Below are positions 1 through 43,458 of a stretch of DNA of 43,458 bases, piece after piece. The stretch spans positions 1 through 43,458 of the forward strand of contig JAFIGH010000038.1 in NCBI GenBank assembly GCA_020831525.1, written 5' to 3'. The translations under genes were made by a program, and so were the position numbers. This DNA is from Opitutales bacterium. Its GTDB lineage: Bacteria; Verrucomicrobiota; Verrucomicrobiia; Opitutales; Oceanipulchritudinaceae. A model generated the notes under the pieces. The model was not told the DNA's origin. It saw nothing but the letters and a program-made list of their open reading frames with translations, and made no database searches. Numbering within the stretch: the stretch's first letter is position 1; every line of letters starts with the position of its first letter.

Positions 1-563
1 CGGCGGGCACGCTGTGGGCCGAGCGCTTCGGCAGCGTGATCGTGCAGGACACGCCATGGCTTGTCGGCCTAATCGCGGCCTACATCGACTTGAACGCGGT
101 GCGCGCGGGTCTGGCCGAACTGCCCGAAAACTACCAATGGTGCGGCTATACGGAGGCCCTCGCGGGGAACGAGGCCCTTTGCCGCGCTCTCGCTGCCTGC
201 TTCCCGGCGGCGAAGGAGAGGAAGGAAGCACTCGCGCGCTACCGTCTGCTGATGCTCGGAAAGGGCGCGGGTGCAAAGGGCGACGGCACCGGCGCGCGCA
301 TCGACCCTGCGGCGCTGCTCGAGGCGGTGAAGAACGGCGGCGAGTTGCAGCCTCACGAATTACTGCGGCTGCGTGTGCGGTATTTTACGGAGGGACGGGT
401 AATCGGTTCGCGCGAGTGGCTGGAACACGGCGGGGGTGCGCGCGTCCTCGCGCGGCTTGACCGCCCGCCGCCGAGCAGGCCTGTCAACGTGATCGACAAC
501 GTCGACCTTGCGGTCGCCCGCTCGCGTGCGCGCTACCGGACGGTCGAAGACCCTCGCGCGTGA
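1..563 (+). CDS. REP-associated tyrosine transposase (RAYT/IS200-like), 5' end outside window
   Basis: The gene runs in from the left edge; reading frame 3 is open from the first bases (A-G-T-L-W-A-E-R-F) to the stop at 563. The segment AYIDLNAVRAGL followed by PENYQWCGYTEAL matches the YI-x-x-N-PVRAG-L and W-S-GY block typical of the C-terminal half of RAYT Y1 transposases, where the tyrosine is the catalytic residue that cleaves single-stranded DNA at REP hairpins. The HUH motif would lie upstream, outside the window. The long tail (to VEDPRA) is usual for the longer RAYT type. It differs clearly from the shorter transposase at 15768-16220, so it is a separate family. No REP hairpins are evident beside it here. 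Family assignment is good; activity cannot be judged. Confidence 0.75.
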   Translation, partial: AGTLWAERFGSVIVQDTPWLVGLIAAYIDLNAVRAGLAELPENYQWCGYTEALAGNEALCRALAACFPAAKERKEALARYRLLMLGKGAGAKGDGTGARIDPAALLEAVKNGGELQPHELLRLRVRYFTEGRVIGSREWLEHGGGARVLARLDRPPPSRPVNVIDNVDLAVARSRARYRTVEDPRA

Positions 564-603
564 TTCGGTTTCCTCCTTAGTAATCAATGACTTAGGAATA
601 AAC

Positions 604-1206
604 TCACAGCTTGCGCGTCCAGAAGACCATGGGTTTCGGGGACGGTTCCGGTTCGTCGAGGTCCTGCCACGTGAACGCGGTGCGGAGGGTGGGTTGGCGG
701 GTGTAGCCGCGCTTGGTCCAGAAGGCGTCGTGGGGGCGGTAGCCGCGCGGTCGCCGGGGATGGTCGGCGGGGCGCTCGACGGCGCAGAAGGCGCAGTGGG
801 TGAAGCGGCCGAGGCGGCGGGCGCGGGCCTCGCGTTCGTCGAAGAAGCGGTGCCCGATGCCCCTCCCGCGCAGGCGCGGGAGGAGGATGGACTCGCCGAA
901 GTAGTAGATGGCGGCGGTGTCGTGCCCGGCGTTCTCGAAGGGCGCGCGGAACTCCGCTTCCTCGGCGTCGAGCGGCATTCCGGTGGAGGCACCGACAACT
1001 TCGCCGCCTTCGCGCGCGAGAACGACGACGCTGTCCGGGCACTCGAAGTAGCGCTGCAGGTAGCCGCGCTCGTAGTCCGGCGAGCCGTCGTAGAGGTAGG
1101 GAAACTCGCGGAAGACGGTGATGCGCAGGGCCGCGACCGCGTCGGCGAAGGGTTCGGCGTCGCGTCCGTGCAGGGCGTTGACCGTGACTTCGGTGAATTT
1201 CGTCAT
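604..1206 (-). CDS. GNAT-family N-acetyltransferase
   Basis: A 200-residue protein starting at the ATG complementary to 1204-1206. The core carries the GNAT acetyl-CoA loop: a strand with the segment YYFGESILL, then the P-x-x-RGRGIGHRFFDERE motif (R/Q-x-x-G-x-G/A signature), about residues 101-127. An earlier strand, VVVLAREGGEVVGASTG, fits the acceptor-side sheet. The substrate cannot be told. It lies 11 bases downstream of the Tricorn-like protease gene on the same strand, so the two are probably cotranscribed, which would fit N-terminal or peptide acetylation but is only a guess. Longer ORFs that extend upstream of this start run into the protease gene in another frame and are not credible. 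Confidence 0.85.
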   Translation of the reverse strand: MTKFTEVTVNALHGRDAEPFADAVAALRITVFREFPYLYDGSPDYERGYLQRYFECPDSVVVLAREGGEVVGASTGMPLDAEEAEFRAPFENAGHDTAAIYYFGESILLPRLRGRGIGHRFFDEREARARRLGRFTHCAFCAVERPADHPRRPRGYRPHDAFWTKRGYTRQPTLRTAFTWQDLDEPEPSPKPMVFWTRKL

Positions 1207-1217
1207 TGGAGGGCCGC

Positions 1218-2399
1218 TCAGCGGTGGGCCGGATCGATGCCGAATCCGCTGCGGTCCGGCGGCTCGGGCCGGTCGGGCGGGATGTAGGGGTTGCGCTGAA
1301 GTTCGCCGAGGATGTGCTCGATGGCGGCTTCGAGCTGCGGGTCGCCGCCATCGACCATGAGGGCGGGGTCGTCGATGACTTCGATATCGGGATCGACGCC
1401 GTGGCCTTCGATGATCCAGCGGCCCTCGGGATTGTAGATGCCGAAGGTGGGGACGGCGGTGTATCCGCCGTCGACGAGACCCGGCACGTTGGAGATCCCG
1501 ACAAGCCCGCCCCATGTGCGCATACCGATGAGCTTGCCGAGGCCGTTCTTGCGGAAGAAGTGCGGAAAGGCGTCGCCCCCGGAGCCGGCGATTTCATTGA
1601 TGAGCATGGCCATGGGTCCGGAGAATCCGTCGCCCGGCGTGGCCCAGTCCTTGCCGTCGCGGCGCGCCCAGTAGCTTTGGTAGGGCCGGTTGAGGAGTTC
1701 GACGAAGCGGTGCGGAAGCTGCCCGCCGCCGTTCCAGCGTTCGTCGATGATGAGCGCCTCGCTGCCCCGCTTTCCGTAGTATTGACGGAACAATTCGTTC
1801 TGCCCCGCCACGGCGGTGTTGGGCACGTGGATGTAGCCGACACGTCCGTCCGTGCGCTCTTCGACGTAGCGGCGCTTCTCCTCGACCCACGCGCGGTAGC
1901 GCAGAGAGCGGTCGCTGCGGAGGGTGCGGGTGACGATGTCGCGCACGTCTTCGGCGTCCGCGTCGGGCGAGGCGGCGACGCGCAGCGTCACGACGCGGTC
2001 GCCCAGCCCGGCGAGGGCGGCCCACGGATCGAAAGCGGCGTCGAGCGGCATGCCGTTGACGCTGAGGAGGTAGTCGCCTTCGGAGACGTCGATCCCCGGC
2101 TGGGAAAGCGGACCGCGGGCATCGTAGTCCCACGGCGCGCCGGTGTGGATGCGCTCAATACGGTAGCCCTCTGCGCCGTCGGCTTCGGTCCACATAAAAT
2201 CAGCACCAAGCGAACCGACGGAGACCGCGGGTTCATCGCCGAAATCCCCGCCCCAGATGTAGGCGTGCCCGACATTGAGTTCACTGATCATCTCGCCGAT
2301 GACAAACTGCAGGTCGCCGCGGCTGCTGAGGTAGGGCAGAAGGGCGGAGTAGTCCTCCCACACTTGGTCCCAGTCGACCCCGTGGAGGGTTTTCGACAT
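1218..2399 (-). CDS. Tricorn-like protease, C-terminal catalytic part (separated by frameshift)
   Basis: This open frame holds the C1, PDZ and C2 (S41-type) region of a Tricorn-like serine protease. Visible are a PDZ segment (about 88-145, with GDYLLSVNGMPL), the strand GRVGYIHVPNT, the oxyanion/substrate segment IDERWNGGG (217-225), and the nucleophile context NEIAGSGGDAF with Ser273. The apparent ATG start lies inside the gene: the true upstream sequence is in the other frame. Reading across the break near 2387 restores F-F-Y-V-E-N-L-H-G-V-D-W, the usual join between the beta-propeller half and the catalytic half. It should therefore be read as one gene, 1218-4653, with the piece at 2281-4653. 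Tricorn-type enzymes degrade peptides downstream of larger proteases. Confidence 0.85.
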   Translation of the reverse strand: MSKTLHGVDWDQVWEDYSALLPYLSSRGDLQFVIGEMISELNVGHAYIWGGDFGDEPAVSVGSLGADFMWTEADGAEGYRIERIHTGAPWDYDARGPLSQPGIDVSEGDYLLSVNGMPLDAAFDPWAALAGLGDRVVTLRVAASPDADAEDVRDIVTRTLRSDRSLRYRAWVEEKRRYVEERTDGRVGYIHVPNTAVAGQNELFRQYYGKRGSEALIIDERWNGGGQLPHRFVELLNRPYQSYWARRDGKDWATPGDGFSGPMAMLINEIAGSGGDAFPHFFRKNGLGKLIGMRTWGGLVGISNVPGLVDGGYTAVPTFGIYNPEGRWIIEGHGVDPDIEVIDDPALMVDGGDPQLEAAIEHILGELQRNPYIPPDRPEPPDRSGFGIDPAHR

Positions 2400-4653
2400 A
2401 GAAGAAGTCGCGGTGGCGCCGCCATGCGTCGCGGAGGATCTGCGCCCACTCCTCGCGGGGAACGACGCGCTGGCGCATTGCGGAGGTGTCCACGGGGTGC
2501 TCCCAGCGTTGGCCGGGGGCGGCGTCGATGACGGCCATGGCGGCGCCTTCGCGCCGGACGAGCACCTTCTTCCGGTCGGCGGAAAGGGCGAAGCCGCGGA
2601 TGTTGTCGAGGACCGTCTCTTCTTCCGGATCGTCTTTGAAGGGATCGAAGATGTGCAGGATGGACTCGCCGTCCCAGCGCCGGTTTCCGGTCATGCGCTG
2701 GTAGAGAAGGTGACGGCTGTCGTTGAAGGCGAGGGCACCGAAGTTGCCCCGATCCACGGGAAGGAGGATGGCGCGTTGCTCAAAGCCGTCCCAGTGAAAC
2801 TCCATCGGCTCTTCCTTCTCTTCCTCTTCCTCTCCATCCTTGCCTTCCCCGTCCTCCCCGTCTTCCGCCTCCTCATCGTCGCCATTCTCTCCGTTGTCCT
2901 TGTCCTTTTCATCCCCGGCGTCCTCTTCGTCGCTTTTGGGCAGGAGGGGCGAGGCAACGTCGTCGCGCAAGGGGACGAGCAGAATGCGGTTTGTGCGGTG
3001 GTAGACGAAGGTCGTGCCGACGTCCTCGTACTGAGGCTCGGAGAACTCGCTTGCCGCCGTGAAGGCAAGGAACTCGCCCTTTGGATCGAAGGCGGGGTTG
3101 CTCGCGGAGAACATGCCTCTTGTTAGGCGGTGCGCCTCGCCGGTCTCCACTTCAACGGCCCAGAGCGCGCTTGTGGAGAGAGTGAAGCGCCCGTCGTCCT
3201 CGGTGCGTGAATACACGATCCAGCGCGAATCCGGCGACCAGTCGAGGCGGATCCAGCGGTGCGCCGGATTGTAGCCGATCTCACGGAGGGCGACGGGGTC
3301 CTCACCTTCCTCCGGGACTTCGCCGTACCAAATGCGCTGGGTCTGATCGACGACGACAAACCGCTTCGAGTCGGGCGCCCAGCGGGGGTCTTGGTAGAAA
3401 CGCCGGTTGTCTTCGGTAAGTTGGCGCGGCTCACCACTGCCGTCGGCGGGCATCAGGTAAAGCTCGTATTCGCCCGTGGCGTCGCTGCTGTAGAGGATCC
3501 ACTTTCCGTCCGGGCTCCACGCCGGTTCGCGCTCGGCCACGCCGCTTGTGCGGGTGAGGTTGCGCGCGCTGCCCCGCCGTGCCGGGAGCGACCAGATATC
3601 CCCCCGCGCTTCGACGAGCACGCGCGCTCCTTTCGGGGAGATGGCGCGGTTTTCGATGTGCTTGGAGGCGTCGACGGCGCGCGGGCGGATCTCGGGCAGG
3701 GCCCCTGGAATCTCTACCTCGACGACCCGCACCTCGCGCGTGGCGAGGTCGATGGCATGCAGCTCCTGACCCAGTTGGAAGACAATTTCGCCCCCTCCGT
3801 CGGGCCCGGGCCCGAGTGAGGGGAAGCGCACGTCGTGGTGTGTAAAGTCGGTCATCTGCTCGCGCGCGCCGGTGGCGCGGTCGTGCCGCCAGAGGTTGAA
3901 GCGCCACGGCTCCCGTTTGTCGGAGAGGAAATAGACGGCGTCGCCGTGCCACATAGGAAAGGTGTCGGTGCCCTCCCAGTCGGTGATTTTCTCCGAGGTG
4001 TGGTCTTCGAGGTCGAATATCCAGATGTTGGAGGCGCGCCCGCCGGCGTAGCGCTTCCATGTGCGGAAATCGCGCGAGTGCAGCATATAGGCCATTTGCT
4101 TGCCGTCCGGGCTGAGAGTGGCGTTTACTCCGTAGGGCACGGGTAGTTTTTCGGGAGTCCCGCCGCGCCGCGGCACCTTGTAGAGTTCCTCAAACCGGGG
4201 ATTCCCGCTGAAGAAGTTCGTCGAGTAGATGATATGTTCGCCGTCCGGGGTCCAGCCGTGGATGTGTTTGTTGCCGGGGTGGGTGGTGATACGGCGGGGA
4301 ATGCCCCCTTCGACGGGAATGACATGAATGTCGCGCTGGCCGTCGTAGTTCGCGACGAATGCGATCCGCGCGCCGTCGGGGCTGAAGGCCGGAAACAAAA
4401 CCGAGCCCGCCGGGGAGGCGACCGGCCGCGCGAGCCCGCCTTCGCGGGGCACGATCCACAGTTGCGTGGCATAGCCGAACGTGATGTAGTCGGCGCTGAT
4501 GGCCGGATAGCGCAGCATTCCCGCGGGGGGACGCTGTGTGTCGTCGTCCGCGCGGGCAAAATGCGGCGCCAGCGCGGAGAGGGTGGCGAGAGCGGGCAAC
4601 ATCGCGCGAAGGAAGGCGCGCCGGGCACCGGCTGTGGCAGTGGGGAGGTTCAT
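2281..4653 (-). CDS. Tricorn-like protease, N-terminal beta-propeller part (frameshifted)
   Basis: N-terminal half of the protease whose catalytic half is at 1218-2399. The start at 4653 is chosen because it opens with a signal peptide, MNLPTATAGARRAFLRAML then a hydrophobic run and ARA-D; the RRAFLRA stretch resembles a twin-arginine signal. Upstream extension to 4869 is arginine-rich and overlaps the divergent gene. The body contains repeated PD40/WD-like beta-propeller blades (SPDG-R-I-A-F-V, SPDGK-W-I-L-Y-S and similar). An acidic linker of about 48 residues (near 570-617, mostly Glu and Asp) interrupts the propeller region. After Y-V-E-N the frame reads P-P-R-G-R-L and ends in unrelated sequence at 2281, the product of a one-base gain near 2387. 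Likely exported. Confidence 0.85.
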   Translation of the reverse strand: MNLPTATAGARRAFLRAMLPALATLSALAPHFARADDDTQRPPAGMLRYPAISADYITFGYATQLWIVPREGGLARPVASPAGSVLFPAFSPDGARIAFVANYDGQRDIHVIPVEGGIPRRITTHPGNKHIHGWTPDGEHIIYSTNFFSGNPRFEELYKVPRRGGTPEKLPVPYGVNATLSPDGKQMAYMLHSRDFRTWKRYAGGRASNIWIFDLEDHTSEKITDWEGTDTFPMWHGDAVYFLSDKREPWRFNLWRHDRATGAREQMTDFTHHDVRFPSLGPGPDGGGEIVFQLGQELHAIDLATREVRVVEVEIPGALPEIRPRAVDASKHIENRAISPKGARVLVEARGDIWSLPARRGSARNLTRTSGVAEREPAWSPDGKWILYSSDATGEYELYLMPADGSGEPRQLTEDNRRFYQDPRWAPDSKRFVVVDQTQRIWYGEVPEEGEDPVALREIGYNPAHRWIRLDWSPDSRWIVYSRTEDDGRFTLSTSALWAVEVETGEAHRLTRGMFSASNPAFDPKGEFLAFTAASEFSEPQYEDVGTTFVYHRTNRILLVPLRDDVASPLLPKSDEEDAGDEKDKDNGENGDDEEAEDGEDGEGKDGEEEEEKEEPMEFHWDGFEQRAILLPVDRGNFGALAFNDSRHLLYQRMTGNRRWDGESILHIFDPFKDDPEEETVLDNIRGFALSADRKKVLVRREGAAMAVIDAAPGQRWEHPVDTSAMRQRVVPREEWAQILRDAWRRHRDFFYVENPPRGRLGPSVGGLLRPSALPQQPRRPAVCHRRDDQ

Positions 4654-4859
4654 GGTTCGGAGGAAAAGCAGCTCGTCCCTAAAGGCAAGTGGTCTTGCGA
4701 ATAGCTGGCGCGGAGGTGAATGTCGGCGCGGAAGGGAGGTTTCAGCGTCGCGGAAGCAGGCTGATTTACGTTTGGAACCTACGCCGTGGTGCGGGAAGCG
4801 GTGTCTTTCGGGATTTTTAGCTAGCCTCCGCCGGGTGGGCGCGGAAAGACTGAAGACCG
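4654..4859. promoter_or_regulatory. Divergent intergenic region
   Basis: About 206 bases between the divergent starts of the Tricorn-like protease (4653, minus) and the HAD-glucosidase fusion (4860, plus). Promoters for both directions must lie here or within the flanking genes, but no clear -35/-10 pair, operator or hairpin could be picked out by eye. Confidence 0.3.
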
Positions 4860-6932
4860 ATGGGAACACGTAAACCGATCAAACTTTTTGCGTCCGACCT
4901 CGACTACACGCTTGTCGGGCACCCAAGCGGCGCGCGGGCCTTCGCCACGACATGGAGGACACTGCCGGACGGCGACCGGCCGTACCTTGTCTACAACACG
5001 GGCCGTCTCGTCGAGGACACCCGCCGTCTGATCAAGGAGACCGGGCTGCCGAAACCGGATTTCCTCATCTGCGGGGTGGGGACGTCGATTGTCGACATGC
5101 GGCGCGACTGTGTGCTCAAGGCCTTTTCCGAGGTGCTGGAAGAGGGCTGGAATCTCAAGAAGGTCGAGGAGGTCGTGAGCACGGTCATGCCGGACGCGAA
5201 AAAACAGCCAAGTTACTTCCAGACGCCTTTTAAGTCGAGCTGGTATGCGGAGCGGTTGGGCACGACAGCGCTGCGGGAGTTCGAAAAAGCGCTCGAAAAG
5301 TCCCGACTGGATGTGTCGGTGGTCTACTCCAGCAGCCGCGATCTAGACATTCTGCCGAAGTTCGCCGACAAGGGCAACGCGTTGCGCTGGCTGCTCAAGC
5401 ACCTCCGCCTGCGCGCGGAGAACGTCCTCGTGGCCGGCGACTCCGGCAACGACAGCGCGATGTTCAAGGTGGACGGTGTGCGCGGTATCATTGTCGACAA
5501 CGCGCAGCCGGAGTTGATCGAAGCCACTGTCGGCCTCCCGGTCCACCACGCCTCCAAGGTGTGCGCGGAGGGCGTCCTCGAAGGCCTCGTGCACTACGGT
5601 GTCATTGCCGAGGTGGTCGAACCTTCGGAGCAGATGGAATCCTACGAACCGGAGATCCAGCACCTTTTCGACGAACAGGAGACGCCCCAGGGGCTCTCGC
5701 CGAACCAGCGTGATTTCCTGAAGATCGCCTACGAAAAAGCCGTTGACGGTCTGCGCCGCAATATTACTCCGGTTGGATTTTCCGCCTGCTCCATCCCCGA
5801 CAACGAGACCCGAGGCACCGACGCCAACTACCACAGCGTATGGGCGCGCGACGGTTCTATAGCCCTCATTGGTTCGCTTTGTCTTGACGACGAGGATTTC
5901 CGCGCCTGCCAGCTTGCTACCTTGCGCACGCTCCTTGACCACACCTCGCTCACCGGGCAGATTCCTGCCAACGTGCGCATCGAAAGCATGGAGCCGGACT
6001 ACTCCGGCGTGGGCGGCATCTGCTCGATAGACAGCGGCATCTGGGTGATTATAGCAGCTTACGAATACGTGCGCAAGACGAGCGATTTCAGCTTTTTGCG
6101 TGAGTATTTCTCCACCCTCCAGCGCGCCATGGACTGGCTCAGCGCGCACGACAGCAACAACGACGCGCTCCTCGAGATCCCCGAGGCGGGCGACTGGACG
6201 GACCTCTTCGGACGCTCCTACAACGTTCTCTACGACGAAGTCCTCTGGTACCGCGCCAATGTCTGCTTCGGCCGGTTGCTTGAGTTCCGCGGGGAAGCCA
6301 AGCGGGCGGGCGACTACCTTAGATGGTCGCGCTCGATCAAGAACGCCATCCTACGCAAGTTCTGGCCGACCACGACGCAGAACGGCGACGACGCCCCCTT
6401 TACCTTCGCCGACCAGCAGACGCGCCTCGGCGACACCAACTACCTCCTCGCGCAGATCACGCCCTTCAACTTCGACTGGCGCCTCGACGCCTACGGCAAC
6501 ATCCTCGCCTACCTCTTCAATGTGCTCGACACCGAGCGCGCCAAGATCGCCTTCCGGTTCATGTGGGGCGTGGGCATCAACGAGCCGCATCCCGTTGCTA
6601 ATTTGTACCCGCCCGTGCAGGCGGGTGATCCCGAATGGCGGACCTACTACACTGTCAATCTTCTGAATTTGCCGAATCACTACCACAACGGGGGTATTTG
6701 GCCGTTTGTCGGGGCTCAGTGGGTGCGCTTTATCAACCACCTCGGCTTCCGCGACATCGCCGCGCAGGAACTCGTCCGCGTGGCCGAACTCAACCAAAAG
6801 GGCATCGCCGTTGAGTGGGAATTCAACGAATGGGCGCATGGCAAAACGGGCCGTCCCATGGGCAAAGCCTTTCAGGCATGGTCATGCTCCGAATTTATCC
6901 ACGCCTGCCACGAACTGCGCGTCAACCCGTAA
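4860..6932 (+). CDS. Fusion of sucrose-phosphate-phosphatase-like HAD domain and GH100/GDE-like glucosidase
   Basis: A 690-residue cytoplasmic protein (no signal peptide). Residues about 8-250 form a HAD phosphatase of the sucrose-phosphatase type: nucleophile motif SDLDYTL (Asp13, Asp15), VYNTGR, and GDSGND as motif IV. Residues about 275-690 form an (alpha/alpha)6-barrel glycosidase related to GH100 neutral invertases and amylo-1,6-glucosidases, with GDWTDLFGRSYNVLYDE, NHYHNGGIWPF, EWEFNEWAHG and Q-A-W near the end. If the sugar is sucrose, the first domain would release sucrose from sucrose-6-phosphate and the second would split it; the next gene is a fructokinase, which agrees with that reading. 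The substrate is inferred, and glucosylglycerate, mannosylglycerate or another glycoside is possible. No sucrose-phosphate synthase is in the window. Confidence 0.8.
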   Translation: MGTRKPIKLFASDLDYTLVGHPSGARAFATTWRTLPDGDRPYLVYNTGRLVEDTRRLIKETGLPKPDFLICGVGTSIVDMRRDCVLKAFSEVLEEGWNLKKVEEVVSTVMPDAKKQPSYFQTPFKSSWYAERLGTTALREFEKALEKSRLDVSVVYSSSRDLDILPKFADKGNALRWLLKHLRLRAENVLVAGDSGNDSAMFKVDGVRGIIVDNAQPELIEATVGLPVHHASKVCAEGVLEGLVHYGVIAEVVEPSEQMESYEPEIQHLFDEQETPQGLSPNQRDFLKIAYEKAVDGLRRNITPVGFSACSIPDNETRGTDANYHSVWARDGSIALIGSLCLDDEDFRACQLATLRTLLDHTSLTGQIPANVRIESMEPDYSGVGGICSIDSGIWVIIAAYEYVRKTSDFSFLREYFSTLQRAMDWLSAHDSNNDALLEIPEAGDWTDLFGRSYNVLYDEVLWYRANVCFGRLLEFRGEAKRAGDYLRWSRSIKNAILRKFWPTTTQNGDDAPFTFADQQTRLGDTNYLLAQITPFNFDWRLDAYGNILAYLFNVLDTERAKIAFRFMWGVGINEPHPVANLYPPVQAGDPEWRTYYTVNLLNLPNHYHNGGIWPFVGAQWVRFINHLGFRDIAAQELVRVAELNQKGIAVEWEFNEWAHGKTGRPMGKAFQAWSCSEFIHACHELRVNP

Positions 6933-6949
6933 CCCCGGAAAAAGAATCC

Positions 6950-7843
6950 ATGAGCGAAAAGAATATCATCTGTTTCGGCGAAGTCCTCTGGGACTGCCTG
7001 CCGCGCGGGCTCTTCCTCGGCGGCGCTCCCTTCAACGTAGCCTACCACCTGCACCGCCTCGGTCGACTCCCGCTCATGGTCTCGTCGGTCGGCAACGACT
7101 TTCTCGGCGAGGAAACACTTGAACGGATGGACCGCGCCGGCCTCGACACCGGCTACGTAAAGGTCCGCGACGACCTGCGCACGGGCGCGGTGAAGGTGCG
7201 CATCAACGAAGCGGGCAACGCTTCATACGACATTCTGCACCCGGCGGCGTGGGACCGTGTCGAACTCGACGACGACGACCTGCGCGAACTACGCTACGCC
7301 GGCGGGATTGTCTACGGATCACTCGCCATGCGCGACACGCCCAACCGCAGGACGCTCGAACGCCTCCTTGACGGATTCGGCGGATTGAAGGTGTGCGACG
7401 TCAACCTGCGTCCGAGCTTCGACGACCGCGACTACGGTCTCGAACTCATGCGCCGGGCCGACGTCGTGAAACTCAACGACGAGGAACTTGCCGAACTGAC
7501 AGGCGAAGAAGTGTCCATGGATGCCCCGGAGAGTGCACTCGACGCCCTACGCGGTCTCACTGGTAACGAACGTGTCTGCGTCACCTTCGGCGCGGAGGGC
7601 GCGCTTCTCGCCGAAGACGGGCGCATCGTGCGCGCGGTCGCTCCCGACGTCGATGTCCGCGACACCGTTGGCGCGGGCGACGCCTTTACCGCCGCGCTTG
7701 TCGACCGCCTCCTCGCGGGTTTCGCCGCGGCGGAGGATCCCGACCTTCTTGAGTGGCCGTGCGCTCTTGGCGCCTTTGTCGCAAGCCGCGACGGTGCCCA
7801 GCCCGACTACGACCCGGGTGAAGTGGCGGCGGCGCTGAGGTGA
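6950..7843 (+). CDS. PfkB-family fructokinase-like sugar kinase
   Basis: A 297-residue ribokinase/PfkB carbohydrate kinase. The N-terminal substrate motif is present as GGAPFNVAYHLHRLG with GNDFLGEE after it, and the C-terminal ATP/anion-hole motif DTVGAGDAFTAAL carries the catalytic Asp in GAGD. The start ATG at 6950 gives the usual N-terminus (MSEKNIICFGEVLWD); the longer frame from 6815 overlaps the preceding gene. It begins 17 bases after the HAD-glucosidase fusion, so the two almost certainly form an operon. In methylotrophs and nitrifiers fructokinase genes accompany sucrose genes, so fructose released by the preceding enzyme is the likely substrate, giving fructose-6-phosphate. Confidence 0.88.
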   Translation: MSEKNIICFGEVLWDCLPRGLFLGGAPFNVAYHLHRLGRLPLMVSSVGNDFLGEETLERMDRAGLDTGYVKVRDDLRTGAVKVRINEAGNASYDILHPAAWDRVELDDDDLRELRYAGGIVYGSLAMRDTPNRRTLERLLDGFGGLKVCDVNLRPSFDDRDYGLELMRRADVVKLNDEELAELTGEEVSMDAPESALDALRGLTGNERVCVTFGAEGALLAEDGRIVRAVAPDVDVRDTVGAGDAFTAALVDRLLAGFAAAEDPDLLEWPCALGAFVASRDGAQPDYDPGEVAAALR

Positions 7844-7978
7844 GGTAAGCCGACGCGGAGAGGATACGGGCGGTATTGCTATTGCCGGGGACGGTCTGGA
7901 GCCCGCAGTTTCCGGCATCTTCCGCTTTCTCCGGTTTTTTCCTTGGGTTTCGTGCGCGGTTTTTTTCGGATAGCGGTA

Positions 7979-9361
7979 ATGAACCATTCCATTGAGGCGT
8001 TCGGCGCGGTATCGGGGGAGAGCCGGGTCAATACTTCGGTGATCCAGGCGGCGGTTGACGCGCTTGGCGGGGACGGCGGGCGTGTCACTGTGCCGCCCGG
8101 AATATGGCTTACGGGCACGGTGCACCTCCGCAGCGGCTGTGAGTTGCACTTGTGCCGTGGCGCGGTCCTCATGGGGACGGATAATCCGGATGACTACCCG
8201 CCGGACTGTCCCGTGGAGGCCGGGTTGGTGCGCAGCCGCCGGGCTTTTGACCGGCGAATGATCTATGCCTGCGGTGCCGAGGATGTGTCCGTTACCGGGC
8301 CTGGCGTGATCGACGGGGCGGGCGGCTGCGGCGCCCACTCCTTTGCGCGCGGAAACGAAGGCCGCCCCGCGAATATTCAGTTTGTTGCCTGCCGCCGGGC
8401 GACCGTGCGCGACGTCGTTTTGCGGCGGTCCGGCTCATGGATGCAGCAATACCTCGCGTGCGAGGAGCTGTTTTTGCACAACCTGCGGGTCTGGAACCAC
8501 GGCAATAAGACGAACGACGGGCTCGATATTGACGGCTGTACGGACGTACTCGTGAGCGACTGCGATATCGACAGCCATGACGATGCGCTCGTCTTCAAGA
8601 GCACCGGTCCGGCGCCGTGCCGAAACATTGCCGTGAACAATTGCCGCCTGCGGTCAAATTGCCACGGTATCAAGTTTGGCACCGAGAGTGTGGGCGGCTT
8701 CGAAAACATCCGTGTCGCCAACTGCATCCTCTCGCCCTCGCGGGAAGCTGCGCCGATGGAGGGTTTTCCCGGTGGCCGACCCCTTATCACCGGCTGCGCT
8801 TTTGAGTGTACCGACGGCGGCGTTATGCGGGGTATCACCGTTTCGGGTCTGACGGTGGAGCGCGTCTTTGCTCCGCTTTTCATCAAACTCGGCAACCGGC
8901 ACGACCGGCGGCTGGGCGGCGAAGATTTTCGCGGCGCAGGCGTGCTGGAAGATATCCGCGTTACCGATGTCCTTGCGCGTAACTGCGGGCCGCACGTTTG
9001 CTCTGTGACCGGCTATCCGGGGCATCCGGTGCGCCGCATCCACCTCGGCGGGATTCGCGGCGACCACTGCGGCGGTGTGTCGGCGGAAGCGGTTATGGAC
9101 GCCGTTCCGGAAAACAGCGATGGGTACCCGGAAATCAATATGTTTCAAAAGACGGATACCGGGAGCACCCGGAAGCATCTGCCCGCATGGGGATTCTACA
9201 TTCGCCACGCCGCCGATGTGTCGCTCTCCGACATTGGGTTCGGTCTGCTTGCGCCCGACGCGCGCTCTCCCATTGTGGCGGATGATGTCTCCGGACTCCG
9301 CCTGAGCAATGTGCGTATGGGAGACCGGTGCGACGCGGCATGTGTCCATTGTGTTCCCTAG
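7979..9361 (+). CDS. GH28 polygalacturonase-like glycoside hydrolase
   Basis: A 460-residue right-handed beta-helix protein of the GH28 type. The N-terminal segment (VIQAAVDAL...GRVTVPPGIWLTG) is the classical pectate-lyase-3/GH28 opening. Catalytic-site motifs appear in order: KTNDGLDIDG (Asp180, Asp183), DSHDDALVFKS (Asp201-Asp202) and NCHGIKFG (His229), equal to the NTD, DD and GHG motifs of polygalacturonases. There is no signal peptide from the ATG at 7979; a start at 7943 adds 12 residues but no convincing leader. It may therefore act inside the cell on imported oligogalacturonides. It stands alone on the plus strand after the fructokinase, with 135 bases between them and no clear terminator. 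Confidence 0.85.
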   Translation: MNHSIEAFGAVSGESRVNTSVIQAAVDALGGDGGRVTVPPGIWLTGTVHLRSGCELHLCRGAVLMGTDNPDDYPPDCPVEAGLVRSRRAFDRRMIYACGAEDVSVTGPGVIDGAGGCGAHSFARGNEGRPANIQFVACRRATVRDVVLRRSGSWMQQYLACEELFLHNLRVWNHGNKTNDGLDIDGCTDVLVSDCDIDSHDDALVFKSTGPAPCRNIAVNNCRLRSNCHGIKFGTESVGGFENIRVANCILSPSREAAPMEGFPGGRPLITGCAFECTDGGVMRGITVSGLTVERVFAPLFIKLGNRHDRRLGGEDFRGAGVLEDIRVTDVLARNCGPHVCSVTGYPGHPVRRIHLGGIRGDHCGGVSAEAVMDAVPENSDGYPEINMFQKTDTGSTRKHLPAWGFYIRHAADVSLSDIGFGLLAPDARSPIVADDVSGLRLSNVRMGDRCDAACVHCVP

Positions 9362-9537
9362 CGGCGTGAGCGCGGCTCTTCGCGGCACAATATTGCCGGG
9401 AAGCGTGGCTGCGGCGTGTGTGCATGTCGGTTGGTCCCTTTGCGCCGGTGTTTGGGGCTGACCGGGAATGTCCGGTTTTTACGATAAATCCGGCGCGGAT
9501 CTGGCGGGTGCGGGGGCATGCGGCAATCTATGGGGCC

Positions 9538-12500
9538 ATGCAAATGACTCCGGTTTCGGTGCGGCGGAAGCGCCGGTGGGTATGGGCATGGACCGTTGTC
9601 TTGGCGGTGGCCGGAGGCTTTTGGCTTGTCCCGGATTCCGGGGAACGGGCGGAGCCGGAGCCCCCTGCGGTTCGTCCGGCGGAATCGGTTGAGCAAGGGC
9701 CTGCCGACAGGGATGCCGGTCTGGAAAAGGGACGGGGCTCGGGCGGGTTCTCGGGGGCGAAGAGTTCCCTTGCCGCGGAAGGCGCCGCGCTCCCTGAGAT
9801 CAACCGGCGCGACTTGCCGCTGGTGCGTGACGGTAAGCGGTTGTCCGGCGCCGCCCTTGCCCGCTGGCCCGGTGCCCGCGTTCTTACGGTGCGCGAAACG
9901 GCGATGCTTGCTGACGGGCGGTTCCGCCGCGTCGGTATCCTGCAACCGGCGGATTTGCCCTACCGGATCCGCGTGGAGGAGTTCGCGCGGCGTGGAAACG
10001 ACGGCGGGGACACGGTGGAGCACCGGGTCGAGATGGTAGCTGACCGAATCCTTGTGCGGCCCTCCGGCGACGGGCCGGCGGAGGCCTTCCTTGATGCGGC
10101 TTTGGCCGACCTTCCGGCGCAGCCCGGGGATGCCCTGACCCGCTCCGGTTGGCGGCGCGTCGTGGTGGACTCCGACGATCCCGACGCGGTGCCGATGCTG
10201 GTGGCGGCGCTGGGGGCAGGCGCGGTCTACGCGGAGCCCGATTACATTGTGCGCTCCTTTGCCGAGCCGAACGATCTGCGCTTTCTCGACGGCTCGCTTT
10301 GGGGCCTGCGCAACACCGGGCAGAACAACGGCGTGCCGGGCGCGGATATTTCCGCCGAGGCGGGATGGGCTACGCGTCACGACGCCGGGGAGGTGATCGT
10401 CGGCGTGATCGATTCGGGCCTGCGGCTGACGCATGAGGACATCGTGGCGAACCTCTGGACAAACCCCGGCGAGACGGCGGACGGCACGGACACCAGCGGC
10501 AGCGGATACATCGACGACATCCACGGCATTAACGCCATTGATCTGTCGGGGAATCCGGTCGACGAGTCGGGGCACGGCACGCACGTCGCGGGGACCATCG
10601 GCGCGGTCGGAAACAACGGCGTGGGCATGACGGGTGTGGCATGGAATGTCCGTATCATGGCCCTTCGTTTTCTCGGCGCGGGCGGGTCGGGCGCAGTGTC
10701 CGACGCCATTCTCTGCATCGAATACGGTGTGGAGAACAGGGCGCACATTCTCAACAACAGTTGGGGAGGCCCGGTCTACAGCGCGGCCCTCTACGACGCC
10801 GTGAAGGCGGCGCGCGACGCAGGCGTGATCTTTGTCGCGGCCGTCGGCAACTCCGCTTCGAACACCGATCTGGCCCCGGTTTTTCCCGCCTCGCTGCCCT
10901 TTGAGAATGTGGTGGGGGTGGCGTCCACCGACCGGCGTGACGAACGCTCCCGTTTTTCGAGCTACGGCGAGGGCAGCGTCGATCTTGCCGCGCCCGGCAC
11001 CGACATCCTTTCGCTGGGCAACGATTCGGACAGCCACTACCGGTCAACCAGCGGCACGTCCATGGCGGCGCCGCACGTATCCGGTGCCCTCGCGCTCTTG
11101 CGCGCGGAGTTTCCCGGCGATTCATGGGCGCAGCTCATCAACCGCCTCTACGGCGGTGTCGACCGGATTGCGGCGCTCGATGGCGGGGTTGTCGGCACGG
11201 GCGGGCGACTCAACCTCGCGGGCGCGTTCGCGGCGGATCACCGCCCGGCCAACGACAGTTTCGCGGGCGCGCGGCAGATCCAGGGCGACGTAGTCCTCCT
11301 GCGCGCCTCCAACCGCGGCGCCACCTCCCGGCCCGGCGAACCGGTCTTCGGCGGGGAGGCGCAGCCCAAAACCGTGTGGTTCCGTTATTCACCGGCGGCA
11401 AGCGGGCAGGCGAGTGTGCGGCTGCCTTCCTCGCGCTCGATATTTCTTCCGATGCAGGCGGAGCGTGTAACCATTCCCTATGACAATGTGCTTGCGGTGA
11501 CGGCTGTCTTCACTGGGGACGGGCCGGATGCGCTGGAGCAAGTCGGCTCGTCGACAGGCGGCGAAACGCTCAACTTTGTCGTGTCTTCGGGAACGGATTA
11601 CCACATTGCGGTGGCGGGAATCGACGGTGCGGAAGGCCTCCTAATGCTCGAGGTCACGGGACCTCCGCGCAACGGCGAACTGGCGAGCGCCCTGCCGCTT
11701 ACACTCGGACGGAGCGTGGCCGGAACAAACCGCAACGCCCTTGCCGAGGAAGGCGAAACGGACCACGCGGGCCGGCCGGCGACCGCTTCCGTCTGGTACA
11801 AATGGACGGCAAGCGTCGGCGGGCGCGTTGCCTTCTCCACGCGGGGCAGCGATTTCAACACCGTCGCGGCGGTCTACAGCGGACCCGCCGAGGAGGCGAC
11901 CTTCGCCGATCTCGTGCCGGTCGCGGCCAACATCAACGAGCCCGGCTCGACGTTCAGCCGTGTCGGCTTCCAGGCCGTGTCGGGGACGACCTACTACTTT
12001 GCCGTGGACGGCTTTGGCGGCGCGGAGGGCGCGGTCGGCGCGAAGGTGGGCATTCCGCCGCCGAACGACGATTTCGAGAACAGCATCGTCATCGAGGGCA
12101 CGGACATCGAACGGCGTGTGACGACTCTCTTCGCTTCGCGGGAGGAGGGCGAGCCCCGCCACCTGCCGGGCCGCGGTATCGGAGAGACCGTTTGGTACAC
12201 GTGGACCGCGCCGGAGAACGGGCGGGCGCATTTGACCGCTTCGGCGACGTTTGCGCCCGCCGTCATCGCTGTTTACACCGGCAGCCGGGTCGACGCGCTC
12301 TCTCTCGTCACAAGCGACGGTGCGAGCGACAGGCAGACCATGGCGATTTTCGATGCCGTGCAGGGGACGACCTACCGCATCGCGGTGGACGCATGGAACT
12401 GGTCGCTCATCGATTCGCCCTTTAGTCTGCGCATGATTCCGGTACCTCCCAACGAGAACTTTGCCGACGCAATCGCCCTTCAGGGCACGCGCGCCACCGT

Positions 12501-15354
12501 CACGGGCACCAATGCAGGCGCGGGGCGCGAGCCCGGCGAGCCCTCTGCCAACTACAACGGCAGCGGCAGCGTTTGGTACCACTGGACGGCCCCGGTCTCG
12601 GGTGAGGTCGGCATCTACGGCGAGCGCCTCGACAAACCGCGCCTCCGCAACATCGTGCTCAACATCTTTGAGGGCGACAACGTCGACACCCTCACCCACG
12701 TGCGCGAGGATTTCGGCAACGGGATCGGGCGCGACGCCTATGCGCGCTGGCTTGCCTTCGCCGGGCGCACGTACCGCATTCAGGTGACGAGCCTCAACGA
12801 GAGCTTCCTCTTCGGCGGCGAGGGTCCGTTCCGGCTCGACCTGCGGCCCAGCGCGGAGCACACCGCTGCAAACAACCGCTTTGCCAATGCTATCGAACTG
12901 GATGGCAGCCGCGTCTACAACTACCGCACGCACAATTACGGGCTCTCCGCCGAACCGGGTGAGCCGGTGCACGGCGGAGTCGATCCAGCGGAGAGCCTGT
13001 GGTGGCGGTTCACCGTTCCGCCCGGCGGCGGCGGTCGTTATTCCGTGGGTACGGGTCAGTCGGAAAGCCGCATCCTCACCGCCGTCTACCGCACGACCAA
13101 TCCCGCCGCGCCCGCTTTCGACAATCTCGTGCCTGTGGCCGACAACTTCGACTCCGCCGTCATGGCCTTTCCCGATGTCGCGTGGGACGCCGAAGAAGGG
13201 AAAACCTACTACATCGCCCTTGAGCGCGCAACCGGTGTGCGGGGGCGGCTCATCTTCAATTTCCACCGCGTGCCGGACAACTATGTCTTCGCCGGGGCCG
13301 AAGTGATCCGGGGAATCTCCGCGGCGCGCGACGGCTACAACTGGGGCAGTGTGCGCGAGCCCGGTGAGCCCGGTCTCGGTGCGCCCGCCGCCGAACGCGG
13401 GTCTCGCTCGCTCTGGTGGCGGTGGACCGCGCCCGTCTCCGGCCGCTTTCAGGTCGATACCATCGGAAGCGAGACACCCGCCCCGGAAGACAACCGTCCG
13501 CATCCCGAGCGCACCATGCTCGGCATGGCGACGCGTCTGGGGATCTTCACGGGGGCGACTGTCGGCGGCCTGTCGCAGGTCGCGGTTGGTAACAACCGCA
13601 CCGTCACGAGCTACGGCAACTCATGGATGTCGGAGCACCGCAACAGCCGCGTGGAGTTTGACGCCAACGCCGGCACAACCTATTACTTCCTTGTCAACGG
13701 CGAGAACCTCGACCCCAACGGCACCGTCAACGAGGCGCAGACGAACACCGGACGTATCCGCCTGAACCTCGCGCCACTGCCGCCGCCGCCCAATGCATTC
13801 TTCGCCGGGGCGACGGTCATCACCGGCACGGAGTACCGGAACGTCCAGCCGACCTTCGGCGCGCGCAAGGAACCCGGCGAGCCGAACCACGGCGGTGTTT
13901 CCGGCGGTCGCTCGCTCTGGTGGCGCTGGACCGCCCCGGAGTCGGGGCCGTTTGTCGTCTCCACGGCGGGCAACCTCTATGATGACTTCCACGCCCGCCG
14001 TACCGGCATCGGCGTCTACACGGGGTCGACCGTCGGCGGTCTCACGACCGTTGCCTCCGACCAGAACGGCGCGGGTTTCAACACCGGCGCCAACACATGG
14101 AGTTCGGTGACTTTCAACGCCGTCGCGGGCACAACCTATCACTTCGGGGTGGATGCCGTTCATCCGGGCAACCTCTCCTTCATCCTCACGCGCCCGCCCG
14201 CCAACGACGGCTTCACCGACGCCATCGAGATGCGCGGCAGCCGCTGGACAGCGACCGGCCACAACCTTGGCGCTTCCCGCGAGCCCGGTGAACCTCGCGT
14301 CGACGGCGGCTATTTCGAGGAACCCGACAACAATTTCCGCTCCGTCTGGTGGAAGTGGACCGCCCCGGTCACCGGCGAGGTGGCGGTCGACACCATGGGG
14401 AGCGAGTCGGTCAACGTCATCGGCGTCTTCACGGGCAACGCGGTCAATGCCCTGAGCCCCGTCACCGAAGTACCCAAAAACTCAGGCAACCCCTTCAACG
14501 GCGATGCTTCCGTGCGCGCCCGCAGCGGCAACAACAACGGCGGGCCGACGACTTTTGTCGCGCAGGCGGGCACGACCTACCACATCACTGTGCAGGGGGC
14601 GGGCTTCATCGTGCCCTCCTCCGGGCCGATCCGCCTCACTCTTACCGGACCGCCCGCCGTTCCCTTCGCCCCGGAGGATGTCGCCGCCGCGCGCGTCGAC
14701 GACCGCCGCGTCGACCTCCTCTGGACGGACGCTGCCGTGGACGAGGAAGCCTACATCGTTGAGCGCCGCGTCGACGGGGGGGGGTGGACCGTCATCCACG
14801 AGGCCCCGCCCGGTACGACCCGGTACAGCGACTTCGACGCCCCCGCCGGGCCGGACTACGCCTACCGGGTGCGCGCTCGCAACAGCGTGGGCGAGAGCGA
14901 CGCAATCACGGCGGAGTGGCAGACGCTCCTCGACAACTGGCGGCAGCGTCACTTCGGCACGACCGCGAACAGCGGTGCCGCCGCCGACACCGCCGTCCCC
15001 TTCGGCGACGGCGTCGCCAATCTTCTCAAATACGCCTTCAATATGCACGGCGGTGGGTTCGATGACAGCTTCCTCGCGCCCGGTGCCGGAACATCGGGAC
15101 TGCCGACGGTTCATCCCGCGGCGACCGCAGAGGCAGACGCGCTCGTCATCGAGTACCTCCGCCGCCGCCCGAATACGAATCCAGGAATTGAATACATCGT
15201 GGAGTTCAGCGCCGACCCGGCCTTTGCGCATACGGCTTCCGGCGTGGTCGAGCGCGTCTTTGTTCTCGACGGTTCATGGGAGCGCGTGCGCGTGCGCGAC
15301 ACGGAAGCACCCGACCGCCGCTTCGGGCGGGTGCGCGTAAGGCGCGCGGACTGA
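9538..15354 (+). CDS. Giant subtilisin-like (S8) protease with eight tandem beta-sandwich repeats
   Basis: A 1938-residue surface or secreted protease. The ATG at 9538 (or 9544) gives a short basic N-terminus and a hydrophobic signal/anchor (R-R-K-R-R-W then VWAWTVVLAVAGGFWLV). After a long propeptide comes the S8 domain with the full triad: Asp292 in GVIDSG, His346 in ESGHGTHVAG, Ser508 in TSGTSMAAPHVSG. From about 572 to 1708 there are eight repeats of about 145 residues, each with an N-x-x-F-x-x-A-x-x-I opening, an E-P-G-E-P turn and an S-V/L-W-W-x-W-T-A-P core, which resemble PPC-type pre-peptidase domains. A fibronectin III domain (about 1709-1800) and a C-terminal module with GVANLLKYAF follow. 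A run of nine G at 14776-14784 lies in the FN3 part. Confidence 0.9.
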   Translation: MQMTPVSVRRKRRWVWAWTVVLAVAGGFWLVPDSGERAEPEPPAVRPAESVEQGPADRDAGLEKGRGSGGFSGAKSSLAAEGAALPEINRRDLPLVRDGKRLSGAALARWPGARVLTVRETAMLADGRFRRVGILQPADLPYRIRVEEFARRGNDGGDTVEHRVEMVADRILVRPSGDGPAEAFLDAALADLPAQPGDALTRSGWRRVVVDSDDPDAVPMLVAALGAGAVYAEPDYIVRSFAEPNDLRFLDGSLWGLRNTGQNNGVPGADISAEAGWATRHDAGEVIVGVIDSGLRLTHEDIVANLWTNPGETADGTDTSGSGYIDDIHGINAIDLSGNPVDESGHGTHVAGTIGAVGNNGVGMTGVAWNVRIMALRFLGAGGSGAVSDAILCIEYGVENRAHILNNSWGGPVYSAALYDAVKAARDAGVIFVAAVGNSASNTDLAPVFPASLPFENVVGVASTDRRDERSRFSSYGEGSVDLAAPGTDILSLGNDSDSHYRSTSGTSMAAPHVSGALALLRAEFPGDSWAQLINRLYGGVDRIAALDGGVVGTGGRLNLAGAFAADHRPANDSFAGARQIQGDVVLLRASNRGATSRPGEPVFGGEAQPKTVWFRYSPAASGQASVRLPSSRSIFLPMQAERVTIPYDNVLAVTAVFTGDGPDALEQVGSSTGGETLNFVVSSGTDYHIAVAGIDGAEGLLMLEVTGPPRNGELASALPLTLGRSVAGTNRNALAEEGETDHAGRPATASVWYKWTASVGGRVAFSTRGSDFNTVAAVYSGPAEEATFADLVPVAANINEPGSTFSRVGFQAVSGTTYYFAVDGFGGAEGAVGAKVGIPPPNDDFENSIVIEGTDIERRVTTLFASREEGEPRHLPGRGIGETVWYTWTAPENGRAHLTASATFAPAVIAVYTGSRVDALSLVTSDGASDRQTMAIFDAVQGTTYRIAVDAWNWSLIDSPFSLRMIPVPPNENFADAIALQGTRATVTGTNAGAGREPGEPSANYNGSGSVWYHWTAPVSGEVGIYGERLDKPRLRNIVLNIFEGDNVDTLTHVREDFGNGIGRDAYARWLAFAGRTYRIQVTSLNESFLFGGEGPFRLDLRPSAEHTAANNRFANAIELDGSRVYNYRTHNYGLSAEPGEPVHGGVDPAESLWWRFTVPPGGGGRYSVGTGQSESRILTAVYRTTNPAAPAFDNLVPVADNFDSAVMAFPDVAWDAEEGKTYYIALERATGVRGRLIFNFHRVPDNYVFAGAEVIRGISAARDGYNWGSVREPGEPGLGAPAAERGSRSLWWRWTAPVSGRFQVDTIGSETPAPEDNRPHPERTMLGMATRLGIFTGATVGGLSQVAVGNNRTVTSYGNSWMSEHRNSRVEFDANAGTTYYFLVNGENLDPNGTVNEAQTNTGRIRLNLAPLPPPPNAFFAGATVITGTEYRNVQPTFGARKEPGEPNHGGVSGGRSLWWRWTAPESGPFVVSTAGNLYDDFHARRTGIGVYTGSTVGGLTTVASDQNGAGFNTGANTWSSVTFNAVAGTTYHFGVDAVHPGNLSFILTRPPANDGFTDAIEMRGSRWTATGHNLGASREPGEPRVDGGYFEEPDNNFRSVWWKWTAPVTGEVAVDTMGSESVNVIGVFTGNAVNALSPVTEVPKNSGNPFNGDASVRARSGNNNGGPTTFVAQAGTTYHITVQGAGFIVPSSGPIRLTLTGPPAVPFAPEDVAAARVDDRRVDLLWTDAAVDEEAYIVERRVDGGGWTVIHEAPPGTTRYSDFDAPAGPDYAYRVRARNSVGESDAITAEWQTLLDNWRQRHFGTTANSGAAADTAVPFGDGVANLLKYAFNMHGGGFDDSFLAPGAGTSGLPTVHPAATAEADALVIEYLRRRPNTNPGIEYIVEFSADPAFAHTASGVVERVFVLDGSWERVRVRDTEAPDRRFGRVRVRRAD

Positions 15355-15358
15355 GTTC

Positions 15359-15514
15359 CCGGCGCCCCTTCAGGGCGCGTTGGCGGGATGTTCACGGAAC
15401 CCATGGTTGCACCATGAGCTGTCGCCGTACGCGCCGTTGGCGCGGGGGAGATTCGGGTTGTCCCCGGCGGGGCACCGATTGAGAACGGCATACTGTTACA
15501 CCGTGCGCCGCCGA
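15359..15514 (+). repeat. RAYT-associated hairpin-rich repeat, copy A
   Basis: First of three direct copies. It contains three short palindromes: GCGCCCCTTCAGGGCGC, an imperfect version of CCCATGGTTGCACCATGGG (here ending ATGAG), and GCGCCGTTGGCGC, followed by a conserved tail (GATTGAGAACGGC, CTGTTACACCGTGCGCCGCC). It follows directly on the subtilisin stop codon and could also act as its terminator. Confidence 0.85.
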
Positions 15515-15558
15515 CCCGCTCCGACGGAGACCGGCGTATGGTTGCACGAATGCCCGTC

Positions 15559-15734
15559 GGCGCGCCCCTTCAGGTCGCGTTTTTGGGGGTGTTCACGGAA
15601 CCCATGGTTGCACCATGGGCTGTCACCGTACGCGCCGTTGGCGCGGGGGATCCCACGTTGTTCCCGGCGGTGCCTTGATTGAGAACGGCGTACTGTTACA
15701 CCGTGCGCCGCCGACTGCGCCCCGAAGGGGCGCC
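15559..15734 (+). repeat. RAYT-associated hairpin-rich repeat, copy B
   Basis: Second direct copy, starting about 200 bases after copy A, with the same order of blocks: GCGCCCCTTCAGG (arm changed to TCGCG), the intact stem CCCATGGTTGCACCATGGG, GCGCCGTTGGCGC and the GTTACACCGTGCGCCGCC tail. It ends in an extra perfect hairpin, GCGCCCCGAAGGGGCGC (about 15717-15733). It sits just downstream of the 3' end of the minus-strand transposase gene. Confidence 0.85.
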
Positions 15735-15767
15735 GGGGAGGGAGGCGTGAGGCGTTTTCGCCAACGC

Positions 15768-16220
15768 TCAATCCCATACGTAGCGTTCGTCGTATTCAAT
15801 GCCATAGGTATCGAGCAACCGTCGGTATTCCTCTTGAAACGAAACGGTGCGGTGGTGCCCGGCTTGGTTGGCAATGTATTGGCGAACCGCGTCCTTATGG
15901 CCCGGGCTGATGGAGAACGCGCCGTAGCCTGACTGCCAATGGAATCCGGATAGGGCGGAATCCCTGTTTTGGATCCATTTTGTCGATCCCGTTTTGATCT
16001 CTTTGAAGAGATCCGCCACGCACACCGTGCGCGGCAGGGGAAAGAGAAGATGGATGTGATCGGCGACCGAATTCCCAGCCAGAAGGTGGCTCTGGGAGCG
16101 CCGCAGGATCCCGCCGACATAGCCGTGGAGTTCGTCCCTCCATGAATCGTCCAAGGCAGGAGCGCGGTTTTTCGTGCTGAAGACGAGGTGAACGAGAATA
16201 TTGGAGTGTGATTGTGGCAT
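15768..16220 (-). CDS. IS200-like Y1 REP-associated transposase (RAYT), complete
   Basis: A 150-residue single-domain HUH transposase. The start at 16220 gives MPQSHSNILVHLVFSTKNR, the classical N-terminus; the ORF open to 16295 adds an unlikely extension. The metal-binding HUH motif is ADHIHLL (His55, His57), and the catalytic tyrosine lies in the Y-x-x-x-Q helix, RQYIANQ (Tyr115, Gln119). The C-terminus (GYGAFSIS, F-Q-E-E-Y, YDERYVWD) is intact. These enzymes cut and join single strands at hairpins. It is flanked on both sides by copies of one hairpin-rich repeat family, the arrangement expected of a RAYT domesticated to spread REP elements rather than an IS with its own ends. All key residues are present, so it looks active. 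Confidence 0.92.
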   Translation of the reverse strand: MPQSHSNILVHLVFSTKNRAPALDDSWRDELHGYVGGILRRSQSHLLAGNSVADHIHLLFPLPRTVCVADLFKEIKTGSTKWIQNRDSALSGFHWQSGYGAFSISPGHKDAVRQYIANQAGHHRTVSFQEEYRRLLDTYGIEYDERYVWD

Positions 16221-16312
16221 GGCCTCTGATGAGAACACGTTCCGGATGGAACGGCAATTCCCATTTGTACGGTTTTCAATCGATGTGTGGCACAATAGGC
16301 GCGGCGCCCCCG

Positions 16313-16490
16313 TGCGCCCTTTCAGGGCGCGTTGGCGGGATGTTCACGGAAACCCATTGTTGCACCATGGGCTGTCGCCGTAAGCGCCGTTGGCGCTGGG
16401 GGATCCCACGTTGTTCCCGGCGGTGCCCTGATTGAGAACGGCGTAATGTTACACCGTGCGCCGCCGGCTGTTCCCCGAAGGGGCGGCGGG
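16313..16490 (+). repeat. RAYT-associated hairpin-rich repeat, copy C
   Basis: Third direct copy, on the 5' side of the transposase gene. It has GCGCCCTTTCAGGGCGC, a decayed CCCATTGTTGCACCATGGG stem, GCGCCGTTGGCGC, the GATTGAGAACGGCGTAATGTTACACCG tail in slightly altered form, and a terminal CCCCGAAGGGG hairpin. It is closer to copy B than to A in the middle block (GGGGGATCCCACGTTGTTCC shared). Confidence 0.85.
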
Positions 16491-16496
16491 TGAAAG

Positions 16497-16560
16497 CCCA
16501 TGGTGCAACCATGGGTACCCGGCCCCGCCCCCAATGCGCCCTGAAGGGTCGCCGGGGGAT
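16497..16560 (-). repeat. Inverted partial copy D of the RAYT-associated repeat
   Basis: Directly after copy C the sequence reads CCCATGGTGCAACCATGGG, the reverse complement of the central stem, and then GCGCCCTGAAGGGTCGC, the reverse complement of the first stem. Copies C and D thus form an inverted pair, as in REPIN/BIME structures. Confidence 0.75.
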
Positions 16561-16890
16561 CCGCGGTTGGGGTTTTGCCGATTCGCTCCGTCGGTCGCCG
16601 TCACGGGGTTTATAGACACCCGGCGCATTGTTGCCACCGCAAATTGTCGGCTCCGGCCGAGCGCCGCCGCCCAAGGGTTACGTAGCATAAGGGGGCGCTG
16701 GCGGCCGGGAAGGCGGGGGAGTTCGATGGAATTGTGAGAGTCATTCAACCATTGAGTTTGAGAGCTGTTGCCGATGGATCGCACTGGTCCGAAAACAGAG
16801 CTTTCCGGTACACATCGCCTGCAATTCTCTCCGGCGGAGCCTGAAAACTTTTTCCTCATTAACACTAACCCTGAAATAATACGAAAGCAT
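16561..16890. other. Intergenic leader region, no gene seen
   Basis: Between the repeat cluster and the ATG at 16891 there are about 330 bases without a convincing ORF. The last part (16840-16890) is markedly AT-rich compared with its surroundings and probably holds the promoter and leader of the next gene. No riboswitch or operator could be recognised, and no good Shine-Dalgarno sequence precedes 16891. Confidence 0.35.
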
Positions 16891-17847
16891 ATGAAAAAAC
16901 TGCAATATATCCTTGGTGCCTTCGGTGCGCTTGCTGTCGCTGCCGCTTCAGTGAGCGCCCTTGAAGTCACCGTCAGCGAATTCGTAAACGGCGAACCCAT
17001 ACCACCGGGCTACGTCGAGGTCGTCCCGGAAGTTCCGGACGGCTCGGCGCTGATGGTTTCGGAGCCGCCGTTTGTCGACTACCTTATCCCGGCCAATTCG
17101 GGGAGTCCTGCCGTGATCGCCATGAAAGAAGGCGGTCAGTACCTCAGCAACCCGTCCGATCCCGATATCTTCTCCAACGCAGGCAGCGGCGGAAGCGGAG
17201 CCAACAGTTTCGCCGGCGGCGACAATCCCGACCTTTGGCATGTCGTCTTCACGTGGGACGATGGCACTCCGGTGCCGTTTGAAGAAGACTTCTATGGCGT
17301 CTCGTGGGCCAACTGGAATGTGGATACGGTGGCCGAGATGACCACGCGCGTCGACCTGCCGGACGACAATCCGGTGAAAGTCTGGCACTTCTTCAACGAC
17401 GGATGGGACTACGCCGGCAGCGGACACAATGCCGTCGACGGCCACATCCTCACAGTGGCCCACTACAACGCCTCGGGCGTCGTGGTCGCGGAGGAGTCTG
17501 TCACCCTCTCGGGCGGCAATGCCACCGACTTCTACGGAGACAACCGCGGCTTCTACACGGCGGAAATCGTCGTGCAGCGGCAGGCTGAGGGCGACTACGT
17601 GCTTATCGGAAACACCGGTGGCAACATCGGCTACAAAGGCACCGTCGTGGAATTGCTCGAAGCCGACGAAACCGACCCGGAATGGGCGGGCATTCCGCTC
17701 ATCGACGGTTGGGCCGACACCGGCGATTTCATGGGCCTTGTCTATCCTGTGGGCGATTTCGTCTACGTGTGGGACCTGCAGGGCTGGCTATATCTGCCTG
17801 AGGACCACGTCGGCGAAGACGGCGCATGGGCATTCTTCATCCGCTGA
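16891..17847 (+). CDS. Secreted protein of unknown function with tryptophan-rich C-terminal module
   Basis: A 318-residue exported protein; start 16891 gives a clean signal peptide (MKKLQYILGAFGALAVAA... SALE). The ORF is open further upstream, but those residues are not leader-like. The body is acidic and rich in aromatic residues. It is paralogous to the product of 20038-21054: both have V-D-x-L-I-P-x-NSG, V-W-H-(F/W)-(F/W)-N-x-G, and GDY-(V/L)-LI...G-x-N-(I/V)-G-(Y/W)-(K/R)-G. The last 60 residues (GWADTGDFMGLVYP...FVYVWDLQGWLYLPE...GAWAFFIR) form a W/Y-rich module that recurs in neighbouring secreted proteins. I do not recognise a catalytic motif. Binding or surface display is the most that can be suggested. 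Confidence 0.8.
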   Translation: MKKLQYILGAFGALAVAAASVSALEVTVSEFVNGEPIPPGYVEVVPEVPDGSALMVSEPPFVDYLIPANSGSPAVIAMKEGGQYLSNPSDPDIFSNAGSGGSGANSFAGGDNPDLWHVVFTWDDGTPVPFEEDFYGVSWANWNVDTVAEMTTRVDLPDDNPVKVWHFFNDGWDYAGSGHNAVDGHILTVAHYNASGVVVAEESVTLSGGNATDFYGDNRGFYTAEIVVQRQAEGDYVLIGNTGGNIGYKGTVVELLEADETDPEWAGIPLIDGWADTGDFMGLVYPVGDFVYVWDLQGWLYLPEDHVGEDGAWAFFIR

Positions 17848-17869
17848 GACGGTAACACTCTCTATACTC

Positions 17870-17908
17870 GAGGCGGTCCGGGAGTTACCTTCCGGGCCGC
17901 CTCTTTGT
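17870..17908 (+). terminator. Rho-independent terminator
   Basis: Strong GC-rich hairpin 22 bases after the stop at 17847: GAGGCGG-T-CCGGGAG, loop TTAC, then CTTCCGGGCCGCCTC, followed by TTTGTGT. It ends the plus-strand gene and separates it from the convergent LamG gene; the minus strand lacks a T-run after the stem. Confidence 0.8.
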
Positions 17909-17923
17909 GTACAGTGAGCGAAC

Positions 17924-18721
17924 TCAGGTGGCGGTGTTTTCGACCGCGCGATGAAGGAAGCGGATCTCACTCTCGTCGAGCGCGCGCCGGTAGACGGCCA
18001 GTCCGCTCATGAGACCGTGGAACCAGTTGCTCATCTTACCGGCCGTATCGACCGCCCCCACCGTAAAGTCGGCCCCCTCGCTGCCGCCATCGTGCAGGCC
18101 GTCCGGGAAAGAGAAGGGGTTCAGCAAACCCCAGCGCTTGTCCCGGCGTTCGTTGGTGTCGAGGCCCCCGTCGACATAGGCGCGCGCGTGCTGCCCGTCG
18201 TAGCTCATCGCCACTGTGTGCCACCGGTCGAGCGCGAGTGGGCTCGCCCCGGTTGCGTAGGTCACGCAGCAGGCGTCGCCGTCGGTCGGTCCGCCGCTCG
18301 CGGAGACATGCGCGTGAACGTTGTCCGCGCTTCCGTAGCGACCGCTCAAATTCACGAAGAGGCCGTATTGGCGTGCGCGGTTTGTCTCGTCCCACATGCC
18401 GGCGATAAACTGGCAGCGCGGCTTTTTGCGCCACAGGATCCACGCAACCACGGTGACCTGCGCATCCTTTCCGGAGATGTTCAGCTCGGGACACTGCATG
18501 CGCGGGCACTCCAGCCATGTGCCTCGCTTGAACTCAACCGCACGTGGCCCGAAGAGTCCGCCTGTCTGCACCATTGCGGGGAGACGCGGGCGCGACCGGA
18601 GCTTGTAGCGGTTTTCCCCGGCCGCCCGGAAACCTCCGCGAACGGGGTTCTGGAAATCCCAGAAAGCGACCAGATCCGGCACCACGAGCGGTGAAATACT
18701 GGATGTGCCTTCTTCCGCCAT
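17924..18721 (-). CDS. LamG/concanavalin-A-like domain protein
   Basis: A 265-residue protein formed almost wholly by one LamG-like jelly roll: it opens with LVAFWDFQNP, has V-T-V-V-A-W-I-L-W in the first sheet, WHTVAMSYDGQHARAYVDGGLD (the typical W-H-x-V-A-x-x-Y-D-G-x-x-x-x-x-Y-V-D-G hallmark) and ends with L-A-V-Y-R-R-A-L-D-E-S-E-I. There is no signal peptide and no catalytic domain. It starts three bases after the stop codon of the carboxypeptidase gene, so the two are translated from one message and may work together. Carbohydrate or protein binding is the usual role of the fold; the ligand is unknown. Confidence 0.85.
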   Translation of the reverse strand: MAEEGTSSISPLVVPDLVAFWDFQNPVRGGFRAAGENRYKLRSRPRLPAMVQTGGLFGPRAVEFKRGTWLECPRMQCPELNISGKDAQVTVVAWILWRKKPRCQFIAGMWDETNRARQYGLFVNLSGRYGSADNVHAHVSASGGPTDGDACCVTYATGASPLALDRWHTVAMSYDGQHARAYVDGGLDTNERRDKRWGLLNPFSFPDGLHDGGSEGADFTVGAVDTAGKMSNWFHGLMSGLAVYRRALDESEIRFLHRAVENTAT

Positions 18722-18724
18722 GAC

Positions 18725-19903
18725 TCAGGTATGCTCCAGTGCACTGACGGCGCCGACGCAGGGGCCGGTCTTATTGAAACGCTCACGCGTCCAAAAGCGT
18801 GTGATGGCAGCCATGAGGTCGCGCCCGGACTGAAGATGGTCCGCCACCGGCCATGCATCACCGCCGCCCTCCACAAGCGCCGAAGTCATGCCGAAGCGCC
18901 TGTAGGCCCCGCCGTTCCATGAGGTCTCCATCCCCGGTTCGGCACGGATGCCCACAGGTTCGATACGCCCGCTTGTGTCGGCGTCCGCGAGTAGATCGCG
19001 GAATGTGCCGAAGTCCGCCCCGTCCGGGCCGAACTCCGGACCGAGACCGTCCATGAGCGGTTCCACCCTGCCGGGCCATGTGTGCAGACACCAGAGGGTG
19101 TGGTAGGGGTCATCCGCCGCCTGCGCGGCCTCCATGTGCTTCTGAAAGAGGTAGGCTTCGTGGGTCTGCTCTCCGGGCCTGGCACCCTCCATGCGGAAGC
19201 AACGGTTCATGTCCACGCCTTCGGCGTTCACCCGCCGCCAGCCGTTGGCCGGGCCGTCTGGACTCAGGAGCGGAAAAAATTCGACAACACCGTCCCGCCG
19301 CGCACCCGCCGCGTGCTCACCGAGCAGCCATTCCACCATCCCTGCGAGCCGCCAGCGGGCGTTGCCTTCGCCCGGATGAAAATTCGCCACGCAGTGCCGC
19401 CAGCGCGGCGACGCTCCCGGATGCCCGCCGACGGTTACCCGCCATATCGGGCGCCCGAAGAGCGAATACCCGAGGGTGTCGACCCGGACATCCGGGTGCC
19501 GCGCCCAGCGTGCCACGAATGTCGACAGGACCTCATTGGGCATAGGGAGCTGCATACCCACGGCGAACGAATCCCAACCCGTGGCAGGAATGTGCAACCG
19601 GTTGGAGTGGCCGTTAGGTGCCGCCTCCCAAGCCAAGAGACGGAACGTTTCGAAATCCGGCGTCGCGGCGTGGTGGTACTCATCGAACAGGCCCTTTGGC
19701 TGCGGGTGAGCAAACGATACCTCCACCTCTACCGCAGCTGCCGCCGCCCCGAAAAGCTGAAACTGGAGCATGTTTGGACAGGCCGGAAGCCCGCGGCTGC
19801 TTGCCAACTCCACTGCAAACGAGGAGTGCCCCTTGCGCACCACGCGGGCGTCCTCGCTGCCGAGAATTCCCCCGGCAACCGACAACTCAACACGGCCCGC
19901 CAT
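18725..19903 (-). CDS. M14-family zinc carboxypeptidase-like protein
   Basis: A 392-residue protein with the metallocarboxypeptidase ligands in order: HPGE (His176, Glu179) for zinc, N-R (Asn233-Arg234) in GVDMNRCF for the substrate carboxylate, His274 in CLHTWPG as the third zinc ligand, and Glu345 in SALVEGGG as the likely general base. An N-terminal beta-sandwich region of about 120 residues precedes the catalytic domain, as in the cytosolic-carboxypeptidase-like (M14D) subfamily. No signal peptide is visible. It is cotranscribed with the LamG protein downstream. The substrate could be peptides, peptidoglycan stems or amidated sugars and cannot be decided from sequence. Confidence 0.85.
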   Translation of the reverse strand: MAGRVELSVAGGILGSEDARVVRKGHSSFAVELASSRGLPACPNMLQFQLFGAAAAAVEVEVSFAHPQPKGLFDEYHHAATPDFETFRLLAWEAAPNGHSNRLHIPATGWDSFAVGMQLPMPNEVLSTFVARWARHPDVRVDTLGYSLFGRPIWRVTVGGHPGASPRWRHCVANFHPGEGNARWRLAGMVEWLLGEHAAGARRDGVVEFFPLLSPDGPANGWRRVNAEGVDMNRCFRMEGARPGEQTHEAYLFQKHMEAAQAADDPYHTLWCLHTWPGRVEPLMDGLGPEFGPDGADFGTFRDLLADADTSGRIEPVGIRAEPGMETSWNGGAYRRFGMTSALVEGGGDAWPVADHLQSGRDLMAAITRFWTRERFNKTGPCVGAVSALEHT

Positions 19904-20037
19904 CCGCTCGCCTCCTTTCCGGCTGGCGGCGCGAAACCTGAGGGCTGCCCGGATCCAGTGGTTCGTTCCAGAGGGAGGGAGTTGGTCTGCTGCGTGAGGG
20001 AGTCATCAATCGAAACAGTTCGCGGCTCAACCGCGCG

Positions 20038-21054
20038 CTAACGCGCGAAGTAGTACCATGGTCCACTCTCGTAGGCCCAGACACCGTGCTCGGCAAAGAA
20101 CACCCAGCCGTCGGAAACTTCGACGATCAGGTGGCTTTCTGTGTCCACGAGCCAAGTCCACTCTCCCAGCGCGTACCCATGGGCGTCCATCGTCTCAAAG
20201 TAGACCCATGGATAGCCCTCCACAAATACGCGGCCGAGCCACGCGCCGGTGTCGGCCCAGCCTGCGGAAACCGGAAACTCCTCGTAGATCCCGATGTCGG
20301 GTCCGGGATCGACGCCGCCGGAATCTCCCGGCAGGATTGCCGAACCCCGCCAGCCGACGTTTGTTCCGCGGTGGGATATGAGCAGGTAATCGCCCGCCTC
20401 CTGGCCCGATACGTCGATGACGGTGGTGAACTGCGCCGGTGCGGTGGAGTTGTACTCGCGTATGACGCGGCTATCCAACTCGTTGCCTGCCGCGTCGTGG
20501 AGCGACGCTGTGGCGAGCTGGTAGTTGCCGAGTCCGTGATTCCACCAGTGCCACACTTGCAGGGAATCGGCATCCACATTCACACGGAAAATCCATTCGG
20601 CGTTTCCGCCTGATTCGTCCCCGATCCAGCTCGTCGCCCAATAGCCGAACTCGGGATCCGGGGTCGATCCGATCAACTCGGCGTTGTCAAAGAGGAATGG
20701 AACAATCCAGGCGTCCCATTGATGGTGCGCACCGGAGCTGGAGAATCCAGTCGGTTCAAGTGCCTCGATGAAGACACGCTCCGACGCCATCCGGTCGAGC
20801 ACCCCGGGTCCGAGTGTCCCGGAGTTGTTCGGAATGAGCCAGTCAACCGCGCCCATGATGCCGAAGTCGACAAAGTCGGTCGGGTTGTCCAAGTGCGGTT
20901 CGCGCAATGTCCAGCCGAAGGCACTTCCGGGAAAATCCGGGTCATAGGTGTCCGTACTGACGGCGATTGAACGGGCGTCCGCGGAGGTCGCCGCGAGGCC
21001 CAGAGAAAGGCAGGCCGCGAGGGCGTGCCGGACGTAGTGTATGTTCGTTTTCAT
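20038..21054 (-). CDS. Secreted protein of unknown function, paralogue of 16891-17847, with W-rich C-terminus
   Basis: A 338-residue exported protein with a signal peptide (MKTNIHYVRHALAACLSLGL... SADA). It shares with the 16891 product the VDWLIPNNSG block, the V-W-H-W-W-N-x-G block and GDYLLISHRGTNVGWRG, and both end in a tryptophan-rich module introduced by GWADTG. Here the module is longer (GWADTGAWLGRVFVEGYPWVYFETMDAHGY, then W-T-W-L and W-V-F-F and ending WYYFAR). The two paralogues bracket the carboxypeptidase/LamG pair in opposite orientation. No known catalytic motif was found. Confidence 0.8.
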   Translation of the reverse strand: MKTNIHYVRHALAACLSLGLAATSADARSIAVSTDTYDPDFPGSAFGWTLREPHLDNPTDFVDFGIMGAVDWLIPNNSGTLGPGVLDRMASERVFIEALEPTGFSSSGAHHQWDAWIVPFLFDNAELIGSTPDPEFGYWATSWIGDESGGNAEWIFRVNVDADSLQVWHWWNHGLGNYQLATASLHDAAGNELDSRVIREYNSTAPAQFTTVIDVSGQEAGDYLLISHRGTNVGWRGSAILPGDSGGVDPGPDIGIYEEFPVSAGWADTGAWLGRVFVEGYPWVYFETMDAHGYALGEWTWLVDTESHLIVEVSDGWVFFAEHGVWAYESGPWYYFAR

Positions 21055-21099
21055 TGATCGGGGATTTCGGGTTAGTCAGTTATCAGGTATCCATCGAGT

Positions 21100-24000
21100 T
21101 TAGTCCGTGACCCAGTCCGCGGCGTCGAACGACCATGCGGCGGGGTAGAACTTTCGGTGCGTCCACATCCAGCCTTCGGCCGGTTTCCAAAAGAGGAGGT
21201 TGGTGGACGCGGAGTCGTAGAGGTAGACCCATCCGTGGGTCTCACTGTAGAGCCACGGGCTGTGGGTGTCATTGAGCGTGCCGAACCACGGGGATTCCAC
21301 GCGGTTACCCGTGCGCGCTCCGTCGAGGATCAGATCGCCGACCGACACCGAGACGGGCAGAATATAGCGGGGAACCGTTTCGCCCTCTTTGCGGAATTCG
21401 ATAAGGGTTTCGTAGACACCCTCGGCCACTTGATCCGGAAAGAACCCGAGGTCAATCGACGACTGTGCGTTGCCCGCAAGGTCGAGGGTCTCTCCGGCGA
21501 GGTTCATCCACACCGCCGGTGTCTCGATACGTATGGCACGTCCGGGCCTTATATATCCGTCGTTGTAGGAAAGCGAGAATCCATACTCGGGAGAAGGTCC
21601 CATCACCCCCGCACTGTGAAATGCGGACGTGTAGGAGTTCTGGTTGTAGATCAGGTCGATGGCCCCGCTTTCGTGCAGGATGATTTGAAAACTCACACGC
21701 TGGGTCGTGAAGGCCGGCCAGCGGTTCAGCTCTTTGTATTGGATGATGAAGTATCCGTCACCCGCCTGCGTCCGCACGCTCGATTCCGCGACAAGGGTGA
21801 GGTTGCTCCAGAACCCGGCGATCATGTTGGCGGTCGCCTGCGACGCCTCGGTCGGAAGGGCGACGTGATTGGCATATCCGAATGCGGAATCCTCCAACGG
21901 TGTGAAGGTCACAAACCCGTTGCTGTGCACATACACCTCGCTGAAGCGCTGACCGTAGAAGGGAAAGTCAAATCCAAGCGGAATCGCGTTGGAGAGTCCG
22001 TCGCGGTTGGTCGTGATCCAATCAAAGGACACGTTGTTTCCGGACGACCCGATTTCGTTCCACGCAAAGGACGGTCCGTCGATGTGCCGGTTGTCGCGCC
22101 AGCTATAGTCTTTGCCGAGATCGTCCCACACGAGTTCGAGCGTCTCCGCGGAGGGATTCTGGAACTGCACGGAGACTGATCCGCCTGCCGAGGAGGCACC
22201 GAAGGCGGTGTGCACCGAAGGCGGATCAATTGAATCGGCGTCCACGATATACAGCGTGGCACTGCGCGGGTTCGCGAGCCGGTAGCCGCCGTCGAGGTCG
22301 GGATCGATGGTGACCGTAACCGTCTCGACAAACTCCGGCACACCGTCTGCCACAGGAATGATCGGCAGGTCCACGTAGTCCTCGTCCGCCTCGATCTGTA
22401 CCGTCGTGCCGGGATCTTCGTAGTCGACGCCCGCCTCGGCGTCACCACCGCGGACAAACGTAATGATGAGCGGAATCGATGTGTCACCCTCCGCACGGCG
22501 AAAGCGGAAGACACCGGGAACCGCACCTTCCTCGAAGGCGAGCGGATGGATTGCCTCGACCGTGACAACAGGGGCGGTCGACACGGCACCGGTGAACCAC
22601 GTGAGCGGAATCCCCACAAGGTCCAGAGCCTCGTCCCGGAAGGTTTCCGCCGAAGTTTGGGTCACAAACTCGTTCGGTTCGGTGACGTTGAAGACGGTAA
22701 GCCACTCCGGATAGTCGATTCCGGTGCCCAAAAGATCGGGAAATCCGCGGTGGGACTCGCCGGAGGGATGCGCGTATGCGTTGTTCAGACTGACAAATGT
22801 ATCTGGAAAGTCCTTGTAGCGCGGCTCGCCGTTTTCGTCCGTCATGGTCCCGCCGCGCACCGATAGGCTGTAGAAATACTGCTGTCCGCGCGCCTCCGTG
22901 ACACCGATAAAATTGTTCTCAAGGTGCCAGTCGTAGGGAATGTGGCGGCGCGCCTGGCGTCCCCGGCGCCAACCTTCCTCGATCTGGTCGAGTTCGGCCT
23001 GGGAAAGGGATGTCGAACCCGCCATGCGTACTTGGCCTGTGGAGTTGTCGAAGATGTAGCTGTTTTCGACACGCACGCCGCTGTTATCGAATCCGTTGAT
23101 ACCAACGGTGTTGCCGTACATTATCGAGTCGCGCACGACGATCGGGCCCCAGTTTGCCTCGAGGCTCAGACCGGCGCGGAAGTTGTTTACCGAGTAAAAC
23201 CGCTCAAAGAGGATGTGCTCGTTGCCGTCGTCCATCCATCCGCCGGTGGCGTGGTTTTGTGTCGCCACGTAGTCGCGCATGATCATGCCGTTGTAATAGG
23301 CGAATTTGAATCCGCAGGGAGCCCATCCCGTTGCTCCCCAAAGAGCACCCCGCCAATTGTTGTAACTGACTTCGCCGTTCTCCAGCAGAATGTTGTGCAC
23401 CCCGCCGCCGTCCATGCCGAGCGCGCCGTTGAAATTCGTCACCGTGTTGCGCACGATGACGTTCTCCGCCGGTGTGTCGCCTTGGTTGGAGATGGAGAGG
23501 CCGGTGCCGTTGTTATAGATGACTTCCAAATCCTCGATGATGATATTGCTGGAACCGCGGATCGCGATGGCGGAGTCGTTCGCCAGCGAGGCCGCCGCCG
23601 CGTGCTCAACGCGCAACCCGCTCAACCGCACGTTGTTCACGCGGAAGACACGTATCAGCTTCGAGAACTCTCCGTAGAGTTCCTGCGGACGGACGGAGAC
23701 CTCGGTGAGCGCTTCGTTGGGATCGACACCGATGGATGCGTAGAGGAGGATCCGCTCATTCGCTTCGTCGACGATATAGGTACGCTCGGCGAGTTCGTCC
23801 TCACGGATGACTTGGACGAGAGGCTCCTTGTTCATGAAAAGTAGTTCGCGCCGCGTCCCTTCCGGATAGCGGAGGGCGAGGTCGCCCGGCCACGGATTCG
23901 ACTCCCACCCGAATTTGTAGGGCCAGTGGTGCGAGTAGACATTGTCCTCGCCGGAAACCGGTTCCCATTGGTCGAAGATGTCCGAACCCGAGATCGTGAC

Positions 24001-24981
24001 CGTGCCGGGTTCAACCGCCTCGATAATGAGGAGATGGTTGCCGGGACGATTGGTTATATCGAGCTTTTCGCGGTAGACGCCGGGGTGGATGCGGATGTGC
24101 GATCCCTTTCCGGTGCGGGTGTCGAGGCCTGCACGCTCGACGGCGCGCTGGATGGTCAGCAAGGGTGCCTCCTCCGTGCCGGAGTTGGCGTCCGAGGCGT
24201 CGGGGTGCTGGTTGTCGACGTGGTAAACCACCATCTCCGCCGGTTCGTCGAACTCCCAGTCGTAAACGAATTCGGCTTTGGCGGCGTCGGTGGAAAAGTG
24301 GATATGGTCGATACCCATGGCCACGCCGCCGTAGGTTTCGTCGTGGTGATCTGTCCAGCGCAGCCAAAGGACTTCGCCCGGCGCCCATGAGAGCCCCTCT
24401 ACGGTGGCGGACAACCCCTCCACCGTGCCCGCGATGGGCACATCCTGGCCCGTGCCGCCCTCGGTTTCGTAGGTCAGTTCCGGAACCGGCGTGTAATCGC
24501 CGTCCTCGAAACCGCCGCCGACTTTGTAGCTGAAGGTCAGCTTGTCCGGCATATCTTCGTCGACGTTGAAGTTGCCGACAAAGGCATCAAACCGGATTGA
24601 AAACGACTCGATCACCTCGTCCGTCTCATTCACATACGCCTTGGCGAAGTGAATGGGGCCGGTAGTATCGGTGGTCTTCACGCCGAGCGATCCCGCCACG
24701 GGTTCGGAGTTGCCGCTGGAGTCGTAGCGGAAGCCGTAGAGCCGGCCGGCGGAGACTGCGCCCGACCAGCCGTAGGTGATTTCGGAGGCGTTGCTGTACC
24801 AGCCTGCGACGGTTTCACCGTCGACCCACGGCACCGTGATGTTGTTACCCATGGAGTTGAAGGCCGGGTTGTTGAAACTTTCGATTTTCAGGCCGCCGTG
24901 GTAGGGCGACGGTCCCGCGCCCAATGCGGCGGTCAGGCCGAGCGCGGTTGCGGATACGAGTGTACGGGTAAGGGATTTCAT
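21100..24981 (-). CDS. Giant secreted right-handed beta-helix protein with Calx-beta and W-rich C-terminal module
   Basis: A 1293-residue protein with a signal peptide (MKSLTRTLVSATALGLTAALGAG). Residues about 25-240 look like a beta-sandwich. From about 255 (DNQHPDASDANSGTEEAPLLTIQRAVERAG) to about 665 runs a right-handed parallel beta-helix of the pectate-lyase/DUF1565 type, with many N-x-x-x-x-N-x-x-x-G rungs. A Calx-beta domain follows (about 805-915, F-R-R-A-E-G-D...GVDYEDPGTTVQI...VTVTIDPD), then a NIDO-like segment (FPFYGQRFSEVYVHSNGFVTF), and finally the W-rich module (PWFGTLNDTHSPWLYS...GWVYLY...GWMWTHRKFYPAAW). Likely an exported polysaccharide lyase or binding protein; it sits 55 bases from a TonB receptor gene on the same strand, suggesting uptake of the product. 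Confidence 0.88.
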   Translation of the reverse strand: MKSLTRTLVSATALGLTAALGAGPSPYHGGLKIESFNNPAFNSMGNNITVPWVDGETVAGWYSNASEITYGWSGAVSAGRLYGFRYDSSGNSEPVAGSLGVKTTDTTGPIHFAKAYVNETDEVIESFSIRFDAFVGNFNVDEDMPDKLTFSYKVGGGFEDGDYTPVPELTYETEGGTGQDVPIAGTVEGLSATVEGLSWAPGEVLWLRWTDHHDETYGGVAMGIDHIHFSTDAAKAEFVYDWEFDEPAEMVVYHVDNQHPDASDANSGTEEAPLLTIQRAVERAGLDTRTGKGSHIRIHPGVYREKLDITNRPGNHLLIIEAVEPGTVTISGSDIFDQWEPVSGEDNVYSHHWPYKFGWESNPWPGDLALRYPEGTRRELLFMNKEPLVQVIREDELAERTYIVDEANERILLYASIGVDPNEALTEVSVRPQELYGEFSKLIRVFRVNNVRLSGLRVEHAAAASLANDSAIAIRGSSNIIIEDLEVIYNNGTGLSISNQGDTPAENVIVRNTVTNFNGALGMDGGGVHNILLENGEVSYNNWRGALWGATGWAPCGFKFAYYNGMIMRDYVATQNHATGGWMDDGNEHILFERFYSVNNFRAGLSLEANWGPIVVRDSIMYGNTVGINGFDNSGVRVENSYIFDNSTGQVRMAGSTSLSQAELDQIEEGWRRGRQARRHIPYDWHLENNFIGVTEARGQQYFYSLSVRGGTMTDENGEPRYKDFPDTFVSLNNAYAHPSGESHRGFPDLLGTGIDYPEWLTVFNVTEPNEFVTQTSAETFRDEALDLVGIPLTWFTGAVSTAPVVTVEAIHPLAFEEGAVPGVFRFRRAEGDTSIPLIITFVRGGDAEAGVDYEDPGTTVQIEADEDYVDLPIIPVADGVPEFVETVTVTIDPDLDGGYRLANPRSATLYIVDADSIDPPSVHTAFGASSAGGSVSVQFQNPSAETLELVWDDLGKDYSWRDNRHIDGPSFAWNEIGSSGNNVSFDWITTNRDGLSNAIPLGFDFPFYGQRFSEVYVHSNGFVTFTPLEDSAFGYANHVALPTEASQATANMIAGFWSNLTLVAESSVRTQAGDGYFIIQYKELNRWPAFTTQRVSFQIILHESGAIDLIYNQNSYTSAFHSAGVMGPSPEYGFSLSYNDGYIRPGRAIRIETPAVWMNLAGETLDLAGNAQSSIDLGFFPDQVAEGVYETLIEFRKEGETVPRYILPVSVSVGDLILDGARTGNRVESPWFGTLNDTHSPWLYSETHGWVYLYDSASTNLLFWKPAEGWMWTHRKFYPAAWSFDAADWVTD

Positions 24982-25036
24982 GTTACTTTAGTTCGGTTTA
25001 GGAGTTAGACGAGGGGTGGAGGTGCGGCATGCGCCG

Positions 25037-27496
25037 TTAGAACTCCACCTTCATGTTGACGATCAGGGATCTCGGCCGACCGTAACCCTGCAACCGGTTG
25101 GGGATGTAGGTACGGTCGAAGACGTTTTCGAGTTTTGCGTTAAAAGTGATGTCGCGGCCCCAGACCTGCGTGCGGTAGCCCGCGATGAGGTCCCACTTCA
25201 CGTAGCCGCTGATGACGAAGTCCACGTTCTCCTGACCGGGCGTGTCGACGCCGCGGGTGTCGCTTTGGTAGACAAAGCCGACGCCGGCGTGGAAGCCTTC
25301 GAGCGCGCCTTCGCGGAAGAGGTATTTACCGAGAATCGAAAACCGGTGGTCGGGCACATACGCGAGGCGTGTGCCGTCGTTGCGCGGATCGGTGTCTTCG
25401 GTGTATTTCGCATCCAGATACGTGTAGCCGCCGAAGAACTGCCAGTTCTCCGTGGGGGCGAGCACGAAGTCGATCTCGAAGCCGCGCGAGCGGTGGATCC
25501 CGCCCAGTTCCTGGAAGGTCTGCCCGGTGTCGGGATCGGAGACTGGACGCGGGAGGTTGGCCCGCTCAATCTGGAAGACAGCCACGGTGCCGTTGATGCG
25601 GCGGTCCCAGAGCTGGTATTTGAGACCGAGGTCGAATCCTTCCGAGGTTTGCGGCTTCAGCTCCACGCCCTCGCGCAGGTTGAGGTTGTTATTCGGAAAG
25701 ACCCCCTCGCTGTAGAGGGCGTAGAGGTTGAGGTCGTCGTTGATCTTGTAGGAAGCCCCGAGTTGCGGCGAGGTGTTGCGCGTCCGGAAGAACTCAAATT
25801 CTGTGGTGAACTGCGGGTCCTCGTAGTCGTAGCCGATACGGTCTTCGGGATTCACGGGCACGTTGCGCGAGGACTGGCGGTTGCGGTTGTCGAACTGGTC
25901 GTGGCGCAGGCCGAGCATAGCCGTCACGCGCCCGTTGAACATTTCGATCTGCGAAGACAGGTAGTAGGCTTTGACGACGTTGATTTCTTCGCTGAATTCC
26001 AAGCGGTTGTATTCACGAACAGTGTAAAGATTTCCGGCAAAGGCTTCCGGTGTGAGCGGATATTCCGGGTAAAGCTCCTGAAATTGGGCGGCGTTGGCTC
26101 CGTCGACGAGCTGAGAAGGGAAGCTCGCTCCGTCGAGCGTCGGGGCAAAGATCGGCACCCGGGAAAGTGTCAAAATGTCGGTCGCGCGGTCGCCCGCCGA
26201 TCCGCCAAGGCGCCGCCAGCGGTCCGTGCGCTCATCGCGGAAATACTCTTGGCCGATGAGCACTTGAATGCTTGTCCGGTCGAACTCCTTGCCGAGGGAA
26301 AACTCATTCTGCACTGTATACACCTCGTTGCGCGCATGGCGGATGACCGGCGACCAGATAGCCGTGTCCGTGAAGACCAGCTCGGATCCAAGAAAAAGTC
26401 GTGAAGCCGGAAGGAGACCCGGCGCGATCCGGTGCATGCGGTCGATCGCGCCCACCAACGCCGCGTGCTGGTCGCGTTCCACGTCATGAAAGTAGAGGAC
26501 GTTGCGGTAGGAGAAGCGGTCGAGCGGCCCGAGCCCGTCCGACGGAGTCCAGCGGAAGTCGGAGGTGATCGTCTTCATGTCGAAGTCGCGGAAGGAGTCG
26601 GGCGGATTGAGGTTGTAGCTGCGGTCTACGGGAATCAAACCGTCGAGACCCCGCGCACGGTTGTAGGAACTGGCTTGGTTGACGCGCTCCGGATGGTTGT
26701 AGCGCGGCAGGGCCGAGACGGGGGCCGTTTGGTTCTGGATATACAGCTCGCCGTCGAGGCGCAGCGAAATCTCCGAAGTCGGCCGCCATTCCAGCGCTGG
26801 TGCAAAGAAGTAAATGTCGTTTTTAAAGTCCTGGATGAACGACTCGCTGCTCTGCACCGCGCCGGTGAAGCGGCTGAGCCACTTGTTGTCGTCGGTGAGC
26901 GGGACGTTGAGGTCGGCTTCGAGCCGGAAGTGGTTGTAGGAACCGACGGTGGCCTTGATACTGCCGAAGGTGTCGCCGCTCGTCGGGGTTTTCGTGATAT
27001 AGTTTACGACGCCGCCCAAACCGCTCTGCCCGTAAAGTATAGCTGCCGGCCCCTTGACCACCTCGAGGCGCGATATGTTGGCCGCGTCCACCACGGCGCC
27101 GACCCGCTTGATCCCGTTGCGCAGGGGCCAGTCCGTGGCAAAGCCGCGCACGATCACCTGGCTGGGGGTGTCGCGGTCCGAGCCCTGCACGACCCCGCCC
27201 GCGTACTCGAGCGCGCTGTAGAGGTCTGTTGCGGCGACGTCCTCGAGAAGTTCCTCCGTGATGACAAGGAGCGACTGCGGCAGCTCCTGGATGAGCATAT
27301 TGATCCGTGTGCCGGATACCGCGTTGGAGGCGTAGTAGCCGCGGTCCCCCGCTGTATCCACGACAAACGGGTCGAGAATGTAGACATCGTCGTCGTCAGC
27401 CTGGGCGTGCAGGGCCGGAAAAGACACCGCCAGAAGAGCCGCGAAAGCGGTGATTCGCGGATATGGGACCGCCGCGTCCTTGAAAATGAGCTTCAT
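25037..27496 (-). CDS. TonB-dependent outer-membrane receptor
   Basis: An 819-residue receptor. The start at 27496 gives a signal peptide (MKLIFKD...ITAFAALLAVSFPALHAQA). The plug domain follows with GTRINMLIQELPQSLLVITEELLED, the ALEYAGGVVQGSDRDTPSQVIVRGF block and GPAAILYGQSGLGGVVNYITK. The barrel ends in the outer-membrane signature with terminal Phe (L-I-V-N-M-K-V-E-F). It is closest in style to ferric-siderophore-type receptors, but in Verrucomicrobia such receptors have wide substrate ranges. Its location just upstream of the beta-helix gene and divergent from nothing else suggests one transcript, and so a role in taking up polysaccharide breakdown products or metal chelates; this is an inference. 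Confidence 0.93.
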   Translation of the reverse strand: MKLIFKDAAVPYPRITAFAALLAVSFPALHAQADDDDVYILDPFVVDTAGDRGYYASNAVSGTRINMLIQELPQSLLVITEELLEDVAATDLYSALEYAGGVVQGSDRDTPSQVIVRGFATDWPLRNGIKRVGAVVDAANISRLEVVKGPAAILYGQSGLGGVVNYITKTPTSGDTFGSIKATVGSYNHFRLEADLNVPLTDDNKWLSRFTGAVQSSESFIQDFKNDIYFFAPALEWRPTSEISLRLDGELYIQNQTAPVSALPRYNHPERVNQASSYNRARGLDGLIPVDRSYNLNPPDSFRDFDMKTITSDFRWTPSDGLGPLDRFSYRNVLYFHDVERDQHAALVGAIDRMHRIAPGLLPASRLFLGSELVFTDTAIWSPVIRHARNEVYTVQNEFSLGKEFDRTSIQVLIGQEYFRDERTDRWRRLGGSAGDRATDILTLSRVPIFAPTLDGASFPSQLVDGANAAQFQELYPEYPLTPEAFAGNLYTVREYNRLEFSEEINVVKAYYLSSQIEMFNGRVTAMLGLRHDQFDNRNRQSSRNVPVNPEDRIGYDYEDPQFTTEFEFFRTRNTSPQLGASYKINDDLNLYALYSEGVFPNNNLNLREGVELKPQTSEGFDLGLKYQLWDRRINGTVAVFQIERANLPRPVSDPDTGQTFQELGGIHRSRGFEIDFVLAPTENWQFFGGYTYLDAKYTEDTDPRNDGTRLAYVPDHRFSILGKYLFREGALEGFHAGVGFVYQSDTRGVDTPGQENVDFVISGYVKWDLIAGYRTQVWGRDITFNAKLENVFDRTYIPNRLQGYGRPRSLIVNMKVEF

Positions 27497-27651
27497 ACCG
27501 TTATCCAGCGGTTTGGGCCGCCACCAATCAACCACCCCGAAAAGTTACGTAACCTCCGCCCGCGGCGCTCCTCTTGCCGACTGGGCGGGGTGTTCCACGA
27601 ACCGACAGCGCGGCGGGCACGGAAACGTTTGTCTGCACTCCGCGGGTGTTG

Positions 27652-29277
27652 TCACCCGAGGTGGAGAATGGCGGAAGCCAGCGGGGGAAGTTCGATTTCC
27701 GTTGTTGTCGCGGTGGTCTTGATGCGGGCCTCTCCTAGAAGAACCTTTTTTACAGTGATTGGCAGGGTTAACGCTGCGGTCTTCGTCTCATTGAGGGGGT
27801 TCACGGCAATCAGCGTCCGGCTTCCGTGGCCTTCCCGTTGATAGACGACGGGATAGGGCGCGGCGGGCGCGTTGAGTTGTCTCAAGGGTGCTTCGCTGCC
27901 CAGTTCGGTGTATCTTTTGCGCAGAGCGATGAGCCGCTTGGTGTGGTGGAGGAGGGAGTCGCCGCGGGCAAGTTGGCGGGCAACGGAAGGCCTTTCGGGT
28001 GAAGGGTCCACCGGCAGGTAGAAGTCCTTTTCAGGAGCGGTGGAGAATCCGCAGCCATCGGTCCCGTCCCACTGCATGGGGGTGCGTGCCCCTGTGCGCC
28101 GGTAGGCCCCTTCCTTGCTCGGCAAATCTTCGAGTGAGCGCATCCCGATTTCGTCGCCATAGTAGAGTGTCGGTACCGAGGGGAGGGTGAAGAGAAAGGT
28201 GAGAATGTTCTTCAATTCCGCTTCCGAACGGTCGCGCGAGTAGCGGGGAAGGTCGTGGTTGCCCGTGGGTATGGAGATCAAACCCCGGTTGCCGATGTAG
28301 GCACGGTGTCCCTGCAGTTCGCGGAAGAAAGTCTGCAGTTCACCGTTTCCCCGGGGATTGAAGTAGCTCACATCGCCGCGGTCGAAAATGGTGTATTTGT
28401 TCTCGCCCCGGAACACCTTCATGTAGGAGGCCTCCTCAAAGTGGATCATGAAATCGATGTGAAAACCGGCCTCGATTGCCCGGGAAGGATTGGACCACTC
28501 GGCGATCAATGCTGCCTCGGGGTAGTCGCGGTCCCACCATTGGCGGACTTCCTGCCAGAAACCGGTCATTGCTTCGCGGGCCATGGAGGGATCGTTGCTT
28601 TTGATCAGGGAAGCCGCCATATCCACGCGGAAGCCGTCCACCCCTTTATCGAGCCAAAAGCGCAGGATCCGGAACATTTCCTGCCTGAGTGATTGCACGG
28701 AGGGATGGTCGGTGGGCAATTGCCACGGCAGGCCGGGATCGGGGTCGGCGTAGCCGTAATTGAGGGCGGGCTGGAAATAGAAGAAGTTTGCAAGGTAGTT
28801 GCCGTCGCGCTCGCCGTGTCCATTGATGAACTGGCCGGGGCCGGTCCCTTTGTCGCCGGTGTAAAATGTGGTGTCGGTCCATACGTAGCGGTCGGAATAA
28901 GCGCTCCGCTCATGCCGGCTGGATGCGGTGAACCATGGATGCTGGATAGACGTGTGGCCGGGTACGAAGTCAAGGAGCAGCCGCATCCCGCGCTCATGGA
29001 GCCCCGCAAGCAATGCCTCCAAGTCGCTCATTTTGCCGTAGCGGGGCGCGATCTTGCAGTAGTCGGAGACATCGTAGCCAGCGTCGCGGAACGGAGACTC
29101 GAAAATAGGCGACAGCCAGACTGTTTCAAATCCAAGTTCCCGGATGTAGTCGAGCCGGGACAGAATGCCTCTGAGGTCGCCGATTCCGTCTCCGTTGCTG
29201 TCTTGAAAGCTGGCGGGAAATATCTGGTAAATGGCTGTCTTGCGAAGCCATTCCGGAAAACATGCAGGTGTATCCAT
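27652..29277 (-). CDS. GH13 alpha-glucosidase/alpha-amylase-family enzyme
   Basis: A 541-residue GH13 (alpha/beta)8 enzyme without signal peptide. Conserved regions: I, [10 protein letters not shown] (Asn of the usual DVVxNH replaced by Gly, His108 kept); II, [9 protein letters not shown] with nucleophile Asp219; III, [8 protein letters not shown] with acid/base Glu260; IV, [9 protein letters not shown] with His341-Asp342. The opening ([29 protein letters not shown] type) and QWDG motif in the C-terminal third match oligo-1,6-glucosidase and trehalulose/sucrose-hydrolase relatives. It probably hydrolyses short alpha-glucans in the cytoplasm. It is followed by the receptor gene in the same direction after 155 bases, so cotranscription is possible but not shown. 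Confidence 0.9.
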   Translation of the reverse strand: [541 protein letters not shown]

Positions 29278-29464
29278 GCGGGCCAGTAAGTGAACTCCAT
29301 CGCAGAGTTCCGGGCTTAATTTGTTGTAAGGTCAAATTACGCGGATGCAGCAACGCGGAAGATTTACGATAAAACCCGCGGAAGTGGAGGGAAGGACACG
29401 CATTTCCTCGCCGTGCCGGATGAATAGGGCTTTAAACGGCGGGAAACTCTGGAGCGCCTTTGCC

Positions 29465-32400
29465 ATGATTTCGAACTTCTTTTCGTTGGTGACTCGATTC
29501 TTTCTGTCCGGGCTTCGTCGGTCGGTTTTGTTTCTGTCGGGGGTCGCGGTATTGCCCGCCGCCGGGACCTTGGTGCATGATCCTTTCAGCGACGGCGGGG
29601 TGACCGAGGGCGACGATCCTTATGATGTCCACTGGTTCACCTCGGACAGCACCCATGTTGACTTCACCGTTGTGGAGGACACTGTCCTCGACCCCGAGCC
29701 GCCTCATCGTGTGGCCAACTTCCTCATCAACAACCCGGCGGAGGTGGAGAAAGACGACTACATTTTCTTCGCCCTTCCCGAAACCGTGGAACTGGAAGTC
29801 GGGGAAGCCATCGAAGTAACTTACCGCCTGCGTTTCGAGGGCGGTGCCCCCCGCGCCGATGCCAGCCGGACAGGCCTCTCCCTTGCTTACCGCGCTCCCG
29901 GCGCGAGCCAGAGCCCGTGGGCCCATCCCGGAAACCGGGAGTATTTCTTTTTCACTTCGTTTGGAGCGGATGGATTCGGCGGGAGCATCCGCAAGAGTGC
30001 CGGTGTCCAAATCCTGAACACGGGAACAGTGCTTGGTGCAAACACGCCGACCGTGGACCTTGCAAATGGGGTGGGCACCGTCATTTTCGAAGTGGCGCGC
30101 ATGGACGAGACGACCGTGCGCATCCGCTATGGCCTCAACGGCATGCCCCCGCGGGAGGCGTTTGACAGCAGCGATATCACAACTGCGTTCAGCCACGTCT
30201 TTCTTCGTTACCGGCGGGCGACGTTGCAACCATTGGAGGCTATGCGCATTGATGATATGCGGGTCGTTCTCACAGCCGTCGACCTGACGCCGCCGGAGCC
30301 CCGGACGTGGTATGTTCGGCAGGATGGAAATGACGTGCACGCGGGCGATGATCCAGAGGCCCCATTTCGTACGATCAGCCATGCCCTCGCATGGGCGCGG
30401 GCGGGAGACACCATCGAAATCGGCGGAGGCGTCTATGCGGAGGCGCTCTTCATTCCGTACGCGGGAGAACCGGACGCTCCCATAACCTTGCGTGCCGCGG
30501 CTGCGCCGGAGGGAGGTTTTGAAGAGGTCGTCGTGAACGGGTTCGAACCGGTTCTTCCCGGCGTGAACGGCGTCGGTGAGTGGACGCTTCACGAGGGGGC
30601 GGTTTGGAGGGTTCCGTTGCCGCCGGAGCGCGTGCTTTCGCTCGGCCGAAACCTTGTCGAGGTCGATGGCGAGGTTCTCTTGCCGGCCCGCTGGCCGACC
30701 GCGGGTGCGCCCGTGGACTTTGACCGCCGGTCGATGGCGGAGGCATCCGACGGCAGCGTCGACGCCAGCACGGCGCATGCCCAGCCGCCTTACCCCGGAA
30801 CGAACTTCTATGACGCCACTTACACCGATGACGCCTTGAGTGCATTTTCCGCGGATGCATGGGCCGGTGCGCGTGTCGACTTGTGTGCGGGGCACAACTG
30901 GTGGCCGAAGACCGGCGTAGTGACAGGCAACATGGATGACCAGTTGCATTTTCGCTTTCGCTTCGAGACCAACTGGAATCACGTCATTGACACGCCCAAA
31001 GAGGGGGACCGCTACGCTCTCTGGGGCCACCTCACGGCTCTCGACACGCCGGGGGAGTTTTTTGTCGATGTCCACGGCACCAACGGCCCGCCGGGCATGC
31101 TCTATGTCTGGTTTCCCGATAGCGGCGCTCCTCACGGGCGGGAGGTGTCCATGCTTGCCCGCCAAGGCGCTGTTGTCCTCGGTGATCGGTCGCACATCGT
31201 CATGGAGGGCATCCGCGTTCGCGGCGGCACACTCTCGATGAATGCGGCCTCGCAGTACAATTGCTTCGATCAAGTCGAGGTCGATTACGGAGCTGTCAAC
31301 CGCAACCGCCTCGAACCCGGAGACGGGGCTTCGGTCCTTCTTGCCGGGGACAACCATGTCTTCACCAACGGTCGCGTGGGGCACAGCTATGGACGCTCGA
31401 TCGAGGTGGCCGGAGCTGGCACGGAGGTCAGCAATACGGTTTCGCATGATGCCGGAAGCCACCTCATCACCTTGCATGGTGCCGTTGGTGCCCACGTGGC
31501 CGGCAATACGGTTTACCGCAGCGGAGACACCGCCATCGACATCGGTGCGAAGGGCAGCGTGATTGAATTCAACCACGCCTACCATGCCGGGATGCGCATC
31601 ACGGACATCGCCGTGATGAACACATGGAACAGCGGCGACATGGAGGGCACGGAGATTCGCTACAACTGGGTGCACAGTAACCTCGCTCCGCTGGATTTGA
31701 CCCGCTCGTGGTGGGGAGGGCAGGGCATCCGGCTGGATTCCGGCGGGGCACCCCTCGGTTGCTCGAATGCCCGCATCCACCACAATGTCGTGTGGAACAC
31801 CACGTCGCGGAGTTCGCTTGCTTTTTGGGGTCTCGGGGAGGGGATGGAGAACTTCGGGAACTCACAGATCAAGGTCTACCACAACACGCTTGATGACAGG
31901 CTGGTCTTTGGCGGCAGCGGCTCGGTCGCGGGCGGCGATGTGCGCAACAACGTCGCCCGCGCGTTCAACAATCCGACGGGTTCTCTCGATGGCATCACGT
32001 TCACTGACAATCTCTTCCGCGATGATGCCGTGGCCGGAAATCTTCAGGCCGATCCGGGCTTTGTCTCCGCGCCCAACCGCAATTTTCAACTCCGGCCCGG
32101 GGCCGCCGCCATCGGGACCGGCGCACCCGTTGAAAGTGTCACCGAGTCCGCCCCGCAAAACTATCTCGGGGCCTACAACCACGCCGCCGCTCCGTGGACT
32201 CCGGGTGCGCGCCTCCGCTCCGGCGACCTTCGCCATCTGGTCACCTCCGTGGAAACCGGCCCGCTCGGGCAGACGCGCGTCCTTGTCACCGGTTTGCCGC
32301 CGGGCCGCACGTTTCCCGATGGTTTCGCCATGCGCCTCGACGGGCGCGAGGCGATTTCCCGGGAGGCGCGCTATTTTCCTTCCGAACATGCCGTGACAGG

Positions 32401-34153
32401 CGTCTTCACATTTGATTTTAGCGGTATCGGCGCCGCCGCTACTGTCGAGTTCAGTCTCGACGGGAGCGAATGGGTTGTTCCCGATTCCGCCGTGGTGGCG
32501 CTTCCCGAACCCTCAATTACATCCGCGGGTCCGTTTTTCGGCACCTCCGCCGGTGGGAGCGAGCACGTGATTTTCGGGAATTATTTATCGGGTGGGGCTG
32601 TCCCGCTGCATGCCCTTCGTGTCAGGGGGCTCGCCGGAGCGGATTTCATCGCCGAGGCCATTCCGTGGATTGCCGATACCACTCCGTGGACCGCTGACGG
32701 AATGGGACCGTCGGGGCAGGATCTCCGTTTCTTCTCCTGGGACGGTGAGACCCCCGTGCGGCACCATGTGGAATACGGTATCGGCGGGGACAACACGCTT
32801 ATCTGGCTCAAGTCCGGCGAAGGCCCGGAAGGGGACGTCGTCAGCTTCGAGGACCGCAGCCGTATCTTTCTCGCCTACGGTGATGAAAGTCTGCCGGGCG
32901 GCGACGATCCGGCGGTGCTGTCCGACAGCTTTCCCGCGCTTGTCTCGGCGGACCGGCTTCTTCATCTGCGCGCGCATGACCTCGCCGCCGCGGCCGCGGA
33001 GGACGATCCGGTGAGCCATTGGCCCGACAATTCTCCCTTTGCTCTGCCTGTCTTGCAGGAGGATCCGGTTAGTCAGCCGAAGCTGCGCCTCAACTCCTTC
33101 GGCGGCCTGCCGGCGGTGGCTTTTGACGGAGTGAACGACCACCTCGACGTCAATGGCGCCGCCGGAATCGGAACAGGCTCCGGACGGATCTTTACTGTCT
33201 ACCGGAATCCGGATCCGGGGTCTGTGAGGTGGCAGCGTCTCTACAGTTCGCGCGCCGGTACGGAAGTTTTCGACTATGAAACCGGGTTCTACGCCATCAT
33301 TCCGACCACGAGTGAGGGCGATCCGCTTCCCCGCCCGGCGCCGACGATCCGCGAGATGAACCGGCAGGGCGGATTTTCCGGCGAGAATTTCCGCATCGGG
33401 CGGCGATCCCTTTCCACCGCCGAGCCTTTCCGCGGCGAGATCGCGGAGATGATCGCCTTTTCGGGTGACTTCACGGGCGCTCCCCGTGAGCAGATCCTGC
33501 GGTATTTGCAGCGCAAGTATGGAATCGTGGAGCGGCCGGTGGTGGACCTTTCCGCCAATGAAACGGTGGAACCCCTGCGGGTATTTGTGGGCGGGGAGGA
33601 AGCGCTTTGGGTCAGAAGAGAAAACGATGGCTCACTGCGGTTTGCCGCTCCTCCCTACACCGGGGGAGAGCCGCTTCCAGTTTCCGCCGATGTGACGGTG
33701 CGGCGTGCCGATGGCGCCGAGGCCGTCTTCGCCGGCGGTTACATCTATTCGCTCAGCTACGGCGAATGGGCCGGATCGCTGCCCGAAGATGAGCGTGCGC
33801 CCGGTCATGCGCCGCATGGTCATGGAATTCCCAACCTGCTTCGCTTTGCCTTTGGCGGAGATGCGGATGCGCCGACGGTTCCGGCGGGAATGCCCCATTG
33901 GACGGATACCCCGGAGGGCACTGTCGTCGAGTTCATCCGCCGTGGCGGCGGCCTGATGGAGCACCATGCCTACCGCATGGGGGAACTCCGGTACATTGTG
34001 GAAGTCTCCCCCGACCTACAGGAGTGGACGCCTCTGTCGTGGAATCCGTTTTTCATCGAGGACATTGGAAATGGAACCGAGCGCGTTTGGGTGGAACTGC
34101 CCGCGGACCCGCCCCGTTGGTTTCACCGCATCCGCGTTGTCATGGGTGAATGA
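29465..34153 (+). CDS. Giant secreted beta-helix protein with LamG domain and Verrucomicrobia-type C-terminal module
   Basis: A 1562-residue exported protein. The ATG at 29465 is preferred because a GGAG lies about 11 bases before it and it gives a signal peptide (MISNFFSLVTRFFLSGLRRSVLFLSGVAVLPAAG); 29420 is an alternative. Order of parts: an N-terminal beta-sandwich (about 40-270); a DUF1565-type start of a parallel beta-helix (TWYVRQDGNDVHAGDDPEAPFRTISHALAWA, from about 280) running to about 880; a TIG-like segment (about 1012-1145); a LamG-like domain (about 1158-1357, with AVAFDGVNDHLDV and F-R-G-E-I-A-E-M-I-A-F); and a C-terminal module (HGIPNLLRFAFGG...LRYIVEVSPDLQEW...) like that of the subtilisin. 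Probably a polysaccharide lyase or hydrolase; no catalytic triad can be assigned. Confidence 0.87.
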   Translation: MISNFFSLVTRFFLSGLRRSVLFLSGVAVLPAAGTLVHDPFSDGGVTEGDDPYDVHWFTSDSTHVDFTVVEDTVLDPEPPHRVANFLINNPAEVEKDDYIFFALPETVELEVGEAIEVTYRLRFEGGAPRADASRTGLSLAYRAPGASQSPWAHPGNREYFFFTSFGADGFGGSIRKSAGVQILNTGTVLGANTPTVDLANGVGTVIFEVARMDETTVRIRYGLNGMPPREAFDSSDITTAFSHVFLRYRRATLQPLEAMRIDDMRVVLTAVDLTPPEPRTWYVRQDGNDVHAGDDPEAPFRTISHALAWARAGDTIEIGGGVYAEALFIPYAGEPDAPITLRAAAAPEGGFEEVVVNGFEPVLPGVNGVGEWTLHEGAVWRVPLPPERVLSLGRNLVEVDGEVLLPARWPTAGAPVDFDRRSMAEASDGSVDASTAHAQPPYPGTNFYDATYTDDALSAFSADAWAGARVDLCAGHNWWPKTGVVTGNMDDQLHFRFRFETNWNHVIDTPKEGDRYALWGHLTALDTPGEFFVDVHGTNGPPGMLYVWFPDSGAPHGREVSMLARQGAVVLGDRSHIVMEGIRVRGGTLSMNAASQYNCFDQVEVDYGAVNRNRLEPGDGASVLLAGDNHVFTNGRVGHSYGRSIEVAGAGTEVSNTVSHDAGSHLITLHGAVGAHVAGNTVYRSGDTAIDIGAKGSVIEFNHAYHAGMRITDIAVMNTWNSGDMEGTEIRYNWVHSNLAPLDLTRSWWGGQGIRLDSGGAPLGCSNARIHHNVVWNTTSRSSLAFWGLGEGMENFGNSQIKVYHNTLDDRLVFGGSGSVAGGDVRNNVARAFNNPTGSLDGITFTDNLFRDDAVAGNLQADPGFVSAPNRNFQLRPGAAAIGTGAPVESVTESAPQNYLGAYNHAAAPWTPGARLRSGDLRHLVTSVETGPLGQTRVLVTGLPPGRTFPDGFAMRLDGREAISREARYFPSEHAVTGVFTFDFSGIGAAATVEFSLDGSEWVVPDSAVVALPEPSITSAGPFFGTSAGGSEHVIFGNYLSGGAVPLHALRVRGLAGADFIAEAIPWIADTTPWTADGMGPSGQDLRFFSWDGETPVRHHVEYGIGGDNTLIWLKSGEGPEGDVVSFEDRSRIFLAYGDESLPGGDDPAVLSDSFPALVSADRLLHLRAHDLAAAAAEDDPVSHWPDNSPFALPVLQEDPVSQPKLRLNSFGGLPAVAFDGVNDHLDVNGAAGIGTGSGRIFTVYRNPDPGSVRWQRLYSSRAGTEVFDYETGFYAIIPTTSEGDPLPRPAPTIREMNRQGGFSGENFRIGRRSLSTAEPFRGEIAEMIAFSGDFTGAPREQILRYLQRKYGIVERPVVDLSANETVEPLRVFVGGEEALWVRRENDGSLRFAAPPYTGGEPLPVSADVTVRRADGAEAVFAGGYIYSLSYGEWAGSLPEDERAPGHAPHGHGIPNLLRFAFGGDADAPTVPAGMPHWTDTPEGTVVEFIRRGGGLMEHHAYRMGELRYIVEVSPDLQEWTPLSWNPFFIEDIGNGTERVWVELPADPPRWFHRIRVVMGE

Positions 34154-34196
34154 GCCTGCCGTGCACCGCTTGCAAGCGCCTACCCGCCCGCGCAAA

Positions 34197-34743
34197 ATGG
34201 TGGACGCGGTCGAGCATTTCATTCGCACGTATGTGGAGCCCAGGGAGGGTGCCTTGCTTTCCCGAGCGCTCAAAGAGTTTGCAAGTGATGAGAGCCTCCT
34301 GGTCCACATGCGGGAGAAGTCGCGCGAGGCGATCCGTATTCAGGTGCGCCTCTTCGCAAGGTTTCTTGGAGCCGATGCGCGCATGTCGCAGGTCCTTCCC
34401 CGGCATTTCGGAAAACCTCCATGCGTGGCTGGTCGACCACGCAGTCCGGCGACCACCCATCATCCCGCCCAATTTCCGCAAACTCTTCGAGCGGGTCCGC
34501 CGGTCGACCGGCATCGAATCATGGACCCGCGACGAGGGACGCCATACGGCCCTCACCTACCACTATGCCGTGAGCGGTCTGAAAGCGACAACTGCCGCCT
34601 GGGCAGGCAATTCGCCCCAGATTCTCGACAGCAAGTATCGCGGCCTCGCAACGGAGGAGGACGCCCGGAGATATTGGTCCATTACACCTGATTCCATCGC
34701 GTCTACTCCGGTCGTCGACTTCCCGGCCGCCTCCGCATCGTGA
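34197..34743 (+). pseudogene. Tyrosine recombinase (integrase) remnant, internally deleted and frameshifted
   Basis: Two frames together give the ends of a phage-type integrase. Frame 3 from 34197 encodes an N-terminal core-binding start (MVDAVEHFIRTYVEPREG...EAIRIQVRLFARFLG). Near 34402 the recognisable sequence passes to frame 1 and reads SENLHAWLVDHAVRRPPIIPPNFRKLFERVRR, then GRHTALTYHYAVSGL (the R-H box of the catalytic domain), and DSKYRGLATEEDARRYWSI, which includes the likely nucleophilic tyrosine. The first catalytic arginine and most of the middle are missing, about half of a usual 380-400-residue protein. It cannot be active. Its presence just before the CARF regulator and restriction genes marks the edge of an old mobile island. 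Confidence 0.75.
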
Positions 34744-35026
34744 CCCCATCCCCGTCGCCAACCTCGCTGCTGTATGACACCTTCCATCCTGTTGATGGAA
34801 GGGGGCAGGTAAACGGGGCAGGGGGGCCGCTTTTTATCGATGCTTGATGAGGTTGAGGAGGGGCCCGGCTGAGGAGATAAAGACGCTCTTTCGGGTGCGC
34901 GTGGCAGACAGACTCTGCCAACCCCGTTTCTCACTAACCTCGTTTCGGTGAGATGAGGACGAGTTTGGACAGGCATGGCTGTTTTAACACTTGTATTAAG
35001 ATATTTTGATGCCTACCTAAATCAAA
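34744..35026. other. Intergenic region with hairpin, upstream of CARF-sigma54 regulator
   Basis: Contains a perfect 9-base stem (CCTTCCATC, loop CTGTT, GATGGAAGG, 34780-34802) without a T-run, then G-rich tracts (34801-34832), then an AT-rich stretch (34980-35026) that probably carries the regulator's promoter. No ORF in it is convincing. Confidence 0.45.
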
Positions 35027-36535
35027 ATGAATATCCTGCTCACCTTTACCGGAACCCACGACCCCGGTCAACCCGGGTCGACGGAGGAGGCCTATCGTCC
35101 CGGTCCGGTGCTTTCGGTCGTCGCGGAAAGGGAGTGGGACGCCGTTTACCTTTTCTCCACTCCCCGGATGGTGGACCACACGCGACAGACCGAAGAGCGC
35201 ATCCGCCGAATGCGCCCGGAGTGCCGCGTTGAAATCGTCGATGCGCCGTTGTCGGATCCCACCAACTATGCGGGCATCTTCAACCAACTGCGCAAAGGAT
35301 TCGGGAAAATTTCCAAACAGCACCCCGACGGTCATTACTTTATCTCCGTATCCTCCGGCACCCCGCACATGCATGCCGCGTGGCTTCTGCTCGCAGCCAG
35401 CGGAGAGATTCCCGCCACGCTTCTGCAGGTCGATCCGCCGGAGTTCGTGCGCGAAGGAAAATCCCGCCTGCGCGAGATCGATTTCAGCCGTCGCGAGTTT
35501 CCGCGCATTTCCCGCGAGGAAATGGGGCACCTTGCGGCAACGGACAAAGATGACCTCGACAGTACTCTCCTTGCCGCCTGCCGGGAGATCGGATTGGTGG
35601 GCGGCGACGCGCGCTTTTACGACGCCCTTCGCCGGGCCGCCGTCCTCGCCGGTTATCCGGATAGCCATGTCCTTCTCCTCGGCGAAACGGGAGCGGGAAA
35701 GGAATACTTCAGCAAGATCATCCACCGCCTGAGCCCCCGCCGCCGCAGGGAAATGGTCGTCGTCAATTGCAGCAGCATCCCGGAGAATCTCTTTGAGAGT
35801 CAGCTCTTTGGTCACAGGAAGGGGGCCTTTACCGGAGCCATTACCGACCACAAAGGGAAGTTCCAAACCGCCGACGGCGGCATTCTTTTTCTTGATGAGA
35901 TCGGTGAGTTGCCGGTGGGCGTTCAGGCCAAGCTTCTGCGCGCTTTGGAACAGGGCGAGATTGAGCCGCTGGGCCAAACCAAGCCCATCAAGGTGAACGT
36001 CCAGGTGGTCGCGGCCACCAATCGCAACCTGCGCAAGATGGTCGCCGAGGGCACCTTTCGTGAGGATCTCTATCAGCGCTTCACCGCCACGGTGCAAATT
36101 CCGCCCCTGCGCGAGCGGAGAACCGACATTCCGACTCTCGCCACCTTCATGCTCGATGCATGGAACCGCAAGAACGGAGGCTCCCGCCGCCTCTCCACGT
36201 CTGCTTTACGCGCCCTCGCTGAGCACCCCTGGCCGGGCAACGTGCGCGAACTGCGAAAGGTCATAGAGCAGTCCGCCATGTTCGCGCGAAGCGACCGCAT
36301 CACGCCGAAAGACCTGAACTTCGATGCCTCCGGCACCCTCAATGCGTCCGATCTCCCCCTGCCTGAGCCCGGACCGGGTTTTGACCTCAACACTTACCTC
36401 GATGACCTCAAGCACCGCATTGTCGAAAAGGCCCTCGCCCAAGCCGATGGCGTCCAGGCCCGCGCCGCCCGTGCCCTTGGCTTGTCTCCTCAGGTCATGA
36501 ACCAATACCTCAAGACAAAAAGGATCAACGGATGA
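35027..36535 (+). CDS. CARF-domain sigma-54-dependent transcriptional activator (RtcR-like)
   Basis: A 502-residue enhancer-binding protein. Residues 1-165 form a CARF/RtcR-type Rossmann sensor: the hydrophobic first strand NILLTFTGTHDPG, VYLFSTPR, and the ligand-loop motif SSGTPHMHAAWLLLA (109-123), aligned with the T-T-G-T-H segment of RtcR. Such domains bind cyclic oligonucleotides or RNA-end ligands. The AAA+ domain has Walker A GETGAGKE (219-226), the sigma-54 contact loop GAFTGA (266-271), Walker B LFLDEIGE, and PPLRERRTDIP with EHPWPGNVRELR. A Fis-type helix-turn-helix closes the protein (466-502). Everything needed for sigma-54 activation is intact. Unlike classical RtcR, no rtcB/rtcA lies nearby; the next gene is hsdR, preceded by a matching sigma-54 promoter. 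Confidence 0.93.
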   Translation: MNILLTFTGTHDPGQPGSTEEAYRPGPVLSVVAEREWDAVYLFSTPRMVDHTRQTEERIRRMRPECRVEIVDAPLSDPTNYAGIFNQLRKGFGKISKQHPDGHYFISVSSGTPHMHAAWLLLAASGEIPATLLQVDPPEFVREGKSRLREIDFSRREFPRISREEMGHLAATDKDDLDSTLLAACREIGLVGGDARFYDALRRAAVLAGYPDSHVLLLGETGAGKEYFSKIIHRLSPRRRREMVVVNCSSIPENLFESQLFGHRKGAFTGAITDHKGKFQTADGGILFLDEIGELPVGVQAKLLRALEQGEIEPLGQTKPIKVNVQVVAATNRNLRKMVAEGTFREDLYQRFTATVQIPPLRERRTDIPTLATFMLDAWNRKNGGSRRLSTSALRALAEHPWPGNVRELRKVIEQSAMFARSDRITPKDLNFDASGTLNASDLPLPEPGPGFDLNTYLDDLKHRIVEKALAQADGVQARAARALGLSPQVMNQYLKTKRING

Positions 36536-36545
36536 CGAATATTCC

Positions 36546-36586
36546 ATCAATTTTTGTTGATAAACAAGATCCCTTCGAGTGTCGAA
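36546..36586. promoter_or_regulatory. Candidate upstream activating sites (two inverted repeats)
   Basis: ATCAA-TTTTTG-TTGAT (36546-36561) and TTCGA-GTG-TCGAA (36574-36586) lie about 110 and 80 bases before the expected transcription start of the sigma-54 promoter, the usual distance for enhancer sites. They are short and their sequences differ, so this is a proposal. The first could instead weakly terminate the regulator gene. Confidence 0.35.
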
Positions 36587-36634
36587 TTGAATCTCAAGAT
36601 ACTGTAAGTCAGGTGATTAAGGAAAATGAACGAG

Positions 36635-36651
36635 TTGGCACGGGCCTTGCC
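36635..36651 (+). promoter_or_regulatory. Sigma-54 (-24/-12) promoter for the hsdR operon
   Basis: TTGGCACGGGCCTTGCC matches the sigma-54 consensus (TTGGCACG-N4-TTGC) at all conserved positions. The GG (36637-36638) and GC (36649-36650) doublets are separated by exactly 10 bases. Transcription would start near 36662, giving a leader of about 93 bases before the ATG at 36755. It lies 100 bases after the gene for a sigma-54 activator. I saw no other equally good match on the plus strand while reading. Confidence 0.82.
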
Positions 36652-36754
36652 CTATGCAAGCCATTCCATGGAGTCCTGGTTTTTCAACTGCTTCCGTCAT
36701 CGCCACGATCCTTCCGCATCGTCGGCAACAGCGGAGCCCCATCCGGCCACCATC

Positions 36755-39700
36755 ATGGAATCGCGTAACTTCGAGTTTCTCCGGGAAGAATTTCGCGAAC
36801 TGGCCGACTTGGCGGCTTTCGCCGAGTCCTACGCGTACTCCGACCCGGTGAGCGCCTTGGTCAAGCTGCGGACCTTCGCCGAGTTTCTCGTCAAAGCTGT
36901 ATTCGCCCACCACCGTCTTGAGTTCGGCTATCAGAACACGCTGAACGATCTGCTCAACGATGCCTCGTTCAAGGCAATGACGCCGGCTGTCATCCAGGAC
37001 AAGCTGCACCTCCTCCGGATAAAGGGAAACCACGCCGCCCACGGAACGCTCTATAAGGAAAGCGAAGCCAAGATTCCCGATTTCCTCAAGGAAGCGCACG
37101 ACCTTGGTCGGTGGTTGGTGCTTTCGGTCTCCGGTTGTCCTGCCGGGAGTTTGCCGACGTGGCATCCGATCCCCCGACCCGAGATCGATTCGACCGAATC
37201 ACTGCACCGCAAGACAAAGACGGCCCTCGAAAAAATCGCCCAGCAGGAGGCGCTCATGGCCAAACTGCTCGCCGACTTGGAAGCCGCCCGTGCTCAGGCC
37301 GCCAGCGCAAAGAAGTCGGAAGCCGAACTGGCCGACATCCTGAAACAGGCTCAGCAATCCGCTTCTGTTCTCGAATTCAGCGAGGAAGAGACACGCCTCA
37401 AACTCATTGACGAGCACCTCCTCGGGGCGGGTTGGAAGGTTGGCGTGCGCGGCGTCAGCACACCGGAAGTCGGGCAGGAAGTCGAGGTACGCGATCAACC
37501 CACCGCGTCGGGGAAAGGCTACATCGACTACGTGCTCTATGATCCCGCCAGCGGAAAGCCCCTGGCCATCATAGAGGCGAAGAAGACAGCTGAAGATGCG
37601 GACAAGGGGAAGATGCAGGCCCGGTATTACGCCGACGGCCTTGAGAAGAGCGCAGGCATCCGCCCGGTGATCTTCTACACAAACGGCTACGAGATTTTCA
37701 TGTGGGACGACGCAAAGGGCGAGCCGCCACGTTTGCTCCACGGGTTTTACTCCCTCGACAGCCTGCAATACCTCCACTTTCAGCGCAAAGAACGCGAACC
37801 GGTGCTCGGCGCGCTGAATCCGGTCGAACGCATCGTCGACCGCCTTTACCAGATTGAGGCGATCAAGCGCGTGACCGAGACTTTTGACAAGCGGCGGCGC
37901 AAGGCCCTAATCATCCAGGCCACGGGCACCGGCAAGACGCGCGTTGCCATCGCCTTGGCGGAACTCATGGTACGGGCAAAGTGGGCCAAACGCATCCTTT
38001 TCCTTTGCGACCGACGCGAACTCCGCAAGCAGGCCCGCGACGCCTTCGAGGAGTTTCTCCCCGGCGAGCCCCGCATCTATGTGAGCGCCCGCACGTCGGC
38101 GGACCGCAACCAGCGCATCTACCTTGCCACCTACCCGGCGATGATGAAGTGCTTCCAGAATTTCGATGTCGGCTTCTTTGATCTGATCATTGCCGATGAG
38201 TCCCACCGCAGCATCTACAACCGCTACCGCGATCTCTTCCGCTGGTTCGACGCCTTCCAGGTCGGTCTCACCGCCACCCCCGTGAAGTTTATCTTCCGCA
38301 ACACCTACCGGCTCTTCGAGTGCGAAAACGAGGATCCCACCTTCAACTATCCCTACGAGGAAGCCATCGCGCACGAGCCCCCCTATCTCTGCCCCTTCAG
38401 AGTTATCAAGCACACCACGAAGTTTCTCCGCGAAGGAATCAAATACACGGAACTTTCGCAGGCCCAGCGGGAACAGCTGGAAGACCAGGTCGATGACTCG
38501 GAGGCGGTCGACTACGAGCGCGAGCATGTCAGCCGCAAGGTCTTCAACGAAGACACCGACCGGAAAATCCTGCAGAACCTCATGCAGAACGGCCTCCGCA
38601 ATGCCGACGGCACCCGCCTCGGCAAAACCATCGTCTTTGCCCGCAACCACACCCATGCGAAGCAGCTCGTAAAGCTCTTCGACAAGATGTATCCGCAGTT
38701 CGGAGGCGACTTCTGTTTGCGCATCGACAACTATGAGCCCCGCGCCGAACAGCTCATCGACGACTTCAAAACCAACGACGAGAGCAAGAACCTCACCATC
38801 GCGATCTCCGTCGACATGCTCGACACCGGCATCGACATCCCGGAGATCGTCAACCTTGTCTTCGCCAAGCCCGTCAACTCCTACGCCAAATTCTGGCAAA
38901 TGATTGGCCGCGGAACCCGTCTCTGCCGGGATCTGTTCGGCCCCGGCAAAGACAAGAGCGTCTTCTACATCTTCGACCACTGGGGCAATTTCGAATATTT
39001 CGACGAACTTGAGGAGGAAGCCGCCCCTTCGCCGTCAAAGAGCCTTACGCAGCTGCTCTTCGAGGCCCGCATCGCGCTCGGGGAAACCGCCCTCAAGGCG
39101 CAATCGCCCGAAGCGCTCAAGCTTGCCACCAGCCTGTTGGCTGCCGATGTGGCGGCGCTTCCGGAAGACTGCCTTTCCGTTAAGGAAAAATGGCGCGAGA
39201 TCCATGGCCTTCGCAAGGATGGCGTGATCGAAGGTTTCCAGCCCGCCACCGTTGCCGTGCTCAAGCGGGAGATCGCTCCGCTCATGCAATGGCGCGACGT
39301 GCGCGGAGCGGAGGCCGCCCTCGGCTTCGACCTGCTCACCACCCGCCTGCAATCCGCGCGTCTTCTCTCCTCCCCGCAGGCCGATGATTTGCGCGACCGG
39401 CTCATCGGGCAAGTCTCCCAGTTGCCGGTCAATCTCCGTCAGGTGGCGGACAAACTGCCGCAGATCAATCAGGCGAAGAGCGCCGCCTTCCACGAAACCG
39501 CCACCACCGCCGATCTCGAGGAGATCCGCAACGGGCTGCGCGGGATCATGAAATACCGCACCCGCCTAGCCACCGTTGGATCGCAGCCCCTCTTTCTCAA
39601 TGTTGCCGAAGACCCGGCGGAATACCGCACCGAAGTGCACAAGGTGAAGATGCACGGGCTCGACCTCGCCGCCTACCGCAACCGGGTCGAATCCGTCCTC

Positions 39701-40096
39701 CGCGAACTCCTCGATCAAAGCGACGCCCTCTGCAAAATACGCGCGGGGTTGCCGGTCGCCCCGGAGGACCTCGACCAACTCGCTTCCGAGGTGCTCCTCA
39801 TGGACCCCGACCTTCACCTCGGGGAGTTGCTTGTGCACTACCCGAACAAAGCGCACTCCTCAAGGGCCACATTGCCCGCTACGGTGCCATTGAGCTGGAG
39901 AAACTTTGGGAAACGCCCTTCACCACTCTCCACGCCGAAGGCATCGACGGCGTCTTCACCGACTCCGGGCAGGTCGACGACCTCCTTTCCCTGCTCACCC
40001 ACCTCAACGAGAAAGCCGGCTGATTTTATCCTTTTAAAAAGGAGAATTTTACTTCACTTTATCCCCCATGGAAGGCGAAATACAGCACTTGCTTGA
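36755..40096 (+). CDS. hsdR: Type I restriction enzyme R subunit (HsdR), C-terminus frameshifted
   Basis: Start 36755 (MESRNFEFLREEF) is chosen because the longer ORF from 36626 spans the sigma-54 promoter. Residues about 10-130 are a DUF4145-like helical domain, then a coiled coil (about 155-215). The nuclease domain follows with Asp258 in GYIDYVLYD and Glu274-Ala-Lys276 in IIEAKKT. Next is the SF2 translocase: Walker A ATGTGKT (389-395), DESH (481-484), VGLTATP, and MIGRGTRLCRDLFG. The C-terminal region is of the EcoEI type. Near 39846 (AACAAAGCGCAC) a base appears lost: the other frame continues ALLKGHIARYGAIELEKLW and ends in NEKAG at 40023, 44 bases before the next gene, while this frame runs on into it. 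Normally HsdR cuts DNA only in complex with HsdM and HsdS. Confidence 0.88.
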   Translation: MESRNFEFLREEFRELADLAAFAESYAYSDPVSALVKLRTFAEFLVKAVFAHHRLEFGYQNTLNDLLNDASFKAMTPAVIQDKLHLLRIKGNHAAHGTLYKESEAKIPDFLKEAHDLGRWLVLSVSGCPAGSLPTWHPIPRPEIDSTESLHRKTKTALEKIAQQEALMAKLLADLEAARAQAASAKKSEAELADILKQAQQSASVLEFSEEETRLKLIDEHLLGAGWKVGVRGVSTPEVGQEVEVRDQPTASGKGYIDYVLYDPASGKPLAIIEAKKTAEDADKGKMQARYYADGLEKSAGIRPVIFYTNGYEIFMWDDAKGEPPRLLHGFYSLDSLQYLHFQRKEREPVLGALNPVERIVDRLYQIEAIKRVTETFDKRRRKALIIQATGTGKTRVAIALAELMVRAKWAKRILFLCDRRELRKQARDAFEEFLPGEPRIYVSARTSADRNQRIYLATYPAMMKCFQNFDVGFFDLIIADESHRSIYNRYRDLFRWFDAFQVGLTATPVKFIFRNTYRLFECENEDPTFNYPYEEAIAHEPPYLCPFRVIKHTTKFLREGIKYTELSQAQREQLEDQVDDSEAVDYEREHVSRKVFNEDTDRKILQNLMQNGLRNADGTRLGKTIVFARNHTHAKQLVKLFDKMYPQFGGDFCLRIDNYEPRAEQLIDDFKTNDESKNLTIAISVDMLDTGIDIPEIVNLVFAKPVNSYAKFWQMIGRGTRLCRDLFGPGKDKSVFYIFDHWGNFEYFDELEEEAAPSPSKSLTQLLFEARIALGETALKAQSPEALKLATSLLAADVAALPEDCLSVKEKWREIHGLRKDGVIEGFQPATVAVLKREIAPLMQWRDVRGAEAALGFDLLTTRLQSARLLSSPQADDLRDRLIGQVSQLPVNLRQVADKLPQINQAKSAAFHETATTADLEEIRNGLRGIMKYRTRLATVGSQPLFLNVAEDPAEYRTEVHKVKMHGLDLAAYRNRVESVLRELLDQSDALCKIRAGLPVAPEDLDQLASEVLLMDPDLHLGELLVHYPNKAHSSRATLPATVPLSWRNFGKRPSPLSTPKASTASSPTPGRSTTSFPCSPTSTRKPADFILLKRRILLHFIPHGRRNTALA

Positions 40097-41396
40097 GGAA
40101 AAGCTCGCCACCGCCCTCGCGGTTGAGCCGCCTGTGCTGACGCGGCGCGAGATCCGCTTGCCGAAGATTCCCGGCAAGGCACTCGCCGTTGTGGGCATGC
40201 GCCGCAGCGGCAAAACGAGCTTCCTTTGGCAGTGCTTGAGCGACCTCCTCACGGCCGGTGCAAAGCGGGAAACGCTTTTGCTTCTGAATTTCGAAGATGA
40301 CCGCCTCGCCGGAATCGACGCGGAGGCCCTCAGTTTTATGCTGGAAGCGTATTACCGTCTGCACCCGGAACTCCGTGATCGCGAGACCGTGACTCTCTTC
40401 CTCGACGAAATTCAGCTGGTCAAAGGGTGGGAAACCTTCGCCCGGCGCATTTTGGATACGGAGAAAGTGCGGCTCTTTCTCTCCGGTTCCTCGGCCTCCA
40501 TGCTCAGCCGGGAAGTGGCTACGAGCATGCGCGGGCGCGCTCTCGAAGTCACGGTGTTCCCCTTCAGTTTCCGCGAAGCCCTCGCCCATCGCGGAGAGCT
40601 GCCCGGGAAGCCATGGGCGCTCCTGCCGAAACAGCGGCGGTCCGCGCTTGCGCGCGCTTTTCACGATTACCTCACCGAAGGCGGTTTTCCCGAAGCGCAG
40701 GGGGTTCCCGCGCGCGACCGCCGCCTCCTCCTGCAGAGTTATGTCGATGTGGCCGTCCTGCGCGACGTGATTGAGCGTCACGGGGTTTCCAATCCAGTCG
40801 CCCTGCGCTGGCTCCAACGCCACTTGCTCGGGGCCCCCGCCGCCCCCTTTAGCATTCAGAAATTCTACGATACGCTCAAATCACAGGGCATCCCGGTGGC
40901 CAAGGACACCCTCCATGCCTTTCTCAGCCATCTCGAAGACGCCTTCCTGATCCGCACGACTTCGATTTTTTCCGCTTCCGAGCGCCAGCGAATGGTCAAT
41001 CCGCGGATGGCCTATCCCATTGATTCCGGATTGATCCCGGTCTACGAACGCACCCGGCGCGCCAACCTCGGCCATGCCCTCGAAACCGCTGTTTTGGTGG
41101 AGCTGCTCCGGCGCGGCTGCGAAGTTCACTATCTGCGCACGCCCGATGGTTACGAGGTGGATTTCCATGCCGTCGATCCCGAGGGGCACAGCCAGCTCAT
41201 CCAAGTCTGTGCCGATGCCTCCGATGAGGCCACCTGGCAGCGCGAAGTCCGCGCTCTCGTGAATGCCCAAACCCACCATTCCCAGGCCCAGGCCATCCTT
41301 CTGCTCCTCCACCCGCCTCCAACCGCGCCCCGCGAACCCTCCTCCATTCAGCTCCAATACGCCCTTCCATGGTTCCTCGAAACCCCGGAGTCCTAA
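40068..41396 (+). CDS. AAA_14/DUF4143 ATPase
   Basis: A 442-residue protein. The N-terminal AAA domain has Walker A GMRRSGKT (43-50), Walker B VTLFLDEIQ (Asp113-Glu114), and the sensor segment LFLSGSSASMLSREVATSMRGRALEVTVFPFSFREAL, highly typical of this family. The C-terminal DUF4143 domain contains the NLGHALETAVLVELLRRGCEVHYLRTPDGYEVDF stretch, whose E...D-F...Q-V pattern resembles a PD-(D/E)XK nuclease fold (Glu in HALET, Asp in VDF, and IQVC). These ATPases are common beside restriction and toxin-type genes, but their role is not settled. It follows hsdR closely and precedes the HsdM remnant by 14 bases, so it belongs to the same operon. Confidence 0.88.
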   Translation: MEGEIQHLLEEKLATALAVEPPVLTRREIRLPKIPGKALAVVGMRRSGKTSFLWQCLSDLLTAGAKRETLLLLNFEDDRLAGIDAEALSFMLEAYYRLHPELRDRETVTLFLDEIQLVKGWETFARRILDTEKVRLFLSGSSASMLSREVATSMRGRALEVTVFPFSFREALAHRGELPGKPWALLPKQRRSALARAFHDYLTEGGFPEAQGVPARDRRLLLQSYVDVAVLRDVIERHGVSNPVALRWLQRHLLGAPAAPFSIQKFYDTLKSQGIPVAKDTLHAFLSHLEDAFLIRTTSIFSASERQRMVNPRMAYPIDSGLIPVYERTRRANLGHALETAVLVELLRRGCEVHYLRTPDGYEVDFHAVDPEGHSQLIQVCADASDEATWQREVRALVNAQTHHSQAQAILLLLHPPPTAPREPSSIQLQYALPWFLETPES

Positions 41397-41410
41397 CCGT
41401 CGCCCTTCCC

Positions 41411-41803
41411 ATGACCCGTTCCGAAATCAAATCGAAAATCGACGCCCTATGGCTGGACTTCCACTCCGGCGGGATCACCAACCCGATCACCGTCATCGAG
41501 CAGATTTCCCAGCCGGACAAAAACGACCTGCCGGATCTGATCAAAAGTTGGACCTCGGAACGCGAAACGAGGAAGGGGAAAGAAACGCCGAAGGCGGAAG
41601 CCGGAGCACGGAGCGGCAAATGCTTCCGCGTTCCGGGTTCCGAGATCCGGGATAACAAATACGACCTCTCCCTCAACCGCTACAAAGAGACCCAACACGA
41701 AGAAGCCATCTACGACCCGCCCAAAGTCATCCTCCAGCGCATGCGCACCTTGGAGCATGAGATTCTGGCGGATATCGACGAACTGGAGGGGATGCTCAAA
41801 TGA
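41411..41803 (+). CDS. HsdM remnant: type I methyltransferase with the catalytic core deleted in frame
   Basis: A 130-residue ORF made of the two ends of HsdM. Residues 1-32 (MTRSEIKSKIDALWLDFHSGGITNPITVIEQI) are the family's N-terminus. The rest (QPDKNDLPDLIKSW..., FRVPGSEIRDNKYDLSLNRYKE, YDPPKVILQRMRTLEHEILADIDELEGML) is the usual C-terminal tail. Everything between, including the S-adenosylmethionine motif and the NPPF/Y motif, is absent, about 350-400 residues. The frame is kept and the stop TGA overlaps the ATG of fic (ATGA at 41800-41803), so translation coupling survives. It cannot methylate DNA. It might still bind partner subunits through its ends, or be a decay product. Confidence 0.85.
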   Translation: MTRSEIKSKIDALWLDFHSGGITNPITVIEQISQPDKNDLPDLIKSWTSERETRKGKETPKAEAGARSGKCFRVPGSEIRDNKYDLSLNRYKETQHEEAIYDPPKVILQRMRTLEHEILADIDELEGMLK

Positions 41804-42915
41804 ACGCGGTCGTCTATCATCACGGCAAATTTCCGCCGACTGGAATCGACTGGGAGCGCTTGGTCCCCCTGATTGGCCCAGCCACGCTGGCGCTTGGAGA
41901 TTTCCGGGGACTCCTCGACGCCGTGCCTGACGCTTGGGTGTTGCTCTCTCCCTTGACAACTCAGGAAGCGGTACTTTCCAGCCGAATCGAAGGCACACAG
42001 GCCACTTTGGGCGAGGTGCTCGAGTTTGAAGCCGGCGGAAAGCCTCCCCAGCAAACACCCGAAAAGATTAATGATATTGAGGAGGTCATCAATTATCGGG
42101 TGGCGATTCACGAGGCGGCCAGGCGGCTCGCCGAGCTGCCGTTGTGCGGCCGTCTACTAAAGGAGACACACGCCATTCTGATGCGGGGTGTCCGTGGTCG
42201 GGACAAGGCCGCCGGCCAATTCAAGACGACCCCCAACGCCATCGGAGCACCGGGCTGCACTGCCGAAACCGCAAAATTTCTTCCGATTGAGCCAGCGTAT
42301 CTGGACGATGGAATCTCCCTATGGGAAAACTACCTGCACAGTGATCAACCGGATTTGCTCATCCAGTTGGCGGTGGTCCATGCCGAATTTGAGGCGCTGC
42401 ACCCCTTTCTCGATGGAAATGGTCGCCTTGGACGGATGCTCGTTCCGCTCTTTCTATACGAGCGGAAGGTGCTTAGCCACCCGGCTTTCTACATCAGCGA
42501 ATACCTCGAGCGACATCGCGAGGAATACTATGAGCGCCTCTTGGCCGTCTCCAGAGACAACGATTGGACCGGCTGGATCGCCTTCTTCCTGCGCGCCATG
42601 GCGGAGCAGGCCCGTGTCAACACCAAGCGTGCCAGGGCAATTTTGCAACTCTATGAGGACCGCAAACGCTGGATCGTCGAGCGGACCCATTCCCAGTATG
42701 CCGTTGCCGCTCTCGATTTTATGTTTCGGCAACCCATCTTTTCCGGCTCCGACTTCAGCAAAGCGCAAGGAATCCCCAAACCAACCGCCCGACGGATTTT
42801 GGCAACAATTCGTGAAGCGTTGCTGCGCGAGTTGCGACCCGCAGCCGGGCAACGACCCGCCATCTATGCCTATCGTGAGCTTTTGAACGCCGCAGAAGGA
42901 AAGGAGGCCTTCTAG
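41800..42915 (+). CDS. Fic-family (class II) AMPylase-like protein
   Basis: A 371-residue Fic protein with the full motif HPFLDGNGRLGR (201-212). The N-terminal inhibitory-helix motif S-x-x-x-E-G is present as SSRIEG (Ser60-Gly65), which makes it a class II enzyme that keeps itself in check. The flap region lies before the core (KTTPNAIG). A C-terminal winged-helix segment (ISGSDFSKAQ-like, GIPKPTARRILATIREALL) suggests DNA binding or self-control. Fic proteins transfer AMP, or other nucleotides, to target hydroxyls. Genes of this type are frequently placed between hsdM and hsdS in type I loci, as expected from the remnant upstream; here hsdS is missing. Start codon overlaps the preceding stop. 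Confidence 0.93.
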   Translation: MNAVVYHHGKFPPTGIDWERLVPLIGPATLALGDFRGLLDAVPDAWVLLSPLTTQEAVLSSRIEGTQATLGEVLEFEAGGKPPQQTPEKINDIEEVINYRVAIHEAARRLAELPLCGRLLKETHAILMRGVRGRDKAAGQFKTTPNAIGAPGCTAETAKFLPIEPAYLDDGISLWENYLHSDQPDLLIQLAVVHAEFEALHPFLDGNGRLGRMLVPLFLYERKVLSHPAFYISEYLERHREEYYERLLAVSRDNDWTGWIAFFLRAMAEQARVNTKRARAILQLYEDRKRWIVERTHSQYAVAALDFMFRQPIFSGSDFSKAQGIPKPTARRILATIREALLRELRPAAGQRPAIYAYRELLNAAEGKEAF

Positions 42916-43458
42916 TGGCTCATTCTTTCGCACAACTGAACCACAAGACACTTTGCTGCTCGTGGATGCACCACAATCCGTTTTGTGAATCATATTTTCC
43001 ATTTCGTGAACCACAAAGCGCCTTGTCGCTCACCGGTGAGCCACAAGCGGATCGCTCGGAAGACGCGGAATCCAGCAGTCGAAAACCGGAAGTCTATCGC
43101 CTTGAACAGGAAAACAACGCCGCATCGGCTAATGCAATCCACCGACGTAGGCATTCCCGTGGGACAAAAACCGACCCGTTTTTGTCTCAGGAAGCGGAAT
43201 CCAAAACTATGCAAGAGTTTGGTAAATGGTCACTTTGGCAACCCTGACGCACAGGCCGGGCTCGGACCCTGGCGAAGGTACCACGAAGATCAAGCCATCC
43301 TCTGGGAGCACCCCTTCGGGGACGGCCTTCGCGAAGCGACGGAACCGGCTCCCGACCGAGCCACCCGCACCCCTATCAACTTGACTCTCCTGGGAGGTCG
43401 GGACGTAGTCCCTCCCTGTCGGGATCACAACTAACAACCGAAGCAATCCTGTCCAAGC
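42916..43458. other. Gene-free tail of the island
   Basis: About 540 bases without a convincing gene. ORFs here have no family look, and no hsdS target-recognition sequence could be found. The first part carries short spaced repeats (next entry). The end carries a small inverted element, GGGAGG...CCTCCC, around GTCGGGACGTAGTCCC (about 43395-43420). Confidence 0.5.
42938..43046 (+). repeat. Helically phased short repeats (GAACCACAA-like)
   Basis: CCACAA occurs at 42941, 42971, 43011 and 43041, with a degenerate form (GTGAATCATA, core at about 42990) between. The intervals are 30, about 20, about 20 and 30 bases, multiples of one helical turn. Three of them are preceded by GA or GAA/GAG and followed within 8-10 bases by TTG. 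This could be a row of protein binding sites on one DNA face, or chance. Confidence 0.35.

Follow-up and report, generated by a model that had tools for sequence, protein, structure and literature searches.

Restriction–modification (RM) systems are usually regarded as always on, and sigma-54 promoters stay silent until an activator acts on them. The locus described here raises the question of whether the first can be placed under the control of the second. In a 43,458-nucleotide stretch of DNA from an Opitutales bacterium (Verrucomicrobiota; contig JAFIGH010000038.1), which we analysed whole and call the window, a gene for a CARF-domain transcriptional activator is followed on the same strand by hsdR, and between the two lies a short sequence, TTGGCACGGGCCTTGCC, at 36635-36651 of the + strand. 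Is this sequence a sigma-54 promoter, and does the neighbouring sensor fire it? Judging from comparisons across homologous loci, we predict with high confidence that it is such a promoter, and control by the adjacent CARF activator seems very likely; the full reading, in which the upstream activator drives a sigma-54 promoter at this position in response to an alarm, appears highly probable.

The published sigma-54 consensus is TGGCAC-N5-TTGC, with GG at -24 and GC at -12 (PMC2725144). Read directly from the window, the sequence has GG at 36637-36638 and GC at 36649-36650 with 10 bases in between, the arrangement that defines such elements; its last base, C, and its G+C-rich spacer are off consensus. 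It lies 99 bases beyond the activator stop (ORF end 36535) and about 120 bases upstream of the true hsdR start at 36755, hsdR being the next gene, so that the initial annotation was accurate in describing a near-consensus site with 10-base spacing about 100 bases past the activator. No other TGGCAC-N5-TTGC without mismatch occurs in the window. A matrix with hand-set weights based on the consensus gives it 17.7 of 20.5 bits, the maximum on both strands of the window (runner-up, 14.0). An independent position-specific scoring matrix (PSSM), built from 29 Salmonella sigma-54 sites (PMC3844500), scores it at 10.8 bits, which ranks fifth in the window, and all 29 training sites reach at least 15.0; scores as high as that of the window site occur 319 times per 10.6 Mb of random strand, or about 0.7% for a 220-base gap. 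In the organism's own 5.3-Mb genome the exact core is found nine times, compared with 14 for a reversed control pattern, and six of the nine lie well within other ORFs. By itself the motif is only moderately above chance, and these genome and PSSM scans show that it is not rare. The case rests on homology: the motif stands far beyond chance because 74 of 80 homologous loci have a corresponding site.

Table 1. Features of the locus in window coordinates
Feature	Position	Strand	Basis or remark
CARF bacterial enhancer-binding protein	35027..36535	+	PF06956, PF22208, PF00158 and PF02954 above Pfam cut-offs; PADLOC PDLC01995
Candidate enhancer (UAS) dyad ATCAA-N6-TTGAT	36546..36561	.	Inferred; centre 82.5 bases before T of TGGC
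Sigma-54 (-24/-12) promoter (predicted) TTGGCACGGGCCTTGCC	36635..36651	+	Sequence, score, 74/80 homologous loci
Predicted transcription start	36662..36662	+	C of the -12 GC counted as -12
hsdR, Type I restriction subunit	36755..40096	+	78.6% identity to L022 HsdR up to 39855-39862
AAA_14/DUF4143 ATPase	40068..41396	+	Between hsdR and the hsdM remnant
hsdM remnant	41411..41803	+	First 33 and last ~90 residues fused in frame
Fic/DOC family protein (SoFic-like)	41800..42915	+	After the hsdM remnant

The product of the activator gene has an N-terminal CARF domain of the RtcR/Csm6 type, a sigma-54 AAA+ domain (GETGAGKE, GAFTGA) and a Fis-type HTH. It matches the PADLOC model PDLC01995 (RtcR_PspF2) at E=2e-124 over profile positions 1-480 of 481 and agrees with what defines that group, having CARF, AAA+ (GAFTGA) and HTH domains at full length next to RM genes (hsdR follows, though decayed). 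Against the RtcR equivalog NF038308 it scores 335.6 bits, with a cut-off of 650, and neither RtcA nor RtcB was found among the nine neighbouring proteins scanned (27652-43247). At E 0.01, a CARF profile of the subgroup to which it belongs retrieves two Csm6 chains from the PDB and nothing else (best E=6.6e-6). The sigma factor, whose absence from the genome had been raised beforehand as a ground for rejecting the promoter, is present and intact (PF04552, E=8e-60), including the RpoN box ARRTVAKYR.

The evidence that carries the promoter comes from related loci elsewhere in bacteria. A CARF-motif scan of 84,980 species genomes gave 436 relatives, and the best 80 of these were all examined; they are mostly gammaproteobacterial, the query having been a Pseudomonas protein, and are related to one another. 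Counting sites of at least 10 bits on the coding strand between -60 and +250 of the activator stop, 74 of these best 80 loci have one (exceptions: L124, L126, L153, L155, L158 and L166), and in 71 of the 80 it falls within -20 to +60 of the stop. In the same loci the reverse strand yields 0/80 and the interior of the activator gene 1/80, with 3.7/80 expected from dinucleotide shuffles. The distance from GG to GC, start to start, is 12 in the 74 loci, and any other distance from 5 to 24 is found in at most 14. The Salmonella PSSM finds 72/80, versus 0/80 on the reverse strand. Kinship was controlled for by clustering: with loci grouped at 70% identity the site is present in 30 of 34 clusters, and at 60% in all 12. 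Sigma-54 activators that lack the CARF domain and match only in the AAA+ part were tried as a further control (32 loci), and 2 of the 31 examined reach 10 bits, one of them inside the activator gene. The gene that follows is commonly a restriction gene, with an hsdR start no more than 120 bases from the activator stop in 61/80 and some hsd gene downstream in 65/80; the Stutzerimonas locus L096, for example, has hsdR, hsdM and hsdS behind its promoter.

Plasmids carry the same arrangement. Eight plasmid CARF-activator loci were examined, out of 27 records with at least 80% coverage, and every one has a site, scoring between 9.2 and 15.5 bits (reverse-strand best at most 8.8 in seven). It is followed by hsdR, hsdM and hsdS in that order in Vitreoscilla, Vibrio coralliilyticus and Pseudomonas luteola, and by an unannotated hsdR-like start and then pieces of hsdM and hsdS in Azotobacter; in Hymenobacter the RM genes lie farther downstream, in Rhodoferax and Polaromonas the genes are those for VWA, phosphatase, kinase and AAA proteins, and the Vibrio halioticoli record is unannotated. 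The conservation in homologous loci on which the initial annotation had staked its claim is therefore found in 74/80 loci of the genome scan and 8/8 plasmid loci, with exceptions in the window's own subgroup (L022, degenerate; L222 and L023, none). In L087 and L092 the same kind of activator stands ahead of VWA, PP2C, protein kinase and AAA genes, not RM genes, so the switch seems common to several defence-like cassettes.

Closer to home, 45 genomes of a sample from the same phylum have a CARF match, and sites were examined in a fetched subset. In one set of 17 loci, 16, the window among them, have sequence past the activator stop. Besides the window, six of 15 reach 12 bits (L075, L077, L081, L082, L083 and L084), L080 and L085 score 9.6 and 9.5 bits, and seven of the 15 have no 8-bit site (L022, L023, L025, L026, L076, L078 and L079). 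The site is followed by hsdR in L075 and L077, that of L077 lacking the G of the -12 element. A model of the window's own CARF subgroup (A4) has 10 members, six from 372 genomes and four from 288, of which nine were examined. Five of the nine have sites of at least 12 bits, at similar offsets from the stop: +100 in the window, +100 in L221, +109 in L223, +135 in L225 and +133 in L084. The site precedes hsdR in L223 and csm1 in L084. L022, the closest relative with intact hsdRMS, has an activator 52% identical to that of the window and a degenerate element, TGGCATAGGAGATGGT, at +110, without the -12 GC; L222 and L023 have no site among the nine, and L224 is a broken activator gene. L022 and L221 also share a similar short ORF that comes first after the site (METFTVTEIIDGDTF in L022, MATFTVSHIVDGDTF in L221) and is missing from the window; it is putative and reads like a small nuclease. 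Genome contigs searched with P0001 alone and viral contigs searched with model A4 gave no relative.

A sigma-54 activator works from an enhancer, and the spacer between activator and promoter contains a candidate. Inverted repeats centred 82.5-85.5 bases before TGGC are present in four of six subgroup loci: ATCAATTTTTGTTGAT in the window, ATCAAATTTCTTTGAT in L221, ATCAACTCAAGTTGAT in L223 and ATAAACTGTAGTTTAT in L022. The distance was set from the window and L022 before L221, L223 and L225 were fetched; L225 and L084 have no dyad there. On its own the repeat of the window is weak (shuffle p=0.14), those of L221, L223 and L022 having p values of 0.019, 0.0008 and 0.0046. Dyad and promoter together occur once in the organism's genome and in 4/387 phylum-sample genomes. 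The activators of the window and L221 are 74.7% identical as proteins, so the two loci are not independent, and their codon positions agree at 402, 434 and 221 of 502. The 100-base spacer is identical at 54/100 positions, spread over codon positions as 18/33, 17/34 and 19/33, and looks non-coding. The blocks kept in it are much of the dyad and GAGTTGGCA, which look like footprints given that third positions agree at 221/502 and the spacer at 54/100 with no codon-position bias. In the 74 loci, scanning the DNA upstream of the promoter for palindromes of any kind gave no enhancer peak close to it; the one strong peak, about 850 bases upstream, matches by distance and codons the part of the gene that encodes Walker A and was discounted as an effect of the codons. 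Many of the loci L094-L173 have a different inverted repeat, 5-24 bases after the T of TGGC and centred on -12 (for example GGTCCT-N6-AGGACC). Its sequence changes from locus to locus, and counts in a single register suggest pair covariation (210/441 pairs; permutation mean 162, maximum 188), which is weak without the commonest group (137; mean 112, maximum 141).

In the gammaproteobacterial members, further elements appear to be embedded in the activator frame. Among 51 aligned activators (L094-L147 with a site, L131 excluded), synonymous codon choice is strongly constrained in two stretches. In the first, Q is CAA in 47/48 (39% overall), I is ATT in 37/37 (46%) and D is GAT in 50/51 (66%); in the second, A is GCA in 45/48 (22% overall) and L is CTT in 37/38 (15%). 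The element in the first stretch is identified by WATCAANNNNTTR, which we take to be the IHF consensus; it is found 164-186 bases before TGGC in 37/71 loci, and ATCAANNNNTTR within the same stretch in 52/71. In the rest of the 1300 upstream bases, the full consensus is confined to isolated loci. Its positions form helically phased groups at 164-166, 174-177 and 186, spaced by roughly one turn of the DNA. Some 350 bases before the promoter, L094-L147 have the second constrained element, AT-rich and spanning the KKIS-AEAKNLIL codons, a candidate enhancer; considered as an inverted repeat it was rejected, the pattern being unspecific (34/71). Neither of these elements is seen in the window, where no IHF consensus is present between 35901 and 36640. 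We infer that in gammaproteobacterial members the instructions for DNA-looping sigma-54 activation may be encoded within the gene of the activator itself. The RtcR-driven rtcBA promoter of E. coli is likewise built from a UAS, an IHF site and a -24/-12 element (PMC9650030), a likeness that speaks for our main reading.

What the promoter precedes in the window is a different matter. Homology to HsdR proteins starts at 36749-36755, and the ATG at 36755 reads M-E-S-R-N-F-E-F, much like L022, L075, L077 and L223; the longer ORF start at 36626 is therefore wrong, as the initial annotation had argued, and the predicted 5' leader of hsdR is about 93 bases. The gene itself has a deletion of about 42 residues and a frameshift near 39855-39862, with the natural C-terminus resuming in another frame at 39856-40017, and the EcoEI_R_C domain of L022, L075 and L077 is absent from its product. 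The hsdM remnant has no N6-methyltransferase core, whereas HsdM is intact in L022 and L075, and no hsdS was recognised up to the contig end at 43458, L022 HsdS having no match in the window. Neither an intact HsdR nor an HsdM core, both needed for a functional Type I system, is found in the window; L022 has hsdR, hsdM and hsdS in that order with the expected Pfam domains. Elsewhere in the genome there are eight N6_Mtase matches, representing other hsdM-like genes, and the one compared is an unlikely partner because it is only about 35% identical to L022 HsdM. With a DUF4143 ATPase gene and a Fic gene interleaved among the hsd remnants, the region resembles a decaying or rebuilt RM island. The promoter thus precedes a decayed RM system, and both real decay and assembly faults are possible; the restriction function of this copy has probably been lost. 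The proposed tie between the CARF sensor and a restriction operon has support in the family, where 74/80 homologous loci keep the motif; in the window the operon itself is decayed in hsdR and hsdM.

Could the motif be something other than a promoter worked by its neighbour? It might be no more than ordinary G+C-rich gap sequence that matches by chance, as might be expected from a core less frequent in the genome than its reversed control, with most copies well inside ORFs, from an independent score below that of every Salmonella site and from the degenerate element of L022. We regard this as very improbable, since homologues have the site at the same place and on the same strand, with none on the other, and the sites of L221, L223, L225 and L084 recur at +100 to +135. 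The idea that the bases are merely coding, belonging to the hsdR ORF in its long form from 36626 or else to a small ORF at 36532-36768, has still less to commend it and we find it barely credible: both frames are open, and in L221 an overlapping ORF occupies that same frame as the small one, but HsdR homology begins only beyond the motif, and the small ORF has no Pfam match and codon positions that evolve alike. That small ORF (78 amino acids, with an ATGA overlap with the activator stop, spanning the promoter) was rejected as a gene on its lack of a Pfam match and of a coding signal in comparison with L221. Another enhancer-binding protein might instead be the main one to fire the promoter, with the CARF neighbour acting elsewhere. 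The genome has eight activator matches, of which the two listed besides the window's own cover only AAA+ and HTH, and the enhancer is a candidate; the retention of activator and promoter as a pair in 74/80 loci, and the single occurrence of dyad plus promoter in the genome, at this very locus, make this quite improbable.

A more serious alternative, to which we give somewhat less than even weight, is that the promoter is real but a relic, no longer selected for restriction and left with the DUF4143 ATPase and Fic genes as its sole targets, or with no useful target at all. The lesions in hsdR, the in-frame loss of the hsdM core, the lack of a recognisable hsdS and the poor prospects of the compared genomic HsdM as a partner all point this way. 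On the other side, the activator frame and the promoter are intact, the downstream genes are collinear and close-packed, and the deletions may have arisen recently or through faulty assembly. A relic promoter would qualify the reading of a CARF-driven sigma-54 switch more than it would contradict it.

The subgroup also touches type III CRISPR systems. A CARF sigma-54 activator with a -24/-12 site lies directly ahead of csm1 in L084 (4919-5971) and, outside the subgroup, directly ahead of cmr2 in L082 (5688-8339), both by Pfam. Since the sensor of the subgroup is of the Csm6 kind and its sites stand ahead of hsdR (window, L223) or csm1/cas10 (L084), one may speculate that an alarm like the cyclic oligonucleotides of type III CRISPR is sensed by the sigma-54 activator, which responds by turning on the transcription of genes for DNA restriction. 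We consider this doubtful; if true, a second messenger from one immune system would arm another through gene expression. Models of Csm1 and Cmr2 gave no match above cut-off in the organism's own genome, so under this proposal the ligand would have to be supplied by an invading element or in some other way. The single weak match to these models (model positions 7-147) lies in an ORF that by eye resembles RNase Y, and on these two models signalling by cyclic oligonucleotides within the organism's genome was rejected.

How much of this is new? RtcR is a CARF-AAA+-HTH activator that works on a sigma-54 promoter with an enhancer and an IHF site (PMC9650030, PMC9879122, PMC7790460); in vitro, RtcR that lacks its CARF domain is reported to be constitutively active (PMC9650030). 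The window resembles the RtcR/rtcBA systems of E. coli and Salmonella in its activator and sigma-54 promoter, with an enhancer and IHF site as the wider parallel, but RtcR is transcribed divergently from its targets and serves RNA repair, whereas the activator here lies upstream and codirectional, with hsdR next; it also falls far under the RtcR equivalog cut-off, and its subgroup CARF profile finds only Csm6 in the PDB. Makarova et al. reported in 2014 that RtcR-like CARF-AAA+-HTH proteins often lie beside RM systems and are likely sigma-54 activators of downstream genes (PMC4012209). PDLC01995, which we infer to be that RM-linked group, places the window's protein in the same family and neighbourhood. 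The assertion that restriction genes are rarely sigma-54 dependent consequently fails for this family, both the RM link and sigma-54 activation having been proposed in that paper. The main text of PMC4012209 does not contain the word 'promoter'; the present analysis adds the promoter at its fixed position, the elements embedded in coding sequence, IHF among them, and the dyad of the subgroup. RtcR homologues are likewise described at the head of CoCoNuT and RM superoperons, with UAS binding proposed (PMC11090510); the window shares with these a CARF activator gene that leads a row of defence genes but, unlike them, has no McrBC or CoCoNuT domain among the nine window proteins scanned. In the accessible text of that paper promoters are mentioned once, in general terms, and we found no -24/-12 element there. 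RptR offers another parallel in its transcriptional control of a Type I RM defence island, but it is a repressor acting at a TAGCTA site, whereas the window has a sigma-54 activator (PMC12255303). In the open-access literature we found no description of a sigma-54 promoter ahead of a Type I RM system. At the protein level the window belongs to a known family; of its regulatory anatomy we found no description in that literature.

It is well established that enhancer-binding proteins act on closed complexes, contact sigma-54 through GAFTGA and use ATP. Starting from what was computed here, namely the promoter sequence, its family-wide placement, rpoN and the activator domains, a plausible course of events can be outlined. 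Sigma-54 RNA polymerase would wait on 36635-36651 as a closed, silent complex, and the CARF activator would bind an enhancer between its own stop and the promoter, for which the dyad at 36546-36561 is the candidate. On phage infection or RNA damage, the CARF domain would sense an alarm ligand, most plausibly derived from RNA; the AAA+ ring would then touch sigma-54 through its GAFTGA loop, spend ATP and open the promoter. In this way hsdR and the genes behind it would be expressed only on alarm, presumably when infection strikes. In the organism itself, what we see is probably a surviving switch that now stands before a broken hsdR-hsdM pair, an ATPase gene and a Fic gene.

A prediction made ten years ago from gene neighbourhoods, that CARF activators lie by RM systems, can now be tested as a cis-regulatory unit that has a defined promoter and a candidate enhancer; in gammaproteobacteria an IHF site and another constrained element are added within the activator frame. 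The promoter also provides a direct reporter for finding the CARF ligand. As such promoters do not fire unless an activator acts on them, restriction arranged in this way would be an inducible response, and the presence of this layout in many bacteria suggests that some restriction systems may be triggered by alarm and not always on.
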